Source: Terriglobia bacterium (GTDB lineage Bacteria > Acidobacteriota > Terriglobia > JAIQFV01). From it: a DNA stretch of 60,161 nucleotides. A program made the translations under genes and the position numbers. The notes under the pieces were generated by a model. That model was given only the letters and a program-made list of their open reading frames with translations. It did no database searches and was not told the DNA's origin. The DNA lies in contig JAIQFV010000009.1 in assembly GCA_020073085.1 (NCBI GenBank), positions 1 through 60,161 on the forward strand, given 5' to 3'. This document shows positions 1 to 60,161 of the stretch, in pieces. Numbering within the stretch: the stretch's first letter is position 1; each line of letters starts with the position of its first letter.

Positions 1-213
1 TTGAACCAGGCCGAAATCGAAATCAGCTTGTTCTCCCGGCAATGCTTGGGCCATCGCCGCATCTCGAGCTTACCGTTGCTACGGCGGGAGTCGCGGGCTT
101 GGAACCGAAGGGTCAACCACGATCAAGTGAAAATCAACTAGCAGTTCACCCGGAAAAAAGCACGGATCAAGTTCAAATACAAAAAGAACTCTTTCACGCG
201 GTCAAAGACCTAG
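1..213 (+). pseudogene. IS630-family transposase, C-terminal remnant
   Basis: Reading frame 1 gives NQAEIEISLFSRQCL, then an arginine-rich stretch, then QFTRKKARIKFKY before a stop at 211-213. This matches the end of the DDE domain of IS630-type transposases, where the last catalytic glutamate lies in an N-x-A-E-I-E/S motif and the protein ends in FTxxxARIKxK. An in-frame TAG at 139-141 sits where the family normally has a tryptophan before the FT motif, so a TGG to TAG change has probably broken the gene. The 5' part lies outside the window, so whether the rest is present is unknown. I see no clear terminal inverted repeat after the stop. Confidence 0.75.
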
Positions 214-322
214 AGGGAGAACCATATGAGTATCACACATTCAGGGCACTCGGCCCCTTGACCTGTTGCTTTCCCAAAGGAATTGTGGCATACTCCCTGT
301 TGGAAACCAAAAGGTCGACTCT

Positions 323-670
323 ATGAGTGAAAAACCGGATGTTCCGCAGGGAACTCTGGCGCTGATGGTCCTCAAGACCCTCGATGTGCTCGGTCCGCTG
401 CACGGCTATGGGATCGCCCGGCGCATCGAACAGATCAGCGGAGATCTGCTGGCCGTGAACCAGGGTACCCTCTATCCCGTGCTGCTGAAGCTGGAGCATG
501 AAGGCTCAATTACCTCCGAATGGGGCGTCTCGGAGAATAACCGCCGGGCGCGTTTTTACCGGCTGACGCGGGCAGGACTGAAGCAGTTGCGGGCTGAAAC
601 CCGCGACTGGGAGCAAACGGCAGCCATCATCGCGCGGTTCTTCGAGGTGAAGGCGGAGGATTTGTCGTGA
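323..670 (+). CDS. PadR-family transcriptional regulator
   Basis: Winged-helix regulator of about 115 residues, the usual size for short PadR proteins. The core motifs are visible: LHGYGIARRIEQ near residue 30, GTLYPVLLKLE (recognition helix and wing entry) near residue 55, and RRARFYRLTRAGLKQL near residue 80. The ATG at 323 gives MSEKPDVPQGTLALMVLKTL, the standard PadR start, with AAGG about 10 bases upstream; a longer TTG-initiated version from 266 adds a tail with no family match. The stop overlaps the GTG of the permease gene that follows, so the two are translationally coupled. PadR genes sit beside this type of permease throughout Acidobacteria, and autoregulation of the pair is likely (inference). 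Confidence 0.93.
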   Translation: MSEKPDVPQGTLALMVLKTLDVLGPLHGYGIARRIEQISGDLLAVNQGTLYPVLLKLEHEGSITSEWGVSENNRRARFYRLTRAGLKQLRAETRDWEQTAAIIARFFEVKAEDLS

Positions 671-3375
671 GATTCCTGAGGCGGCTTCTGGTGCGTCTCG
701 CAAACTTCGCGACGAGACGGCAAAATGATCAACGGTTACGGGAAGAGATAGAGGGGCATCTTGCCCTGCAAACCGTGGAGAATCTTCGCGCCGGCATGCT
801 CCCGGCGGAGGCGCGCCGCCAGGCCGTGCTGAAGTTTGGCGCGGTGGAGGCGATTCGGGAAGAATATCACGCTGAGCTAGGGCTGCCGTTGATTGAAAAT
901 TTGCTGCAGGATTTGTGGTACGCGATGCGGGTATTTGCAAAGTCGCGGGGTTTCGCTGCCGTCGCGATTTTGACGATCGCCCTGGGCATCGGAGCGACGA
1001 CGGCGATCTTCAGCATCGTGAATGCGGTGCTGCTGCGCTCTCTGCCTTACCCCGAGCCGGACCGTTTGGTAAAGATCTTCTTTAACAATCCAGGGACGGG
1101 GTTGCACGGGGTACGGTTCTCCGTCCCCGAAATGGACGATCTCAGAGATCGGGCGGGTGTATTCGATTACGTGAGTGCCGCGTGCCGCGGCAGCATCGAT
1201 TTGACCGGCGGCGCGCAGCCAAAGCGTCTCGAGGTGCTCGCCGTCAGTTCCACCTACTTTTCACTGCTTGGCGCAACCCCCCAAATGGGAAGGTTGTTTA
1301 GTCGTCAGGACTTCACGGCCGGTTACGCGCCGGTCGTGGTCATCAGCGATAGCCTTTGGCGCCGCAACTTTGCCGCCGATCCCAATGTTCTCGGCCATGC
1401 CATCCACCTGGACAACGATCCGTACACCATTGTCGGCGTTCTTCCGCCGGGATTTCGGCATCCCGGGTTACCGCGCGCCCAGGACGTGGAGGTTTGGCAA
1501 ACCTCAGGATTCAGCGCTGCTCCCGATCCCACGCCAACACGCAGGACCCGGCTTTTACCTCAGGCATACGGAAGGCTGAAACAGGGCGTGACGCTGGCGC
1601 AAGCTCAGGACCGGCTCACTGCCATGGCCCGCGAGTTGCGCCACGAATATGCGACGGACTATCCGCCCGAGGGCAAATGGACGGTCGAGATTCAGCCCCT
1701 GCAGGAAGCATTGGTGGGGAATATTCGGGCCGTGCTGCTGGTATTGCAGGGGGCGGTCATTCTGATCGTTCTCATTGTCTCGCTGAACATTGCCAATCTC
1801 CTTTTGGCGCGCGCGTCGGGCCGGCAACAGGAGATGGCGATGCGGTCTGCGCTGGGGGCGAGCCGAGGCCGCATCGTGCGTCAGATGCTGACTGAATCCC
1901 TTCTTCTGTCTTTTGTCGGCGGAGCCGCCGGCATCGCCTTGGCAGTTGCCGCCTTGAAATTCATGCTGCGCCTTATTCCGCCGAGTATTCCCCGGTTCAG
2001 TGAAGTAACAGTCGACTGGGCAGTGCTGGCGTTTGCTCTGCTGATCTCGCTTCTTACCGGCCTGTTGTTCGGACTTGCTCCCGCCATGCACTCCACGAGA
2101 ACGGATCTCTCCATGGCAATTCGAGAGGGGGCTCGGGGCTCCGGCTACAGCCTCAAAACCGGTCGCTTGCGGGATGCTTTGATCGTGTCGGAACTGGCCA
2201 TTGCGGTTGTTCTGATGGTCGGAGCCGGCCTGTTGCTGAGAACGCTTCGGGACTTGCTCAAAGAAGATCCAGGCTTTAATCCCACCCAAGTTGTCGCCGC
2301 CAGCGTCAATCTGCCGTATCCCACCGATCCGAAGACGGACCCGTATCTCACGATCGCCCAGCAAAGTACTTTCTACCGGGAGCTGCAGTGCCGCATGAAT
2401 GCAATCCCGGGTGTGGAGCTGGCCGGATTCGTCTCGGATCTGCCTGCCGCCGGGAGTCCGTTCAACTTCGCGCTGGGTATCGAAGATCGTCCATTCAAAC
2501 CCGGAGAGATATTGCGTGCCGAGCCCATCATCATCAGCCCCGGTTACTTTGAGGTGATGCAGGCCCCGCTCGTGCGGGGGCGGTATTTTACCGAAGACGA
2601 TCAAGACGGCAAACGGCCGGTCGCGATCGTTGATGAATCCACCGCGCGCCGCTACTGGCCGGATCGCGATCCGCTGGGCCGCCGGCTGCGCGTCGGCCAG
2701 GATCCCACTTCGTCATGGCGGACGATAGTGGGGATTGTGAAGGACATCAAGCATGACGGGCTCGACGTCGATGGTGTCCCTCACATCTATGTCTCCATCT
2801 ATCAGGAATTCGATGCGGTGCAGGGCGTCGTCTTCCGGGATTTCAGCGTCGTGTTGCGGACCTCTCTGCCGGCAAGCGTTCTCGATCCGCAGGTTCGCCG
2901 CCAGGTCCAGAGTATTGATCCGGGCTTACCTGTATACAACGTCACTTCCATGAACGAACTGCTCGACAGGTCGCTGGCTTCGCGCCGTTTCTCTGCCCGG
3001 CTTGTGGGCGGATTTGCCGTTCTGGCGCTTCTTCTGGCTTCCATTGGAATCTACGGCTTGCTGGCTTATATGGTTGGCCAACGGTCTCGCGAGATCGGTC
3101 TGCGAATGGCTTTGGGAGCCGGGCGAGCCGACATTCTCAAACTGATTCTCAAAAAGGGGATTGTCCTCGCCGGCGTCGGAGTCATTGCCGGCGTGATCCT
3201 TTCCGCATCGACTGCCTCGATGATGGCGAGTTTGCTCTATGGGGTTCGTCCCCACGATCCGGCCGTCTTTCTGATCGTGCCTCTGCTTTTCCTTGGCGTC
3301 GCCGCGCTGGCCAGCTACCTTCCAGCCCGGCGAGCAACGAAAGTAGACCCGATGCTTGCCCTTCGCGAGGGATGA
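667..3375 (+). CDS. MacB/FtsX-type orphan ABC permease (ADOP family)
   Basis: A 902-residue inner-membrane protein. The first 90 or so residues are the charged cytoplasmic prefix typical of PadR-coupled permeases (LREEIEGHLALQT, then EARRQAVLKFGAVEAIREEY). A MacB-like core follows: TM1 with ALGIGATTAIFSIVNAVLL near residue 105, a large periplasmic domain, TM segments near 360-480, a second core copy beginning near 500, and the closing motif [20 protein letters not shown]. It has no ATPase domain and no ATPase gene is adjacent, hence orphan. GTG start at 667 overlaps the PadR stop (GTGA). Substrate is unknown; relatives act in export or envelope stress. It is the only one of the three full permeases here with the prefix domain. 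Confidence 0.93.
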   Translation: MRFLRRLLVRLANFATRRQNDQRLREEIEGHLALQTVENLRAGMLPAEARRQAVLKFGAVEAIREEYHAELGLPLIENLLQDLWYAMRVFAKSRGFAAVAILTIALGIGATTAIFSIVNAVLLRSLPYPEPDRLVKIFFNNPGTGLHGVRFSVPEMDDLRDRAGVFDYVSAACRGSIDLTGGAQPKRLEVLAVSSTYFSLLGATPQMGRLFSRQDFTAGYAPVVVISDSLWRRNFAADPNVLGHAIHLDNDPYTIVGVLPPGFRHPGLPRAQDVEVWQTSGFSAAPDPTPTRRTRLLPQAYGRLKQGVTLAQAQDRLTAMARELRHEYATDYPPEGKWTVEIQPLQEALVGNIRAVLLVLQGAVILIVLIVSLNIANLLLARASGRQQEMAMRSALGASRGRIVRQMLTESLLLSFVGGAAGIALAVAALKFMLRLIPPSIPRFSEVTVDWAVLAFALLISLLTGLLFGLAPAMHSTRTDLSMAIREGARGSGYSLKTGRLRDALIVSELAIAVVLMVGAGLLLRTLRDLLKEDPGFNPTQVVAASVNLPYPTDPKTDPYLTIAQQSTFYRELQCRMNAIPGVELAGFVSDLPAAGSPFNFALGIEDRPFKPGEILRAEPIIISPGYFEVMQAPLVRGRYFTEDDQDGKRPVAIVDESTARRYWPDRDPLGRRLRVGQDPTSSWRTIVGIVKDIKHDGLDVDGVPHIYVSIYQEFDAVQGVVFRDFSVVLRTSLPASVLDPQVRRQVQSIDPGLPVYNVTSMNELLDRSLASRRFSARLVGGFAVLALLLASIGIYGLLAYMVGQRSREIGLRMALGAGRADILKLILKKGIVLAGVGVIAGVILSASTASMMASLLYGVRPHDPAVFLIVPLLFLGVAALASYLPARRATKVDPMLALREG

Positions 3376-3483
3376 CCTCGCCGTGTTTAGGGCCCACTGA
3401 TCAGGGCGTGATTTCGGTTACGCCCCGGATGTTTGGAAATCCACATTGTTTCGGGTTCAAACAAATTGAGGAGAGTCACTCGA

Positions 3484-4986
3484 ATGAAACAGATAAGAAT
3501 CTTCTTGCTGTTGGCAGTGCTCATCTTTACCCTGGCGGCCTCGTGGTACTCCGGGCTTGCCTATGCCCAGCGCGTCGATGCTCTCGGGCCGCAGGTGCGC
3601 AAGTACCTGAGTGTCAGCACCCCCAAAGTAATCCTTGAACACGTCCAAATCATCGATGGCACGGGGGCCGCGCCGAGCCCGGATCAGAACATCTACATCG
3701 CGGGCGGAAAGATAACCGCCATATCCGCGGGCGCGGACCAGGCCCCGAGCGACGGCACCACGATACTCAACCTGCGAGGTTACTCGGTCATGCCGGGCAT
3801 CGTCGGCATGCACGATCATCTGTTCTATCTGGCGCGGCCAAATCTCGGAGCCGACGGGAGCTTCGACAGCCCGGCCCTTTTTGTACAGATGAGCTTCTCG
3901 GCGCCTCGGCTGTATCTGGCGAACGGCGTGACGACCGCGCGCACTGTAGGCAGTGTCGATCCTTATACGGATTTAAGACTCAAGCAGGCCATTGAAACGG
4001 GCAGCCTCCCTGGCCCGCATCTGGACGTCACCGGTCCCTATCTGGAAGGATCCAGCAACAATCCAAATCTCCAAATGCACCAGCTCAGCGGGCCAGAGGA
4101 TGCACGTCAGACAGTGGCCTACTGGGCGGATCGTGGCGTGACCTCGTTCAAGGCCTACGCGCATATCACCCGGGAGGAATTGAGCGCCGCGGTCAAAGAG
4201 GCACACCAGCGCGGCCTGAAGGTTACGGGCCATTTGTGCTCGGTCACCTATGCGGAAGCAGCGGAGATCGGCATAGACAATCTCGAGCACGGATTCTTCG
4301 CGAATACCGACCTGGATCCCGACAAGAAACCCGACGCGTGCAGTGCGAGCGGGGGTGACTACACGCTCGAGCACATGACCCCCGGCAGCCCCGAGGCGGA
4401 TCGGCTGATCGCAACGCTCATCCGTCATCAGGTCGCGATCACGTCAACACTGCCGGGTACCGCGTCATCCGTGCCGATCAATGCGTCGATGGACGGTCGT
4501 TCGCCCGTGCGGGCGGCGGTGTTGGAGGCCATGGCGCCCTCGATGCGCGAAGCGTATCTCTACAGTCGTAATCGTCCCAGATCGCCTCAGAGTAACGCAG
4601 CCGACCTGCTCCGCAGAGACACGGATCTGGAGCGCGCCTTCGTCGCCGCGGGCGGGCTACTGCTGGCGGGACCGGATCCGGTTGGCATCGGCGGTAACCT
4701 CCCAGGCTTTGGCGATCAGCGTGAGATCGAGTTGCTGGTAGACGCCGGGTTTCAACCGGTCCAAGCGATTCGAATCGCGACTTTGAACGGTGCGATCTTT
4801 CTCGGTCGCCAGGATCAGATCGGCTCGATTGCGGCTGGGAAAAACGCGGACCTCGTGGTGATGAAAGGTGATCCAGCCTCTCGTATCACGGATATCGAAA
4901 ACGTCGAAATCGTCTTCAAGGACGGCGTCGGATACGACACCCAGAAGCTGCTCGATTCGGTGAAGGGCCGTTATGGGGAATATTAA
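3484..4986 (+). CDS. secreted amidohydrolase, metal-dependent
   Basis: A 500-residue amidohydrolase-superfamily protein with an N-terminal signal peptide (MKQIRIFLLLAVLIFTLAASWYS, cleavage likely after AYA). Metal-binding motifs in order: HDH within PGIVGMHDHLFY near residue 112; KAYAHI near 225; the histidines of GLKVTGHLCS and IDNLEHGFF near 245-270; and the aspartate of LLAGPDPVG near 395. The C-terminal ADLVVMKGDPA returns to the composite beta-sandwich. The start at ATG 3484 is preceded by GAGGAG; the longer reading from 3433 would bury the signal peptide. A paralogous gene lies 158 bases downstream in the same direction, suggesting co-transcription. The family includes imidazolonepropionase-like hydrolases and prolidases; the substrate cannot be told. 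Confidence 0.9.
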   Translation: MKQIRIFLLLAVLIFTLAASWYSGLAYAQRVDALGPQVRKYLSVSTPKVILEHVQIIDGTGAAPSPDQNIYIAGGKITAISAGADQAPSDGTTILNLRGYSVMPGIVGMHDHLFYLARPNLGADGSFDSPALFVQMSFSAPRLYLANGVTTARTVGSVDPYTDLRLKQAIETGSLPGPHLDVTGPYLEGSSNNPNLQMHQLSGPEDARQTVAYWADRGVTSFKAYAHITREELSAAVKEAHQRGLKVTGHLCSVTYAEAAEIGIDNLEHGFFANTDLDPDKKPDACSASGGDYTLEHMTPGSPEADRLIATLIRHQVAITSTLPGTASSVPINASMDGRSPVRAAVLEAMAPSMREAYLYSRNRPRSPQSNAADLLRRDTDLERAFVAAGGLLLAGPDPVGIGGNLPGFGDQREIELLVDAGFQPVQAIRIATLNGAIFLGRQDQIGSIAAGKNADLVVMKGDPASRITDIENVEIVFKDGVGYDTQKLLDSVKGRYGEY

Positions 4987-5144
4987 GGGTTGCCTCCTGG
5001 GTTGGGACCTGCCTCCTAGGCCAGGTGTTTCCGGCGTGTCTCGTCCGCCTCCGAAATTCAGGCGCATGGCAACGCCGAGGATGCCTTTTAGCTTTTGTTC
5101 CGTCCTGCTTCACCGGGTTGTTTTTCAGAGGAGGATTGAGTCCG

Positions 5145-6515
5145 ATGCGCAAACGGTTCACGCTGTTGGCGGTATTCTTTTTCACGCTGTTTTCAACAGG
5201 GCAGGCCCCCGCCCAGTCGCCCTCCGTCGTGACTCTAGTAAAAGCTGGCCGGCTGCTCGATCCCCGGACCGGGAATGTGCTTTCACCCGCAGCCGTGCTG
5301 ATTGAAAACGGCAAGATCAAGGAAGTCGGTCCGCCTTCACGAGTGCAAGATCATGCGCCGGCGGGCGTCAAGATCATTGACTTGGGCAGCGCGACCCTGC
5401 TGCCCGGGCTGATTGACAGTCATACCCACCTGCTTCTCAACGTAGTGGTGCCGGCGGAAGCTGAGATGACTCGCTACACCTTTTTTCAACCGGGGCTATT
5501 GCTCGCAGTCGCCGCAAAGTCGCCCGCTGAACGGGTGTTGTTGGGCGCACAAATGGCGCGAGAGGACCTGGAGAGTGGTTTCACGACTGTGCGCAACGTC
5601 GGGCATTCCGGCATTGATGGCGATGCTGCGCTACGCGACGCGATCAATACAGGCCGTGTTCCCGGCCCGAGAATTCTGGCCGCCGGTCGTAAACTCACGC
5701 CGATGGGTGGTTACTTCCAGGCTCTCAATCCCGCTGTCGCCGAGTCAATCCTGCGACAGGAATTTCTGGAGGTAGCAAGCCCCGAGGAGGCACGGCGGGC
5801 TGTCGATGAGGATCTCTTCTACAATGTCGATCTTATCAAGGCTGTGGCCGACGATGACGGCGTTGGCATCACCGTGCCGGTAATGACGGCCATCGTCGAG
5901 GAGGCTCATCGGGCGCACAAGAGGGTTGCCGTCCACGCTCAGACCCAAATTGCCATCCAAACGGCGATCGATGGAGGCGCAGACTCCATCGAGCATGGCG
6001 ATGCTGTGACCGACGAGCAACTTAACATGATGCGCGACAAGGGAATCTTCTTCGACATAACGCCCACCTTTTGGAGCGCTTTTCTTACAAACATTTTTGA
6101 GGCGAACATAGCCATGTCCCCCGAGTTGAAATCGAGGATGGCCGCCAGTAATGACCGAAGGCGGCCAAGAGTGGCCGATCTCATTCAGCGAATATTGAAG
6201 TCGGGAGTGAAGTTTGCGGCCGGATCAGACATGTGCTGGTTCTATCCAGGGAAAACGCGCGGCCAAGCCACGGCAACGATGTTTTCGGCCTTGCATGACG
6301 CCGGAATGGTGCCGCTCGACATCATTCGTGCGGTCACATCAAACGCCGCAGAAATGTTGGGCTGGCAGGACCGGGTTGGCGCTGTTGAGCCCGGGCGATT
6401 TGCTGATCTCATTGCCGTGGCTGGAGATCCGATCGCCGACATTACCGAGCTCGAGCGCGTTCGCTTCGTGATGAAAGATGGCCAATTAATCAGGAATGAT
6501 CTTGCGCCGCATTAG
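5145..6515 (+). CDS. secreted amidohydrolase, imidazolonepropionase/Xaa-Pro dipeptidase-like
   Basis: A 456-residue amidohydrolase with signal peptide MRKRFTLLAVFFFTLFSTGQAPAQS. Conserved metal sites: GLIDSHTHLLLN near residue 90, HKRVAVHAQTQ near 262, ADSIEHGDAV near 282 and KFAAGSDMCW near 355, ending in FADLIAVAGDPIADI. All expected ligands are present, so it should be active. ATG 5145 has AGAGGAGG upstream; the longer frame from 5025 lacks a sensible ribosome site. It resembles the preceding gene in layout but is only a distant paralogue. Exported hydrolases of this group act on N-acyl or proline peptides, so the pair may scavenge peptide-like compounds in the periplasm (inference). Confidence 0.9.
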   Translation: MRKRFTLLAVFFFTLFSTGQAPAQSPSVVTLVKAGRLLDPRTGNVLSPAAVLIENGKIKEVGPPSRVQDHAPAGVKIIDLGSATLLPGLIDSHTHLLLNVVVPAEAEMTRYTFFQPGLLLAVAAKSPAERVLLGAQMAREDLESGFTTVRNVGHSGIDGDAALRDAINTGRVPGPRILAAGRKLTPMGGYFQALNPAVAESILRQEFLEVASPEEARRAVDEDLFYNVDLIKAVADDDGVGITVPVMTAIVEEAHRAHKRVAVHAQTQIAIQTAIDGGADSIEHGDAVTDEQLNMMRDKGIFFDITPTFWSAFLTNIFEANIAMSPELKSRMAASNDRRRPRVADLIQRILKSGVKFAAGSDMCWFYPGKTRGQATATMFSALHDAGMVPLDIIRAVTSNAAEMLGWQDRVGAVEPGRFADLIAVAGDPIADITELERVRFVMKDGQLIRNDLAPH

Positions 6516-6542
6516 TATTTATTGGGGTCGTATCTTTGTAAG

Positions 6543-6650
6543 AAAAGGGGTCAGCCTGCACATTCGACATCGAGAGAGCATGCGACCGAAAGCAATCCCC
6601 TCTTTTGGATCTTGCCCGGATTTGTCGATTGTCGCAGCCTGACCCCCCTT
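6543..6650. repeat. palindromic intergenic element with imperfect terminal inverted repeats
   Basis: The left arm 6543-6569 (AAAAGGGGTCAGCCTGC, then CATTCGACA) is nearly the reverse complement of 6623-6650 (TGTCGATT, then GCAGCCTGACCCCCCTT). About 53 bases lie between them. No ORF fits inside. This is the layout of a short REP- or MITE-like element. It sits 28 bases after the amidohydrolase stop and might also act as a transcription end, although no T-run follows the hairpin directly. Confidence 0.6.
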
Positions 6651-7127
6651 GTTCCATTACCAATCTCCTCAATCCGAAATCTGTCTTCCGCATTCCGAAA
6701 TTCACAATCGATTTACTCGTACCTCAAGGCGACCATCGGATCGACGCACAGCGCCCGGCGGGCGGGAAGAATTAGGATCGTGCCAGGTCTCAGCGGGCTG
6801 TTGCTCAAACTGGAGAGCGCCGGGTGGTCCCGCACCTGCGGGGGGCCTACAACATAACCGCACGATTTTACGTTGTTAGCCGTCTGGGTGGACTGAGCCG
6901 GCGAGTTGATTTGAGCGACAGCCCGTCAGAATTCAACATGTCCAACGATTTTGTGAAGCAGCTTCAGGGCCCAGGCCAAGAAGTGCCATTACAACACCTG
7001 TTGATTTTTGAGATCTGGCACCATTGTCCCTGGCCTATTGTTTCACGAGAGCCCTTTGCCCTATGGGGGGTGGCTGGAACGGCGGGCAAAAAAAAAGTGA
7101 AAAAAAAACTTGCATCTAAGATGGTGT
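6651..7127. other. gene-free stretch holding decayed sequence
   Basis: Between the palindromic element and the GntR operator I find no gene. 6661-6711 carries the AATCCGAAAT/CCGCATTCCGAAAT words shared with two other intergenic sites in the window. 6713-6778 is a permease remnant on the minus strand, described separately. 7088-7109 has two runs of nine A residues separated by GTG. The rest, 6840-7080, shows no recognisable motif. Confidence 0.5.
6713..6778 (-). pseudogene. C-terminal remnant of an orphan ABC permease
   Basis: Read on the minus strand, this stretch encodes ILILPARRALCVDPMVALRYE followed by TAA. That is the closing motif of the MacB-type orphan permeases (compare [20 protein letters not shown] and YVPAFRTTRVDPMSALRYE in the two intact minus-strand copies here). 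Upstream of it the frame gives no further permease sequence, so only about 21 codons survive. It marks a former fourth permease gene, mostly deleted. Confidence 0.75.
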
Positions 7128-7151
7128 TATAGTTAACTATATCACTATACT
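7128..7151 (+). promoter_or_regulatory. operator-like palindrome and -10 box of the GntR/ABC operon
   Basis: 7128-7141 is a perfect 14-base palindrome, TATAGTTAACTATA, and is followed at 7146-7151 by TATACT, a good -10 match. No convincing -35 lies 17 bases upstream (GGTGTT), which would suit a promoter controlled by the regulator itself. The site is about 60 bases before the GntR start. YtrA-type GntR proteins bind AT-rich palindromes in their own promoters, so this is the likely operator. The role is inferred from position and symmetry. Confidence 0.5.
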
Positions 7152-7212
7152 AGGCGAATGGATCGATCGAAAAGATTCCTTGCGCCTCTCTCGTAAGGGC
7201 TATCTGGAAGAC

Positions 7213-7614
7213 ATGATGGATCTTGAGTGGAACAACAGTCAACCGATTTACCGTCAGCTTCGCGACCGGGTCGTCGCCATGATACTCGACGGGGTACTCA
7301 AAGAGGGCGATCCGCTGCCGTCGGTGCGCATTGTGGCGGCCGAATACCGGATCAATCCGCTCACGGTCTTGAAGGGCTATCAACAACTGGTCGACGAACA
7401 GCTGGTCGAGAGCAAACGAGGTCGCGGAATGTTCATTAATGCGGGCGCGCGCAATCTGCTGCTGCAGGGCGAACGCCAGAAGTTTCTTGCGGAACTATGG
7501 CCCAGGGTCTACGCCACCATTCAGCGGCTTGGCCTGACACCGGAGGAACTGCTCGAGGCTGGCGCCAGCCGCAATTCGAATTCGAAACCCAAAGAGGGGG
7601 AGACGAAGCCATGA
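7213..7614 (+). CDS. GntR-family regulator, YtrA subfamily
   Basis: A 133-residue regulator: an N-terminal winged helix (QPIYRQLRDRVVAMILDGVLKEGDPLPSVR, then NPLTVLKGYQQL and the wing ESKRGRGMFI) with only a short helical tail and no ligand-binding domain, the hallmark of the YtrA branch. The ATG at 7213, or the ATG directly after it at 7216, is preceded by GGAAG. The last codons overlap the ATG of the ABC ATPase gene (ATGA), so regulator and transporter are coupled. YtrA-type repressors control their own ABC operons, often induced by cell-wall-active antibiotics or membrane stress. The palindrome at 7128-7141 is the probable binding site. Confidence 0.92.
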   Translation: MMDLEWNNSQPIYRQLRDRVVAMILDGVLKEGDPLPSVRIVAAEYRINPLTVLKGYQQLVDEQLVESKRGRGMFINAGARNLLLQGERQKFLAELWPRVYATIQRLGLTPEELLEAGASRNSNSKPKEGETKP

Positions 7615-8486
7615 CAGTTGTAGAAGCACGCGGCCTCCGTAAAAGCTTTGGCCTAACCATCGCGCTGGACGGGATCGATTTGCGCGTCGAAGAGGGTCGC
7701 ATCCTCGGACTCATCGGCCCCAACGGCGCGGGCAAGACCACCGCGCTCAACGCGGTTCTCGGCCTCACCCCCTATCAGGGAGAGCTGACGGTGCTGGGGC
7801 GCGATCCCTGGGTCGAGCGCGATCAGCTCATGCGCGACGTCTCGTTCATTGCCGATGTCGCCGTGCTGCCGCGCTGGGCGCGGGTTTCGCAGCTGCCCGA
7901 CTACGTCGACGGCGTGCATCCGCGGTTCGATCGCGCCAAGGCGGAGGCCTTTCTGGCAAAGACCAACATCCGGCGCACCAGCAAGGTCCGGGAATTGTCG
8001 AAGGGCATGGTGACGCAGCTGCATCTCGCCCTGGTCATGGCCATTGACGCGAGACTGCTGGTGCTGGACGAACCGACGCTGGGGCTTGACATCCTGTACC
8101 GCAAGAGTTTCTACGACTCCCTGCTGAACGACTACTACGACCGCCGCCGCACCATCGTCGTGACGACGCATCAGGTGGAAGAGGTCCAGCACGTCCTCAC
8201 CGATCTCATGTTCATCAACCGCGGCCGTATCGTACTCAGTTGCAGCATGGAGGAATTCGAGGCGCGCTATCTGGAAGTGATGGTCCATCCCGAGCAGGCT
8301 GCCGCGGCCCGGGCGCTCAAGCCGATGCACGAGCGCCAGTTGTTCGGCCGCAGCATCCTGCTGTTCGACCGTGTCGATCGTCAGCAACTCGCCGGCCTGG
8401 GCGAGGTGCGCACGCCCAGCATCGCGGACGTGTTTGTTGCCGTGATGGGCAATCAGGCCGGCGAGTCACAAGGAGCCACTACATGA
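7611..8486 (+). CDS. ABC transporter ATP-binding protein
   Basis: A 291-residue ATPase. Walker A is GPNGAGKTT at residues 36-44; the signature is the degenerate LSKGM near residue 130; Walker B is LLVLDEPTLGLD near 150; the switch histidine is in VVTTHQVEEVQ. The tail after residue 210 is a substrate- or partner-specific extension, as in the YtrB/BcrA-like group. Start at ATG 7611 overlaps the regulator stop, and its own stop overlaps the permease start (ATGA at 8483-8486), so the three genes form one tightly coupled operon. Likely an exporter acting on the membrane or a peptide antibiotic, but the substrate cannot be read. Confidence 0.93.
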   Translation: MTVVEARGLRKSFGLTIALDGIDLRVEEGRILGLIGPNGAGKTTALNAVLGLTPYQGELTVLGRDPWVERDQLMRDVSFIADVAVLPRWARVSQLPDYVDGVHPRFDRAKAEAFLAKTNIRRTSKVRELSKGMVTQLHLALVMAIDARLLVLDEPTLGLDILYRKSFYDSLLNDYYDRRRTIVVTTHQVEEVQHVLTDLMFINRGRIVLSCSMEEFEARYLEVMVHPEQAAAARALKPMHERQLFGRSILLFDRVDRQQLAGLGEVRTPSIADVFVAVMGNQAGESQGATT

Positions 8487-9394
8487 ATACTCAATCGAGC
8501 GCCGTGCCGGAGTCGCCCCTGGATCCGTCGAAAATCCCGCCCGCGGCCACGCGGGCGACTCGCCCCTTGTACTGGTCGGTGCGGCGCGAACTGTGGGAGT
8601 ATCGTTCGATCTACATGGCGCCGCTGGCCGTCGCCGGGGTCGCCCTGTTCGGCTTCCTGATCGCGACAATCGGTCGCGCCATGGCGTCGCCCAGCCTGGC
8701 CCAGCGGCGGCAAGTCCTCGAAGAGCCCTACGCCTTCGCGACCGGTCTGATCATGGTGACCGCTTTTATCGTCAGCGTGTTCTACTCCCTCGACGCGCTG
8801 CACGGCGAGCGCCGCGATCGCAGCATCCTGTTCTGGAAGTCACTGCCGGTTTCCGATCTCACCACCGTGCTCGCGAAGGCCAGTATTCCGCTCGTCGTTC
8901 TGCCCTTGCTCAGCTTCGTGATCACCGTGGCCACGCAGCTGATCATGCTGCTGTTGAGCAGCATCGTCCTGCTGGGGAGCGGCCTGAGCGTCGCGACGCT
9001 TTGGACACAGGCGTCGTCGTTCCTGATGGCGCTGCTCTACCACCTGGTGACCGTGCATATGCTCTGGTATGCGCCCATCTATGGCTGGCTGCTGCTGGTC
9101 TCCGGCTGGGCACGGCGCGTGGCATTTCTCTGGGCTGGCTTACCGCTGCTCGCCATCTGCGCGGTCGAAAGGATTGCTTTTAACACGACCCATTTCGCCG
9201 CCCTGCTGAAGTACCGTCTCATGGGTCCTGAAGTCTTCCAGTTGCCAGGTCCAGGTAGACTCGCGATGGGCTCGATGACGCACTTCAGCCCGGAGAAATT
9301 CCTGAGCAGCCCCGGTCTGTGGATCGGGCTGGCAGTCGCCGCGATATTTCTCGCTGCCGCGGTCCGGCTGCGCCGCTATCGGGAGCCGATCTGA
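8483..9394 (+). CDS. ABC-2 type permease subunit
   Basis: A 303-residue membrane protein with about six hydrophobic segments: near residues 50-70 (MAPLAVAGVALFGFLIATIG), 95-115, 140-180, 200-225, 230-250 and 275-295. The loop LDALHGERRDRSILFWKSLPVSD is the conserved ABC-2 motif that contacts the ATPase. AGGAG lies 9 bases before ATG 8483. It completes the GntR/ATPase/permease set. Export is more likely than import because there is no binding protein. Nothing unusual apart from a proline-rich hydrophilic N-terminus of about 35 residues. Confidence 0.9.
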   Translation: MNTQSSAVPESPLDPSKIPPAATRATRPLYWSVRRELWEYRSIYMAPLAVAGVALFGFLIATIGRAMASPSLAQRRQVLEEPYAFATGLIMVTAFIVSVFYSLDALHGERRDRSILFWKSLPVSDLTTVLAKASIPLVVLPLLSFVITVATQLIMLLLSSIVLLGSGLSVATLWTQASSFLMALLYHLVTVHMLWYAPIYGWLLLVSGWARRVAFLWAGLPLLAICAVERIAFNTTHFAALLKYRLMGPEVFQLPGPGRLAMGSMTHFSPEKFLSSPGLWIGLAVAAIFLAAAVRLRRYREPI

Positions 9395-9483
9395 TTCGCA
9401 TCCGGTCTTCATTGAACGCCTCGCGTATGGAGAACGGAGTAGGAACACAGCGGTAATGTCTAATTCGATGTTTAGGAGGACCT

Positions 9484-10242
9484 ATGGAACCCGTTGTTGG
9501 TCTTGACCCTTCACCCATGGAATGTGCTTCTTCCTCACTTACCATTCCGATTTGGCAGGACATCCTGGCCCAGGCAATGACCGGCGAATTACTCGCCGCG
9601 ATGAACTACACCTCCTTATCGGAGATAGGTGACGATTTCACAGAAGCAGCCGATGCATTGGAGCATGCGGAGGGTGAACGGGGGCATGCTGCTGCGTTTG
9701 CTGCCGAGGGCCGCAAGATTGGAATAAACGTCGCCAACAACGTCGACGCCAAGCATTGGAAGCGGCTCCGCGACGCATTCCTGCGCTGCATCGCAGAGCG
9801 TGACTTTATAGGCTGCCTGATCGTCCAGGAGATCATGCTGGAATCATTCGCCGCCGCCAGCTATGCACGCGTCGGGAAGGTGGCGCCGGGAAGTCTTGGC
9901 AAAACCTTTGCCCGCATCGCCGCCGAGGAACATGAGCACATCGATCACGCTCTTGCGATTCTCAGAACGGAGCGCGCCCGCGACGCGCAGCGCTTCGACG
10001 AGAAGGTGTACCGGCTGCACCTTGAGGTGATGACCACCCTCGCGCAGATGCTGGCGAAGGAATGTAAGGATGGACATTGCGAAGTGTGCCATGCCAACTG
10101 TGTGAAGCCATCCCTGTTCGAAGTCAGTTTGTCTGCAGCCGAGCTTCGCGGAGCATCGCTCGAACAGTATCTAAAGACGCTGGACCGGCTGGGGATACCC
10201 GGGGAGGTAACCCTTGCATGGGTGACTCAGTTGCCGGTGTAG
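9484..10242 (+). CDS. ferritin-like di-iron protein, aldehyde-deformylating oxygenase (ADO)-like
   Basis: 252 residues. The ligand pattern of cyanobacterial ADO is reproduced: E35 (MTGELLAAMNY), E65-R-G-H68, E120 (MLESFAAASY) and E149-H-E-H152. The spacing E65 to E120 is 55 and E120 to E149 is 29, the same as E60/E115/E144 in the Synechococcus enzyme as I recall it, and CLIVQEIMLESFAAASY parallels CLLIQSLIIECFAIAAY. ADO turns fatty aldehydes into alkanes plus formate. After residue 190 there is a cysteine-rich insert, C194-x4-C199-x2-C202-x3-C206, absent from ADO; the tail LEQYLKTLDRLGIPGEVTLAW resumes the ADO end. Start ATG 9484 has AGGAGG. An acyl-ACP reductase homologue follows 17 bases later, which strongly supports the pathway. 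Another di-iron activity is possible. Confidence 0.75.
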   Translation: MEPVVGLDPSPMECASSSLTIPIWQDILAQAMTGELLAAMNYTSLSEIGDDFTEAADALEHAEGERGHAAAFAAEGRKIGINVANNVDAKHWKRLRDAFLRCIAERDFIGCLIVQEIMLESFAAASYARVGKVAPGSLGKTFARIAAEEHEHIDHALAILRTERARDAQRFDEKVYRLHLEVMTTLAQMLAKECKDGHCEVCHANCVKPSLFEVSLSAAELRGASLEQYLKTLDRLGIPGEVTLAWVTQLPV

Positions 10243-10259
10243 CGAAGCGGGGGCGGACG

Positions 10260-11354
10260 ATGGAAGTCGATTTCGCGCTGGTCGGGCATCAGGAGAGTTG
10301 GAGAGCGGCGGCGGACGTGCTCGCTGTCCTGCGCGGACCGCAGCGTGCGCCTCTGCCGGACGATGAGATCAAGGACATCCTTCCGTGGATTCCGCCCAGG
10401 GCCGTCTGCCATGTCGACGTCGGATCGATCGCCGGCGCGAGGGCACGCGGCCTCTACATCGACTCTTTCATTCCTCCGGACCGTCTGGATGCCGCCTACG
10501 TCCACGAGAACATCGCCCGCGTCCGAGGCGCGGCGGCCTGCGCGATCAAGGCAGGAGCGAGGATCGTGAGTCTGGGCGGATTCAGCTCCATTCTGATCGA
10601 GGGCAACTTCGATCAGCTTCCGGAACGACACGATACCGTCTTCACGACAGGCAATACGTTGACCGTTGGTTTCATCGTTCAGGGCCTCAAGAAGATGTGC
10701 GCTCTGGAGGGCCGGGACCTCCGCAGATCAACGCTCCTCATTATTGGGGCAACCGGAGATGTGGGGTCCGGCTGTGCCCGATGTCTGGCGCCGATCGTGA
10801 ATCGCGTGTTGCTCAGCGCACGCAACCTGGAGCGACTACGCCGGTTCGCGGCGGAGTTGCGAGCCGATGGAGTTCAGGTGGAGATCGCCACGGATCTCCA
10901 GCGATTCTCCGCAGAGGCCGACGTCGTGATCTGCGCGGCGAGTCTGGCGTCCCCTTCGCTTCTGTTGGGCCGGATCGCGCCCCACGCCATCGTTTGCGAT
11001 GCGGGTTATCCGAAGAACTTGTCTCCAAGCGGGATGAGGCCTGGCGCCAAAGTTTTCTTTGGAGGTCTGGGACAGATCACCGGTGGAATGCGGTTCTCGC
11101 CGGATTTTCATGGAATTCTGAACCGGCATCCGTTCCCCGATGTGGTCCATGGATGTCTACTCGAAGGCATGGCTCTCGCTCTGGAGGGCCGCTTCGAACC
11201 CTTCTCTCAAGGGAGAGGGTCCATCACCCCCGAGCGGGTCGAGGAGATGGAGACAATCGCTCGACGGCATGGTATCTATCTCGCACCGCTTTATAACGCC
11301 GATGGACCCGTGGAGGACGGATTTCATTGCCGGACGGAAGGGTCGAGAGGATGA
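10260..11354 (+). CDS. long-chain acyl-[acyl-carrier-protein] reductase (AAR)-like
   Basis: 364 residues (cyanobacterial AAR is about 341). Matching blocks in order: FALVGH at the N-terminus; IVSLGGFSSI near 102-111; VFTTGNTLTVGFIV near 127-140; the NADPH-binding Rossmann motif IIGATGDVGS at 161-170; LLSARNLERL; CDAGYPKNL near 246-254; and VHGCLLEGMALALEG, whose C299 aligns with the catalytic cysteine that forms the acyl-enzyme. It should reduce fatty acyl-ACP or acyl-CoA to the aldehyde used by the ADO-like protein just upstream. ATG 10260 is chosen because it puts FALVGH at the family position; an in-frame ATG at 10218 with GGGGAGG upstream overlaps the ADO-like gene and is possible. This gene pair is known mainly from cyanobacteria. 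Confidence 0.82.
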   Translation: MEVDFALVGHQESWRAAADVLAVLRGPQRAPLPDDEIKDILPWIPPRAVCHVDVGSIAGARARGLYIDSFIPPDRLDAAYVHENIARVRGAAACAIKAGARIVSLGGFSSILIEGNFDQLPERHDTVFTTGNTLTVGFIVQGLKKMCALEGRDLRRSTLLIIGATGDVGSGCARCLAPIVNRVLLSARNLERLRRFAAELRADGVQVEIATDLQRFSAEADVVICAASLASPSLLLGRIAPHAIVCDAGYPKNLSPSGMRPGAKVFFGGLGQITGGMRFSPDFHGILNRHPFPDVVHGCLLEGMALALEGRFEPFSQGRGSITPERVEEMETIARRHGIYLAPLYNADGPVEDGFHCRTEGSRG

Positions 11355-11481
11355 GTTCCGGCATTCCTTGCCGCAGCAGCGGTGTGGCGATGCCGCCAGG
11401 TAGAGAATCAACGCTATCTTCTAATTCTGTCCCGGAAGCATTTACGAGGAGAAGTTACACGAGAGTCTGGGAGGAACAAGC

Positions 11482-12240
11482 ATGGGCGCATCCGGAATGA
11501 TGGAACGGTTTGCAGACGAGTCGCCGCGTCTCAAGGCCAGGATTACCGGTGCCTTTTATCTCCTCACCATACTGACGGGGGTATTCGCCCAGATGTTCGT
11601 GAGCGGCCGGCTTGTTGTTGACGGCGATGCCGCGGCGACGGCGGCCAACCTACTGGCGCACGAGCGCTTGTTTCAGTTGGGTTTCGCCGTCTACCTCATC
11701 GAAATGGCGTGCCAAATTGCCATCACAGCACTCTTCTATGACTTGCTTAAGCCGGCGGGCAGGAGCGTCTCTTTGCTTGCCGCATTCTTGGGGCTCGCCG
11801 GTTGCATCATCAAGACTTTTAGCCGCGTCTTTTTTATCGCCCCCTTGTTCGTCTTGGGAGGCGCGCATTACTTGACTGTATTTAGCCAGGAACAACTGCA
11901 GGCGCTGGCGCTCCTCTTTCTCAAGGTGAATGACCGGGGCGCCGCGATCGCCTTGGTATTTTTCGGATTCTATGCACTCCTGACGGGCTACCTCATTGTC
12001 AGGTCCACCTTCCTGCCTCGAATCCTGGGAGTGATGGGAATATCGGGAGGTTTGGGTTGGCTGACCTTCCTGTATCTGCCACTCGGATACCGTCTATTCC
12101 CCTGCGTGGCCGTCCTCGGCCTCATCGGGGCAGCAGCGCTGATCCTGTGGCTCCTCGTGGCCGGCGTGAACGTTCAACGATGGAAGGAGCAGGCCGGTCG
12201 GCGGGGGGATGGCGATCGTAGCACCCCATGCACCCTTTGA
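11482..12240 (+). CDS. DUF4386 membrane protein (copy 1)
   Basis: 252 residues, six or so membrane segments. The DUF4386 start is clear: SPRLKARITGAFYLLTILTGVFAQ, then a loop with VDGDAAATAANLLAHERLFQLGF, then segments around 70-95, 105-120, 150-175, 190-215 and 220-240. GGGAGG lies 7 bases before ATG 11482. Function of DUF4386 is unknown. It is the first of three intact and two broken members lined up in the same direction, directly after the ADO/AAR-like pair; the 127-base gap with its own ribosome site suggests it need not be in that operon. Confidence 0.88.
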   Translation: MGASGMMERFADESPRLKARITGAFYLLTILTGVFAQMFVSGRLVVDGDAAATAANLLAHERLFQLGFAVYLIEMACQIAITALFYDLLKPAGRSVSLLAAFLGLAGCIIKTFSRVFFIAPLFVLGGAHYLTVFSQEQLQALALLFLKVNDRGAAIALVFFGFYALLTGYLIVRSTFLPRILGVMGISGGLGWLTFLYLPLGYRLFPCVAVLGLIGAAALILWLLVAGVNVQRWKEQAGRRGDGDRSTPCTL

Positions 12241-12269
12241 TTGAGTCGCTCGCTAAGGAGGCAAAGAGT

Positions 12270-12558
12270 ATGAGCAAAGCCACCCACCCTTTCGCGAACT
12301 TCCTCTCGCCCGCATTCGCCATCGAGGAGGACGTATGACTCCTACCTGTTCCTGCGTGCCCGGAGCATCCCCGTCCCGCTGGCCTGGCTGGGGGTACTCG
12401 CATCGAGCCTGCTCGTCATCGTCCTTCCCCTGCAGCTTGCGGGATTCATCGGAGGCCCGGTGACGACTTACATTGGGTTACCCATACTTGTGTTCGAACT
12501 GACGCTCGGGCTTTGGCTGCTCATCAAGGGAGTCGCCGCGCAACCGATTGCAACTTAA
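12270..12558 (+). pseudogene. DUF4386 gene with internal deletion
   Basis: A strong ribosome site (AAGGAGG at 12255-12261) precedes ATG 12270, which opens MSKATHPFANFLSPAF and stops at 12336. In another frame, 12334-12558 encodes YDSYLFLRARSIPVPLAWLGV, hydrophobic sequence, then LGLWLLIKGVAAQ and TAA, which is the end of a DUF4386 protein. The start and the last 75 codons survive; the middle is gone and the frames no longer join. It lies between two intact paralogues, so it is probably a dying tandem copy. Confidence 0.75.
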
Positions 12559-12631
12559 ACCTGGGTGTTATACCGCTGGCGTTCTTAAGTGCATTGTGCG
12601 CCATTATAGAAAACCTTAAGGAGCAAAATGT

Positions 12632-13339
12632 ATGGAAATGAACTTGAGTCCCCTCAAAAAGACTGCAAGATTTGCCGGCCTACTGTACCTCATTTGGATA
12701 ATAACGGGCGTCTATGGCATGTTCTATGTACCATCAAAGATTATGGTCCGGGGAGATGCAGTTGCCACCGCTAATAACATCCTTGCTCATGAATTCTTAT
12801 TTCGAACGTCCATCATTAATGATCTTATCAGCAACATCATTTGGGTGTTTTTGGTATTGGTTCTGTATCGATTGTTCAAACAGGTAAACGAGCGTCAGGT
12901 CAAACTTCTGGTTGCATTTGTGATTGTGCAAATTCCAACCGTTTTTATTATGGAGGCATTCAATATTACTTCACTTATGATTCTTAAAGGCGAAATATTG
13001 AAAACATTCGAACTTACTCAGAGACAAGATTTGGCTATGCTCTTTCTTAAAATTAACGATTACGGAGTCCTGGCATTAGAAATATTCTGGGGCCTTTGGC
13101 TTTTCCCCCTGGCGATCCTGGTTTACACGTCGCGCTTCCTACCCCGTTTCCTGGGTGTGTGGCTGATCATCAACGGCTTCGCCTGTCTGGCCATGGGCTT
13201 TACGGGCTTAGTGTTGCCGCAATACCATGATGTGGTCTATCGTATCGCCTTCCCCGCTCTCTTCGGAGAGATGGCGCTGATGCTGTGGCTCCTGATCATG
13301 GGCGCAAAGCCGCAGCCGTTGGCCGCCGCAGCCTCCTGA
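12632..13339 (+). CDS. DUF4386 membrane protein (copy 2)
   Basis: 235 residues with the family opening LKKTARFAGLLYLIWIITGVYGMFYVPS, the loop RGDAVATANNILAHEFLFR and five further membrane segments, ending LMLWLLIMGAKPQPLAAAAS. AAGGAG lies 8 bases before ATG 12632. Base composition changes sharply inside the gene: the first 450 bases are AT-rich (a sample at 12781-12840 is roughly 37 percent GC) while 13100-13339 is about 60 percent, like its neighbours. The protein is continuous across the step. Recombination between a foreign and a resident paralogue would explain this. Function unknown. Confidence 0.88.
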   Translation: MEMNLSPLKKTARFAGLLYLIWIITGVYGMFYVPSKIMVRGDAVATANNILAHEFLFRTSIINDLISNIIWVFLVLVLYRLFKQVNERQVKLLVAFVIVQIPTVFIMEAFNITSLMILKGEILKTFELTQRQDLAMLFLKINDYGVLALEIFWGLWLFPLAILVYTSRFLPRFLGVWLIINGFACLAMGFTGLVLPQYHDVVYRIAFPALFGEMALMLWLLIMGAKPQPLAAAAS

Positions 13340-13529
13340 TCTATAGCGCTACTTTATCGGCCCTTCGTGACCCATTGCTCTGGATAAAGAGGTGAGTAGG
13401 AGCACAGCCGTAATGACCGACCAGTTGCAGCTGGCTCAACATACCGCTGCCAAAGTTGTCGGCTTCCTTATACCTGTTTAAGGCTGACTAGCAAAATATT
13501 CCCTTTAATCCCTTTCGAAGGAGTGAATT

Positions 13530-14210
13530 ATGAGATCTGCAAAGAGCGTCGGCCGGATTATCGGCATGCTGTTGTTCGTGCAGTTAGCGGGACTCATTGT
13601 GCCCTTCGTGTTGTTACATCCTCTGACCATGGGATCTCGGTATTTCCTTGCCAATGCGGCGGCGAGCTCTTTTCAGATCAAGGTGGCTGTGTTTCTCTTG
13701 TTCGCAAATTGCGCGCTTACAATCGGCATGGCCATCGTGGCATATCCGGTCTTTCGCCAATATAGCGCTCAAATGGCGCTCTTGCTCGTGGCCGTAGGCG
13801 TGATCATGTTTTCGTTGCAAGCGGTCGATAATGCCCACGTGCTGTCCATACTGTCTTTAAGTCAGCAATACGCCCAGGCCGGCGGCCCGGATGAGCTTTT
13901 CCAAACGCTGGCGATGGTGGTCGGCTCGACAAGGAGGTGGGCACATTACTCAGAGCTGCTTGTTATCGATTGTTGGATCTTCGTGTTTTACAGCATCCTG
14001 TACCGCTTCGCCCCAGTGCCGCGCGTGTTGGCCGCTTTTGGACTGATCACAGTCATGCTTCACTTCACAGGGATCACGTTACCGTTGTTCCTGGGTTATC
14101 GGAGCGTGACGCTGATGGGCGCGACCATGGCCCTGAGCCACATAGCTCTAGCGTTGTGGCTGATAGTCAAGGGATTCGAAGAACGCCTTCCAAGTCGGGT
14201 GCCGAGCTAA
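13530..14210 (+). CDS. DUF4386 membrane protein (copy 3)
   Basis: 226 residues, about six membrane segments, opening SAKSVGRIIGMLLFVQLAGLIVPFVLL and ending GATMALSHIALALWLIVKGF. It is a divergent DUF4386 member lacking the RGDAxAT loop of the other copies; FALITVMLHFTGITLPLFLGY near residue 175 matches one branch of the family. AAGGAG lies 6 bases before ATG 13530. The 190-base upstream gap shares GAGTAGGA-CACAG-CGTAATG with the sequence upstream of the ADO-like gene (9436-9460), which could be a shared control region or duplicated flank. Function unknown. Confidence 0.83.
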   Translation: MRSAKSVGRIIGMLLFVQLAGLIVPFVLLHPLTMGSRYFLANAAASSFQIKVAVFLLFANCALTIGMAIVAYPVFRQYSAQMALLLVAVGVIMFSLQAVDNAHVLSILSLSQQYAQAGGPDELFQTLAMVVGSTRRWAHYSELLVIDCWIFVFYSILYRFAPVPRVLAAFGLITVMLHFTGITLPLFLGYRSVTLMGATMALSHIALALWLIVKGFEERLPSRVPS

Positions 14211-14293
14211 GCTTCAAATAAAATACCGCACCGATCCTGACCGGTTTTTAGCTTCTGAATAAGAGAGTAATTAAGGATTGGAACGAAACGAAT

Positions 14294-14390
14294 ATGAGCG
14301 CAGCCAAAACCATGAATCCAGATGGAAAAGGGTCGCCGCGATTCAAGGCCGGGATGCCCGGTGTCCTCTCTTTGCTCAGCGTCCTGACTG
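14294..14390 (+). pseudogene. DUF4386 N-terminal fragment
   Basis: ATG 14294 opens MSAAKTMNPDGKGSPRF, then KAGMPGVLSLLSVLTA, the DUF4386 start (compare SPRLKARITGAFYLLTILTG in copy 1). Similarity ends near 14390, exactly where the convergent small winged-helix gene ends; the frame then runs on through antisense of that gene. Only about 32 codons survive, so this is the truncated fifth family member in the row. The junction suggests that arrival or rearrangement of the neighbour removed the rest. Confidence 0.65.
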
Positions 14391-14615
14391 CTACTTTCTT
14401 CGGTAGACCACCTTGCCGTCAGGCCGGAGACGCTCTTTCAGCAACCCCTTTTCGACGAGTGTTTTCAGGGTTTCGTCCAGTGTGCCTCCGGATCCGGCGT
14501 CGAGCCACTGCGAAATGCCTTCAAGGGTATCCTCAGCATCCGGATTTCTACTGAGATAGCTCAGAATTTCACTCGCGATTCTGTCTGTTGAGTCGACCTT
14601 ATTGTATCGCGGCAT
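14391..14615 (-). CDS. small winged-helix protein
   Basis: 74 residues. Pattern: helix (DRIASEILSYLSRNPDAEDTLEGISQWL), second helix (TLDETLKTLVEKGLL), then a short beta wing (KERLRPDGKVVYRRK). This is a compact winged-helix fold as in many conserved small proteins of unknown role whose motif is NPDAxDTLEGIxxW. No strong ribosome site is visible before the ATG at 14615. It runs against its neighbours and interrupts a DUF4386 remnant, so it may have moved in. DNA binding is plausible but not shown. Confidence 0.7.
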   Translation of the reverse strand: MPRYNKVDSTDRIASEILSYLSRNPDAEDTLEGISQWLDAGSGGTLDETLKTLVEKGLLKERLRPDGKVVYRRK

Positions 14616-14822
14616 GAATGTCGTCCACCGAACGGCTAGTGATTCAACTGGGAAGGGTTCGTGTCAGGAATGATTCGTATCGGGTCTCTGCAAACGTGAA
14701 ATGGTTTCTCGTCATAGTCAACGCAGCAACTCTTCCTGACCAATTGCCATACGCAGAGATCTGACACTCGATCTTCTCACTTTGGAAGATAACAAGAAAC
14801 AATGAAGCGAATGGAGGATAAC

Positions 14823-16475
14823 ATGGTGAAGTCTTTGAGGTACTGCTTCCTTTTTGCCGTTGCAGGCTGCCTGCTCCTGGCGAAGCCCATGATGGCAGAA
14901 GAAGGAATCAAAGGCAATCTGGTCACGGTTGAATGGCTGGAGAAAAATCTTAAGAACCCCGATGTTCTGATACTCGACGCGTCACCTCAGAGCTACGCGG
15001 CACAACACATTCCCGGCGCAGTAAGCGCCAACGTATTCGAGCTATTCAGCTATGGTGTCGGGGGAGCGCCGATCCCGGAGACGGAAAGGCTCTTCCAGTC
15101 CTGGGGAGTCAGTTCCGGGAAAAAAATAGTCATGTACGATCCGGGCGGCACCATGCTGGCCACCCGCCTCTTTTTCGACCTCTACTATCACGGCTTCCCC
15201 GCAAAGAACCTTTTCATCCTGGACGGCGGATTGTTCAAGTGGCAAAAGGAAGGTTTGCCGGTAACGAAGGACCTTTCGCCGGCCCCGAAGAACGGCACTT
15301 TCAAAATCGAGAAGCTAAACGAAGATGTGGAAGTCGAACTCCCAGAATTCCTTACTGGATCCGGGGACACCGCCAACCATGCTTTAGTGGAAGCACTTGA
15401 GCCCGGATGGCATTTTGGAGAAATTCATCCTTTCAACAAGGCCGGCCATATCCCGAATGGCATCCTGGCGCCAACCACCGACTTTTTTAATCCCGACAAG
15501 ACCTTCAAATCAGCAGAGGAAATAAAGAGAATGCTGAGTTATTTGGGCATCAGGCCTGAACAGCAGATCTACACCTATTGCGGGGGCGGGGTCGCCGCCA
15601 GCGTGCCGTTTTTCGCCGCTAAGTTCATAGCGAATTATCCCAGAGTGAAACTTTTCCCGGCGTCCGAGATGGGATGGGTGTCCGATGAAAGAGACCTCCC
15701 TTACTGGACATTCGATGCCCCGTTCCTGATGCGGGAAACAAGCTGGTTGCAGTTCTGGGGCGGCCGGATGCTCAGGATGTACGTGGCCCCACGCATCAGC
15801 ATTGTGGATGTGCGGCCCGCAGACGCCTTCAATCAGGGACACGTGCCTTTCGCGCTGAACATCCCTGCCGAGGTGTTCAAAAGCAATATCACCAATCCCG
15901 GCAAGCTGGCTGAAATTCTGGGTCCGGCCGGCATCGATGCGTCTCACGAAGCCGTTGTATTTTCAGGCGCAGGGTTGACCAAGGACTCAGCCCTGGCGTT
16001 CGTCATGCTGGAAAAACTGGGACAGAAAAAAGTATCTGTCTTCATGGACTCCCTGGATAAAGTTGCACAGCCTGGGTACTCCCTGACAAAGGATGCAACT
16101 GTTGTTGGTCCCAAGAAGGGCCCACAAGACTTATCCATACCTCCCACAACTTATCCCGGGAATTTCCAGAAGGAGGTGATCGTTGCAGACCCGAGGATCA
16201 CCCGGGGAGTCTATTCCAAGGTATTTATTGCTTCGGGCAAGAATGTGCCTGCAAAAGCTCAGGACGGCAAAGTTGTTCATGTCCCGTTCACTGATCTCCT
16301 GAATGCCGACGGCACGCCCAAAGCCGCGAAAGATATCTGGAACATCCTGGCCAAGGCCGGGGTTCCGAGATATGCGGAGCTTGTTTGCTTCTCCGATGAT
16401 CCCGGTGAAGCGGCAGCCAACTATTTTATCCTCAAGCTGATGGGCTACCCTGATGTGAAGGTGTTGGTGATGTAA
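14823..16475 (+). CDS. exported multi-rhodanese-domain sulfurtransferase-like protein
   Basis: 550 residues, signal peptide MVKSLRYCFLFAVAGCLLLA, cleavage likely after MMA. Four rhodanese-like units can be traced: residues about 30-150 (LVTVEWLEKNL to LFILDGGLFKWQKEGLPV), with YDPGG instead of a catalytic cysteine; about 170-300, with YCGGGVAAS, the active loop; about 305-420, with FSGAGLT and no cysteine; and a short one at about 430-550, with VCFSDDPGEAAANY. So one clear and one possible active site remain among four units. GGAGG lies 5 bases before ATG 14823; an ATG 21 bases earlier is less well placed. Probable periplasmic thiosulfate or mercaptopyruvate sulfurtransferase, or persulfide carrier. 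No partner is adjacent. Confidence 0.87.
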   Translation: MVKSLRYCFLFAVAGCLLLAKPMMAEEGIKGNLVTVEWLEKNLKNPDVLILDASPQSYAAQHIPGAVSANVFELFSYGVGGAPIPETERLFQSWGVSSGKKIVMYDPGGTMLATRLFFDLYYHGFPAKNLFILDGGLFKWQKEGLPVTKDLSPAPKNGTFKIEKLNEDVEVELPEFLTGSGDTANHALVEALEPGWHFGEIHPFNKAGHIPNGILAPTTDFFNPDKTFKSAEEIKRMLSYLGIRPEQQIYTYCGGGVAASVPFFAAKFIANYPRVKLFPASEMGWVSDERDLPYWTFDAPFLMRETSWLQFWGGRMLRMYVAPRISIVDVRPADAFNQGHVPFALNIPAEVFKSNITNPGKLAEILGPAGIDASHEAVVFSGAGLTKDSALAFVMLEKLGQKKVSVFMDSLDKVAQPGYSLTKDATVVGPKKGPQDLSIPPTTYPGNFQKEVIVADPRITRGVYSKVFIASGKNVPAKAQDGKVVHVPFTDLLNADGTPKAAKDIWNILAKAGVPRYAELVCFSDDPGEAAANYFILKLMGYPDVKVLVM

Positions 16476-16717
16476 CGGTTATTGACCCTCTTGTCCACAT
16501 GAGCCGAGCTAATGGCGTGGAGGAACGACCTCGAGCAACGGGGATGGTCTGAATTGCGTGTTCTCAACTTAGCAGAGCCCGAGCCATGCCACCATGAAGG
16601 CGATGTGTGCTCCCCGGGACGGCTGTCCGCATCAACCCGACGATCGGTGGATCGGTCCTCTGGCTCGTTTGATCAAAGCGGTTGAGCGCGTCACTTTGCC
16701 AATGGCTCATGAGGATC

Positions 16718-19063
16718 TCAGACGTATTGCCGATCGAGCACTTCTCGTACCTTGCGTGCCAGGGATTTGGGAGTAAAGGGTTTCTGTAGAAACATCGTTT
16801 CCGGATCCAGGATTCCTTTGCGTGCAATGGCCTCGGGGGTATAGCCGGACACAAAGAGAATTTTCACTTCCGGACGCAGGGAAGAGATGTGCTGGGCCAG
16901 TTCATGACCACTCATCTTCGGCATGACGAGATCGGTGATTACCAGCCCGATGGAGTCTTTCCGGGCATCAAACATCTGAATCGCCGCCTCTCCATCGGCG
17001 GCCTCGAGCACCTTGTAGCCCCCCATGGTCAGAATCTCGCGCGCCAGCGCCCGAACCCCTTCCTCATCTTCCACGAGGAGGACGGTCTCTGATCCCCCAA
17101 GCACCTCCCGCTGCCCAAGAGCCGCCTTCTGATCCTGGACCTCTTCAGCGGCACAAGGAAGGTACACCTTGATGGTCGTGCCGTGGCCCATTTCGCTGTA
17201 GACTGTGATAAAACCCTCATTCTGTTCGACGATGCCGTAAACCGTGGAGAGCCCCAATCCCGTGCCTTTTCCCACTTCCTTCGTGGTGTAGAAAGGTTCG
17301 AATAAATGAGATTGGACCTCTGCCGTCATCCCGGATCCGGAATCAGTGACCGCCAGCATGACATAAGGTCCCGGTTTGGCAGCCGCATATTTCTGGACAA
17401 AGTGCTCATCGAGTTCAACGTTGTGCGTCTCCAGGATGAGTTTCCCCCCATGCGGCATGGCGTCCCGTGAATTCACCGAGAGATTCATAATCACCTGATG
17501 CATCTGCCCCGGGTCCGCCTTGACTCGTTCCAGATCTTTGCCCGCAACAAACACCAAATCGATATCTTCGCCAATGAGGCGGTGGAGCATCTTTTCCATA
17601 TCCGCGATGACATGGTTCAAATCCAACACCTCAGGCTGAACGACTTGTCGGCGGCTGAAGGCGAGCAGCTGGCGCGTCAGGGAAGCCGCCCTTTCGCCCG
17701 CTTTGCGGATTTCCTCCGCATTTCTTCGCAGCGGATCCGATTTGTCCAGCTTCATGAGGAGAAGCTCTGAATAACCGGAAATGGCCGTCAGGAGGTTGTT
17801 GAAGTCATGAGCGACCCCCCCAGCCAGCCGCCCCACCGCCTCCATCTTTTGGGCCTGACGCAACTGGTCCTCAAGCCTCTTCTGCTCGGTGATATCTTCG
17901 CACGTCCCGAGAACCCCGATGACTTGTCCATCCCGGTCCCGCAACGGGATCTTGCTGGTTCTCAACCAGAAGGAACTGCCATCGGCCAGCTTGAGAGGTT
18001 CTTCAAAATTAATCTTGGCTGTGTTGCTCAGCATGACCTGGCGGTCGTCAACCCGGTGAGCCTCCGCGCTCACGCTCCAGCCCATATCAAAGTCGCTTTT
18101 ACCCACGATGGATTCCACCGTTTCGAAGCCGGAGTCCTTCAAGAAGGCCTTATTGCTTCCCAGGTAACTGAGATTCTTATCCTTCCAAAACACGCGCTGC
18201 GGAATATTGTCGAGGATCAGCTGGAGCATCTGTTGGGAGCGGTACAATTCATTCTCCGCTCGTTTGCGCTGGATGATGTCCTGATGTAATTCCCTGGTGC
18301 GCTCCTCGACACGTTTTTCCAGCTCGTTGTGAGCACTTTGCAGGGCCGCATCCCGGAGCTGAATCTGCCTCAACATGTCGTTGAACGCATCGATCAGCAT
18401 CCCCAATTCATCGCGTGTGGACTTGACCGCGCGGACGGAATAGTTTTTCTCCATCGACACAAGTCTTGCCGTCTGCGCCAATTGCAGAATTGGATCTGAG
18501 ATGACGCGTTGCAGGCGGTTGGACAGCACCAACACCAGCAGAGTGGATCCCAGCAGGACCAGGAGAACAACACTGCCGTAGCGTTTCAAGCGGGCGCTCA
18601 GTTCTTGCAGGTCACTCTGGAGATAAACCGTGCCGATGGCCTCACGATCCAACACGACCTGATGGAACAGGACGAGCACGTGTTTCGAAAAATGAAAACC
18701 GTCCTTTTCATAGGAGGGAGGCGAAAAGCTTCCTTTCGCATCCTCGCGGACATAGGAGGCGAACACCTTTCCGTCGGGTGTCAGCAAACAGGCGGAGATG
18801 ATATGTGGCTTACTTTTCAAAGATGCCAAAGTCCCCGACGCGGCCTGCTGGTCATTGAAGGTCAATGCGGCGGTGCTATTGTCAGCGACAATTTGCGCCA
18901 GGGCCAAAAGATCGCTGACCATGGCCCGCCGGAACGCGATGAAATCGTAGACGGCGACCACTCCACTGGCCAGCAGCAGGGCGATGAAACTGATCACGAG
19001 GATGATCAGCGTGAGTTTGCGCTTGATCGGAATGGCCTGGAAAGCATGCATCTTAGTTTCCAT
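16718..19063 (-). CDS. hybrid sensor histidine kinase with receiver domain
   Basis: 781 residues. Order: TM1 near 15-38; a periplasmic sensor of the CHASE8 kind (LADNSTAALTFND motif, residues about 40-165); TM2 near 170-190; HAMP about 190-245; coiled coil; PAS about 285-390 (LDNIPQRVFWKDKNLSYLGSN, then GTCEDITEQKR); HisKA with the phospho-acceptor in VAHDFNNLL near H419; HATPase with NLSVNSRDAMP and GTGLGLSTVYG; and a receiver domain about 655-775 with D711 in VITDLVMPK. The ATG at 19063 overlaps the end of the YfiR-like gene by 11 bases, so the two are coupled and may form one sensing unit with the TonB receptor upstream. Confidence 0.93.
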   Translation of the reverse strand: METKMHAFQAIPIKRKLTLIILVISFIALLLASGVVAVYDFIAFRRAMVSDLLALAQIVADNSTAALTFNDQQAASGTLASLKSKPHIISACLLTPDGKVFASYVREDAKGSFSPPSYEKDGFHFSKHVLVLFHQVVLDREAIGTVYLQSDLQELSARLKRYGSVVLLVLLGSTLLVLVLSNRLQRVISDPILQLAQTARLVSMEKNYSVRAVKSTRDELGMLIDAFNDMLRQIQLRDAALQSAHNELEKRVEERTRELHQDIIQRKRAENELYRSQQMLQLILDNIPQRVFWKDKNLSYLGSNKAFLKDSGFETVESIVGKSDFDMGWSVSAEAHRVDDRQVMLSNTAKINFEEPLKLADGSSFWLRTSKIPLRDRDGQVIGVLGTCEDITEQKRLEDQLRQAQKMEAVGRLAGGVAHDFNNLLTAISGYSELLLMKLDKSDPLRRNAEEIRKAGERAASLTRQLLAFSRRQVVQPEVLDLNHVIADMEKMLHRLIGEDIDLVFVAGKDLERVKADPGQMHQVIMNLSVNSRDAMPHGGKLILETHNVELDEHFVQKYAAAKPGPYVMLAVTDSGSGMTAEVQSHLFEPFYTTKEVGKGTGLGLSTVYGIVEQNEGFITVYSEMGHGTTIKVYLPCAAEEVQDQKAALGQREVLGGSETVLLVEDEEGVRALAREILTMGGYKVLEAADGEAAIQMFDARKDSIGLVITDLVMPKMSGHELAQHISSLRPEVKILFVSGYTPEAIARKGILDPETMFLQKPFTPKSLARKVREVLDRQYV

Positions 19064-19676
19064 GGGTCCCGTTCCCGATGACCTCTCCTAGTTTCAGGAG
19101 TTTGGAACTGATCCGGAGCCCCGCCCGTTCGGCGGCCCCGAGGTTGATTTCGAATCGAACCTTGTCGTCCTTCAAAGTGAAATTGATAATCCCTCCGGAC
19201 CGCGTGAACTGCTCCACCTCACCCACCGTCAGAACACTGGATCCTTTCAAGGATCCCAGAATTTGCGGCAGGCGGCCTTGCTCCGAGGAACTGATGAAGA
19301 GGATATGGCAAAATTCCAGGGCCTGGCCCCGCTTGAACCTTTTGATCACCAGCCGGCGGCCATTGATCCCCTTCCCATTAATGGTTTGCTCCAGATCGCT
19401 TCCAAAAGGATCATCCCCCACAATTCCCAGGATGAAAGGGGAATTGGGGTCGGGACTCACGTTCGTTGGCCAATCGATGAATTTTGCAAAGTTGTACAGG
19501 AAGGCTGCCTTGACTTGGTATTCCCCGGGGGATTGTGAGGGCGGAGCGCCGAGGGCTGTGCTTCCAAGACACAGAGTAATAACGATGACCGGCAGAAGTA
19601 GCAGGAGACACCCGTGGATGAAACCCGGGAGCCTTCCTTCCCCTTCCGCATTCGTCTTTCGAGCGGCCAACCTCAT
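19053..19676 (-). CDS. YfiR-family periplasmic protein (DUF4154)
   Basis: 207 residues from the ATG at 19676, with a long signal segment (FIHGCLLLLLPVIVITLCLG). The YfiR pattern follows: YQVKAAFLYNFAKFIDWP, FILGIVGDDPFGSDL, FKRGQALEFCHILFIS, VLTVGE and GGIINFTLKDDKVRFEINLGAA. In Pseudomonas YfiR is a periplasmic repressor of a membrane cyclase; in other phyla DUF4154 proteins sit between a TonB receptor and a histidine kinase or GGDEF protein, as here. The start at 19676 follows a GGGAAGGGTGAGAG tract; an ATG at 19721 is also open. Its stop codon lies within the kinase gene. It probably relays a periplasmic signal to the kinase (inference). Confidence 0.88.
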   Translation of the reverse strand: MRLAARKTNAEGEGRLPGFIHGCLLLLLPVIVITLCLGSTALGAPPSQSPGEYQVKAAFLYNFAKFIDWPTNVSPDPNSPFILGIVGDDPFGSDLEQTINGKGINGRRLVIKRFKRGQALEFCHILFISSSEQGRLPQILGSLKGSSVLTVGEVEQFTRSGGIINFTLKDDKVRFEINLGAAERAGLRISSKLLKLGEVIGNGTHGN

Positions 19677-19754
19677 CAATCTCTCACCCTTCCCACAGCT
19701 CCGCGTTGCGATTCTCATCATCCCGTTCGATATCCCTGTTTGCCTGGCGCTCCC

Positions 19755-21917
19755 TCAAAACCGATAAGTCAACTTCAACCGAAGGTTCCGGCCATCCTGT
19801 TCAATGGCCTGTTGAATGTGCTCTTCCGCGCCGGGATCCGCATAGCGCTTGTCAAACAGGTTGTACACTCCCACGGAAACGTCCAGTCCTTTCGCCAGCT
19901 TCTGACCGAACAGCGTTACATTCGTCACAAAGAAACCCCCGATGTCGGTTCCCTCCACGCTCCTTCTCCGGCTGGTGTACTGCCCCTCGATGCCGGCAAA
20001 CAGTTTCTTGCGGGCCAATGGCACAATAAAATTTACTTTACTGAGGTGCTTGGGGGAATTGGAGAGCGTTTCCCCGCTCTGCTGGCTCACCGAGTCCTGC
20101 AAGGTGTAACCCACTCGTCCCTGAAGCCCATTCGTCCACCTACCTTCCAGCTCGAATTCCACACCCTTGGCGTTGACCCGGTCGACATTTCTGAACTGAA
20201 TCATGCCATCCGCCGGATCGGTCTGCTGGTTGATGAGATCCCCGATCCGGCTGTAGAAGCCCGAGGCAGCGAAACGAATGCTCTTATTCAAATACTGCTC
20301 CAAAACCAACTCCGCGGTCGAGATGGTTTCGGGCTTGAGGAAAGGGCTCGATTTGAAATCGGGATAGGATTGATAAAAAAGTTCATAAAAATTCGGCGCA
20401 CGAAAAGCACGGCCGTAAAGCAACTTGACGGTGGTCTTCTGGAGAGGGTTGTAGATCAGAGCCAGACGCGGGTTGAGGTCACCCCCAAAGGTGCTGTACC
20501 GGTCGTATCGCAGGCCGGCATTGAGGATGAGATCCTTTCGGATCCTGAATTCATCCTGAACATAAACCGCCCAGTTGCTGGAGTCCCGGCGGTCATCCAG
20601 GTACTGAGCGAAAGGCTGCAGGTCGTGGTTGTTTTGATCTTGTTGCACATTGTCGCGAATTTCAGAGCCCAGGGTGATCCGGTGCTTTTCCGAGAATGTT
20701 TTGGCCACGTTTGCTTCGAATCCCCACCACTGGGCGTGAGCCAGATCCAGGTTTTCCACGAAGGGTGGAACCCCTGTGCCTGCGCTGTCATAGATGTAGG
20801 TTCCGTCATAGCTGTAGTGGTCGTAGGAAAGGCGCGCCGTCACCTCCCATTGGTGGGCGAAAATGTGTTCATATTGGAGGTCGAGGTAGCCCCACGCATC
20901 GGTGGACCGGTTACGCGGATCATTGAAGACCGTTGCAAACGAGGCTGTCGGAATACCTTTTTCACGGGTCCCGTAAACGCCTTGCAGTCGGAAGTCCCCG
21001 AACGAAAAATTGGCAAATAAGCTTTTGGACTGGTCGCTGTCGACATCCTGCGCGATTCCGTTGTGGGTGGAGGGATCGTCAAATTCCTTGAAGAACAGAC
21101 GGGATGGCCCGTGGCTGTTGAGATAGGAGGTTGAAAAGAGCATGTCCAGGCCGTTCTTGAATCGCTCCCCATAGCTCACCCGGCCCTTGTAGGTTCCATA
21201 ACTTCCCACCTCCGTGGAGACCTCGGGAGCCTTAAGGTCCTTCCCCCGCTTGGTAATGACATTGACCACGCCGAAAAAGGCAGAGGTACCGTAAAGGGAG
21301 GAACTGGGGCCTCGAATGATCTCCACCCGCTCGATCAGATCGACGTCAATCGGGAACTCGGAGCCGATCAGGGCGCCATCGTAGATGGCGTCGTTGAGGC
21401 GGTGACCATCCACCAGGAGAAGGATGCGGGAGTTATAATCCCCCGGCCGGCCAAAACCGCGAACACCAACATAGCTGTAGTTTCGGTCATAGCTGATATA
21501 GAACCCGCGCACACTCCTGAGTACATCGGCCAGCGTCCGGTAGCCATACTTCTGAATCTCATCGGCAGTGACGATGCTGACCGAAGCCGGAGCTTCAGTC
21601 ACCTTCTGTTGGTATTTCGATGCGCCGAAGACCGTGTCCACTTCAATCTTCATCAAGTCTTCAAGGCTCATCTCGGTGAGGTCGGCCGGCGGATTTTTCT
21701 GCGTCTGACCGAGCGCATGACCGCCCGTGAGAATCATGATCCCGACAAAAGCCAGGATTAGAATCATCGCGCGCGACCGAGCCAGGCGTCTCTTCCAGTT
21801 GTCTGCCGGAAGGGGGTCAAGTCCCCGTCCATTGAAGGCCCTAATATCACCACGGACATGCTTGTTATGTTTTTCACATAGCCAGCCACAAGCATTTCTC
21901 TGAGGATCACATCGCAC
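19755..21917 (-). CDS. TonB-dependent outer-membrane receptor
   Basis: 720 residues. Plug domain about 85-205: EAPASVSIVTADEIQKYGYRTLADVLRSVRG, RILLLVDGHRLND, ERVEIIRGPSSSLYGTSAFFGVVNVITKRG. Then a 22-strand-type barrel ending in TYRF with the C-terminal aromatic. GTG 21917 is preceded by AAGGAGG (21925-21931 on the minus strand, 7-base spacing), a near-perfect site, yet the hydrophobic signal segment (MILILAFVGIMILTGG) begins only at residue 51, so the leader is unusually long. An ATG at 21767 directly before that segment lacks a ribosome site. First gene of the receptor/YfiR/kinase operon; the ligand is unknown (cobalamin or siderophore class by plug type). Confidence 0.92.
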   Translation of the reverse strand: MRCDPQRNACGWLCEKHNKHVRGDIRAFNGRGLDPLPADNWKRRLARSRAMILILAFVGIMILTGGHALGQTQKNPPADLTEMSLEDLMKIEVDTVFGASKYQQKVTEAPASVSIVTADEIQKYGYRTLADVLRSVRGFYISYDRNYSYVGVRGFGRPGDYNSRILLLVDGHRLNDAIYDGALIGSEFPIDVDLIERVEIIRGPSSSLYGTSAFFGVVNVITKRGKDLKAPEVSTEVGSYGTYKGRVSYGERFKNGLDMLFSTSYLNSHGPSRLFFKEFDDPSTHNGIAQDVDSDQSKSLFANFSFGDFRLQGVYGTREKGIPTASFATVFNDPRNRSTDAWGYLDLQYEHIFAHQWEVTARLSYDHYSYDGTYIYDSAGTGVPPFVENLDLAHAQWWGFEANVAKTFSEKHRITLGSEIRDNVQQDQNNHDLQPFAQYLDDRRDSSNWAVYVQDEFRIRKDLILNAGLRYDRYSTFGGDLNPRLALIYNPLQKTTVKLLYGRAFRAPNFYELFYQSYPDFKSSPFLKPETISTAELVLEQYLNKSIRFAASGFYSRIGDLINQQTDPADGMIQFRNVDRVNAKGVEFELEGRWTNGLQGRVGYTLQDSVSQQSGETLSNSPKHLSKVNFIVPLARKKLFAGIEGQYTSRRRSVEGTDIGGFFVTNVTLFGQKLAKGLDVSVGVYNLFDKRYADPGAEEHIQQAIEQDGRNLRLKLTYRF

Positions 21918-21931
21918 TGTACTGCCTCCTT

Positions 21932-22471
21932 CGCGGCTGCGTTGCCCCGCAACCGGCGATGGGAAAGTAGTTTAGAATCAAAAGCGTAGATGAGAGTTCA
22001 CGCATTCACGTTGGGATTGAATGAAAAACCTGAGGTTGACCATTTTGCGGTGCCTGCTTCGCCAAGGTTCTGAATCCAGTCATCTCTTGAGTCGGAAAGA
22101 TACCCGACCATGCCTCAAAGAAAGTACCAAATAAATGTCCCAAAACTTTATCGGCTCTTTCTGTGCAAAACCTTAATACTTTAATGAGTTGGCGGGTTGA
22201 GAGGGAATGGCTTCCTGGCAGATTTCCGGAGGGCGGATCGAGTAATTTCCAGGCGAATCCTTGAGGCTAATCCGCCGGTCGAGTCGGGGAGAGTAAAAAC
22301 TGCGTTTCACCGCCGGGTTTGTCCGCCTCCTTGCAGAGCGGCTCCCGGCCTTCGTGCCCAGATCCCATGGATAAAGGAATGTCTGCCAGCGCTCGAGGAG
22401 AGCTTCACGCCAATCAATCTTCCCTCATCCGAGATCTTGTCCGCCTCATGCGTACGTGGTAGAGTTTATCT
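21932..22471. other. divergent intergenic region, 540 bases
   Basis: No gene is visible between the receptor operon and the basic protein gene. On the minus strand, just before the receptor ribosome site, there is a small hairpin (GTTGC, loop GG, GCAAC around 21940-21952) inside a GC-rich leader. I compared the leader with cobalamin and cyclic-di-GMP riboswitch motifs and found no match. The rest shows no repeat or obvious promoter. Confidence 0.4.
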
Positions 22472-22906
22472 ATGCGGAAAAAGAAGCCCACTCGGACTAA
22501 GAAGACTGCCAGTCGAAAGAAGGCAATGAGCCGGAAGAAGACTCTTACCCGGAAAAAGACAACGAACCGCAAGGTGGTGACCCGGCGAAAAAGGGTGACC
22601 CAGCGCAAGACGGTGCCCCGCCGCAAGAAGGCCCCTGTCCGGAAAATCCAATTCGTCAGCGAGGCCGAAGCTGAAAAGGAAAATTTCAGTTCGGTGAGCG
22701 CCGGGCAGTCCGGCGATATCCAGGGACTCTCTCATGTTCCCGAAGGAGACTCAGAGAGTGTCGGGGAGTTGATCGAAGAGGGACAGGCCTTCGAGGCGGG
22801 GGTGATCGAAGGCGTGGAAAATGCGCCCGAGGCCGACGAAGCGGAAGTCACAACAAAAGAAGTTCCTGAGGACGATGTTCCTCAAGAATACCGGGACAAG
22901 GATTGA
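22472..22906 (+). CDS. bipartite basic/acidic protein with H1-like repeats
   Basis: 144 residues. Residues 1-58 are almost only Lys, Arg, Thr, Ala and Ser in a loose repeat of the RKKTxTRK kind, like bacterial histone H1-like or AlgP-type DNA-binding tails. From residue 60 the protein turns acidic (SEAEAEKENF, then EGDSESVGELIEEGQAFEAGVIEGVENAPEA in pieces, ending VPEDDVPQEYRDKD). No membrane segment. The ATG at 22472 has no strong ribosome site. I do not recognise a family with certainty. A nucleic-acid-binding basic tail joined to a folded or disordered acidic half is what is seen; chromatin-like or RNA binding is inference only. Confidence 0.75.
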   Translation: MRKKKPTRTKKTASRKKAMSRKKTLTRKKTTNRKVVTRRKRVTQRKTVPRRKKAPVRKIQFVSEAEAEKENFSSVSAGQSGDIQGLSHVPEGDSESVGELIEEGQAFEAGVIEGVENAPEADEAEVTTKEVPEDDVPQEYRDKD

Positions 22907-22929
22907 CTATTCGCCACCCTAAGGAAATT

Positions 22930-23112
22930 GCGGAATGCGGATTTGGAATTTCGGATTGCGGATTTCAGATTTCGGATGCCGGGCTTTGAAGTAAGTAACG
23001 GGAATTCATTTCGAGCGATCAAGCATTTTCGCTCCGCCTTATTCCATTCCGAACGCCGAAATCCCCAATCGGATTCCGCAATCCGCAATCCGCAACCCAC
23101 ATTCCGCAATCG
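22930..23112. repeat. large imperfect inverted repeat of AATCCGCAAT words
   Basis: 22930-22980 holds GCGGAATGCGGATTTGGAATTTCGG and variants, and 23050-23112 holds the opposite-strand versions (CCGAAATCCCC, ATTCCGCAATCCGCAATCCG). The arms would fold into a long imperfect hairpin around a 70-base loop. The same words occur at 6661-6711 and 52620-52650. No coding potential beyond accidental frames. It resembles a non-autonomous repeated element. Confidence 0.6.
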
Positions 23113-23421
23113 ACAGAGGGCCTCCCTCGCGTCCCTCAGGTCGCTACTAAAGCATTGACACTCCGACCGCTAAAGTTGGAGAATCCTGATCGAGTTGACT
23201 CCCGTCATTATTCGTTGGCTTTTGCTTATCTTTAAGGTGGGCGAGTGGGGATATGGTTCTGCATCCCCTGGGGTGCAGGATTCAGGTGAGGGTCTGCAGA
23301 ACATCGACACCCTCACAGGGGATTACCTTTTTCGGGATCTGTCAGGGGTGCCTCCCGGTGTCATCCTTCCCTGGATCAAAGAATTCATGGTCCAGGTCCC
23401 CCAACAAAGGCTTGGGTCATC

Positions 23422-23778
23422 ATGTGGATCTTCACGACTGTAGGTTTTTTCAGTGTGGTTCAAAAGCCCGGAGAGGAGTTCCTGACCGTCCGGGCCCGTG
23501 TCGCGTCCGACCTGAACCGTCTCCGGATGGCATACCTGCCCAACTTGTCAGCGACGATCGTCACAAAGAAAGGCGACTACCCTTACCGTGCCACCATCAG
23601 CCATGAGGATTTTGCTGAGGGCCTGGCCCGATTGGGGCGCGACATCCACTACGGCAACTTCAAGAACGAAGTGGAAAAGGAAATGGGAGCCACGCGCGAA
23701 CGGACCTATGAGGAGGTCTGGAGCCTGTTGCGGGAACTCGAAGAAGAAGAGGGATCAATTGGATCCCGGAGGGGGTAG
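23422..23778 (+). CDS. conserved small protein of unknown function
   Basis: 118 residues: MWIFTTVGFFSVVQKPGEE, a segment with LTVRARVASDLNRLR, the motif YPYRATISHEDFAEGLARL, then DIHYGNFKNEVEKEMG and a helical acidic tail (ELEEEEG). The YPYR and DIxYxNFK motifs mark a conserved bacterial protein I recall only as hypothetical. No signal peptide or membrane helix. The ATG follows CTTGGGTCATC without a clear ribosome site. It lies upstream of the MESH1-like gene, on the same strand, with a 179-base gap; a link is possible but not shown. Confidence 0.8.
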   Translation: MWIFTTVGFFSVVQKPGEEFLTVRARVASDLNRLRMAYLPNLSATIVTKKGDYPYRATISHEDFAEGLARLGRDIHYGNFKNEVEKEMGATRERTYEEVWSLLRELEEEEGSIGSRRG

Positions 23779-23957
23779 TGGGATCTTGGAAAACCCGGAA
23801 TCGACGCGAAGAGACCGCAGAGAAGGCTCCAAGGTCGCTAAGACAACATTCATCGGATATTAGGTAGAGCCGTTTGGCGAGCTTTGCGCCTTCTTTGCGA
23901 GCTTGGCGGTTTGATTTTCATCCAGCATCGTTCTGTGAACCCCTGAAGAAGGTCCTC

Positions 23958-24509
23958 ATGAAAGACGAGCCAATCCTCCGTAACGACCTCAGCCTGATTT
24001 TGAGGGCGCTGGTCTTTGCCGCCCACAAGCATCGCGATCAGCGGCGCAAGGGGGCAAGCGCTTCCCCGTACATCAATCATCCCATCGCATTGGCCACCGT
24101 CCTGTGTAATGAAGGCGATGTCAGTGATGTGCATGTTCTATGTGCCGCCCTGCTGCACGACACCGTTGAGGATACTCAGACCACACTCCAGGAACTGGAA
24201 GAGCATTTTGGCGTGGAAATCCGCGGCATCGTGGCGGAGGTCACCGACGACAAGAGTTTTCACCGGGACAAACGCAAGCAGCTTCAAATCCAGCATGCCG
24301 CGCACAGCAGCCGCGAGGCAAAGCTGGTCAAGTTGGCTGACAAGATCTGCAACCTGCGGGATCTTGCCGAGGATCCACCTGTTAAGTGGGACCTGGAACG
24401 GCGGAAGGGATATTTCGATTGGGCGAAGGAGGTCGTCGATCAAATCCGGGGGACCAACCCGAAGCTGGAAGCTCTGTTTGACGCGGCTTACGCGAAGAAG
24501 CCGGATTAG
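23958..24509 (+). CDS. MESH1-type HD phosphohydrolase (ppGpp hydrolase)
   Basis: 183 residues, a single HD domain without synthetase, TGS or ACT parts. Metal ligands are H41 (SPYINHPIAL), H67-D68 (ALLHDTVED) and D128 (KLADKICNLRDL). The spacings 41-67 and 68-128 equal those of H35/H61/D62/D122 in metazoan MESH1 as I recall it. EVTDDKS and QHAAHSSREAKLVKLADK also match. The family removes the 3' diphosphate of (p)ppGpp, and some members also use NADPH. The ATG at 23958 has GAAGAAGG upstream; a longer frame from 23874 adds unrelated residues. No long RelA/SpoT enzyme is in the window. Confidence 0.92.
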   Translation: MKDEPILRNDLSLILRALVFAAHKHRDQRRKGASASPYINHPIALATVLCNEGDVSDVHVLCAALLHDTVEDTQTTLQELEEHFGVEIRGIVAEVTDDKSFHRDKRKQLQIQHAAHSSREAKLVKLADKICNLRDLAEDPPVKWDLERRKGYFDWAKEVVDQIRGTNPKLEALFDAAYAKKPD

Positions 24510-24656
24510 ATCAGGAGAGTTCGTATTCTTCCGGGTGCAGCAAACCCGGTGAGGCTCAAGAAGCTCTTAAGTGCTGCGGTTATCACCTCACGACCCGCCC
24601 GGACGAAATGACTCACCCGCTGCAATCTCAGGGGTGAGACCAATGATCTGAATCCA

Positions 24657-27125
24657 TCATTCCCACCTCAAGGCTTCCACAGGATTGACGTTCGATGCGC
24701 GACGTGCCGGGAGGTAACTTGCCAGCAGTGCGACAACGCCGAGAACGATCGTCACCGCGTTATAGGTCACCGGATCGAGCGCACTGACGCCAAACAAGAG
24801 CGCCGTCATGACGCGGGTCGCAAGCATGGCGAAGCCGAGACCCAAAGCTATCCCGATGCAAGTCAACAGAAGCCCGTGCCGCACAAACATCAGGCGGACC
24901 TGCTCCTGCTGGGCCCCCAAAGCCATTCGGATCCCAATCTCCCGTGTTCGCTGGGACACGGCATAGGCGATGACGCCGTAAATTCCCACCACCCCGAGCA
25001 GCAACGCCACTCCGGCTGCGATGCCAAGCATCACCAGGGTAAAGGAGGTCTGCGTCAAGGACTCCTCGAGGATTTCCCGAACGGTCCTCACATTGGCGAG
25101 GGGAAGATTAGAGCTGGTGGCCCATACCCCCTGCTGGACCTCCTTAAAGAAGGAGGGCGAGCCAACTCTCTTGCTTCGAATGGCGTAAGCCATATTTCGC
25201 TGAGCCACCAACTTTTCGCCCCAGAAATTCTCCATCAGCATCGGCCAATACACCTCGGGAGTCGCCTTCCGATTGACACCGTCGTCATGTTCATTGCCCA
25301 CGACCCCCACGATCTCACGCCACGGGTTTTTCGGGGTCTCCCGGATGCGCCCGCCAATGGCTTTGGAGGGATCTTTCCAATATTCCTTTGCCAGGTTTTC
25401 GGTGATGACGGCCACCGGAGCCTTGTTATAAATGTCGGACCAGGTAATATCGCGCCCAATCAAGATAGGATTCCCCATGGTGGCGAAGTAATTCGGCGAG
25501 ATCCACTTGAAGCGGCGGATGGGTGGAATCTGACCCTCCGGCGCGGGAAATTGCTCCACGAAGATGGGATCGTTATCGTCGTTGCCATCCATCGTGACTG
25601 AAGTGGAAAGGCCGACGGAATTGACTCCTGGGATCTGCTCAATTCGCCGCAGAATCTGCTCGTGGGTCCGAACCACCTTCTCCTCGTCAGAAATCTCAGC
25701 CTTTGGAATCGAGACGCGCAGGGTCAGGATCTCCTCCGGGTGGACGAATCCAGGCTGGACCTTTCTCAAGGCCTGGAATGTCCGGATCATCAGTCCGGAG
25801 CTCACTAAGAGGACCAAGGCCGTGGCGATCTGGAAAACGACCAGGACATTCCGCGCCCGGTGGTGTTCCCTGCCCTCGCTGAATGACCGGCCTCCTTCTT
25901 TCAGCGCTGCCGCGAGGTCCGGCCTCGCATACTTGAGAACCGGGATCAGTCCGAAAAAGATCCCCGCCAGCAGCGAGATCCCCAGGGTAAAAAGGAGAAC
26001 CGTTGGATCGATGGAAATCTCATCCAGACGAGGAATGCTCCCCGGCCCCATGGCCACCAGCAGCCGGACTCCCGCGTAAGCCAGGAATAATCCGAACACG
26101 CCGCCCATAATTCCCAGTGAAACACTTTCGAACAGGAGTTCTCGGGCAATCTGAACCCAGCTGGCACCAATGGCGGTACGGATGGCAAGTTCCCTCTGCC
26201 GGCCCTCGGCCCGGACCAGAAAGAGATTGGCCACATTGGCGCACGCAATGAGGAGGACCAGTCCGACAGTCCCCAGCAACACCCACAGAACTTTCCCGAC
26301 GTCTCCCACGGCATCCTGCTTGAGGGGCCGGAGGTTCGGGGCCAGCCTTGCCTCTTCGACCATCTTCATCGAAAACCCGGGAGGAAGAGGGAACTTCTGC
26401 AAGGTGAGGGGGATCATACGGGCCACATCCGCGTTTGCCTGCTCCAAGGTCACGCCGGGTTTGAGCCGCGCAATCGCTTGATGGCTGAAGTTGCCGACAA
26501 ACACTTCGCTGCGGTTAAGCCGGTAAGCCAGGATCACCGATGGATGAGAACGCAAAAACCTGAAACCAGGAGGGAGAACGCCGATCACTTCATGGGGCCG
26601 TCCCTCGATAACGATCCCGCGGCCAATCACGCCGCGATCGCCCCCGAACTTCCGCTGCCAGTAGGGATAAGTCAGGAGGACGGTTTCCGGAGTGCCGGGG
26701 GAATCATCCGCGGCCGTGAAGGTCCGGCCGAGCAACGGCGGGACTCGGAGTAGGGGGAAGATGCCATCTGTCACCATCAAGGCGTCGACTTGCTCGGGCT
26801 CGGCGACCCCCGTGACAGTCACCGATTCGTTACGCCACATGCCGATATCTTCGAAAACCCTGTTTTCTTCGCGATAGGTGAGATGGAATGCCGGCCCCTG
26901 GTTCAACTCGCTGAATCCAAGTCCGGGCGCCTTGTGCCAAACCGCCACCAGCCGTTCAGGATCTTTAAAAGGAAGGGGCTTCAAGAGGACCCCATTCACC
27001 ACGCTAAAGATGGCACTGTTGGCGCCGATACCCACTGCAAGGGTCATCACGACCACGAGCGTAAACAGGGGTGTGCGCCCGAGCCGCCGCATCACCAAAC
27101 GGAGTTTTGTTCCGATGGATGGCAT
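24657..27125 (-). CDS. MacB/FtsX-type orphan ABC permease (ADOP family)
   Basis: 822 residues. TM1 with [25 protein letters not shown] near residue 30; periplasmic domain with [21 protein letters not shown] and [14 protein letters not shown]; middle TM block with [35 protein letters not shown] near 280; second core copy; C-terminal block with [17 protein letters not shown]-like sequence and the close [19 protein letters not shown]. No ATPase and no PadR prefix. The ATG at 27125 has AAGGA 6 bases upstream. The open frame continues upstream through a 96-base tandem repeat that would add three 32-residue units, but these have no signal or membrane character and lie before the ribosome site, so I treat them as leader. 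Confidence 0.92.
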
Positions 27126-27160
27126 AAAGATTCCTTCTATTGAGTTTTCTATCCTTGGGG

Positions 27161-27444
27161 TGCCGCAGGCATTGGCTCCCCACAATGCCTGCGATGAAGA
27201 TCCCCGGGTGAGCCCAACATCGCGTGGCGATGACATTGAGCTCTTTCCCATGCGGGTGCCGCAGGCATTGGCTCCCCACAATGCCTGCGATGAAAATCCC
27301 CGGGTGAGCTCTTCATCGCGGGGCGATGACATTGAGCTCTTTCCCATGCGGGTGCCGCAGGCATTGACTCCCCACAATGCCTGCGATGAAGATCCCCGGG
27401 TGAGCTCAACATCGCGGGGCGATGACATTGAGCTCTTTCCCATG
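27161..27444. repeat. three tandem copies of a 96-base unit carrying two hairpins
   Basis: Copies start at 27161, 27257 and 27353 (exact 96-base period; the last copy is four bases short, and differences are scattered single bases). Each unit contains the perfect inverted repeat GCAGGCATTG / CAATGCCTGC (8-base loop) and, about 45 bases on, CATCGC-n3-GCGATG (one base changed in copy 1). The array lies in the leader of the minus-strand permease gene, 36 bases before its start codon. The period is a multiple of three, so the minus-strand frame stays open. No spacers vary, so this is not a CRISPR. 27445-27620 after it holds nothing I recognise. Confidence 0.9.
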
Positions 27445-27620
27445 TCTGCGATTCCTATCGCAACCTAGATTTCATGTTACGTCGTCGATTGGGAAAAAGT
27501 TCGACATTTCTGGATTTCTGCCGGGCTACATCGATGGACTCTGGAAGGTACTACTCTTGGATTCACTACAAGGGCGCTGGGGCCTGACCGGGGGTCATTC
27601 TGACAATCCCGTTTAGAGTC

Positions 27621-29033
27621 TCAATGGCCGCCTGCTTTCTCCACGGGGAATCCGGCGGTGATCCATGCTCCCGTGCCGCCCACCACGTTGAACAGATTCT
27701 TGAATCCACGCCGGGAAAGAATGCTGGTGGCCGCGCTCGAGCGGTATCCGCCCTGGCAAATCACCGCGAGTGGGCGATTTGAATCGAGCGCCGGACTCGT
27801 CGTGTTCTGTGAAAGTCTTTCGGCCAGATTTGACAGAGGCACATTCACAGCCCCCGGCACATGGCCGGTCTGATACTCGCCCGGACGTCGCACATCGAGC
27901 ACCTGAAGTTGCGGTTGTTCATCCAGGCGGTGCCGGAGCTCATCCACAGGGACCTGGGAAACCGTCGCCAGGGGAAATCCGGCTTTGTCCCATGCGTACA
28001 CCCCGCCTTCCAGAAACCCTTTGACACTCTCGATCCCCACCCGCGCCAGCCGGATGACGGCTTCGTCAACCTTGGCCGATTCTTCGGCGACCAGAATCAA
28101 TGGTGTCCCGGCAGGGATCAGGCATCCGGCCCAGGAGGCAAACTGTCCGCTCAGCCCGATTTGAAGCGCCCCCGGCACGTGACCGGCTCCAAAGGCGGCC
28201 TCGTTGCGGACATCGAGGACGAGATGGCCTTTGCGGCTCAGGGAGTTCACCTCTGCCGGGGAAAAGCCCGCGGGCCGCGGCAATTGTTGAAGCGGGTCTG
28301 CGCCGGTTCGATTGATTTCCGCGTCCCGCGAAAAATAAGCGGGGGCTTCCGGCAGGTCGGTCGTCATCATCGAAATGAATTCGTCCCGCGACATCGGGCG
28401 CAAGGCGTAGTTGAACCGCCGCTGCTCGCCAAGCGTGGATGAGGTATCTTTGGATATGTTGCGGCCGCACATCGAGCCGGCGCCATGAGCGGGATAAACT
28501 TCGACGGCATCATCCAGCGTCAGCAGTTTCTCGTGCAGACTGTCGTAAAGGAATCCGGCCATCTCCGGCGCGGTATAACCTTTCGATCCCACCAGGTCGG
28601 GACGTCCCACATCGCCGATAAAGAGCGTGTCGCCTGTCAGGATTTTTACCGGCTTGTCCGAAACTTCGTTGTCCACGACACAGATGCAAATGCTTTCCGG
28701 CGTGTGACCGGGCGTCTCCAAAATCCGTAACGAGACTTTCCCGACTCGCAATTCATCGCCATCCTTCACGGATCGATACGAAAATGCCGCGCCGGCCTTC
28801 TCTCCAAAGACAACTTCAGCCCCAGTGCGCGCGGCCAATTCGCGGTGTCCACTCACAAAATCGGCATGCAGGTGGGTTTCAATTACGAACCTGATCTTCA
28901 AACCCTGTGCCGAAGCTTCCTGGATGTATTGCTCGATATCCCTTTGCGGGTCGACGACCACGGCATCGCCTTCGGAACCCATCAGGTAGGACGCGTGGGC
29001 CAGGCACCCAAGGTAGAACTGTTTGAAGTACAT
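27621..29033 (-). CDS. persulfide dioxygenase-rhodanese fusion protein
   Basis: 470 residues, cytoplasmic. N-terminal metallo-beta-lactamase fold of the ETHE1 type: H54-x-H56-x-D58 (ETHLHADFVSGH, H63), H110 (ETPGHTPES), D135 (LTGDTLFIGDVGRPDL) and VYPAHGAGSMCGR. Mononuclear-iron ETHE1-type enzymes oxidise glutathione persulfide to sulfite. Two rhodanese domains follow: about 255-350, inactive (VAEES where the cysteine loop should be), and about 365-465, with CQGGYRS. Such fusions couple persulfide oxidation to sulfur transfer. Start ATG 29033, preceded by GGAGACCGCC on its strand. It stands alone between two permease genes; the other sulfur-related gene is the rhodanese protein at 14.8 kb. 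Confidence 0.93.
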   Translation of the reverse strand: MYFKQFYLGCLAHASYLMGSEGDAVVVDPQRDIEQYIQEASAQGLKIRFVIETHLHADFVSGHRELAARTGAEVVFGEKAGAAFSYRSVKDGDELRVGKVSLRILETPGHTPESICICVVDNEVSDKPVKILTGDTLFIGDVGRPDLVGSKGYTAPEMAGFLYDSLHEKLLTLDDAVEVYPAHGAGSMCGRNISKDTSSTLGEQRRFNYALRPMSRDEFISMMTTDLPEAPAYFSRDAEINRTGADPLQQLPRPAGFSPAEVNSLSRKGHLVLDVRNEAAFGAGHVPGALQIGLSGQFASWAGCLIPAGTPLILVAEESAKVDEAVIRLARVGIESVKGFLEGGVYAWDKAGFPLATVSQVPVDELRHRLDEQPQLQVLDVRRPGEYQTGHVPGAVNVPLSNLAERLSQNTTSPALDSNRPLAVICQGGYRSSAATSILSRRGFKNLFNVVGGTGAWITAGFPVEKAGGH

Positions 29034-29103
29034 GGCGGTCTCCTCTAGCCAGGATTGTTGCTGCGCGGAAAAGCAAATATAGGGGGGATGGAAGTAAGAA
29101 GCA

Positions 29104-29153
29104 AGGAGATAGGTGAGAGGTGAGAGGTAATAGGTGATAGGGGATAGGTGATG
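29104..29153. repeat. short GATAGGTGA-type tandem repeat
   Basis: Tandem variants of ATAGGTGAG and AGGTGAGAGGTAATAGGTG fill about 50 bases between the persulfide dioxygenase gene and the next permease gene. Similar runs occur at 33662-33688 and 35510-35530. No coding role. Confidence 0.7.
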
Positions 29154-29277
29154 GTGTCGGGTGTCGGGCCACTCCTGGGGTAATCAGGACCGAGAGGGGA
29201 GATAGCGGTATGACCAATGCTCCTCCGCGACCGGTCGTCGACACCCCCTGCCGTCCTCACCGCCCAGTTGCGGTTCG

Positions 29278-31728
29278 TCATTCGTACCGAAGCGCTGACA
29301 TGGGGTCCACCCGCGTTGTACGGAACGCGGGGACATAGCAGGCCGCGGCGGCAATGAGAATGACGACAAAAGTTACCAGGGCGATGGTAAACGGGTCGTA
29401 GCTACGGACGCCGAACAAAAAACTCGTGACCAGACGGCCAAGAAACAGCGCAGCCACCACGCCCGATGCCAGCCCGATCAGGACCGGGGCCATTCCCTGG
29501 CGGAGGACGAGGCGCCGCAGATCGTGAGCCTGCGCGCCCAGGGCCATGCGAATGCCGAGCTCAGTCCGGCGGCGCTCAACGGAGTAAGAAAGCACGCCAT
29601 AAATCCCTAACGCCGCGAGAAAGAGAGCACATCCGGCGAAGAGCAGAACGAGAACCATTTGAAAGCGGCGTGTGGCCACGGAATCCGAGACCACCTCCAT
29701 CATGGGTCGCAGCGCAACGACCGGCACATCGGCATCCACTCCATGGATGATCCTTCGAACGGAGGCACCCACACCGCCCGGGTCCATGGAGGTGCGGATG
29801 ACGAACGAAGCCGACGAAGGTGCCCCGGGCGATGCGCTGGCGTGCGAATCGGGAACATAAACCATCAACACGGGTGGCTCGTCCAACCTCACGGTCCGGA
29901 TGTCACCGACCACGCCGATGACTTCGTTGCGCTGCTGGCCGCCCCAGCCAGTAATACAGATCTGCCCAATGGGATTCCGGCCCGGCCAGAAGCGCAGTGC
30001 GAGGCTCTGGGACACGATGACAACGTGTCGACCGCGGTCGCCTTGAGTGAGATCGCGGCCCGCAATCAGGGGTATCCCCATCGTCTGAAAGTATCCAGGA
30101 CTCGGGACACGGTAATTCGCGAGAGGTGTTTCTCCTCCGATCCGCTGTTCGCCCGGCAGGCTGACATCGGAGACACTGCTCTGGCCTTCCAGCGGAAGCA
30201 TACTGACCCAACCGGCTGAATGGACCCCAGGGAGGGCACGAATCGAATCGAGCGCCCGGTCGTAGAACTGCTGGCGCGCAGCAGCCTGGGAGTAACTCTG
30301 CGGCGGTAAATTAATATCCACCGCGAGGACCTGTTCGGCCGCAAATCCCTTGTTGACGTTGAGCAGCCGGACCAAGCTCATGGTGAGCAGGCCGGCGAGA
30401 ATCAGAAGCAAGGTGCTCAGGCCGACTTCCATGCCGACGAGGCTCTCCCGCAGGTGGCGCGCGCGACGGCCTTCGGTGGTCGTGGCCGCCCCGGCCTTGA
30501 GCGCCTCCAGTGGAGATGCCCGAGCGATGCGCCAGGCGGGCAGAATGCCGAAGAGGACCCCGGTCAACGCCGACAGGATCAACGCGAACCCGAGGACGCG
30601 GGCATCAACACGAACCTCGTCCAGGCGGGGAAGTCCGATGGACGCCGCATCGGCCAGCCCTCGCACTCCTCCGTAAGCGACAACGACTCCAAGCAAGCCG
30701 CCGCCGAGCGCCAGCAGGAGGCTTTCGGTGAGCATCTGCCGGACCAGCCGTGAGCGCGCGGCACCCAGCGCGGTGCGGATCGCCGCTTCGCGCATCCGTC
30801 CGGGAATGCGCGCGAGCAACAGGTTGGCCAGGTTGACACACACGATCAGCAGGACGGCGCCGACAGCCGCGAGCAACATCAACAGGCCGCGCCGTGCCGG
30901 CCCGATGACTTCCGCTTCGAGGGGTAGAAGGTCCGCGCGAAGGTCCACACCTTTTTTGGCCTGTCCAGCAATCCGGGCCTGCACCACGTTCAATTCGGCG
31001 AGCGCCTGCGCGGGCGTAAAGCCGGGGGTGAGGCGGGCAATCGCGGCGAAATCAAATTCGCGCAGGAGACCGGAATCCTCCGGGTTCATCCCGAGCGGTT
31101 TGAAAAAGTCCATGCGCGGACCAAATCCAACCAACGGCCCCATTTCCCTGGGAAAGTGAAATGAGTCGGGGAGGACTCCTACCACCAGGTAGGGCGCCCC
31201 ATCAAGAGTGATCGCCCTGCCAACGACAGACGGGTCGGACTGAAACTGCCGGTGCCAGAAGGTATGGGTGAGCAGAACCACGTGATCGCGCCCGGGCTGG
31301 TCCTCGTCGGGCATGAACGCGCGCCCAAGCTGCGGGCGGATGCCCAGCACCTCGAAGAGATTCGCTGAAGCGATGCCTCCATGAATTTGGCGGGGCTCGC
31401 CAAAGCCTGTCAAATTCATGGAAGCGGATTCAACAAGGCCAATGGCGTCGAAGGAGTGACATTCGCGCTGCCAGATGCGAAAATTGGACAAATTTGCCGG
31501 AAACGAAGGATAGTAGCGGGTCACCTGCGGGACGATTTCGCGAATGAGATAGAGCTGCTGGGGCTGGTGATAGGCCAGCGGGCGCAAAAGGACACTATTC
31601 ACCACAGAGAAGATAGCGGTGTTGGCGCCGATTCCGAGCGCGAGCGTCAAGGTCGCGATGAGTGCAAAGCCGGGGCTGCGCGCAAGCAGGCGCACAGCGT
31701 AGCGCAAGTCCTGCCGGAGTTTTTCCAT
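29278..31728 (-). CDS. MacB/FtsX-type orphan ABC permease (ADOP family)
   Basis: 816 residues. MEKLRQDLRYAVRLLARSPGF, then TM1 with LALGIGANTAIFSVVNSVLLRPLAY; periplasmic domain with IASANLFEVLGIRPQLGRAFMPDED; middle TM block with VLLIVCVNLANLLLARIPGRMREAAIRTALGAARSRLVRQMLTESLLLA in pieces near 275-330; second copy; C-terminal block with [18 protein letters not shown] and final YVPAFRTTRVDPMSALRYE. ATG 31728 follows GCGAGGGGAAA; a start at 31767 is less supported. Third full member of the family in the window, again without ATPase or regulator next to it. Its final motif is closest to the remnant at 6713-6778. Confidence 0.93.
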   Translation of the reverse strand: MEKLRQDLRYAVRLLARSPGFALIATLTLALGIGANTAIFSVVNSVLLRPLAYHQPQQLYLIREIVPQVTRYYPSFPANLSNFRIWQRECHSFDAIGLVESASMNLTGFGEPRQIHGGIASANLFEVLGIRPQLGRAFMPDEDQPGRDHVVLLTHTFWHRQFQSDPSVVGRAITLDGAPYLVVGVLPDSFHFPREMGPLVGFGPRMDFFKPLGMNPEDSGLLREFDFAAIARLTPGFTPAQALAELNVVQARIAGQAKKGVDLRADLLPLEAEVIGPARRGLLMLLAAVGAVLLIVCVNLANLLLARIPGRMREAAIRTALGAARSRLVRQMLTESLLLALGGGLLGVVVAYGGVRGLADAASIGLPRLDEVRVDARVLGFALILSALTGVLFGILPAWRIARASPLEALKAGAATTTEGRRARHLRESLVGMEVGLSTLLLILAGLLTMSLVRLLNVNKGFAAEQVLAVDINLPPQSYSQAAARQQFYDRALDSIRALPGVHSAGWVSMLPLEGQSSVSDVSLPGEQRIGGETPLANYRVPSPGYFQTMGIPLIAGRDLTQGDRGRHVVIVSQSLALRFWPGRNPIGQICITGWGGQQRNEVIGVVGDIRTVRLDEPPVLMVYVPDSHASASPGAPSSASFVIRTSMDPGGVGASVRRIIHGVDADVPVVALRPMMEVVSDSVATRRFQMVLVLLFAGCALFLAALGIYGVLSYSVERRRTELGIRMALGAQAHDLRRLVLRQGMAPVLIGLASGVVAALFLGRLVTSFLFGVRSYDPFTIALVTFVVILIAAAACYVPAFRTTRVDPMSALRYE

Positions 31729-32143
31729 TTTCCCCTCGCTTAAAAGTTCGCTGAAAAACCTTCCCACATGGGAGGGCGGCTCGGCCGCCCTTCCGCAAAA
31801 CCGGAGAGCGTCTTCAGCGACCTATCGGAAGTCACACACAAGCGTGTGATGTCTTAGACGATAAAGTTCACCTCGAGGTCTTGTGAAAGAATCATCCGGT
31901 TTGGCAGCCCCGGCTCCGAGCGGCGTCCGCCGTTCCTGCTGGCGGATGGCGCCGGGGGGAACTTGCACGAATTTGTCGTGGATGAAGACCTTTGTCGAAA
32001 CTGGCAGGTAAACAAAAGCAACAGGGAATGGCGGGGATCAAACTGCGTTTCAAGGATCGTTCCTAGTCGCGGCAGAAGCCCCGGCGCAAGTACGCGCCGG
32101 GGCTGCCCAAGCTGGATGACCCTGAGGATGGACTCCATCCGAA
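31729..32143. other. intergenic region with a strong hairpin
   Basis: No supported gene. 31774-31790 is a perfect hairpin (GGGCGGC, loop TCG, GCCGCCC) in the leader of the minus-strand permease gene; no T-run follows on either strand. 31900-32130 holds open frames on both strands with no recognisable family. It may be the decayed end of a gene, but I cannot name it. Confidence 0.45.
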
Positions 32144-33565
32144 CTACACCGATGTCGTCTCCAGGACCTGCTTCACGGCCACGACGGCGCGTTCGAGGTC
32201 GGCCTCGGTGGTTTGCCAGTTGCACACAGAGACGCGCATGCAGCGTTTGGCACGCCAAGTGGTGCCGCCGAAGAAGGCTTCACCCGTCTTGAGAATCTCG
32301 GCAATGACGGCATCGGTGCGCCGGTCGTGATTGGCGTTTGTAGGGTTCGGCCTGGGATCAAGAAAACGCACAAGGCCTTGATTGATTTTAGGCTCCCACA
32401 CAAGTTCGGCACCCTTTAACGCACCCACGCGCATGACCAGGGTGTGGGCATGCCGGCAGCTTCGATCCACCAGGTCCGCTATCCCCTCTCGACCGAGTTC
32501 GCGAAGGGCCGCATAAGTGGCCACGCCGCGCCCGCGCCTCGACCACTCCGGGTTCCAGTCCATTGGGTCGCGGGCGTCCGCTGCGTGCGTGAGATAGCTG
32601 GCGCGGTGCGACATGGAAGCGCGATGGGCCTCTACATCAGCCACAATGGCATAACCGCAGTCGAACGGCACGTTCAGCCATTTGTGGCCGTCGGTCGCCC
32701 AGGAGTCCGCCAGCTCGCAACCCTGGAGAAAGTGGCGGTGCGTCGGGCTGGCGGCGGCCCACAGACCGAATGCCCCATCGACGTGCACCCAGGCGTCCTG
32801 GCGATGGGCCACGGGGATGAGTTTATCGAACGGATCGTAGCTCCCGATATTTATATCACCGGCCTGGAGAAGGACGATGGTGGGTTGATCCGGCTGCGCC
32901 TGTAAGGCCGAGGCGAGGACATTCACCGTCAGGCGGCCTTCATCATCGACCGGCAAGTAAACGACATTGTCAATTCCCAGCCCGAGCAGGTGCACCGCCC
33001 GCTCGAAGGATCCATGGCGCTGATCACTGCTGAGGATGCGAATCGGAGGTGCACCGGCCAGACCTTTCCGTTCGACGTCCCATCCCCGCCTCGAAAGGAG
33101 GGCGTTTCGTGCCGCCGCAAGACACGTGACGTGCGCCATTTGACATCCCGTGACCAGCGCGAAACTGGCCCGGGGGGGTATGCCGAGCAGATCCTTCAGC
33201 CAATCCCCGCAGACCTCTTCGATCACGGCTTCGGCGGGGCTGCTCGCGTATAAGGCCGCATTCTGATCCCAGGTCGAGGCGAGCCAGTCGGCGGCGAGCG
33301 CAGACGGCATTGAGCCGCCAATCACCCAGGCAAAAAAACGCCCGCCCGCATTTCCCACGATGCCCCCGGCCACATCAGCCACAAGGTCGTCAACGACCTC
33401 TGAGGCACAAACTCCGTGCTCGGCCAAGGGACGTGCCAGACGTGAACGCAATTCCGCGAGGGTCGCCGTAGGAGATACGGACGTATGACTCAGATTTTCA
33501 AGATAGGTGACGGCATGTGCCAGGGTTCGTTCCAGCACGGCGCGATAGCGGGTAGTGGGTTCCAT
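32144..33565 (-). CDS. PLP-dependent group II decarboxylase-like protein
   Basis: 473 residues of fold-type I, related to aromatic-amino-acid and glutamate decarboxylases. GGRFFAWVIGGSMPSALAADWL near residue 80, TGCQMAHVTCLAAARN (cofactor phosphate region) near 140, HVDGAFGLWAA near 260, and the PLP lysine in SWATDGHKWLNVPFDCG at about K295. MDWNPEWSRRGRGVATYAALRELG is also typical. GGAGG lies 7 bases before the ATG at 33565; the frame from 33583 would need TTG. The group includes decarboxylases, but many bacterial members have unknown substrates. It lies alone between intergenic repeats. Confidence 0.9.
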   Translation of the reverse strand: MEPTTRYRAVLERTLAHAVTYLENLSHTSVSPTATLAELRSRLARPLAEHGVCASEVVDDLVADVAGGIVGNAGGRFFAWVIGGSMPSALAADWLASTWDQNAALYASSPAEAVIEEVCGDWLKDLLGIPPRASFALVTGCQMAHVTCLAAARNALLSRRGWDVERKGLAGAPPIRILSSDQRHGSFERAVHLLGLGIDNVVYLPVDDEGRLTVNVLASALQAQPDQPTIVLLQAGDINIGSYDPFDKLIPVAHRQDAWVHVDGAFGLWAAASPTHRHFLQGCELADSWATDGHKWLNVPFDCGYAIVADVEAHRASMSHRASYLTHAADARDPMDWNPEWSRRGRGVATYAALRELGREGIADLVDRSCRHAHTLVMRVGALKGAELVWEPKINQGLVRFLDPRPNPTNANHDRRTDAVIAEILKTGEAFFGGTTWRAKRCMRVSVCNWQTTEADLERAVVAVKQVLETTSV

Positions 33566-33661
33566 CCATTGACCTCCAACCAATTAATAAGAAATCTTTC
33601 GCAAGCAAGGATTATAGAGTGAAAGAAATCGGGGAACTATCCGTTTCGTGCGGTCGAATTC

Positions 33662-33688
33662 AGGTAATAGGTGATAGGTAATAGGTGT
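33662..33688. repeat. GGTAATAGGTGATAGG short repeat
   Basis: Second site of the GATAGGTGATAGG/AATAGGTG words seen at 29104-29153. It lies between the decarboxylase gene and the HEGGH membrane protein gene. Confidence 0.6.
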
Positions 33689-33738
33689 TGAAATCAGATA
33701 GAGATCGCACCGCGTTCAGTAAGTGCATGCCGGGCAGG

Positions 33739-34305
33739 TTAAGATGAGGAAAGAGTCTTCGCGGGGGGATGTTTCTTGCCCTGAAGATAGAGCCAGATGA
33801 CGACGCCAATCATGCCAAGCCACCCGAGCAGGCGAGCGGCGGCGGCAATCCGGGTGTCTTGGTTGAGGACGCCCATACGGCTGAACAGAATGAACCAGTC
33901 GTGACCGGCTTCATCAGCATTCCCTACCGTCACGAGGGGTAGTTCCATCCTTCGCGCATCGGCCATGTAGGTGGCAATCTGGAGAAAGTTTTCGAAGAAG
34001 AAAAAAGAGGCGAAAGCGGTCCCGGGCAATTGGCGTTGGAAAAGAAAGTAAATCGCAATGGCCAGCGGCACTCCCAATTGAAGAAGTGTCCCACCCGCCA
34101 CACCCATCAGTTGACCCAACCAGCCGAACAGCAGGTGACCGCCTTCATGAATGGGTAAAAACACAAGGTCAATGAAGAGACCATCCCCGTGCTTCGAGAA
34201 GGCGTAAATCAAAAAAAGGATATAAAACGCCAGCCATCCGAAAAGGGCGGAACGGGGAACTGGCTTCCAATCTTCTTGAAGCGCCCCCATGAATTTGAGA
34301 TCCAT
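33739..34305 (-). CDS. membrane protein with HEGGH metalloprotease-like motif
   Basis: 188 residues with about four membrane segments: near 20-40 (LFGWLAFYILFLIYAF), 50-75, 85-115 and 155-175. The second segment carries LVFLPIHEGGHLLFGWLGQ, an HExxH zinc motif inside a membrane helix as in M50 (site-2) proteases; NADEAGHDWFILF near 125 could supply a further ligand but is not the usual NPxxDG. The protein is small, so it may be a reduced or non-proteolytic relative. The ATG at 34305 is preferred to TTG 34314. It follows the metallophosphoesterase gene by 27 bases on the same strand, probably one operon. Confidence 0.78.
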   Translation of the reverse strand: MDLKFMGALQEDWKPVPRSALFGWLAFYILFLIYAFSKHGDGLFIDLVFLPIHEGGHLLFGWLGQLMGVAGGTLLQLGVPLAIAIYFLFQRQLPGTAFASFFFFENFLQIATYMADARRMELPLVTVGNADEAGHDWFILFSRMGVLNQDTRIAAAARLLGWLGMIGVVIWLYLQGKKHPPAKTLSSS

Positions 34306-34332
34306 AAACTGCAACCTGTCAGCAAACGCCGG

Positions 34333-35433
34333 TCAACTGGAGCGCAATGTGATCCGGAGGATCTCACTCGGGCGCCAAAGCCTCATGCGCGGACCCCATG
34401 TGCCTGTGCCCCGGCAGACGATGACCGGCATGCCGCCCACCTCGTACCTGCCCTCCAGCAGCGGATACCTGAGACGGACAAGGTAGCTGAACGGCCAGAT
34501 CTGCCCGGCGTGGGTGTGTCCTGAGAGCATCAGTCCCGCCCCGGCGTCTGCTACCGTTTCCGCCTGCCACGGGGTGTGGGAGAGAAGAATCGTAGCACCA
34601 GGAGGCCGGCCCTTGAGCGCCTCGCTGATGGGGTCGCCACCCTGCCCGGAACGGCGGCGGCGGGTGAGGTCATCGACACCGGCCAGAACCAAGCCCGGCC
34701 GCACCTCCACCCAACGGTTACTCAACAATTCGACGCCGGATTTTTCGAGCACGTTCGGATTGTTCGCACGACGTCCGTAAGACTCATGGTTGCCGTTGAC
34801 CGCCCAGACGCCAAGCGGAGCGGAGATGCGTCCCAATGTCGAGAGCATCTCCTCTCCCGGCGGTCCATGACCCTCAAAGATATCGCCGAGAAGCACCACA
34901 AGGTCGGGCCGTTGTGCCTGGATTTGGGCGACGCGCCCGGCCAGCCATCGCTCGCCCAGCATCGCGCCCAGGTGCAGATCCGAAACCGCAACCAGTACCA
35001 GGCCATCCCTTTCGGGAGGCAGGCCAGCGAGGCGCACCTCGTAGTCCTGAATCACGGGAGGCCGTAAACCTTGGACAAGCGCAATCACAGAGAGGACCGC
35101 CCCCGCGATCAAGGCCCAACCGCGCAGCGAAGGCGCCAGCTTGGGCAGGAGAAAGCCGAATCCAGTGAAGACCTCTACGGAGAGAAGGCAATTCGAGGTC
35201 AGAAACAACACCGCCAACCACGTCATGCCAATGAAGCTTAGCGCCTCGGCCAGGATCCCGCCGATCGAATGTTCGAACATGTGGCTGAGGAGAAAACTCA
35301 ACCATAGAAGCACACCTAATCCAATAATAAGTCTAAGGGGGGCATGGCGGGCGATCCAGGGCACCGAATCGGCACGCCAAAAAACGTAGAGTTGGAGGAC
35401 GGTACAGGCAACAAGAAGAAAAGTTCCGAACAA
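34333..35433 (-). CDS. membrane-anchored metallophosphoesterase (YkuE-like)
   Basis: 366 residues. Four or five N-terminal membrane segments (residues 1-125), then a calcineurin-like phosphoesterase: DLHLG near 152, GDIFEGHG near 183, GNHESYG near 214, LLSHTP near 282 and LSGHTHAGQIWPF near 305. All metal ligands are present. Relatives such as YkuE act on lipid phosphates such as UDP-diacylglucosamine or are of unknown use. The apparent start is TTG 35433, with GGGGAGG a few bases upstream. It is first in a likely two-gene operon with the HEGGH membrane protein. Confidence 0.88.
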   Translation of the reverse strand: MFGTFLLVACTVLQLYVFWRADSVPWIARHAPLRLIIGLGVLLWLSFLLSHMFEHSIGGILAEALSFIGMTWLAVLFLTSNCLLSVEVFTGFGFLLPKLAPSLRGWALIAGAVLSVIALVQGLRPPVIQDYEVRLAGLPPERDGLVLVAVSDLHLGAMLGERWLAGRVAQIQAQRPDLVVLLGDIFEGHGPPGEEMLSTLGRISAPLGVWAVNGNHESYGRRANNPNVLEKSGVELLSNRWVEVRPGLVLAGVDDLTRRRRSGQGGDPISEALKGRPPGATILLSHTPWQAETVADAGAGLMLSGHTHAGQIWPFSYLVRLRYPLLEGRYEVGGMPVIVCRGTGTWGPRMRLWRPSEILRITLRSS

Positions 35434-35509
35434 AAGGCCTCCCCGAGCTCAATCGATCTTCCGTTGAGTCTTGCATAGAGTGAGTGATGATAGCAAGTGA
35501 GAGGCGGGA

Positions 35510-35530
35510 ATAGGTTATAGGTTATAGCAA
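35510..35530. repeat. ATAGGTTATAGGTTATAG short repeat
   Basis: Third site of the ATAGG-type short tandem repeats, upstream of the metallophosphoesterase gene, in a 257-base gap with no gene. Confidence 0.55.
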
Positions 35531-35690
35531 TAAGAGATTGGGCTATGGTTGGAGCAATTGATTCTGCCAGTGCGAACCAAGACCCGAGCTGATAGCTTTC
35601 CGCGCCTGCGTCATGAGGAGATCGTGAGCTGTCGAGAGGCGGCCCCCAAAGATACCATCCCGGCGAGGCTTGCTCCCAAGGCATAGTTCC

Positions 35691-38600
35691 TTATTTCTGC
35701 GGTTTTTCCTGGCTATGGACGGATTTTCCTATGGACATTGGGGATCCGTCATCTTTATGGAAACTGACCGTTGTACTAGCCCCTCCCGATGTGCTGAGAA
35801 GGATGACTTCAGTCTGGTAGCCCCCTCCGTTAACGATTTGAGGAAAATACAGGGGTGGCAGAACAGAGTCATTGACGCCAGCAACGGGGAATGTTGTAAG
35901 CAAAGTGTCACCCTTGCCGTTAACAAGCAGACGAAGAGTCAATGCCAGGAATGGAGAAGGTGCGGCAATATCCAAAATGCCAGTGATGTTGTCGGGGAGC
36001 AACGGAATAAACTCATTGGCAAATCGAGCAGCATGGCCGTAGCCCACCAGATCCTCTGATCCGCTCCCCAGCATAGTAAACCCATTGATACCGAGAGCAT
36101 TGAGCGTGATTCTCAAGGGAGTGCCGTCCGGTGCGGCCAAAGCCAATCCCGTGTTGTGACCTCTGCTTCGGTCGATGTAAATGCGTGCATGGGTTGTGGG
36201 TGAAGCCAGAGGGACGCCAGTTTCTGAGACCAGGATTCCTCCAGCAGTAAAACCGAAAATCCCAGCGCCCGAGGGGGTCGGGCTTCCCGGGTCGGGAATG
36301 ATCTGGATGGAGCCGGTATTGGCCACGGAAGGAGATCCGTCGCTCTGAAGAGCAAAGACTCCGCCCGGCACTATGCGGTAAGAGTACACTGGAGCTGCAC
36401 CTGAGGGATCATCGACTCTATGAATGGCTTGTGGTTCCCCGCGGTCGTTGAAGATCTTTACAACCCCGGTCGCGATTGCACTTGAAGAATTCAGCAGGAA
36501 AAGTGAAGTGGTGTACCCGTTGCCGTCAACCATTTGAGGATAGAAGAGTGGCCCCGGCGCGGAGGGCCGAGTCAGATCCACGATTGGCGTCGTCGTGATG
36601 AGCGATTCACCTCGCTGGTTCGTGGTCAAGCGAAGGGCAGTCAAGGCGAGCGGTTGAGTGCTGGTTATCTCCAGCGAGCAGAATTGGGCTGCTGTACCAA
36701 AGTCAGGCGAGAGCTTGAAATCGGGCGCAATATCTCCCAACTGGTCGATGAACCGCGCCTGATGTGCACCCGCCGCAAGTGCTCCTTGACCCTGGGCGAG
36801 AGCAGTCCCCTTGGAATCGCGGAGTTGGAGCGTGAGATTCGCCGTTGAGGTTCCCGGATTGACCAATGCCAACCCGGTGTTCACACTGATTCCGGAGGCA
36901 TTCCCCTGACTTACTGGAGATACGCCTGGCGCGCGATAGTCGATAAATATGCGTGCATGAGTAGTGAGCGGAACAGCCGGAACGGCAGCTTCACTGACAA
37001 CCACGCCGTTCTGAGTGAGACTGAAGACTGCCAGGCCTTGAGGCGCATTTCCTGAATTGACGGTAACGGTCGCATATCCAGCCTGGACCGTGGGGTTGCT
37101 CCCCTCACTCAAAGTGGTCGCAGCTCCTCCCGGCTGCAAAGGCAACTCGACTGTCGTCGTCTGAACACTACCGACTTTTATTCGGAGAGTCATGTTGCCG
37201 ATGCATCCGTTGCTATCCGTCGTGGCTATTGTGAAAGTATAGACTCCATCCCGGGTAGGGGTCCCCGAAACTACGCCGGAAGGGGAGAGGGTGAGACCTG
37301 GAGGGAGCGCTCCCTCACGGACGTTGAAGTGATAGAAAGGGACTCCGCCGGTCGCCGTGAGGGTGTATGTGTATGCCTTCCCGGCTTCTCCGTCTTGAGG
37401 TGGAGCTGAAGCCAACATGATGGCCGGGCAGTTGGAGGGAGGAGGGCACGAATTGGTGAGAACGGCAATGCGAGTGGCCCCCAGTCCACTCTCCTCAAAA
37501 AGGAAGTCCGGCGCGCCGTCCGCAGTTACGTCCGCGGTCACGGCATAGACGTAAATCTCACCTGGGCTGACAATTACGCGGGGTGCGAGAGTCCCGTCTC
37601 CATTTCCGTGTAAAAAACTAATTTCGCTTTTCCAGTCATTGACAAAGACAACGTCGGGCTTGCCGTCGCGATCATAGTCCGCAATAACGAGCCATCCAAC
37701 CGACTTAGGGAAGTCGTATTCATTCATCGCGGAGAAGGTTCCATCTCCACGGCCCAGCCAAATGCCCAACGAATAAAACGGTCCGGTAAAGCTCGCCACC
37801 AAATCAATCTTTCCATCATTATTCAAATCCGCGGCAACGACGGAAGCAAAACTACCTCTTGCAAGGGTTACCGGCGATTGGAATGTCCCATCGCCATTTC
37901 CGAACAGGAGTGATATATCCCCCGAGGTTTCGACGGCGATATCGGGTCTTCCGTCTCCGTTGAAATCCTCGGTGACCAATAGCAGCGGACGGTCTGAGAC
38001 ATTAGGGGTGTATCGTGCCGTCTGAAAAGTCCCGTCCCCGTTACCCAGGAATATCGCAATCGCATTTAGACTGAAATCCCCGATGGCAATATCTGAGAGG
38101 CCGTCTCCATTGAAGTCGTTGGCAACAAAGTCTCGGCCGTTTGAAAGCCCTACTCTATACAGGATCGGAGGGAGGAAAGTGCCATCGCCCTTTCCCAGGT
38201 GAATGGCAAAGCCAAAATTGTTGGACGCTACCAGATCGAGGAGTCCATCCCTGTTAAAGTCTCCCACCAATAGGGTGCTTATATCTTGGTGTGAAAGGAA
38301 CGGATTAGTCGCCACTTGGAATGTCCCGTCCCCGTTGCCTTTCATGACGCCAATGTCTCCATACTGATGGGCGGCGGCCATGTCAGGCTTTCCATCACGG
38401 TCAAAGTCTCCGACAGCAACCGAGGTGGTGATCGATTTTGCGCCGAGGGTTTTCCAGGAGTCGAAAGTCCCGTCCCCATGGCCGAATAAAACTGAAGCGA
38501 AGGCGTACAACCCACCGCCCGACGTGAGAAGATCGGTCTTACCATCCCCGTCAAAATCGCCACTAACGCCGGGACCAGGGAGGATCCCCCCAGCGTAAGT

Positions 38601-39641
38601 TCCTGCCGAATTAAACGTTCCGTTTCCTGTACCGAGGAAGATAGCGATGCCGCCTTGAAATCCCACAGCCAGATCCGTTTTGCCGTCCCCGTTGAAATCT
38701 CCGAAGATGACCGAATTCCCTACGTCTCCCACATAATTTTTGAGAGGAGCCTGAAAAGTCCCATCCCCGTTGCCAAGCAAAATGCCGACACCGCCAAAGT
38801 ATCCCCACACGGCCAGATCGTCTTTCCCATCCCGGTTTACGTCCAGTACTCGAACATAGCTGGGCGATGCTTCGATCACCATCCTTCGTGCAGGTTGAAA
38901 AGTACCATCACCATTCCCTTGGAGGATCCACAGCCAGCCGGACTTCAGAGTGACCACATCGAGTCTTCCATCACCATTGAAGTCTCCTACGGCGATGCTG
39001 TTGCCTCCTTCCTGGATTGGGTAGATCACAGGAGGCTTAAAGCTGCCATCCCCATTCCCCAGTAGAATAACAACGCCCGTGGCATCATCACCAGCCAGGG
39101 CTAGATCCATTTTGCCATCACGGTTGAAATCGCCAAGGGCAACCGCGCTTACGGACTGCACGACGTCATATTCCTTCTCGTTCTGAAAAGTGCCATCGCC
39201 ATTCCCCATCAGCACAGAAATACTGTGGTAGGAAGTGGTAACAACCAGATCCAATTTTCCGTCGCCGTTGAAGTCAGCCGTAAGCACGGCCGTGGCCACA
39301 GAATAAGGCACACTGGTGACCGGATAGTTTCGCGGGGCCACAAAACTTTTGTCCCGCCGGCCCAGAAGGATCGTCACGTTGCCATTGATACTATCGACAA
39401 CTGCCACGTCGTCCAGGCCATCCCGGTTGAAATCAACGACTGCAACACCTCTCGGGCTCGCATTCGCATCGACCGTCGATACTCGAAAGCCTTGTGGGGA
39501 ACACTGACTGGCAGCACCGAGGAGCCGGGAACCCAATGTGGATAAAATGAGAAGTGCCCAAGCGACCGCTACCAGATAGGACGCAGTTCGCGAACGTGAT
39601 AAGTTTCGTTTCAAAAAGTATGAATTCGTCTCGAGAGACAT
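35691..39641 (-). CDS. very large secreted FG-GAP/VCBS repeat protein with Ig-like domain
   Basis: 1316 residues. Signal segment near 18-45 (SYLVAVAWALLILSTLGSRLLGA). Residues about 55-740 hold some 14 FG-GAP repeats, each a calcium-binding loop of the DFNGDGKxDLAV kind followed by LLGNGDGTFQ. Residues about 755-840 form a putative-Ig domain (AGKAYTYTLTATGG, ALPPGLTLSPSGVVSGTP). The rest (about 850-1316) consists of repeated beta-rich blocks with LALVNPGTSTANLTLQL, FYPQMVDGNGYTTSLFLLNSS and TTHARIFIDYR, a module common at the end of acidobacterial surface proteins. ATG 39641 has GGAG 7 bases upstream. Probably a seven-bladed-propeller adhesin or scaffold outside the cell; no sorting signal was recognised. 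Confidence 0.9.
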   Translation of the reverse strand: MSLETNSYFLKRNLSRSRTASYLVAVAWALLILSTLGSRLLGAASQCSPQGFRVSTVDANASPRGVAVVDFNRDGLDDVAVVDSINGNVTILLGRRDKSFVAPRNYPVTSVPYSVATAVLTADFNGDGKLDLVVTTSYHSISVLMGNGDGTFQNEKEYDVVQSVSAVALGDFNRDGKMDLALAGDDATGVVILLGNGDGSFKPPVIYPIQEGGNSIAVGDFNGDGRLDVVTLKSGWLWILQGNGDGTFQPARRMVIEASPSYVRVLDVNRDGKDDLAVWGYFGGVGILLGNGDGTFQAPLKNYVGDVGNSVIFGDFNGDGKTDLAVGFQGGIAIFLGTGNGTFNSAGTYAGGILPGPGVSGDFDGDGKTDLLTSGGGLYAFASVLFGHGDGTFDSWKTLGAKSITTSVAVGDFDRDGKPDMAAAHQYGDIGVMKGNGDGTFQVATNPFLSHQDISTLLVGDFNRDGLLDLVASNNFGFAIHLGKGDGTFLPPILYRVGLSNGRDFVANDFNGDGLSDIAIGDFSLNAIAIFLGNGDGTFQTARYTPNVSDRPLLLVTEDFNGDGRPDIAVETSGDISLLFGNGDGTFQSPVTLARGSFASVVAADLNNDGKIDLVASFTGPFYSLGIWLGRGDGTFSAMNEYDFPKSVGWLVIADYDRDGKPDVVFVNDWKSEISFLHGNGDGTLAPRVIVSPGEIYVYAVTADVTADGAPDFLFEESGLGATRIAVLTNSCPPPSNCPAIMLASAPPQDGEAGKAYTYTLTATGGVPFYHFNVREGALPPGLTLSPSGVVSGTPTRDGVYTFTIATTDSNGCIGNMTLRIKVGSVQTTTVELPLQPGGAATTLSEGSNPTVQAGYATVTVNSGNAPQGLAVFSLTQNGVVVSEAAVPAVPLTTHARIFIDYRAPGVSPVSQGNASGISVNTGLALVNPGTSTANLTLQLRDSKGTALAQGQGALAAGAHQARFIDQLGDIAPDFKLSPDFGTAAQFCSLEITSTQPLALTALRLTTNQRGESLITTTPIVDLTRPSAPGPLFYPQMVDGNGYTTSLFLLNSSSAIATGVVKIFNDRGEPQAIHRVDDPSGAAPVYSYRIVPGGVFALQSDGSPSVANTGSIQIIPDPGSPTPSGAGIFGFTAGGILVSETGVPLASPTTHARIYIDRSRGHNTGLALAAPDGTPLRITLNALGINGFTMLGSGSEDLVGYGHAARFANEFIPLLPDNITGILDIAAPSPFLALTLRLLVNGKGDTLLTTFPVAGVNDSVLPPLYFPQIVNGGGYQTEVILLSTSGGASTTVSFHKDDGSPMSIGKSVHSQEKPQK

Positions 39642-40118
39642 GATGGTCTCCAATGAGCAGGAGGCGATAAGAGAGATAAAATGTGCATTACAAAATGAGG
39701 GTCAGGTCGTGAGGGATGGAATGATTTAATACTAAGGAAGATTCACGGTCATCCTGACGCCTCCGAGCAGAATGACCTCCAACCATGTTACTCGGGTTCC
39801 CCCGTCAAATCAAGGCCAGATTCTCGACGGGCTTGCTGCCGTTTATTGTTGTGGCCGTTACATCATAGATCTTTATGAACACTTGGATCGTCAGTGATAC
39901 GCGGGAAGATCATAGGGCCGGAGCTCAACTCACAGGGACCCAAACCATCAAGGATGGAAGCTCATTTCAGTTTCAACAGCAATTTGATGGGTAAAAGACG
40001 GCCCAGAAGGTCATGTGCCCATTTTATGACCGCGCCTTGGTGGACAAGGCACTGCACTCTATTCTCAAACTCCCGGAGAGACTTGAACACCCGCATCCAA
40101 GTCGTCCCATTTCAGTGC
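39642..40118. other. intergenic region, 477 bases
   Basis: Between the FG-GAP gene and the end of the TPR gene. Open frames here have no family match or ribosome sites. No repeat shared with the other intergenic regions was seen. Confidence 0.4.
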
Positions 40119-40930
40119 TCATTCCGTATGGCAGCCAACACAGTTGATGTCCTTTGGGAGCGATCCTTTCTCGAGGAACTCCCGGGCTTGCTTGTCCGGG
40201 CCGGATCCTGCGGCTTCTTTGACAGTCCGCGCGAAGTATTGTCGAGCTTCCTCGAGATTCCCCAGGCGGTACCATCCTTCCGCCAGGCCGAACAGCAATT
40301 CGCCCCGGCTATGCAAGGGTCGTTGAAGGAAATCTGGCGCCTGGATTTTTAGCACCTTTTCATAATCGTCGACCCCTTTCTTGAGCATGGCCTTCGCCGC
40401 TTCGGGGTCTCGAACATAGTGCGAGGTACTGAGAAGCACAGCGCCTCTTGGGATCAAGACCTCAACGACTCCAGGGTTGAGAGCCACCGCATCATCCATC
40501 TCTTTCAAGCCGCGACCCCGCATTTCAAGTCCTTGTTTGAAGTCCCCCTTTCGAAAAACCTGGCCACTCACAAAGACGAGGCCTGCTCCATGCCAGACCA
40601 TGGCTTCCGGATGTTTGGGATTCTTTGCCAGTTCGTCTTCACAAAGCTTCATCCCACGATCCAGGGACGCTTGATCTCCCGCATACCCCGAAAAGAAGAG
40701 TTCCCGCACCTGATTGTCGAAACGCACAGACTCTTGTGGATGCGATCGTTCTCGCGCCGCGGCCCCCTCCTGTCCCCCGGAGGGCCCAGCCAGGGCGGGA
40801 GAGTTAACCATTGCACCAAAAACAAGAACGAAGACAACAAGAATTCCCGTTGTTACTGCCCCGGACCAACCGCCCCTCCCTAAATTCCCAGTGTGGCTTT
40901 CACCTGCACCATGCGATCAATCTGGCTCAT
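40119..40930 (-). CDS. TPR-like protein ending in CxxCH; N-terminus frameshifted
   Basis: The uninterrupted frame (from 40811) gives 230 residues: helical TPR-like repeats (SLDRGMKLCEDELAKNPKHPEAMVWHGA, then LKEMDDAVALNPG, then LFGLAEGWYRLGNLEEARQYF) and a C-terminal INCVGCHTE with a CxxCH haem-attachment-like motif. That frame continues upstream of its ATG as GAVTTGILVVFVLVFGAM, a signal or anchor helix with no start codon. The true start seems to be the ATG at 40930 (AGGAGG, 6-base spacing), which reads MSQIDRMVQVKATLG and then stops; adding one G in the GGG run at 40887-40889 joins both parts. So there is either a real frameshift or a sequencing error. Export and membrane anchoring are expected. 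Confidence 0.75.
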
Positions 40931-40942
40931 CAGTTTCCTCCT

Positions 40943-42212
40943 GAATGTATCAGTGAATGGACGAGGGGCTTCTCCTTCCGTTGCTTGGAGTAGTTCTTTG
41001 TGACTCCGCGTCCGTCCTGTTTCCAATCTCTGTTAAATACGGATGGGGTTAAGCGTCATTTCATGAAGTTCAGCGTATTTTTGTAGAGACGAGGCGGCGC
41101 GATCATAGTCCGAAAGGGTCCGAGCTTCGGAACCGGACCACACAGGTCTGGGATCAATGGTTCCAGTCACGGGTGGAGGCAGAACCAGTTAACCAGGATT
41201 CTGAAGTTGAAGGCTATGAAGTCAGTCGGCTGAAAATTGAAATCCAGTTCCAGAAAGAGATCCTCGAGGCAGATAGAAGCCGCCTTCCAGCTTGTGGCTG
41301 GAAGGGCGAGATGGGATCAGGAACGGGAAAAAGGAGTCAGATTAGGCCCGGAGGGCCCCACGAGTGTAGCCCCACCTGAAGAGCCGTCCCGCGCTCTTTG
41401 CGGGACGGAGCGAGGGTGGGGTAGCGATGAGAGGAGATTTGAGAGCCCCGCTGGCGGGGTGAAAGAAACGCCTTACGCCGTCGTGGTCGGGTCGTCCCAT
41501 TTTCCGGAGTAACGCTTGTGGCATCAACAGCGTGAGAAGGGTCGTGAATCAGTCCCGATCCGAGGAGTCGTTCGCGCTCATCCGGATTTATGGGACCACT
41601 AAAAAATGGGAAGCTGCCAATCCATTTTCCTGTCTCCGGGCCTGCCGGATGATTCGTTGCAGGTGTGTACACCCCACCCTCGCCCCGCAAAGAACACGGG
41701 GCTCAGATGGGGCTACACTCTGGCGGCCCTTCGGGCCTAAGCGAAACCCAGGTGGGGCAGCACTCTGGGTTCCCTCCGGCCCTAATGGGACAAACACGTT
41801 GCTCGGAAATCTTTGCCTGACAGAACGAGGACAGATGCCGGCCCCTGTAGGTGCCACCCGTTCCATGCTGGAACAGTATTATGCGTCCTTGTTTTCATCA
41901 CCACCGTCTCGCAGAGAAGAACTTGCTGCCCACTAGGCGCGCTGAATTTCGGAATCGAGGTCAAAGACCGCATCCCTATCTCTGAATGAAAAGGTTCTTC
42001 TCCTATGCGAAGGAATACCGTTGTCGTTGACTTCGCTTATCACAAACCCTAGACTCAGGGCGTTCAATCTGATAGCCATTGATTAATTGATCTTGCTTCG
42101 ATCAACCCTCTGCCGAGCTGAGGGCGGAGCAAATCCAATTCCGGGTGAGTTGATTGTTCCCAGCCGGGCCGGTTTCTTCGGCGACCTTTGCACATTGAAT
42201 CTGATCCAAACA
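40943..42212. other. 1.27-kb gene-free region with repeated elements
   Basis: No gene could be supported. 41342-41790 holds a long imperfect inverted repeat described separately. 41320-41340 (GGGAAAAAGGAGTCAGATT) resembles the ends of REP-type elements. The remainder, including 41000-41310 and 41800-42200, shows no family match on either strand. Confidence 0.5.
41342..41790. repeat. long imperfect inverted repeat plus a direct partial copy
   Basis: 41342-41422 (TTAGGCCCGGAGGGCC, GAGTGTAGCCCCA, CTCTTTGCGGGACG, CGAGGGTGGGGT) is closely matched by the reverse complement of 41671-41740. A third partial copy in the direct sense to the right arm follows at 41751-41790 (GGGGCAGCACTCTGGG, CCTAATGGG). 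Inside the left arm GTCCCGC and GCGGGAC form a smaller hairpin. The three copies make a compact repeated intergenic element of unknown origin. Confidence 0.75.
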
Positions 42213-42225
42213 AAAGGAGAGAAGA

Positions 42226-42549
42226 ATGGCAGCCGTAAAACTTGTTGTGATGTATCCGCGTCCGAGCGATGTTGAAGCCTTTGAGAAGCGCTACATAAAA
42301 GAGCACGTTCCGATGGCTGTTGAAAAGATGGTTGGCAAGACAAAGATCGTGGCCACGAAGGCCGTGGGGTCTCCCCAGGGGACGCCGCTCTACTACCGCA
42401 TCGCGGAGATTCATTTCCCCTCGATGAAGGAGCTGGAAGCTTGCGCCGCTTCCCAGGGGGCCAAGGAAACCCTGGCCCACGCCTTCATGATTTCCACGGG
42501 AGGCCCGCCGGTGATCCTGGTGGCGGAGGAGGAGACGTTCAATTTCTAG
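42226..42549 (+). CDS. EthD-family protein
   Basis: 107 residues: KLVVMYPRPSDVEAFEKRYIKEHVPMAVEKM is the EthD opening (strand, then helix with the HxP motif); YYRIAEIHFPSMKELEACAAS and a C-terminal strand VILVAEEETFNF complete the dimeric alpha-beta barrel. EthD was first seen beside ethyl tert-butyl ether-degrading P450 genes; most members have no known reaction. AAGGAGAG lies 5 bases before ATG 42226. It stands alone. Confidence 0.9.
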   Translation: MAAVKLVVMYPRPSDVEAFEKRYIKEHVPMAVEKMVGKTKIVATKAVGSPQGTPLYYRIAEIHFPSMKELEACAASQGAKETLAHAFMISTGGPPVILVAEEETFNF

Positions 42550-42642
42550 CTTATTCGAGCAGTGTTTCGATGCTGCGAAGCCCAGACTGAACCGCAGAGA
42601 CGCGGCGGTCGCAGAGAAGAGCGGCCTCGTCCGATGGAGCGG

Positions 42643-44157
42643 TCACGGCAGGCGAACTAACTCTCGGAAATCAAGATTGGGCCGAGTATCGGTTTGGGTC
42701 CCGACGATGGTCCCGTGCTGGTCGATCCAATAATAGTTGGAGCCACTCTCCACCTTGATCTCTCGGCCCGTCGTGTGGTCCACCACATCCTCCACTCCCA
42801 GGGTGGCGTTGGACCGTCGGCGACTCAACTCATCCATCACTCCCTGGCGGTTCCAGTAGGAATCGGAGATGATTTTTGAGATCTCCTGGTTTGTCCGGCT
42901 CACAATCTGCGAGGTGTTGGCCGTGACATTCTGTTGCATCGCCGCCCACTGGGGGTTTTGCTGCAGGGTGCTTAACATGTGCTCCAGGATCGACTGCGTC
43001 GATGCCCGCTTCTCAGCCGGGGCAAGAAAACCATAAAGAATATTCACGTTCCAAAGGGCCCCGCCTGAACTGCGCGTCGCCAGGATGCCGGCACAGTAGT
43101 ACCCCTGCATCACCTGGTTCTCCTGGCGGCAAGAGAACGAGACCTCCCCCGCATTCCAACTCATCGTGACTCCCGGGGTATTTACTTGCGCGTAAAGTGA
43201 ATTAATAGCCTGAACCAGGTCGGGACGGTCGCGTGTTTCGAGAAAGGAGAGATCCGAACATCCACGGGCGACCTTAGTCGTCACGTACTCCCGTGCAAAC
43301 GCCGACCCCGACATATACCGGCGCACCATCATGTTCACACCGTATCCGGGTGAGTACCATGAACCTTCCCGAAACCCGGCCATTTGAAGGTAGGGAGTCG
43401 GTTCTGTAAACGTCGGAATCTGGGAATCCCCGCCTGTGATTCGGATCTGGCCATCCGGCGAGACGGCTTCCAGGGCCGGTCGCACGTCGACCGACGCAAA
43501 ACGGAAGGTCCCACCATTCACGCGCCATTGAGCGGGAACCTCCAGGCTGAAGGCATTCTCGTGCGGGTCCTTCCACTCGACATAGCTCACCGGGGACCGT
43601 GCGTCCACCGATGGAGCGCCGGCGATCTTAAAGCTGCGAAGGATCTCCGCGAAGACGACCTCCGTCGATCGGTAACTGTCAGACGGCGCAGCCATCGCAT
43701 ACACATAACCGGCGGCGCCTTTCGGACTGGTTGCCCAGGTAAGGATCGCAAGCGAAGATCGCTTCCCCGCATCCGCACGCACCCGGACCGCAGAACTGCC
43801 GGAGAATTGAGGTGTCCCCCATCCCGCGTCCGGCCAGATCTTCGCCGCCAGTCTCATCAAGACATAAGGAGCAGAACTCTGATTGAGCGTCGCAGGGATG
43901 AAAACGGGCCACACGACCATCTGCGTTCCGTCGCCTCCAAGAAACTCAATACGCCCAGTGGCGCGGTCCGCGCGCACCTTCCACGTTGAAGGCAGGCTGA
44001 CTGTAAATCCCAGCGGGTCTTGATGGGATATCCACCCCTTCTGCACGACTGCATTGCCGGGAGGATTTCCGGAAATGCCGGGAGCCATTTCAAAAGCAAG
44101 GACTCCCACAAACACGACTACGATAGCCACACCCAACCCCAGAGTCAGTTTTTTCAT
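42643..44157 (-). CDS. secreted or membrane-anchored protein of unknown function
   Basis: 504 residues. N-terminal hydrophobic segment (LTLGLGVAIVVVFVGVLAF) serving as signal or anchor. Two related blocks follow: about 40-185 (DPLGFTVSLPSTWKVRADRATGRIEF) and about 195-390 (DPHENAFSLEVPAQWRVNGGTFRF), each like the PsbP/LpqN-type fold for surface proteins. The C-terminal third is helical (NPQWAAMQQNVTANTSQIVSRTNQEI), then a small beta end with HTTGREIKVESGSNYYWIDQHGTIVGT. AGGGAGGGG lies before ATG 44157. I do not recognise a named family. Transcribed away from the sugar ABC operon. Confidence 0.75.
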   Translation of the reverse strand: MKKLTLGLGVAIVVVFVGVLAFEMAPGISGNPPGNAVVQKGWISHQDPLGFTVSLPSTWKVRADRATGRIEFLGGDGTQMVVWPVFIPATLNQSSAPYVLMRLAAKIWPDAGWGTPQFSGSSAVRVRADAGKRSSLAILTWATSPKGAAGYVYAMAAPSDSYRSTEVVFAEILRSFKIAGAPSVDARSPVSYVEWKDPHENAFSLEVPAQWRVNGGTFRFASVDVRPALEAVSPDGQIRITGGDSQIPTFTEPTPYLQMAGFREGSWYSPGYGVNMMVRRYMSGSAFAREYVTTKVARGCSDLSFLETRDRPDLVQAINSLYAQVNTPGVTMSWNAGEVSFSCRQENQVMQGYYCAGILATRSSGGALWNVNILYGFLAPAEKRASTQSILEHMLSTLQQNPQWAAMQQNVTANTSQIVSRTNQEISKIISDSYWNRQGVMDELSRRRSNATLGVEDVVDHTTGREIKVESGSNYYWIDQHGTIVGTQTDTRPNLDFRELVRLP

Positions 44158-44428
44158 AATCCCCTCCCTCACCCGGGCATTACTCCCGGAAGCGATCTTT
44201 CATTGCCACTGCAAAGACAGGCAATCACAGAAAACATGATCTGCACAATTTCCACTCGCGGTTATTGATGGCTCCAAAGGAGGCCCCAGATCCGTCAATC
44301 AAAACCATTGCATTGCCGCCCCTCTCAATGCAAACTAGCCCTGAAAACACGTCACTTTCAGGTACACCGCGTGGCGTCGACCCCTCGTCACAGGGGTTCA
44401 ACCAAATAGAATTCAAACAAGGAATCCC

Positions 44429-45358
44429 GTGAAACTACTCAAGCCCTTCTTGCTCACCATCATTATCTTCTCCCTTGTACTTATCGGCTGCGGGAAAAAA
44501 GAGGCCAGAAAATCTTCCAAGGTGATCGGGGTGACATTGCTCACCCGGGCCCACCTGTTTTACAAGGATCTCGAAGAGGGATTGCTCTCAGCCGCCGCTC
44601 GAAACAACTACGAACTGATCATCACGACCGCCGAGTTTGACCTGGGAAGACAATCCGGCCAGATCGAAGATTTTGTGGCGCGCCGGGTGGATGCCATCAT
44701 CGTGAGTCCCGCCGATTCACGTGGCGTCGGCCCTGCCATCGCCAAGGCCAACCAGGCAAGAATCCCGGTCTTTACGGCCGACATCGCCTCCCAAGAGGGA
44801 GAAGTTGTCTGTCATGTTGCTTCGGACAACATCGCGGGGGGCCGACTGGCGGGAGAATATCTTGCCCGAATCCTGAAGGGAAAAGGCAACATCGCCATCA
44901 TCGATCAGCCCACCCTCACCTCAGTCCTTGACCGGGTGCAAGGATTTAAGAATGCCGTGGCGCAGTATCCCAACCTGCGGATAGTTGCAGACGTGAATGG
45001 CGAAGGGGTCCGTGACAAGGCCATGCAGGTGGCCTCCGACATCTTTCAAGCGCATCCGGACTTGATCGGCATCTTCGGAATCAACGATGACTCCGCGCTC
45101 GGGGCGCTGGATGCTGTCCAGCAGTTCAACCGATCCGGTATTTCGATCGTGGGGTACGATGCCACGCCCCCGGCGGTGGATGCCATCCTTAGAAACACCG
45201 CCCTGAAGGCGGATGTCATCCAATATCCGAGGAAAATCGGAGAAACCACCATCGAAAAGATCAAGGAATACTTTTCCGGCGTGCCTCCTCAAAAAGTTGT
45301 TCCGGTCGAGGTAGGAATCGTGGACCGGGATTCCCTTTCCAAAACCCAGACCCGATGA
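44429..45358 (+). CDS. sugar ABC transporter substrate-binding lipoprotein (RbsB-like)
   Basis: 309 residues. Lipoprotein signal MKLLKPFLLTIIIFSLVLIGC with lipobox LIGC, then a periplasmic-binding-protein type I fold: VIGVTLLTRAHLFYKDLEEGL, VDAIIVSPADSRGVGPAI, VFTADI, HVASDNIAGGRLAGEYLA, GFKNAVAQYPN and IFGINDDSALGALDA. GTG start at 44429, with AAGGAA 4 bases before it. It overlaps the ATPase gene by four bases. A hairpin (ACCCCT, six-base loop, AGGGGT) at 44380-44397 lies in the leader. Probable pentose or hexose uptake; the neighbouring GH38 gene suggests mannose-type sugars (inference). Confidence 0.93.
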   Translation: MKLLKPFLLTIIIFSLVLIGCGKKEARKSSKVIGVTLLTRAHLFYKDLEEGLLSAAARNNYELIITTAEFDLGRQSGQIEDFVARRVDAIIVSPADSRGVGPAIAKANQARIPVFTADIASQEGEVVCHVASDNIAGGRLAGEYLARILKGKGNIAIIDQPTLTSVLDRVQGFKNAVAQYPNLRIVADVNGEGVRDKAMQVASDIFQAHPDLIGIFGINDDSALGALDAVQQFNRSGISIVGYDATPPAVDAILRNTALKADVIQYPRKIGETTIEKIKEYFSGVPPQKVVPVEVGIVDRDSLSKTQTR

Positions 45359-46887
45359 GTTCATCACTCCTGCTTGAAATGGATCACATCACGAAGCAGT
45401 ATCCCGGTGTGCTGGCACTGGATGAGGTGACGTTTGATTTGTATGCGGGAGAGGTCCACTGCTTGGTGGGGGAGAACGGCGCCGGGAAAACCACATTGAT
45501 CAAGATTCTCTCAGGGGCGATTCCGAAGGACGCGGGTGAAGTTCGCGTGGATGGGAAACCGGTTCCCCTGCATTCTCCGGCAGACGCCTTGCAAGCCGGC
45601 ATTGGAATCATCTACCAGGATTTCAAGCTGGTGCCCGAACTCACTGTGGCCGAAAACATCTTCCTCGGCCGGGAGCCGTGCAAGGGACGCTCTCCCTTCA
45701 TTGATTTTGAGAGGATGCGCGAGGCTGCCCAGGCCGCGCTCCGGCAACTCGGGGAGTCCCTCGATACGGGAGCCCGCGTGAGCACTCTCAGCGTGGCCCA
45801 GCAGCAGGTGGTCGAAATTGCCAAGTCCCTGACGAGAAAGAACCGCATTCTGGCCATGGATGAGCCCTCCGCTGCGCTGACTGAGAAAGAGTTGAAGAAC
45901 CTCTTTGCCGTGATCCGCCGCCTGCAGGAAGAAGGGGTTGGTATCATTTACATCTCCCACCGGATTAATGAAATTTTCGATATTGGAACTCGCGTGACGG
46001 TCCTGCGCGATGGAAAACAGGTTCGCACCTGTAAGACCTCTGAGGTGGATCGCAGGGGTCTGGTGAGCTGGATGGTTGGCCGGGAGATGGATCAGGAATA
46101 TCCAAAGGTCAACCTGCAAAAGGGAAAAGAGATCTTAAAGATAGACAACCTGAATGCAGGCAAGCTCCGTGACATCCACCTCGCAGTCAACCAAGGCGAG
46201 ATCCTCGGACTCGCTGGATTGGTGGGGGCCGGCCGGACTGAGCTCGCGAGATTCATTTTTGGGGCCGACCCTTGGGAGAGCGGAAAGATCTTCCTCGATG
46301 GACAGGAAATTCACCCGCACTCTCCGCGTGAAGCCATCGATGCCGGGATCGGGCTGTTGACCGAAGACCGCAACCGCTATGGCCTGATCATGGAAATGAG
46401 CATTGAGAAAAACATCACGCTGTCCAATCTCAAGGCCGTCAGCCGGGGAGGGTTCATTCGGGGAGCGAAGGAGCGAGGCGCCGCGCAGCAGTTTGCCGAA
46501 GATTTGCGCATCAAGACTCCCTCGCTCAATCGCGAGGTCTCCAGCCTCAGCGGGGGCAATCGCCAGAAGGTCGTGCTCGCCCGCTGGCTCTTTACCCGTT
46601 CCCGCCTGCTCATTTTTGACGAACCCACCGCGGGGATCGACGTGGGCGTGAAGTACGAAATCTACAATCTCCTCAATCAGCTCGCACAGGAGGGGAAAGG
46701 CGTGGTCATTATTTCTTCTGACCTTCCGGAACTGCTGGGTCTATGTGACCGCATCGTGGTGTTGTGCGAAGGAAGAATCACGGGGGAGCTGTCCCGCGAG
46801 GAGGCGACTGAAGAAAAAATCATGTTGCTGGCGACGAGCGTTGCTGAGACGAGGAGCCATAAGAAGGCACAAGAAATACAAAAATAA
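45355..46887 (+). CDS. sugar ABC transporter ATP-binding protein, two-domain (RbsA/MglA-like)
   Basis: 510 residues with two ATPase halves. First: Walker A GENGAGKTT near residue 38, signature LSVAQQQ, Walker B ILAMDEPSAALTE near 163. Second: the degenerate Walker A GLVGAGRTE near 288 typical of RbsA-type proteins, signature LSGGNRQKVVLARWL near 397 and LLIFDEPTAGIDVG near 420. ATG 45355 overlaps the end of the binding-protein gene (ATGA). The matching permease gene starts 284 bases later, separated by an inverted-repeat element, so permease expression may depend on readthrough of that insert. Confidence 0.95.
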   Translation: MSSSLLLEMDHITKQYPGVLALDEVTFDLYAGEVHCLVGENGAGKTTLIKILSGAIPKDAGEVRVDGKPVPLHSPADALQAGIGIIYQDFKLVPELTVAENIFLGREPCKGRSPFIDFERMREAAQAALRQLGESLDTGARVSTLSVAQQQVVEIAKSLTRKNRILAMDEPSAALTEKELKNLFAVIRRLQEEGVGIIYISHRINEIFDIGTRVTVLRDGKQVRTCKTSEVDRRGLVSWMVGREMDQEYPKVNLQKGKEILKIDNLNAGKLRDIHLAVNQGEILGLAGLVGAGRTELARFIFGADPWESGKIFLDGQEIHPHSPREAIDAGIGLLTEDRNRYGLIMEMSIEKNITLSNLKAVSRGGFIRGAKERGAAQQFAEDLRIKTPSLNREVSSLSGGNRQKVVLARWLFTRSRLLIFDEPTAGIDVGVKYEIYNLLNQLAQEGKGVVIISSDLPELLGLCDRIVVLCEGRITGELSREEATEEKIMLLATSVAETRSHKKAQEIQK

Positions 46888-46899
46888 GAAAACTTTATG

Positions 46900-47123
46900 A
46901 GGAAGCCAGGAAGACAGGAGGGCTAAGACCTGAGGGCTGTGGCGTGTCAGAACAAATAAGGCAAGCGAAGGATCACAAGACCCGCTAGAAGAAACCGGAA
47001 GCCTGTGCTAGTGAAAGGTGGTCGGACAGGGAATTGTCCAACTCTCTGCTGCCCGACTTTCTGAGATTCTCTTGTCAATGACGAAACACGGGGGCTTTAA
47101 CTCTCCTGTCTTCCTGGCTTCCT
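46900..47123. repeat. 224-base element with perfect 21-base terminal inverted repeats
   Basis: 46900-46920 (AGGAAGCCAGGAAGACAGGA plus G) and 47103-47123 are perfect reverse complements. The 182 bases between them hold no ORF or transposase. The element sits between the ATPase and permease genes of one operon. Its ends share the consensus AGGA-CCAGGAA-ACAGGA with those of the element at 55514-55625, so both belong to one MITE-like family. Confidence 0.85.
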
Positions 47124-47171
47124 AATCGAAGCGTTTATTCCTTGCCTTTCCCACCGGCTGGCGTTGATTCC

Positions 47172-48125
47172 ATGAGTTCTCGAAAAAACATTCTTTCCAG
47201 GATTCTGAGCGAGTATGGCATCAGCCTGGCCCTGTTGATCGAGATCATTCTGTTCTCGCGCCTTTCTCCGTTCTTTCTCACGACCGAGAACATCCTCAAT
47301 GTGACGCTCCAGGTTTCCATCACGGCCATCATCGCGGCAGGAATGACCTTTGTCATCCTGACGGCTGGCATTGACCTTTCGGTCGGCGCCCTGGTGGCCT
47401 TCAGTGGCGTCGTGGCAACCAGCGTGTTGAAATGGCCGATTCCGTTGGCCTACTCCTTCCCGCTCTTCCTCGCGACGGCGGTTTTCGTTGGCGCGTTCTC
47501 CGGATGGCTGTCGGCCTTCTTCATCACGCGATTCAACGTCACCCCTTTCATCGTGACCCTCGCCCTGATGAGCATCTGGCGCGGGGCGGCTTACCTTTAC
47601 ACCGGCGGCAGACCCGTCTGGGGCTTGCCTCATGCCTTCAGCGTGCTGGGCGGCGGCAGAATCGCAGGCATTCCCTTCCCCACTCTGATCATGATTGCGG
47701 TTTATATAGCCGCGTACATTGTGTTGCAGTACACCCGGTTCGGACGACACGTCTATGCCGTCGGAGGAAACCAGGAGGCTGCCCGGCTCGCGGGGATCAA
47801 TACCAAGCGGGTCCTTAGGCAGGTCTACATGCTCTGTGGGGTGCTGTCTGCCCTGAGTGGAATTCTCCTCGCCTCGCGGATGAATTCGGGGCAGCCGAAT
47901 GCAGGGTTGATGTACGAGCTGGACGTCATTGCAGCCGTGGTTGTGGGAGGCGCCAGCCTTTTTGGCGGTCGCGGTTCCATTGTCGGGACCTTTGTCGGGG
48001 CCATGCTGATCGGTGTGTCGCGTAACGGATTAAATCTACTCAATGTCAACTCCTATATCCAACAGATCATCGTCGGATTGGTGATTTTGGTGGCCGTGAT
48101 GCTGGACCAGATGAGAAAAAAGTGA
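47172..48125 (+). CDS. sugar ABC transporter permease (RbsC-like)
   Basis: 317 residues, about eight to ten membrane segments. Family motifs: AAGMTFVILTAGIDLSVGALVAFSGV near residue 58, FNVTPFIVTLALMSIWRGAAYLYTGG near 120, RFGRHVYAVGGNQEAARLAGINTKR near 190 and DVIAAVVVGGASLFGGRGSIVGTFVGAMLIG near 255. The ATG at 47172 starts MSSRKNILSRILSEYG, the usual short cytoplasmic lead; no strong ribosome site is seen. It completes the importer with the two genes before the inverted-repeat element. Confidence 0.94.
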   Translation: MSSRKNILSRILSEYGISLALLIEIILFSRLSPFFLTTENILNVTLQVSITAIIAAGMTFVILTAGIDLSVGALVAFSGVVATSVLKWPIPLAYSFPLFLATAVFVGAFSGWLSAFFITRFNVTPFIVTLALMSIWRGAAYLYTGGRPVWGLPHAFSVLGGGRIAGIPFPTLIMIAVYIAAYIVLQYTRFGRHVYAVGGNQEAARLAGINTKRVLRQVYMLCGVLSALSGILLASRMNSGQPNAGLMYELDVIAAVVVGGASLFGGRGSIVGTFVGAMLIGVSRNGLNLLNVNSYIQQIIVGLVILVAVMLDQMRKK

Positions 48126-48199
48126 TTAGCCCAGCCACTCGGAGGGCCCCGGGGTGCAGGACAGCGCTCCCCGGTGGAGCTTTGGCGGCCGGTCGCAAG

Positions 48200-48229
48200 A
48201 GCCCCCGCCACAGAAAGCGTGGCGGGGCT
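48200..48229 (+). terminator. GC-rich hairpin after the sugar permease gene
   Basis: AGCCCCCGCCAC and GTGGCGGGGCT pair around the 5-base loop AGAAA with one unpaired base. It lies 75 bases after the permease stop, but no T-run follows, so termination is uncertain. The flanking sequence 48144-48200 is GC-rich and repeat-like. Confidence 0.35.
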
Positions 48230-48311
48230 ACCAAAGCGTACCACTTCGCGAGATGCTCTCATAAATCAATACTAACGATCATCCTCAGTAGAACTGCGAG
48301 GAACCGACATC

Positions 48312-51300
48312 ATGAAAACACCAAAAATCCTTTTGGCTCTCCTTCTCCTGTGCGCTCCGCTCGTTGCGCAGACCCGTGTCGACAAGCTCGCTCAAGCACT
48401 CGACTCGCTCACTCTGGCTTCGTTCAACGACTGGAAAATGAGTCCCGATCTCAAGACCGCCCCTGTGATTCAAGGCGATCCGGCTCGTGGCGAATTCGAC
48501 GACTCCCGATGGGAAACCCTCACCATCGGCACGTCCCTTGAAGTCGACTCCTGCTGGTTGAGGAAAAAGATCACCCTTCCCGACCGCATTCTGGGACAGC
48601 CCGTCAGCGGAAAAATCCGGTTTCTGGTCACCGTGGACGACTATGGATTCCTTTGGATTAACGGCCGGGAAAAGGGACGGTTTGATTGGGATGGCGAGTT
48701 TGTCCTGACCGAGGATGGCCATCCCGGGGACAAGTTCTTGATTGCCATCAAGGCCATCAACACGGGAGGACCGTTGCGGCTGCTTCGATCCCGGATCCAG
48801 ATGGAAGGTGAATCAGCAACGACGAAACAGCTCCGCCAGAGAATCCAGGATTTCGCCTTAAGCCTGAGGGTCGGACAAAAACTGTTGAGCTTTGATACCT
48901 ATCAGACCAATGCCACGAAGCGCGAAGATCCCGGCATCGACAAATCGAGCATGGATAAAGAGGAGAAAAGACATCTCTCCGAGTCCCTCGAGGATCTCGC
49001 AGGACTGGTCGACGTCGATGCTTTGAAAAGTGGATCAGTGGATAGATTTCTTCTGTCGATGGAGGGCGTGCGGGCGCAATTGAAACCCATTGATGCCTTT
49101 GCCAAAAGATTTAAGCTGGTCTTGACCGCCAATGCCCACATCGATGCCGCCTGGTTGTGGCGCGAGAAGGAAACGGTCGAGGTCTGCAAGAACACTTTCA
49201 ACTCGGTCCTTAAAATGATGGAGACGCGGCCGGATTTCACCTATACCCAAAGCTCCGCGGCCTACTACGACTGGATGGAGCAATTGTACCCTGATGTGTT
49301 TTCAAAAATTAAACAGCGGGTCAAAGAAGGGCGATGGGAAGTGGTCGGAGGGATGTGGGTAGAACCGGACTGCAACCTGCCCAGCGGGGAATCCTGGGCG
49401 CATCACCTGCTCTATGGCAAACAATATTTCAAGGAGCATCTGGGGGCCGAGGTGACCGTCGGATGGAATCCCGATTCTTTCGGCTACAACTGGAACATGC
49501 CCATGATGTATCGCAACGCCGGTATCGATGCGTTTATTACACAGAAGATCGGTTGGAACGAATCCAATGTTTTTCCCTACCACGTCTTCTGGTGGGAGGG
49601 GCCGGACGGCTCCCGCATTCTCTGTTACTTTCCGTTCGACTACGTCAGTGACGTGACTGATCCGTACATGTTGGTCGATTGGCTCCGCCAATTCGAAGCC
49701 AACACCGGCTTCACGCGATTCTTAATCCTTTTCGGCGTGGGAGACCACGGAGGCGGGCCGACCGAAGCAATGCTGGAACGAATCGAACACTTTAAGTCTC
49801 TCGACATTTATCCGAAGATCGAGTACAGCACGGCGAGGGAATACCTGAACTGGTTGAAAAACCAGGATCCCACAAGAATTCCAACATGGAAGGATGAACT
49901 CTACCTTGAATACCACCAGGGGACTTTCACAACCCAGGCAAAGATGAAGGAATTCAATCGCCATAACGAGAGTCTTCTGACCAGCGCGGAGAAATTTTCC
50001 TCGCTCGCATCACTGGTTGGAGGCCGTGTTCATAAGGAAGCCCTCCAAGACGCGTGGCGAAATCTAATGTTTGACCAGTTCCATGACATCCTGCCGGGAT
50101 CCGGGATCCGCGAAGTGTACCTTGACGCCGCCGAGCGACACCAGGCAGCAGAGGACATAGGAAATCATGAGTTGCGGACAGCAATCGGAACGATTGCAGG
50201 GAAAGTCAATACCTCCGCTGCAAGAGGTCACAGCGCAGTGGTTGTATTTAATCCGCTGTCGTGGGAAAGAACCGATTTGGTTGAAGCCCCGCTGCCCGAA
50301 GGGGACCATGGAGCTTACGCCCTCTTCGAGGTCAACGGCGCAGAGGTGGTTTCCCAGATCATTCAGAAGGATCGCTACCATCGCGCCTTGCTCTTTGTCG
50401 CGGAAAAGGTCCCCTCCCTGGGCTACAAAGTCTATGCCCTGCGAAAGCAGAAACCCGCCGCTCAGCCCACGGCACTCTCATTTGCCTCACCCCTCGCTCT
50501 TGAGAATGAATTTTTCCGCGTCAATGTCGATGGGGCGACGGGATGGGTCCAAAGCGCCTTCGACAAGCGCATCGGAAAAGAACTCTTGAGTGCTTCCGGG
50601 AATGAACTGCAGATCCTGGAGGACAAGCCGAAACAGTGGGATGCCTGGAATATCGGTCTTACCGGGACGGTGTATCCCTCAACCTTGCGCAAGGTCGAGG
50701 TAGTTGAAAAGGGGCCAGTTCGTTCGATCATAAGGATCCATCGGGATGTCCTAGGTCCAGGATTCAAACGGGAGTTTCCGGCCGAAGGCTTCCCGAGCTC
50801 CTTCTTCATCCAGGATGTGATCCTCTATTCCGGCCTGGATCGGATTGAATTCCGAACCCAAGTGGACTGGTGGGAGGACAGAACCATGCTGAAGGTCGCG
50901 TTTCCCTTGGCGGTCCACGACAGGATGGCCACCTACGAGATTCCCTTTGGTCAGATACGACGCTCCACAGGAATGAATGATCGATGGGAGAAGGCCCGGG
51001 TGGAGGTGCCCGCCGAGAGATGGGCAGACTTGTCTCAGGATGATTCTGGCGTGAGCCTCTTGAACCGGTCCAAGTACGGATACGACATCAAGGGGAACAC
51101 CATCCGGCTCTCCCTGCTTCGCTCGCCCAAATGGCCCGACCCCACCGCCGACCGCGGCAAACATATCATTGAATACGCCCTCTATCCTCATCTCGGCAGG
51201 GTGAACGAAGGGCGAACGGCCGCACGCGGCTATGAGTACAACAATCCTTTAATCGTCTACCTCACGGATTTACATCCCGGCGGATTGCCACCCACTCATT

Positions 51301-51557
51301 CATTTGTTCAGATCAAGCCGGATACACTGGTCCTGACCACAATCAAGCAAGCCGAAGATTCTGAGGCATGGGTACTCCAGTGGTATGACGCCAAGGGTGA
51401 AGACACCAACGCCGTCGTAACCTTGCCGCGGACTCCTAAAAAGGTGGTTCAATCCAATTTTCTGGAGGAAGATGGAGAACCAGTCCAGTTTGAAAAGAAT
51501 GTTGTGAAGTTTCGTACAAGAAAAAATGCTGTGGTGACCATTAAAGTGACCTTTTAG
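48312..51557 (+). CDS. secreted GH38 alpha-mannosidase
   Basis: 1081 residues with signal peptide MKTPKILLALLLLCAPLVAQ. N-terminal beta region about 40-160 (carbohydrate-binding-like, DDYGFLWINGREKGRF). The GH38 catalytic barrel starts near 270 with NAHIDAAWLWREKETVEV (zinc His and Asp), FTYTQSSAAYYDWMEQLYP, WEVVGGMWVEPDCNLPSGES, and the nucleophile aspartate near 388 in GWNPDSFGYNWNMP, then VGDHGGGPT near 478. The central helical region and C-terminal beta domains (FDQFHDILPGSGI; the DRIEFRTQVDWWEDRTML region) are complete. The enzyme removes alpha-mannosyl residues. It follows the sugar ABC importer by 186 bases on the same strand, giving a plausible mannoside cleavage and uptake locus. Confidence 0.95.
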   Translation: MKTPKILLALLLLCAPLVAQTRVDKLAQALDSLTLASFNDWKMSPDLKTAPVIQGDPARGEFDDSRWETLTIGTSLEVDSCWLRKKITLPDRILGQPVSGKIRFLVTVDDYGFLWINGREKGRFDWDGEFVLTEDGHPGDKFLIAIKAINTGGPLRLLRSRIQMEGESATTKQLRQRIQDFALSLRVGQKLLSFDTYQTNATKREDPGIDKSSMDKEEKRHLSESLEDLAGLVDVDALKSGSVDRFLLSMEGVRAQLKPIDAFAKRFKLVLTANAHIDAAWLWREKETVEVCKNTFNSVLKMMETRPDFTYTQSSAAYYDWMEQLYPDVFSKIKQRVKEGRWEVVGGMWVEPDCNLPSGESWAHHLLYGKQYFKEHLGAEVTVGWNPDSFGYNWNMPMMYRNAGIDAFITQKIGWNESNVFPYHVFWWEGPDGSRILCYFPFDYVSDVTDPYMLVDWLRQFEANTGFTRFLILFGVGDHGGGPTEAMLERIEHFKSLDIYPKIEYSTAREYLNWLKNQDPTRIPTWKDELYLEYHQGTFTTQAKMKEFNRHNESLLTSAEKFSSLASLVGGRVHKEALQDAWRNLMFDQFHDILPGSGIREVYLDAAERHQAAEDIGNHELRTAIGTIAGKVNTSAARGHSAVVVFNPLSWERTDLVEAPLPEGDHGAYALFEVNGAEVVSQIIQKDRYHRALLFVAEKVPSLGYKVYALRKQKPAAQPTALSFASPLALENEFFRVNVDGATGWVQSAFDKRIGKELLSASGNELQILEDKPKQWDAWNIGLTGTVYPSTLRKVEVVEKGPVRSIIRIHRDVLGPGFKREFPAEGFPSSFFIQDVILYSGLDRIEFRTQVDWWEDRTMLKVAFPLAVHDRMATYEIPFGQIRRSTGMNDRWEKARVEVPAERWADLSQDDSGVSLLNRSKYGYDIKGNTIRLSLLRSPKWPDPTADRGKHIIEYALYPHLGRVNEGRTAARGYEYNNPLIVYLTDLHPGGLPPTHSFVQIKPDTLVLTTIKQAEDSEAWVLQWYDAKGEDTNAVVTLPRTPKKVVQSNFLEEDGEPVQFEKNVVKFRTRKNAVVTIKVTF

Positions 51558-51859
51558 GTCGCTCCAGCCTCAGACATTCCCGAGTACCAGCTCCCAAGGG
51601 ATCATGCCAGGAACCCCCTTCTTCCCTCCCTGGCGACACTGCTGGAAATCTCCTGCTCCGTAAATCCGGAGAAAATCCATAAATCAATACAAATTTTTGT
51701 AGAAGAAGCTGAAAACCGGGAGGTCGGTTTCTGGTCAATTTTATACACTTTCTCCATCCGTATCAGAGAGACGCGATCCGCGAATGCGCACCCGCAATGG
51801 TTGGTGACAAAATTGCTGGCCTTTTCGAGACCACTAATTATCTCAGTCGGAGGAAACAA
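51558..51859. other. intergenic region, 302 bases
   Basis: Between the mannosidase and the small secreted protein. Nothing recognisable apart from a weak promoter-like pair (TTGCTG, 16 bases, TAATTA) ending about 20 bases before 51860. Confidence 0.3.
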
Positions 51860-52348
51860 ATGAAAAAGATCGTAGTGTTGTTGTTTGGGATTTTCCTGGC
51901 AAGTGTCATCTGGGCCGATGGTTCTGATGATAGGGACCTTTTGAATTTCGGATCAATGGTGGGGGTATCGGGGCCATTTGTGGGCCCAGTCACCCCCATC
52001 CAAGGTGTGGGAGGGGCTGGGCGTAATTGGACAGTCTCCAGAGCCAGGGGGGAACTTAAGTCGAATGGGGAAATTGAGGTCCACGTTAGAGGACTGGTGT
52101 TTGCCGACGGAACCGGGGCTGGTACCAACCCCTTGAAAACTTTCCGTGCAGTACTGAGTTGCCAGAGTATCGATGCCGCAGGCAAGCCGACTATTATTCT
52201 TTCAAGCACCGGAGATTTTCCGGCTTCCCCAGAGGGAGATGCTGAAATCGAGGGAACGGTTGAAGTGGCGAGCCCGTGCTTTGCTCCCATCGTGTTCGTG
52301 ACTACCTCCACCCCAATACCGAGGTGGCTGGCTGTCACCGGTCACTGA
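51860..52348 (+). CDS. small secreted protein of unknown function
   Basis: 162 residues with signal peptide MKKIVVLLFGIFLASVIWA. The mature part is beta-rich: FGSMVGVSGPFVGPVTPIQGVGGAGRNWTV, GELKSNGEIEVHVRGLVFADGTGAGTNP, VLSCQS, TGDFPASPEGDAEIEG, and a final IVFVTTS. Two cysteines could form a disulfide. The same pattern occurs in small acidobacterial and actinobacterial secreted proteins I know only as hypothetical. GGAGG lies 8 bases before ATG 51860. A hairpin at 52365-52387 follows. Confidence 0.82.
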   Translation: MKKIVVLLFGIFLASVIWADGSDDRDLLNFGSMVGVSGPFVGPVTPIQGVGGAGRNWTVSRARGELKSNGEIEVHVRGLVFADGTGAGTNPLKTFRAVLSCQSIDAAGKPTIILSSTGDFPASPEGDAEIEGTVEVASPCFAPIVFVTTSTPIPRWLAVTGH

Positions 52349-52725
52349 AGAGGAAACATGGAATGAGGAGGAAGTCTGCCCCTCCTCCTCCAAAAGAAAG
52401 CATGCAAGTTTCACCCATTCAGTAATTAGCAACCCAACCAAGCTTCGCAATATCGTGGAATATTTCCCGTCCTAACGATCGATCTCGTGAGGTGGAGAGC
52501 TTATGCCCCAGGGAGCAGCAAAGACCCAAAAGAAATCTCTTTACCGCGTGCACCCTGGAGTCTTGATGGTGCAAAAAGGGATTGCAGAACTGCCTCAAAG
52601 AACCGGCAAGTCACTGGACGAGTGGATTTCGGATTGCGGACTTCGAATCGGGGGAGGCCCTTCTTGAATTCGTGCGCAACACGGCGGCAAGACTTTCAAG
52701 GAAGGATCGAGGATACAACCAATCC
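52349..52725. other. intergenic region with hairpin and shared repeat words
   Basis: 52365-52387 can pair (GAGGAGG, 9-base loop, CCTCCTC) and may end transcription of the secreted-protein gene, although A residues rather than T follow. 52620-52650 holds GGATTTCGGATTGCGGA, the words of the inverted repeat at 22930-23112. No gene. Confidence 0.4.
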
Positions 52726-53982
52726 ATGAAAGAGAAAGCTGAAGCAGTCACATTTCGTCAGGTCCTGAAGAACAAGCAGTTCTTCGTGCTCTGGATGGCC
52801 CAGTACATCAGCAATTTCGGGGACTGGCTGGCTGTGCTGGCGTTGTTCAGTCTGGTAGCTTTTCGATTGCATGGGTCGCCCTATCAAGTGGGGGGTATCT
52901 TCCTTGCCTACGGTATTCCCTGGGCCCTTCTGGGGCCAGTTGCGGGGGTTTTTGTCGATCGCTGGAACCTCAAGTGGACAATGATCTCGAGTGACCTGAT
53001 TCGCGCAGTTCTGGCGTTGATGCTCGTGTTTGCCCACGACTTGTCGCTGCTCTATCTTCTCTTTTTTGGTTTGAGCGCGGTATCTTGTTTTTTCATGCCC
53101 GCCCAAACCTCCGCAATTCCGGTGCTGGTCAGCAAGGATGAATTGCTGGTGGCCAATGCCGCAAATACGCAATCCATTCACTTCAACAAGATCATCAGCC
53201 CGGCGGTGGCAGGATTCTTGGTGGCATGGGCGGGAGAGAAGGTTTGTTTCTACCTCGATGCCCTGTCGTTCGTGATTTCGGCGGCGCTTCTTTCAAGGCT
53301 TCTTCTGACACGAGTCCCGAAGGATTCCGTCCGAGGGGTCCGAGCCCTGCTTGGAGAAATGCGGGAAGGTTTCCGTTTCATTTGGAACCAACCCTCCGTC
53401 CGGTTCGTGACTGGGGCGATGGCTGTGACGCTCCTGGCGGCGGGGGCGTTCGATGCCTTGATCGCCGTTTATGTGCGCGACATCCTGCATTCAGAGTCCC
53501 AGGTGTTCGGTGCCCTGGTCGCGCTGGTCGGGCTTGGGACGATCGTCGGCGCCCTACTCATCGGCAGGTTTGCGCAGAAGTGGTCCCGGGCGATGATGGT
53601 TTCGTTCGGCATCATGGGATGTGGCGTAGGCATTTTCCTGCTCGCCGTGTCGGCTACTGCGCCGGTCGCCCTGGTCTCGAGCCTCGCACTGGGGTTTGCA
53701 GTCAGCGCTGTGATGATCCCATCGCAGACCCTGGTACAGGAAGAAACCCCCCAGGCGATGCTGGGCCGAGTGAGCAGTACCGGCATTTCGTTGATGACCG
53801 TTTTCCAGATCGTCGGGGTCTCTATCTCAGGAAAGGTCGCGAACTGGACCGGGGTGCGCGCCCTTTACGACCTCATCGCCGTGTTCCTGGTCGTGATGGG
53901 AGCGGCAGGCTACCTGCATCTACGCACTCGCGGCGTGACTGATCCAAAGGCGTCCACTCCGGAAGGACTGGTCTCTGAATGA
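52726..53982 (+). CDS. MFS transporter (EntS/MFS_3-type exporter)
   Basis: 418 residues, twelve membrane segments. FVLWMAQYISNFGDWLAVLALFSLVAFRLHG at the start, the motif-A-like loop GVFVDRWNLKWTMISSDLIRAVLA near 85, FMPAQTSAIPVLVSKDELLVANAANTQS near 120, and the second half from FRFIWNQPSVRFVTGAMAVTLL near 215 to LMTVFQIVGVSISGKVANW near 360. This is the enterobactin-exporter-like group, which exports small molecules or drugs. The ATG at 52726 is chosen because the frame before it crosses the repeat at 52620-52650. Confidence 0.92.
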   Translation: MKEKAEAVTFRQVLKNKQFFVLWMAQYISNFGDWLAVLALFSLVAFRLHGSPYQVGGIFLAYGIPWALLGPVAGVFVDRWNLKWTMISSDLIRAVLALMLVFAHDLSLLYLLFFGLSAVSCFFMPAQTSAIPVLVSKDELLVANAANTQSIHFNKIISPAVAGFLVAWAGEKVCFYLDALSFVISAALLSRLLLTRVPKDSVRGVRALLGEMREGFRFIWNQPSVRFVTGAMAVTLLAAGAFDALIAVYVRDILHSESQVFGALVALVGLGTIVGALLIGRFAQKWSRAMMVSFGIMGCGVGIFLLAVSATAPVALVSSLALGFAVSAVMIPSQTLVQEETPQAMLGRVSSTGISLMTVFQIVGVSISGKVANWTGVRALYDLIAVFLVVMGAAGYLHLRTRGVTDPKASTPEGLVSE

Positions 53983-54393
53983 CTCCACGAGACGATCCCG
54001 CGACTCCGCAATGATCCTGACCATTGTCCCCAGGACACCGGGCGGTGACCTCCGTCATCCCTGCCGACCCAAGTCAAATCGTGAATCCGGTATCTCTTGA
54101 CACCCCGAGCCCCGCGCCATAAAATTCTGCCCGCTGCAAGGCTTTCTTATCTCAAATTAAAATTTTGTGAATCCTCGGGGATTCGCAGGCCGGCCGAGAG
54201 GCGCAATCAGCCGGGGCTATGGCCCGGGCATTGAAAGGCCCTTGAGAGACTATGTGCCAGGAGCGCTGCCGTGGGCACAACTCTCTGTATGCGGAATGGA
54301 CTCCCCATTCCCTTAAGAGCAGCGCCACATAACAGCAGGCTGTTTCGGTCCGGCCGGACTCATTCAGTTATTCGGGTCACAACAAAACCACCT
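53983..54393. other. intergenic region, 411 bases
   Basis: One hairpin stands out: GAATCC, loop TCGG, GGATTC at 54169-54184. A strong AT stretch (CAAATTAAAATTTTG) lies just left of it. No gene or terminator T-run is clear. Confidence 0.35.
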
Positions 54394-54409
54394 CAGGAGG
54401 TGCATGAAA

Positions 54410-55480
54410 ATGACAGCAACTCAGCAGGCCTTCAATCAATCGAGGGTTGAAACGTTTTTGGGCAAAGCCGTCAATGACTTTGGCGCCGCGGTGAGCGCAG
54501 CCCTGGTGGTCATTGGCGATAAGCTTGGGCTCTACAAGGCGATGGCAGGAGCGCCGCCGATGACTCCCGGAGAACTCGCCCAAAGAACCGGAACGGACGA
54601 GCGTTATGTTCGGGACTGGCTCATCAATCAAGCAGCAGGCGGGTATATTGATTACAACCCGGCGACCAGGCGCTATTCGCTGCCTCCCGAACACGCCCTG
54701 GCCCTTGCCGACGACCGTAGCCCGTTCTTTGTTTGCGGCGGCTTCCAGGTGATCACCGCCATGATGAAGTCCAGCGGGCGCATCGCCGAAGCCTTTCAGA
54801 CCGGCAGGGGTATGTTCTGGGGTGAGCACGATAATGACCTCTTTGAAGGAACAGAACGATTCTTCCGTCCCGGTTATGCTGCGAACCTCATTTCAAACTG
54901 GGTCCCGGCGCTGGACGGCGTCAAAGCGAAACTGGAAGCGGGCGCCAGAGTAGCCGACATAGGCTGCGGGCATGGCGCCTCCACCCTCATCATGGCCCAG
55001 GCCTTTCCAAAGTCCCGATTCTTCGGCTTCGACAATCACGCCCCTTCCATCACCCATGCCCGCAAGGCCGCCTTCACCGCCGGCGTTGCTGATCGGGTCA
55101 CATTCGACATCGCAGGTGCGACCAATTTCCCCGGCTCGGGTTACGATCTGGTCGCATTTTTTGATTGCCTCCACGATCTCGGCGAACCTGCCGGTTCGCT
55201 GAAACGGGCCCTGGACACCTTGAGCCCGGAGGGAACGGTGCTCATCGTGGAACCGATGGCCTCAGAAAATGTGGAGGGCAACTTCAATCCGGTGGGACGG
55301 GTGTTCTCCGGGGCTTCAGTACTCTGCTGTACTCCCAATGCTATTGCCTCGGGTCAGACTGCGTTGGGCACGATCGCCACAGAGGAACAGCTCCGAATGG
55401 TGGTCACCTCCGCCGGCTTCACCCGGTTTCGCCGCGCCACTGAAACGCCGTTTAACCGCGTCTTTGAAGCCCGTCCCTGA
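54410..55480 (+). CDS. winged-helix class I SAM-dependent methyltransferase
   Basis: 356 residues. N-terminal winged helix about 30-100 (LGLYKAMAGAPPMTPGELAQRTGTDERYVRDWLINQAAGGY, the O-methyltransferase dimerisation type). SAM-binding motif I VADIGCGHGASTLIMAQ near 182, then FFGFDNHAPSI, then DLVAFFDCLHDLGEPAGSLKRA with motif IV and VLIVEPMA. The C-terminus closes with TEEQLRMVVTSAGFTRFRRA. GGAGG 54396-54400 fits the ATG at 54410 (9 bases) better than the one at 54404 (3 bases). The substrate is unknown. It stands alone. Confidence 0.88.
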   Translation: MTATQQAFNQSRVETFLGKAVNDFGAAVSAALVVIGDKLGLYKAMAGAPPMTPGELAQRTGTDERYVRDWLINQAAGGYIDYNPATRRYSLPPEHALALADDRSPFFVCGGFQVITAMMKSSGRIAEAFQTGRGMFWGEHDNDLFEGTERFFRPGYAANLISNWVPALDGVKAKLEAGARVADIGCGHGASTLIMAQAFPKSRFFGFDNHAPSITHARKAAFTAGVADRVTFDIAGATNFPGSGYDLVAFFDCLHDLGEPAGSLKRALDTLSPEGTVLIVEPMASENVEGNFNPVGRVFSGASVLCCTPNAIASGQTALGTIATEEQLRMVVTSAGFTRFRRATETPFNRVFEARP

Positions 55481-55513
55481 TCCGGACGAGCCGAAAGCAA
55501 AATCAGATTTTAT

Positions 55514-55625
55514 TAGGAGACCAGGAAACCTAGGGATGGGTGGTCGATGGATAGCCCTCCGCAGCGGGATTAGCAGGTTCTGTTTCGACGGAAGGTTTTT
55601 CACTTCCTGTATTCCTGGTCTCCTA
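55514..55625. repeat. 112-base element with 14-base terminal inverted repeats
   Basis: 55514-55527 (TAGGAGACCAGGAA) and 55612-55625 are perfect reverse complements; ATAAA-like bases extend both sides. No ORF inside. Ends match the element at 46900-47123, so this is a second, shorter member of the same family. The rest of the 436-base gap (55481-55916) contains nothing else recognisable. Confidence 0.75.
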
Positions 55626-55916
55626 GTGATAAATTCTCTTGCCCTTGCCAGAACAAATTCTGTTCATAAGCGACCAAGGTCTCGATGAATGAACATCCCG
55701 GCGTGTGAATCTTCTTCTTGCGCGCTGAAACTCATGACGGTGGTCATACGTAATGCTTGATAGTCAATCTGTTCATTGCAACAAGACTACAAATTGACCG
55801 GCATGCCGGACTGAGGACTTCACGATGTGATCATCAGGTCAAACCATCCAAGGTCAGGCACCCGGCACCTCGAATCCACACAGAGGTCCAGCCAGTTCAT
55901 TCAAGGAGAGTGTTCC

Positions 55917-56711
55917 ATGTTTCGAAGACTTAGTTTGAGTTTAGCCTGTTTGATGATATTGGCGCTGCCTGTATGCGCCCAAACCGTGGACGAAATCGTC
56001 AACAAACACATCCAAGCGCTGGGCGGCTTGGAGAAGCTCAAGGCGGTGAAGACAATTCGTTTCTCAGGCAAGATGCAGCTGGGCCAAGGCCTGGAAGCCC
56101 CCGCTGTCCTGGAGAAGAAACGCCCGAACAACCTGCGGATGGAATTCACCATCCAGGGACTCACGGCCGTCCAGGCCTATGACGGGAAGACGGGCTGGTC
56201 GCTCATGCCCTTTGGGGGCAAGAAAGATCCCGAACCGATGGGAGAAGATGAACTCAAGGCCTTCACCGAGGAAGCCGATTTTGATGGCCCCCTGGTCGAT
56301 TACAAGGAGAAAGGCAACAAGGTCGAATTAGTGGGCAAAGAACCGGTGGAGGGGACTGACGCTTACAAACTCAAGGTGACTCTGAAAGACGGAGAGGTCG
56401 ATTACGTGTACCTCGATACCGATTCCTATCTTCAATTGCGGCAAGAGAGCAAGCGGACCGTCCGAGGAACTGAACGCGAATCAGAAGTCAACCTCGGCGA
56501 CTACAAGGAAGTGGAAGGCCTCGTGCTTCCGTTCTCTTACGAGATGGGGATGAAAGGGGTGCCCCAAAAACAGAAGATCACGATTGACAAGGTTGAATTG
56601 AATCCGGCCGTTGAGGACGCGCGCTTCAAGATGCCCGAAGTGAAGAAGGAGGAGCCCAAGCCGGAAGAGAAGAAGCCCGTGGATAAGAAGCCTCCTGAAG
56701 AGAAGAAGTGA
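55917..56711 (+). CDS. LolA-like exported protein
   Basis: 264 residues; signal peptide MFRRLSLSLACLMILALPVCA. The pattern QTVDEIVNKHIQALGGLEKLKAVKTIRFSGKM, then PNNLRMEFTIQGLTAVQAYDGKTGWSLMP and DSYLQLRQESKRTVRG is the LolA/DUF-type outer-membrane lipoprotein-sorting fold seen in many acidobacterial secreted proteins. The tail is a low-complexity run of Pro, Glu and Lys. AAGGAG lies 8 bases before ATG 55917. Followed 173 bases later by the VPS10/BNR protein. Whether it carries lipoproteins or another lipid is not known. Confidence 0.87.
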   Translation: MFRRLSLSLACLMILALPVCAQTVDEIVNKHIQALGGLEKLKAVKTIRFSGKMQLGQGLEAPAVLEKKRPNNLRMEFTIQGLTAVQAYDGKTGWSLMPFGGKKDPEPMGEDELKAFTEEADFDGPLVDYKEKGNKVELVGKEPVEGTDAYKLKVTLKDGEVDYVYLDTDSYLQLRQESKRTVRGTERESEVNLGDYKEVEGLVLPFSYEMGMKGVPQKQKITIDKVELNPAVEDARFKMPEVKKEEPKPEEKKPVDKKPPEEKK

Positions 56712-56884
56712 CGGATTTCGATTTTTGAAACGAGAAACCTCGCCCGCACCGTTCTTCTTGCAGTTGTCTCATTCGAACCCAATTTCGCTGGCGTCAAGAC
56801 TCTTGGGGACGCTCCGTTTTGCTTGCCTACCGCGCCCCCAAGGTCGCCCCTTCCAAAATCCAATGGTATGAGAGGAACCCAGTC

Positions 56885-59800
56885 ATGCTATTCCGCCCAC
56901 TGAGGACTTTGATTTCCGGTTTGAGTCTGTTGATTCTCCTTGCCCCTCCCACCCTCGCGCAGACAGAGGCCTCGAAGAACGAGGCGGTCAAAGTGGATTC
57001 CGACACTTTTTCCGGCCTGGACGCGAGGCCGATCGGGCCAGCCACCATGAGCGGCCGAATTGCGTCGATTGACGGCACGATCGAGAAGGGGCGGTTGACC
57101 CTCTATGTGGGCTCCGCCAGTGGAGGCGTCTGGAAATCCGTGAACGGCGGAACCACGTTCAAGCCGGTGTTCGACAAGTACACCCAATCAATCGGCGCCG
57201 TTACCATTGACCCCGCCCGGCCGCAAACGGTCTGGGTGGGAACCGGCGAAACCTGGGTGCGAAATAGTGTATCGGTGGGCACCGGGATTTATAAAACGAC
57301 GGATGGCGGTGAGAACTGGCAACACCTGGGACTGGCTGACTCCGAGCGCATTTCACGCATTCTCGTCGACCCGAATCACAGTGACACCGTTTACGCCTGC
57401 GCCACAGGTCATCTCTGGGATGCGAACGCCGAGCGTGGCGTCTTTAAGACGACCGACGGGGGGAAAACCTGGCAGAAATCCTTGTCTGTAAACAATGACA
57501 CCGGCTGCGCCATGATCGCCATGGACCCGCAGGACACAAGAATCCTTTACGCCGCGATGTGGCAGTTCCGAAGGAAGCCATACCTGTTCACTTCCGGAGG
57601 TCCGGGATCCGGCCTCTTCAAGAGTACCGATGCGGGGGTGACCTGGAAAAGGTTGACCCGGGGTTTGCCTGAGGGGGACTTGGGCAGGATCGGGATCGCC
57701 GTGGCCCCATCGCGACCCAGCGTGGTCTACGCCGTGGTGGAAGCCAAACACAGCGCACTCTTCCGCTCCGATGATCTGGGAGAATCCTGGACCGAAATGA
57801 ATTCAGGCGCTGCAGTTGTGGGCCGGCCGTTTTACTTCGCGCACTTATTTGTTGATCCCAAGGACTATGACCGCGTATACAAGCCATCGACCGGATTGGT
57901 GGTAAGCGACAATGGCGGAAGGGCCTTCAGCGGCATTGCCGGGAGTGTGCACAGCGATTTTCACGCCATGTGGATTAATCCCTCGAACCCCGACCAGATG
58001 TTTGTCGGGACCGATGGCGGACTCTATGCCTCCGAGGACCGGGGAAACACGTGGCGGTTCATCGCCAACCTCCCGCTTTCACAGTTCTACCACGTGAGCT
58101 ACGACATGGAACAACCTTACAATGTGTATGGGGGCCTCCAGGACAACAGCTCATGGTACGGGCCCTCGCGCGCCACCAGCGGCATTCAGAACCGTCACTG
58201 GAAAAGTGTCTATGGCGGGGATGGATTTTGGGTCTTTGAAGACCCTTCGGATTCTGAGTACATTTATGCCGAGTATCAAGGGGGCAACCTTGCCCGCATC
58301 AACCGGAAGACCCTGGAGACCAAAGACATCAAACCGTTCCCGGATGCCGGGGAGAAGAAATTCCGTTTCAACTGGAATTCGCCGATCCATGTCAGCCCAA
58401 ACACGAAGGGGACTGTTTACTTCGGCTCGCAGTTTTTGTTCCGCTCTCGTGACCACGGCGATTCCTGGGAACGAATTTCACCGGACCTGACCACCAACGA
58501 TCCCAATAAGCAGCGACAGGAGGAATCCGGCGGCCTGACGGTAGACAATTCGGATGCGGAAGCTCACACCACCATTTACACCATCTGTGAATCGCCCCGC
58601 AACGGAGACATTATCTGGGTCGGGACTGACGATGGCAATCTTCAGATAACCCGCAACGGGGGAAAGACCTGGACCAACGTGGTCGGCAATGTGACGGGCC
58701 TTCCGCCCAGTACCTGGGTGTCCACGGTGGAGGCCAGCCGATTTGATGAAGGCACGGCCTATGCCACCTTCGATGGTCACGCCGGCGGGGACATGAAGAC
58801 CTACGTGTACAGGACCGCCGATTATGGAAAGACGTGGCAGTCGCTCGTCACCCCGGACATCACCGGGTACGCCCACGTCATCAAGGAGGACACCGTCAAT
58901 AAAGATCTGCTCTTCCTGGGGACGGAACTCGGGTTATTTATCTCGGTGGATGGAGGCCGGCAGTGGGCGTCGTTCAAGGGTGGTAACTTCCCCGCTGTAG
59001 CGGTGCGGGACATCGCCATTCACCCCCGCGAATCCGACCTGATTCTGGCCACCCACGGACGAGGTATCTGGATCGTCGACGACATTTCTCCGTTGAGGGC
59101 CCTGAGCCCCCAGGTGCTATCTGCGGAAGCAACTTTTGTTGAATCGAAGCCTGCAGTCCAGATCATTCCCGCCTCGGAGTTCGGATTCAACGGGGATGCG
59201 GAGTATGTCGGACGCTCTGCCGGCGAGGGAGCACCCATCACCTACTACCAGAAAAAGCGCCATATCTTCGGTGACCTCAAGTTTGAAATCTACGATTCTT
59301 CCGGCAAGCTAGTCTCAACGGTTCCCGGGAACATGCGCCGTGGGCTGAACCGTATCGACTGGTCGATGCGCATGAAAGCACCCAAGGTGCCTCCCGCCGC
59401 CGGCCTGGTGCCGAACTTCTTCTCGTTCGTCGGGCCCCGCGTCCTGGAGGGCACTTATACGGTAAAAATGATCAAGGGCAAGAACACTTACACCGAGGAA
59501 TTGAAGATAGTGCCGGACCCGCGTTCCAAACACACCAAGGAAGATCGCTTACTGCAATTTCAGACGGTGATGAAGCTTTACGATATGCTGGGGGAATTGA
59601 CCTACCGGGTCGATACCATCGCGAATGCGCGTGACCAAAGCAGTGAGCGGGCCGCAAAGCTTGCTGCCGGCGATGTCACCCGAAAGCGGCTCGAAGATGT
59701 AGCCAAGTCCCTTGAAGGGATCCGCTCCAAACTGGTCGCAACCAAGGAAGGGGGCGGCATCACCGGGGAAGAAAAGATCCGGGAGCAGATGGGCTCACTT

Positions 59801-60016
59801 TACGGAGCCGTCAACGGGTACGAAGGGCGGCCTACGCAATCGCAGATCCTCCGCATGGAAGCTTTAAAGAAGGAATTTGACGTTGTGGTCGCCGAGTTTG
59901 ACACCCTCGCGAAGAAAGAACTGCCGGCAGTGAACGCCATCCTGGAAAAAAGGAAGTTGGATCCCATCCGGGTGATGAGTAAGGAAGAGTGGGAGAAGAA
60001 ACAAGAGAAGCAGTAG
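56885..60016 (+). CDS. secreted VPS10/sortilin-like BNR-repeat protein
   Basis: 1043 residues with signal peptide MLFRPLRTLISGLSLLILLAPPTLAQ. From residue 35 to about 740 there are repeated BNR or Asp-box blades (KTTDGGENWQHLG, KTTDGGKTWQKS, KSTDAGVTWKRLT, ASEDRGNTWRFI, ITRNGGKTWTNV, RTADYGKTWQSL), forming the ten-bladed propeller of sortilin-type proteins. GLQDNSSWYGPSRA near 415 and LGTELGLFISVDGG near 680 are typical. After 760 a beta domain and a helical tail (VVAEFDTLAKKELPAVNAIL) complete the protein, as in acidobacterial and Bacteroidetes glycosyl hydrolase annotations. No active-site residues for hydrolysis can be claimed. GAGAGGAA precedes ATG 56885. Confidence 0.92.
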   Translation: MLFRPLRTLISGLSLLILLAPPTLAQTEASKNEAVKVDSDTFSGLDARPIGPATMSGRIASIDGTIEKGRLTLYVGSASGGVWKSVNGGTTFKPVFDKYTQSIGAVTIDPARPQTVWVGTGETWVRNSVSVGTGIYKTTDGGENWQHLGLADSERISRILVDPNHSDTVYACATGHLWDANAERGVFKTTDGGKTWQKSLSVNNDTGCAMIAMDPQDTRILYAAMWQFRRKPYLFTSGGPGSGLFKSTDAGVTWKRLTRGLPEGDLGRIGIAVAPSRPSVVYAVVEAKHSALFRSDDLGESWTEMNSGAAVVGRPFYFAHLFVDPKDYDRVYKPSTGLVVSDNGGRAFSGIAGSVHSDFHAMWINPSNPDQMFVGTDGGLYASEDRGNTWRFIANLPLSQFYHVSYDMEQPYNVYGGLQDNSSWYGPSRATSGIQNRHWKSVYGGDGFWVFEDPSDSEYIYAEYQGGNLARINRKTLETKDIKPFPDAGEKKFRFNWNSPIHVSPNTKGTVYFGSQFLFRSRDHGDSWERISPDLTTNDPNKQRQEESGGLTVDNSDAEAHTTIYTICESPRNGDIIWVGTDDGNLQITRNGGKTWTNVVGNVTGLPPSTWVSTVEASRFDEGTAYATFDGHAGGDMKTYVYRTADYGKTWQSLVTPDITGYAHVIKEDTVNKDLLFLGTELGLFISVDGGRQWASFKGGNFPAVAVRDIAIHPRESDLILATHGRGIWIVDDISPLRALSPQVLSAEATFVESKPAVQIIPASEFGFNGDAEYVGRSAGEGAPITYYQKKRHIFGDLKFEIYDSSGKLVSTVPGNMRRGLNRIDWSMRMKAPKVPPAAGLVPNFFSFVGPRVLEGTYTVKMIKGKNTYTEELKIVPDPRSKHTKEDRLLQFQTVMKLYDMLGELTYRVDTIANARDQSSERAAKLAAGDVTRKRLEDVAKSLEGIRSKLVATKEGGGITGEEKIREQMGSLYGAVNGYEGRPTQSQILRMEALKKEFDVVVAEFDTLAKKELPAVNAILEKRKLDPIRVMSKEEWEKKQEKQ

Positions 60017-60076
60017 ACCGCTTGTCCGCGACACTCCCGGAGTGCCGGCGACAATTTCGCTACCCCTTTTTTGAGG

Positions 60077-60161
60077 TTAGATCTCTCCTGGCAACCGGCG
60101 TTTCGGGACAAGAAACGCTGCCGCCACAACGACTGCCATCAACAGGAATGCGCCCCCAGTG
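60077..60161 (-). CDS. C-terminal end of a membrane protein, cut by the window edge
   Basis: On the minus strand the last 27 codons read TGGAFLLMAVVVAAAFLVPKRR, then LPGEI and TAA at 60077-60079. A final hydrophobic helix followed by a basic cytoplasmic tail is what an MFS drug transporter or similar exporter ends with. The gene body lies outside the window. It converges on the VPS10/BNR gene with a 60-base gap. Confidence 0.6.
   Translation of the reverse strand, partial: TGGAFLLMAVVVAAAFLVPKRRLPGEI

Follow-up and report, generated by a model that had tools for sequence, protein, structure and literature searches.

A tandem array of 96-base units upstream of an ADOP-family permease gene is very probably an amplified pair of REP elements

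The window analysed here is the whole stretch of 60,161 nucleotides from a Terriglobia bacterium. The array is located in a 495-nt gap between two co-directional genes on the minus strand. On its downstream side is a permease of the ADOP family with MacB_PCD and FtsX domains (24657..27125, minus strand; TIGR03434 with 907 bits against a cut-off of 622.3; PF12704 and PF02687), and on its upstream side a protein with a metallo-beta-lactamase fold and rhodanese (27621..29033, minus strand; PF00753 and PF00581). The order of these genes is kept in the sister, one other species of the same genus. From the sequence, AGAAGGA (27132..27138, minus strand; AAGAGGA in the sister) is the likely ribosome-binding site of the permease, and ATG 27125, which follows it, is its likely start codon, not ATG 27443 of the mechanical list of open reading frames. 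The array, which the preliminary description placed before the permease start codon, is indeed upstream of the gene, 33-319 nt from the likely start, and the listed ATG 27443 is inside it. A scan of 27000-27750 gave a single weak promoter-like site (27624-27597, 0.5 expected), at the far edge of the gap, and no site resembling a terminator, and the Rfam search of the window had no hit at gathering score. Elsewhere in the window, at 22567-23111 and 29104-29156, there are imperfect tandem repeats with short units of 7, 18 and 21 bases (ATTTCGG, CCGCAAT and AGGTGAT among these); the second of these stretches has the rhodanese gene on one side and a second ADOP gene on the other.

The array contains 3.0 copies of a 96-base unit (27158-27444; 95% matches and no indels by TRF), and the units are 97-99% identical to their own consensus, in agreement with the three near-identical units described earlier. 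Each 96-bp unit opens with a 36-nt palindrome, GGGTGC-CGCAGGCATTG-loop-CAATGCCTGCG, here called REP-A. The three copies are on the plus strand at 27158..27193 (tag GGGTGC, 11-bp stem CGCAGGCATTG/CAATGCCTGCG and 8-nt loop), 27254..27289 and 27350..27385, the third with one substitution in the loop. The stem of this palindrome, hairpin 1 (GCAGGCATTG/CAATGCCTGC), has 11 base pairs and is perfect in all three copies; the perfect 10-bp stem of the preliminary description is this stem counted without its closing C-G pair. An 11-bp stem was reached in none of 2000 dinucleotide shuffles of unit 1, and a 10-bp stem in two of them, so the stem of hairpin 1 is beyond chance.

The 6-bp stem CATCGC/GCGATG, also described earlier, is present in every unit (cores at 27218..27232, 27314-27328 and 27410-27424, located from the sequence with no strand assigned). 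However, when the unit-1 spacer was shuffled 2000 times, 205 shuffles had a perfect stem of at least 6 bp, and a stem of this length is thus not beyond chance. The actual second stem on the permease strand is longer and bulged: units 1 and 3 have 8+6 bp around a 3-nt bulge (with one G-U pair in unit 1), and unit 2, which differs at two bases, has 6+7 bp. RNA folding, which had been proposed as a check, gives a clear result: on both strands, none of 100 shuffles folds as well as the 331-nt array region (z -5.5 and -7.4), and none of 200 shuffles folds as well as unit 3 by itself (z -3.2). A CRISPR array is ruled out, as the spacers are copies of one another and not unique.

Hairpin 1 belongs to a dispersed set of about a hundred REP palindromes. 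In the genome of the window (5.79 Mb), a search with the strict stem pattern gave 96 forward matches and 99 reverse ones, against none for the reversed control, with most sites counted once per strand because the pattern is nearly palindromic; this is the count of copies elsewhere in the genome that the earlier description had called for. The stem with the tag GGGTGCC is found 50+41 times in this genome and 11+8 times in the sister, and has no exact match in 99 other relatives. A broader tagged pattern gives 69+65 matches in the window's genome, with none for the control. The palindrome (36 nt, 11-bp stem, 8-nt loop) is within the size range of a REP, about 20-65 nt, and by the strict and the broader counts it is both dispersed and high in copy number. 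The tag differs from the canonical GT[AG]G, as all three copies in the window read GGGTGC. Among the GGGTG-headed copies of both species, other heads such as GTGAGC in locus L081 having been dropped before counting, the next base is C in 89 of 89 REP-A and 13 of 13 REP-B copies. With greedy open reading frames of 200 or more residues as a rough proxy for genes, made without a gene caller, 71 of 85 REPs are outside and 14 inside such frames (28 stretches); three of the 14 are the window array, and the frames cover 38% of the bases.

The REP loci fetched for inspection are from contigs C1-C17 and C24 only, among the matches listed. They contain inverted pairs of REP-A (CGCAGGCATG) and a second element, REP-B (CGCAGACATG), for example at L129 and L138, as well as direct arrays with many periods. 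A regular array on contig C1 of the window's genome (G000; 278860-279684) has REP-B alternating with a variant, CGCACGCATG, in opposite orientation at a spacing of about 172 bp. On contig C24 (L012, 790-1152), two similar segments 173 bp apart carry one REP each; one runs into a partial tRNA-Met-like sequence and the other into a tRNA-Met gene (1076-1152).

The second half of the unit has no further copy in the window's genome, where the search returned the array itself and one 16-nt match (E 0.3). By its alignment, the best interpretation is that of a second REP, REP-B, decayed and in direct orientation. The spacer stretches were aligned with three REP-B copies, each alignment being compared with 1000 shuffles. 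The unit-1 spacer scores 24, 20 and 14, values reached by 1, 22 and 345 of the 1000 shuffles, and the unit-2 spacer, weak on its own, 20, 17 and 10 (15, 72 and 935 shuffles). The end of the array with its right flank (27386-27480) has scores of 32, 29 and 20 (0, 0 and 22 shuffles), the last of these matches being weak, and the sequence at the same place in the sister 28, 24 and 28 (0, 4 and 0 shuffles). The window scores best against a REP-B copy located in front of a RAYT gene of the sister (L117, see below). On this reading, the unit-1 spacer (27194..27253, plus strand) would consist of a linker followed by the 5' part and loop of the decayed REP-B (about 27222-27252), the unit-2 spacer (27290..27349, plus strand) would have the same content, and the unit-3 spacer would run on into the unduplicated 3' arm of REP-B (27386..27450, plus strand; arm at 27424-27450, GACATTGAGCTCTTTCCCATGTCTGCG).

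In these alignments, REP-A and REP-B are separated, from head to head, by 64 nt in the window and by 65 nt in the sister, where the REP-A loop is one base longer. As the REP-B remnant is found in both genomes, with the heads at matching distance, their ancestor most likely had a direct REP-A/REP-B pair. The orientation is direct in the window, and the pair is thus not a REPIN or BIME, in which an inverted pair forms the unit. The second hairpin pairs the linker with the 5' part of the decayed REP-B and is perhaps the product of a local template switch.

The orthologous site of the sister has a single REP-A, beside a permease that is 92% identical. Apart from one inserted loop base, this REP-A is identical to that of the window at 36 of 36 positions, compared with 24 of 31 in the adjoining leader and 374 of 427 in an orthologous coding stretch. 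The second hairpin is absent from the sister site. As the copies in the window are 97-99% identical to their consensus, against 374 of 427 for the coding stretch, the triplication is younger than the split of the two species. Differences in the number of direct REP copies are also found elsewhere. The window's genome has more copies than the sister at five of the 13 sister loci, which are the ones with a usable comparison: 3 against 1 in the window, 5 against 2 at L143/L160, 3 against 2 at L142/L157, 4-5 against 2 at L147/L152, and 7 against 1 at L145/L155, plus one more there in the other orientation. Among the remaining sister loci, L150, L151 and L159 are aligned over long flanks and ambiguous at the REP, and five have no long match among the fetched loci.

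The REPs are non-autonomous and would presumably have been spread by RAYT single-strand transposases. A scan with PF01797 gave 19 matches in the window's genome (98.74%-complete assembly), two of them at contig ends; the weak RAYT matches on C38 and at C15:68481 were left out of the inspection. No intact RAYT was seen beside REP-A or REP-B at these 19 loci, and only L033 on contig C3 has heads of the GTGC/GTGG REP type followed by a matching arm. L033 (1465-2429) is also the closest RAYT of this genome; it lacks its N-terminal part and is followed by GTGG-tagged REPs with a related stem, CGCACACATGC. Just downstream of it, a second fragment, which has the N-terminal start that L033 is missing, runs into a GTGG REP. 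Another Y1 transposase gene (L018, contig C30) is flanked by a different hairpin, GGGTGCTG...CAGCACCC.

In the sister, two RAYTs adjoin the same GTGG-type REP as on contig C3, and a third (L117), a full-length open reading frame, is preceded by two GTGC-tagged REP-B copies. Among 12 fetched loci of more or less close RAYTs, GTGC tags are found at L117 only and GT[AG]G tags at L118, L119, L121, L122, L123, L125 and L126. The proteins of L117 and L118, the two sister RAYTs tested, resemble known TnpA-REP/RAYT proteins in that they pass NF047646 (102 bits, cut-off 80), and that of L117 aligns with the solved TnpA-REP structure 4er8 (E 6.8e-6). Unlike the published RAYT subclasses, these RAYTs mostly have the motifs PEH[FV]H and YMHxNP, for which the table in the text of PMC6006769 has no exact row, class 3 of Acidobacteria included. 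The presumed guide-contact stretch reads WLPRSHDIN in a GTGC-linked sister RAYT (L162, 1528-2076) and WQRRFFDMN in a GTGG-linked relative (L169).

The two edges of the array are of different kinds. On the left, no base matches beyond the REP tag, and this edge at the tag points to a tandem duplication provoked by the REP. On the right, the array ends inside REP-B and not at a REP edge, so a simple exchange between two complete REPs cannot explain the first duplication. The duplicated segment starts 0-5 bases from the tag in all eight fetched arrays in which the first spacer was copied whole (the window, L141, L142, L143, L145, L147, L148 and L083), a whole copy being one of at least 80% by our own cut. 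Direct pairs with a partly copied spacer run past the tag, by 43 (L136), 30 (L147, first pair, 238), 20 (L085) and 14 (L081) bases, and so does the L148 array when its opposite strand is read, by 44 bases. The rule of the tag as edge is therefore not universal among REP arrays.

We consider it very probable that the array is a tandem amplification of a pair of REP elements. As both genomes suggest, REP-A and REP-B would have been located between the permease and the rhodanese gene in the common ancestor of the two species, in direct orientation and at a distance of about 64 nt. A segment that begins at the REP-A tag and ends within the 3' arm of the decaying REP-B would then have been triplicated in the lineage of the window, after the split. 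The first duplication could be due to slippage of replication or a strand switch at the hairpin, or to end joining after RAYT nicking, and further growth to slippage or unequal exchange between the copies. Since the 19 PF01797 loci of the genome showed no intact cognate RAYT, changes in copy number at the present day may be due to recombination alone.

The array could also have been built directly by a RAYT transposase, through cleavage at the tag and rejoining, rather than by slippage or recombination. The start of the duplicated segment within 5 bases of the tag in the eight whole-spacer arrays is consistent with this, as is the sister RAYT preceded by two REP-B copies; cleavage of REPs and strand transfer by TnpA-REP are described in the text of PMC8266576. 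We nevertheless regard a direct build as unlikely, given that an intact cognate RAYT was not seen at the 19 loci of the window's genome, that the partly copied pairs extend past the tag, and that the dinucleotide before the REP-A tag varies (CG 22, CC 13, TC 13 and GC 12 of 81 distinct upstream 12-mers). Hairpins by themselves also provoke slippage.

A role in the expression of the permease is still less likely. The array might be a selected RNA leader, in which hairpins in the 5' UTR regulate translation, stability or termination and the copy number tunes the effect, and a regulatory leader had been suggested in the preliminary description. The identity of REP-A between the two species, which exceeds that of the adjoining leader and the coding stretch, is the one result in favour of constraint on the hairpin. 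The array region also folds strongly and is just upstream of the permease start, with both flanking genes kept in the sister. On the other hand, conversion among REP copies could also give the same conservation of hairpin 1 at one site, and its palindrome is found at about a hundred other places in the genome. The second hairpin is absent from the sister, the copy number is 3 in one species and 1 in the other, and there is neither an Rfam family match nor a terminator-like site. In the second stem, one substitution keeps a G-U pair (unit 1), two break pairs (unit 2), and none is compensatory. A single copy in relatives, with hairpins not conserved, had been named in the preliminary description as the refuting outcome; the result is divided, as the one sister available for comparison is single-copy and conserves hairpin 1 and not hairpin 2. 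On these grounds we consider a selected leader improbable. The alternative raised with it, a short mobile repeat that expanded, is supported by the dispersed REPs, the related palindromes beside RAYTs, the single orthologous copy in the sister and the differences in copy number elsewhere. It is scarcely credible that the repeats encode a repeated N-terminal extension of the permease, of 32 residues per unit. The reading frame is open through all copies into the permease, as stated earlier, and ATG 27443 is available, but the open frame is a by-product, as three of the six frames are open across the array and the permease frame of the sister is closed by stops upstream of the start. Moreover, the ADOP family match begins at residue 113 of the long open reading frame, just past the start at 27125, and a good ribosome-binding site is located immediately before this ATG. 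A protein-coding repeat was rejected on the open frames and the closed frame of the sister.

The genome has several arrays of this kind, and the amplified REP pair seems to reflect genomic drift and not a switch built for the gene. Its hairpins would be transcribed if a leader or read-through transcript spans the array, and any effect on the permease transcript would be a side effect. A striking repeat in a leader is in this way settled as one member of a genome-wide REP population. This population reshapes the upstream regions of genes: the old pair persists across the species split, and the copy number shifts around it.

Tandem REP arrays are already known. Arrays that include flanking DNA are described in Pseudomonas fluorescens SBW25 (text of PMC3116915), and Di Nocera 2013 (text of PMC3733652) describes clusters in which REPs are repeated in tandem together with flanking DNA that varies in length. 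The elements of the window resemble the REPs and REPINs of SBW25 in being short, tagged, high-copy palindromes with inverted pairs elsewhere and ordered tandem arrays with flanking DNA. They differ from them in the tag, GTGC and not GTAG, in the acidobacterial host, and in the direct head-to-tail arrays that are common in the fetched loci. With the GTAG REP superfamily, as given in the text of PMC3733652, they share the tandem clusters with flanking DNA and the association with RAYTs, and they differ from it in the fourth base of the tag, C. The published tag is GTAG, with variants at positions 2 and 3, according to the text of PMC3733652, and GT[AG]G according to that of PMC6006769, where classes 2.6 and 3 are without such a tag. 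The unusual feature here is the 5' tag, which reads GTGC and not GT[AG]G. A text search of the literature (article text, without figures and supplements) gave no match for GTGC beside a RAYT. The acidobacterial TIRs mentioned in the text of PMC3733652 may be the same elements as the GTGC REPs, and the REP table of a 2025 survey with broad criteria, as seen in the text of PMC12306157, includes three Acidobacteriota genomes.

The contigs of 84,980 species were scanned with the L117 protein, giving at least 80 loci, two of which are the sister contigs. The RAYT motif was found in 61 of the 80 loci listed, 23 of them with and 38 without a tagged hairpin, defined as a GG+GT[AG][GC] foot within the scanned RAYT flanks. 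The commonest tag among the matches listed is GTGC in 20 of the 23 loci and GTGG in three. By contig name, the 23 loci are from 14 genomes, with seven loci from one genome (DLMH01), and among the matches listed 12 of these 14 genomes have the GTGC tag beside a RAYT, including one Verrucomicrobia record (L192). GTGC hairpin feet account for 44 of 298 feet near RAYTs, compared with 7 of 162 in other parts of these loci. Feet reading CCAT, CCAC and AAGA are also common near RAYTs (33, 33 and 24), where they presumably represent the opposite end of the hairpins.

We tentatively propose, as a possibility that falls somewhat short of probable, that the window repeats belong to a GTGC-tagged class of REP that prevails for Acidobacteriota RAYTs, with a cut predicted at GC and not CT, and with residue 101 maybe involved. 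A change of the tag in one REPtron shifted its cut site predictably, as described in the text of PMC8266576. By our extension of this guide-pairing rule, the changed fourth base of the guide tetranucleotide is predicted to place the cut at GC rather than CT. If GTGC is a working guide, Acidobacteriota would offer a natural set of retargeted REP transposases in which to test how guide, protein and cut site are linked. A fixed dinucleotide before the tag, as a GC cut site would lead one to expect, is unsupported, as GC leads among REP-B (6 of 13) and not among REP-A (12 of 81).

The residue that corresponds to E. coli H101, as we read it from the L117/4er8 alignment and the residue list in the text of PMC6006769, is F in 19 and I in one of the GTGC cases and M in all three GTGG cases. 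F is also usual at this position in the 38 RAYTs without a tagged hairpin, and the counts are not independent of kinship. Q95 was rejected as tracking the GTGC tag, as 17 of the 20 GTGC-linked RAYTs keep WQ. Position 101 fits the tag better than Q95 but is confounded by kinship. In records of Acidobacteriota and one of Verrucomicrobia, GGGTGC-tagged hairpins are found beside the RAYTs of L162, L170-L177, L180-L182, L192, L204-L206, L214, L224, L229 and L230.
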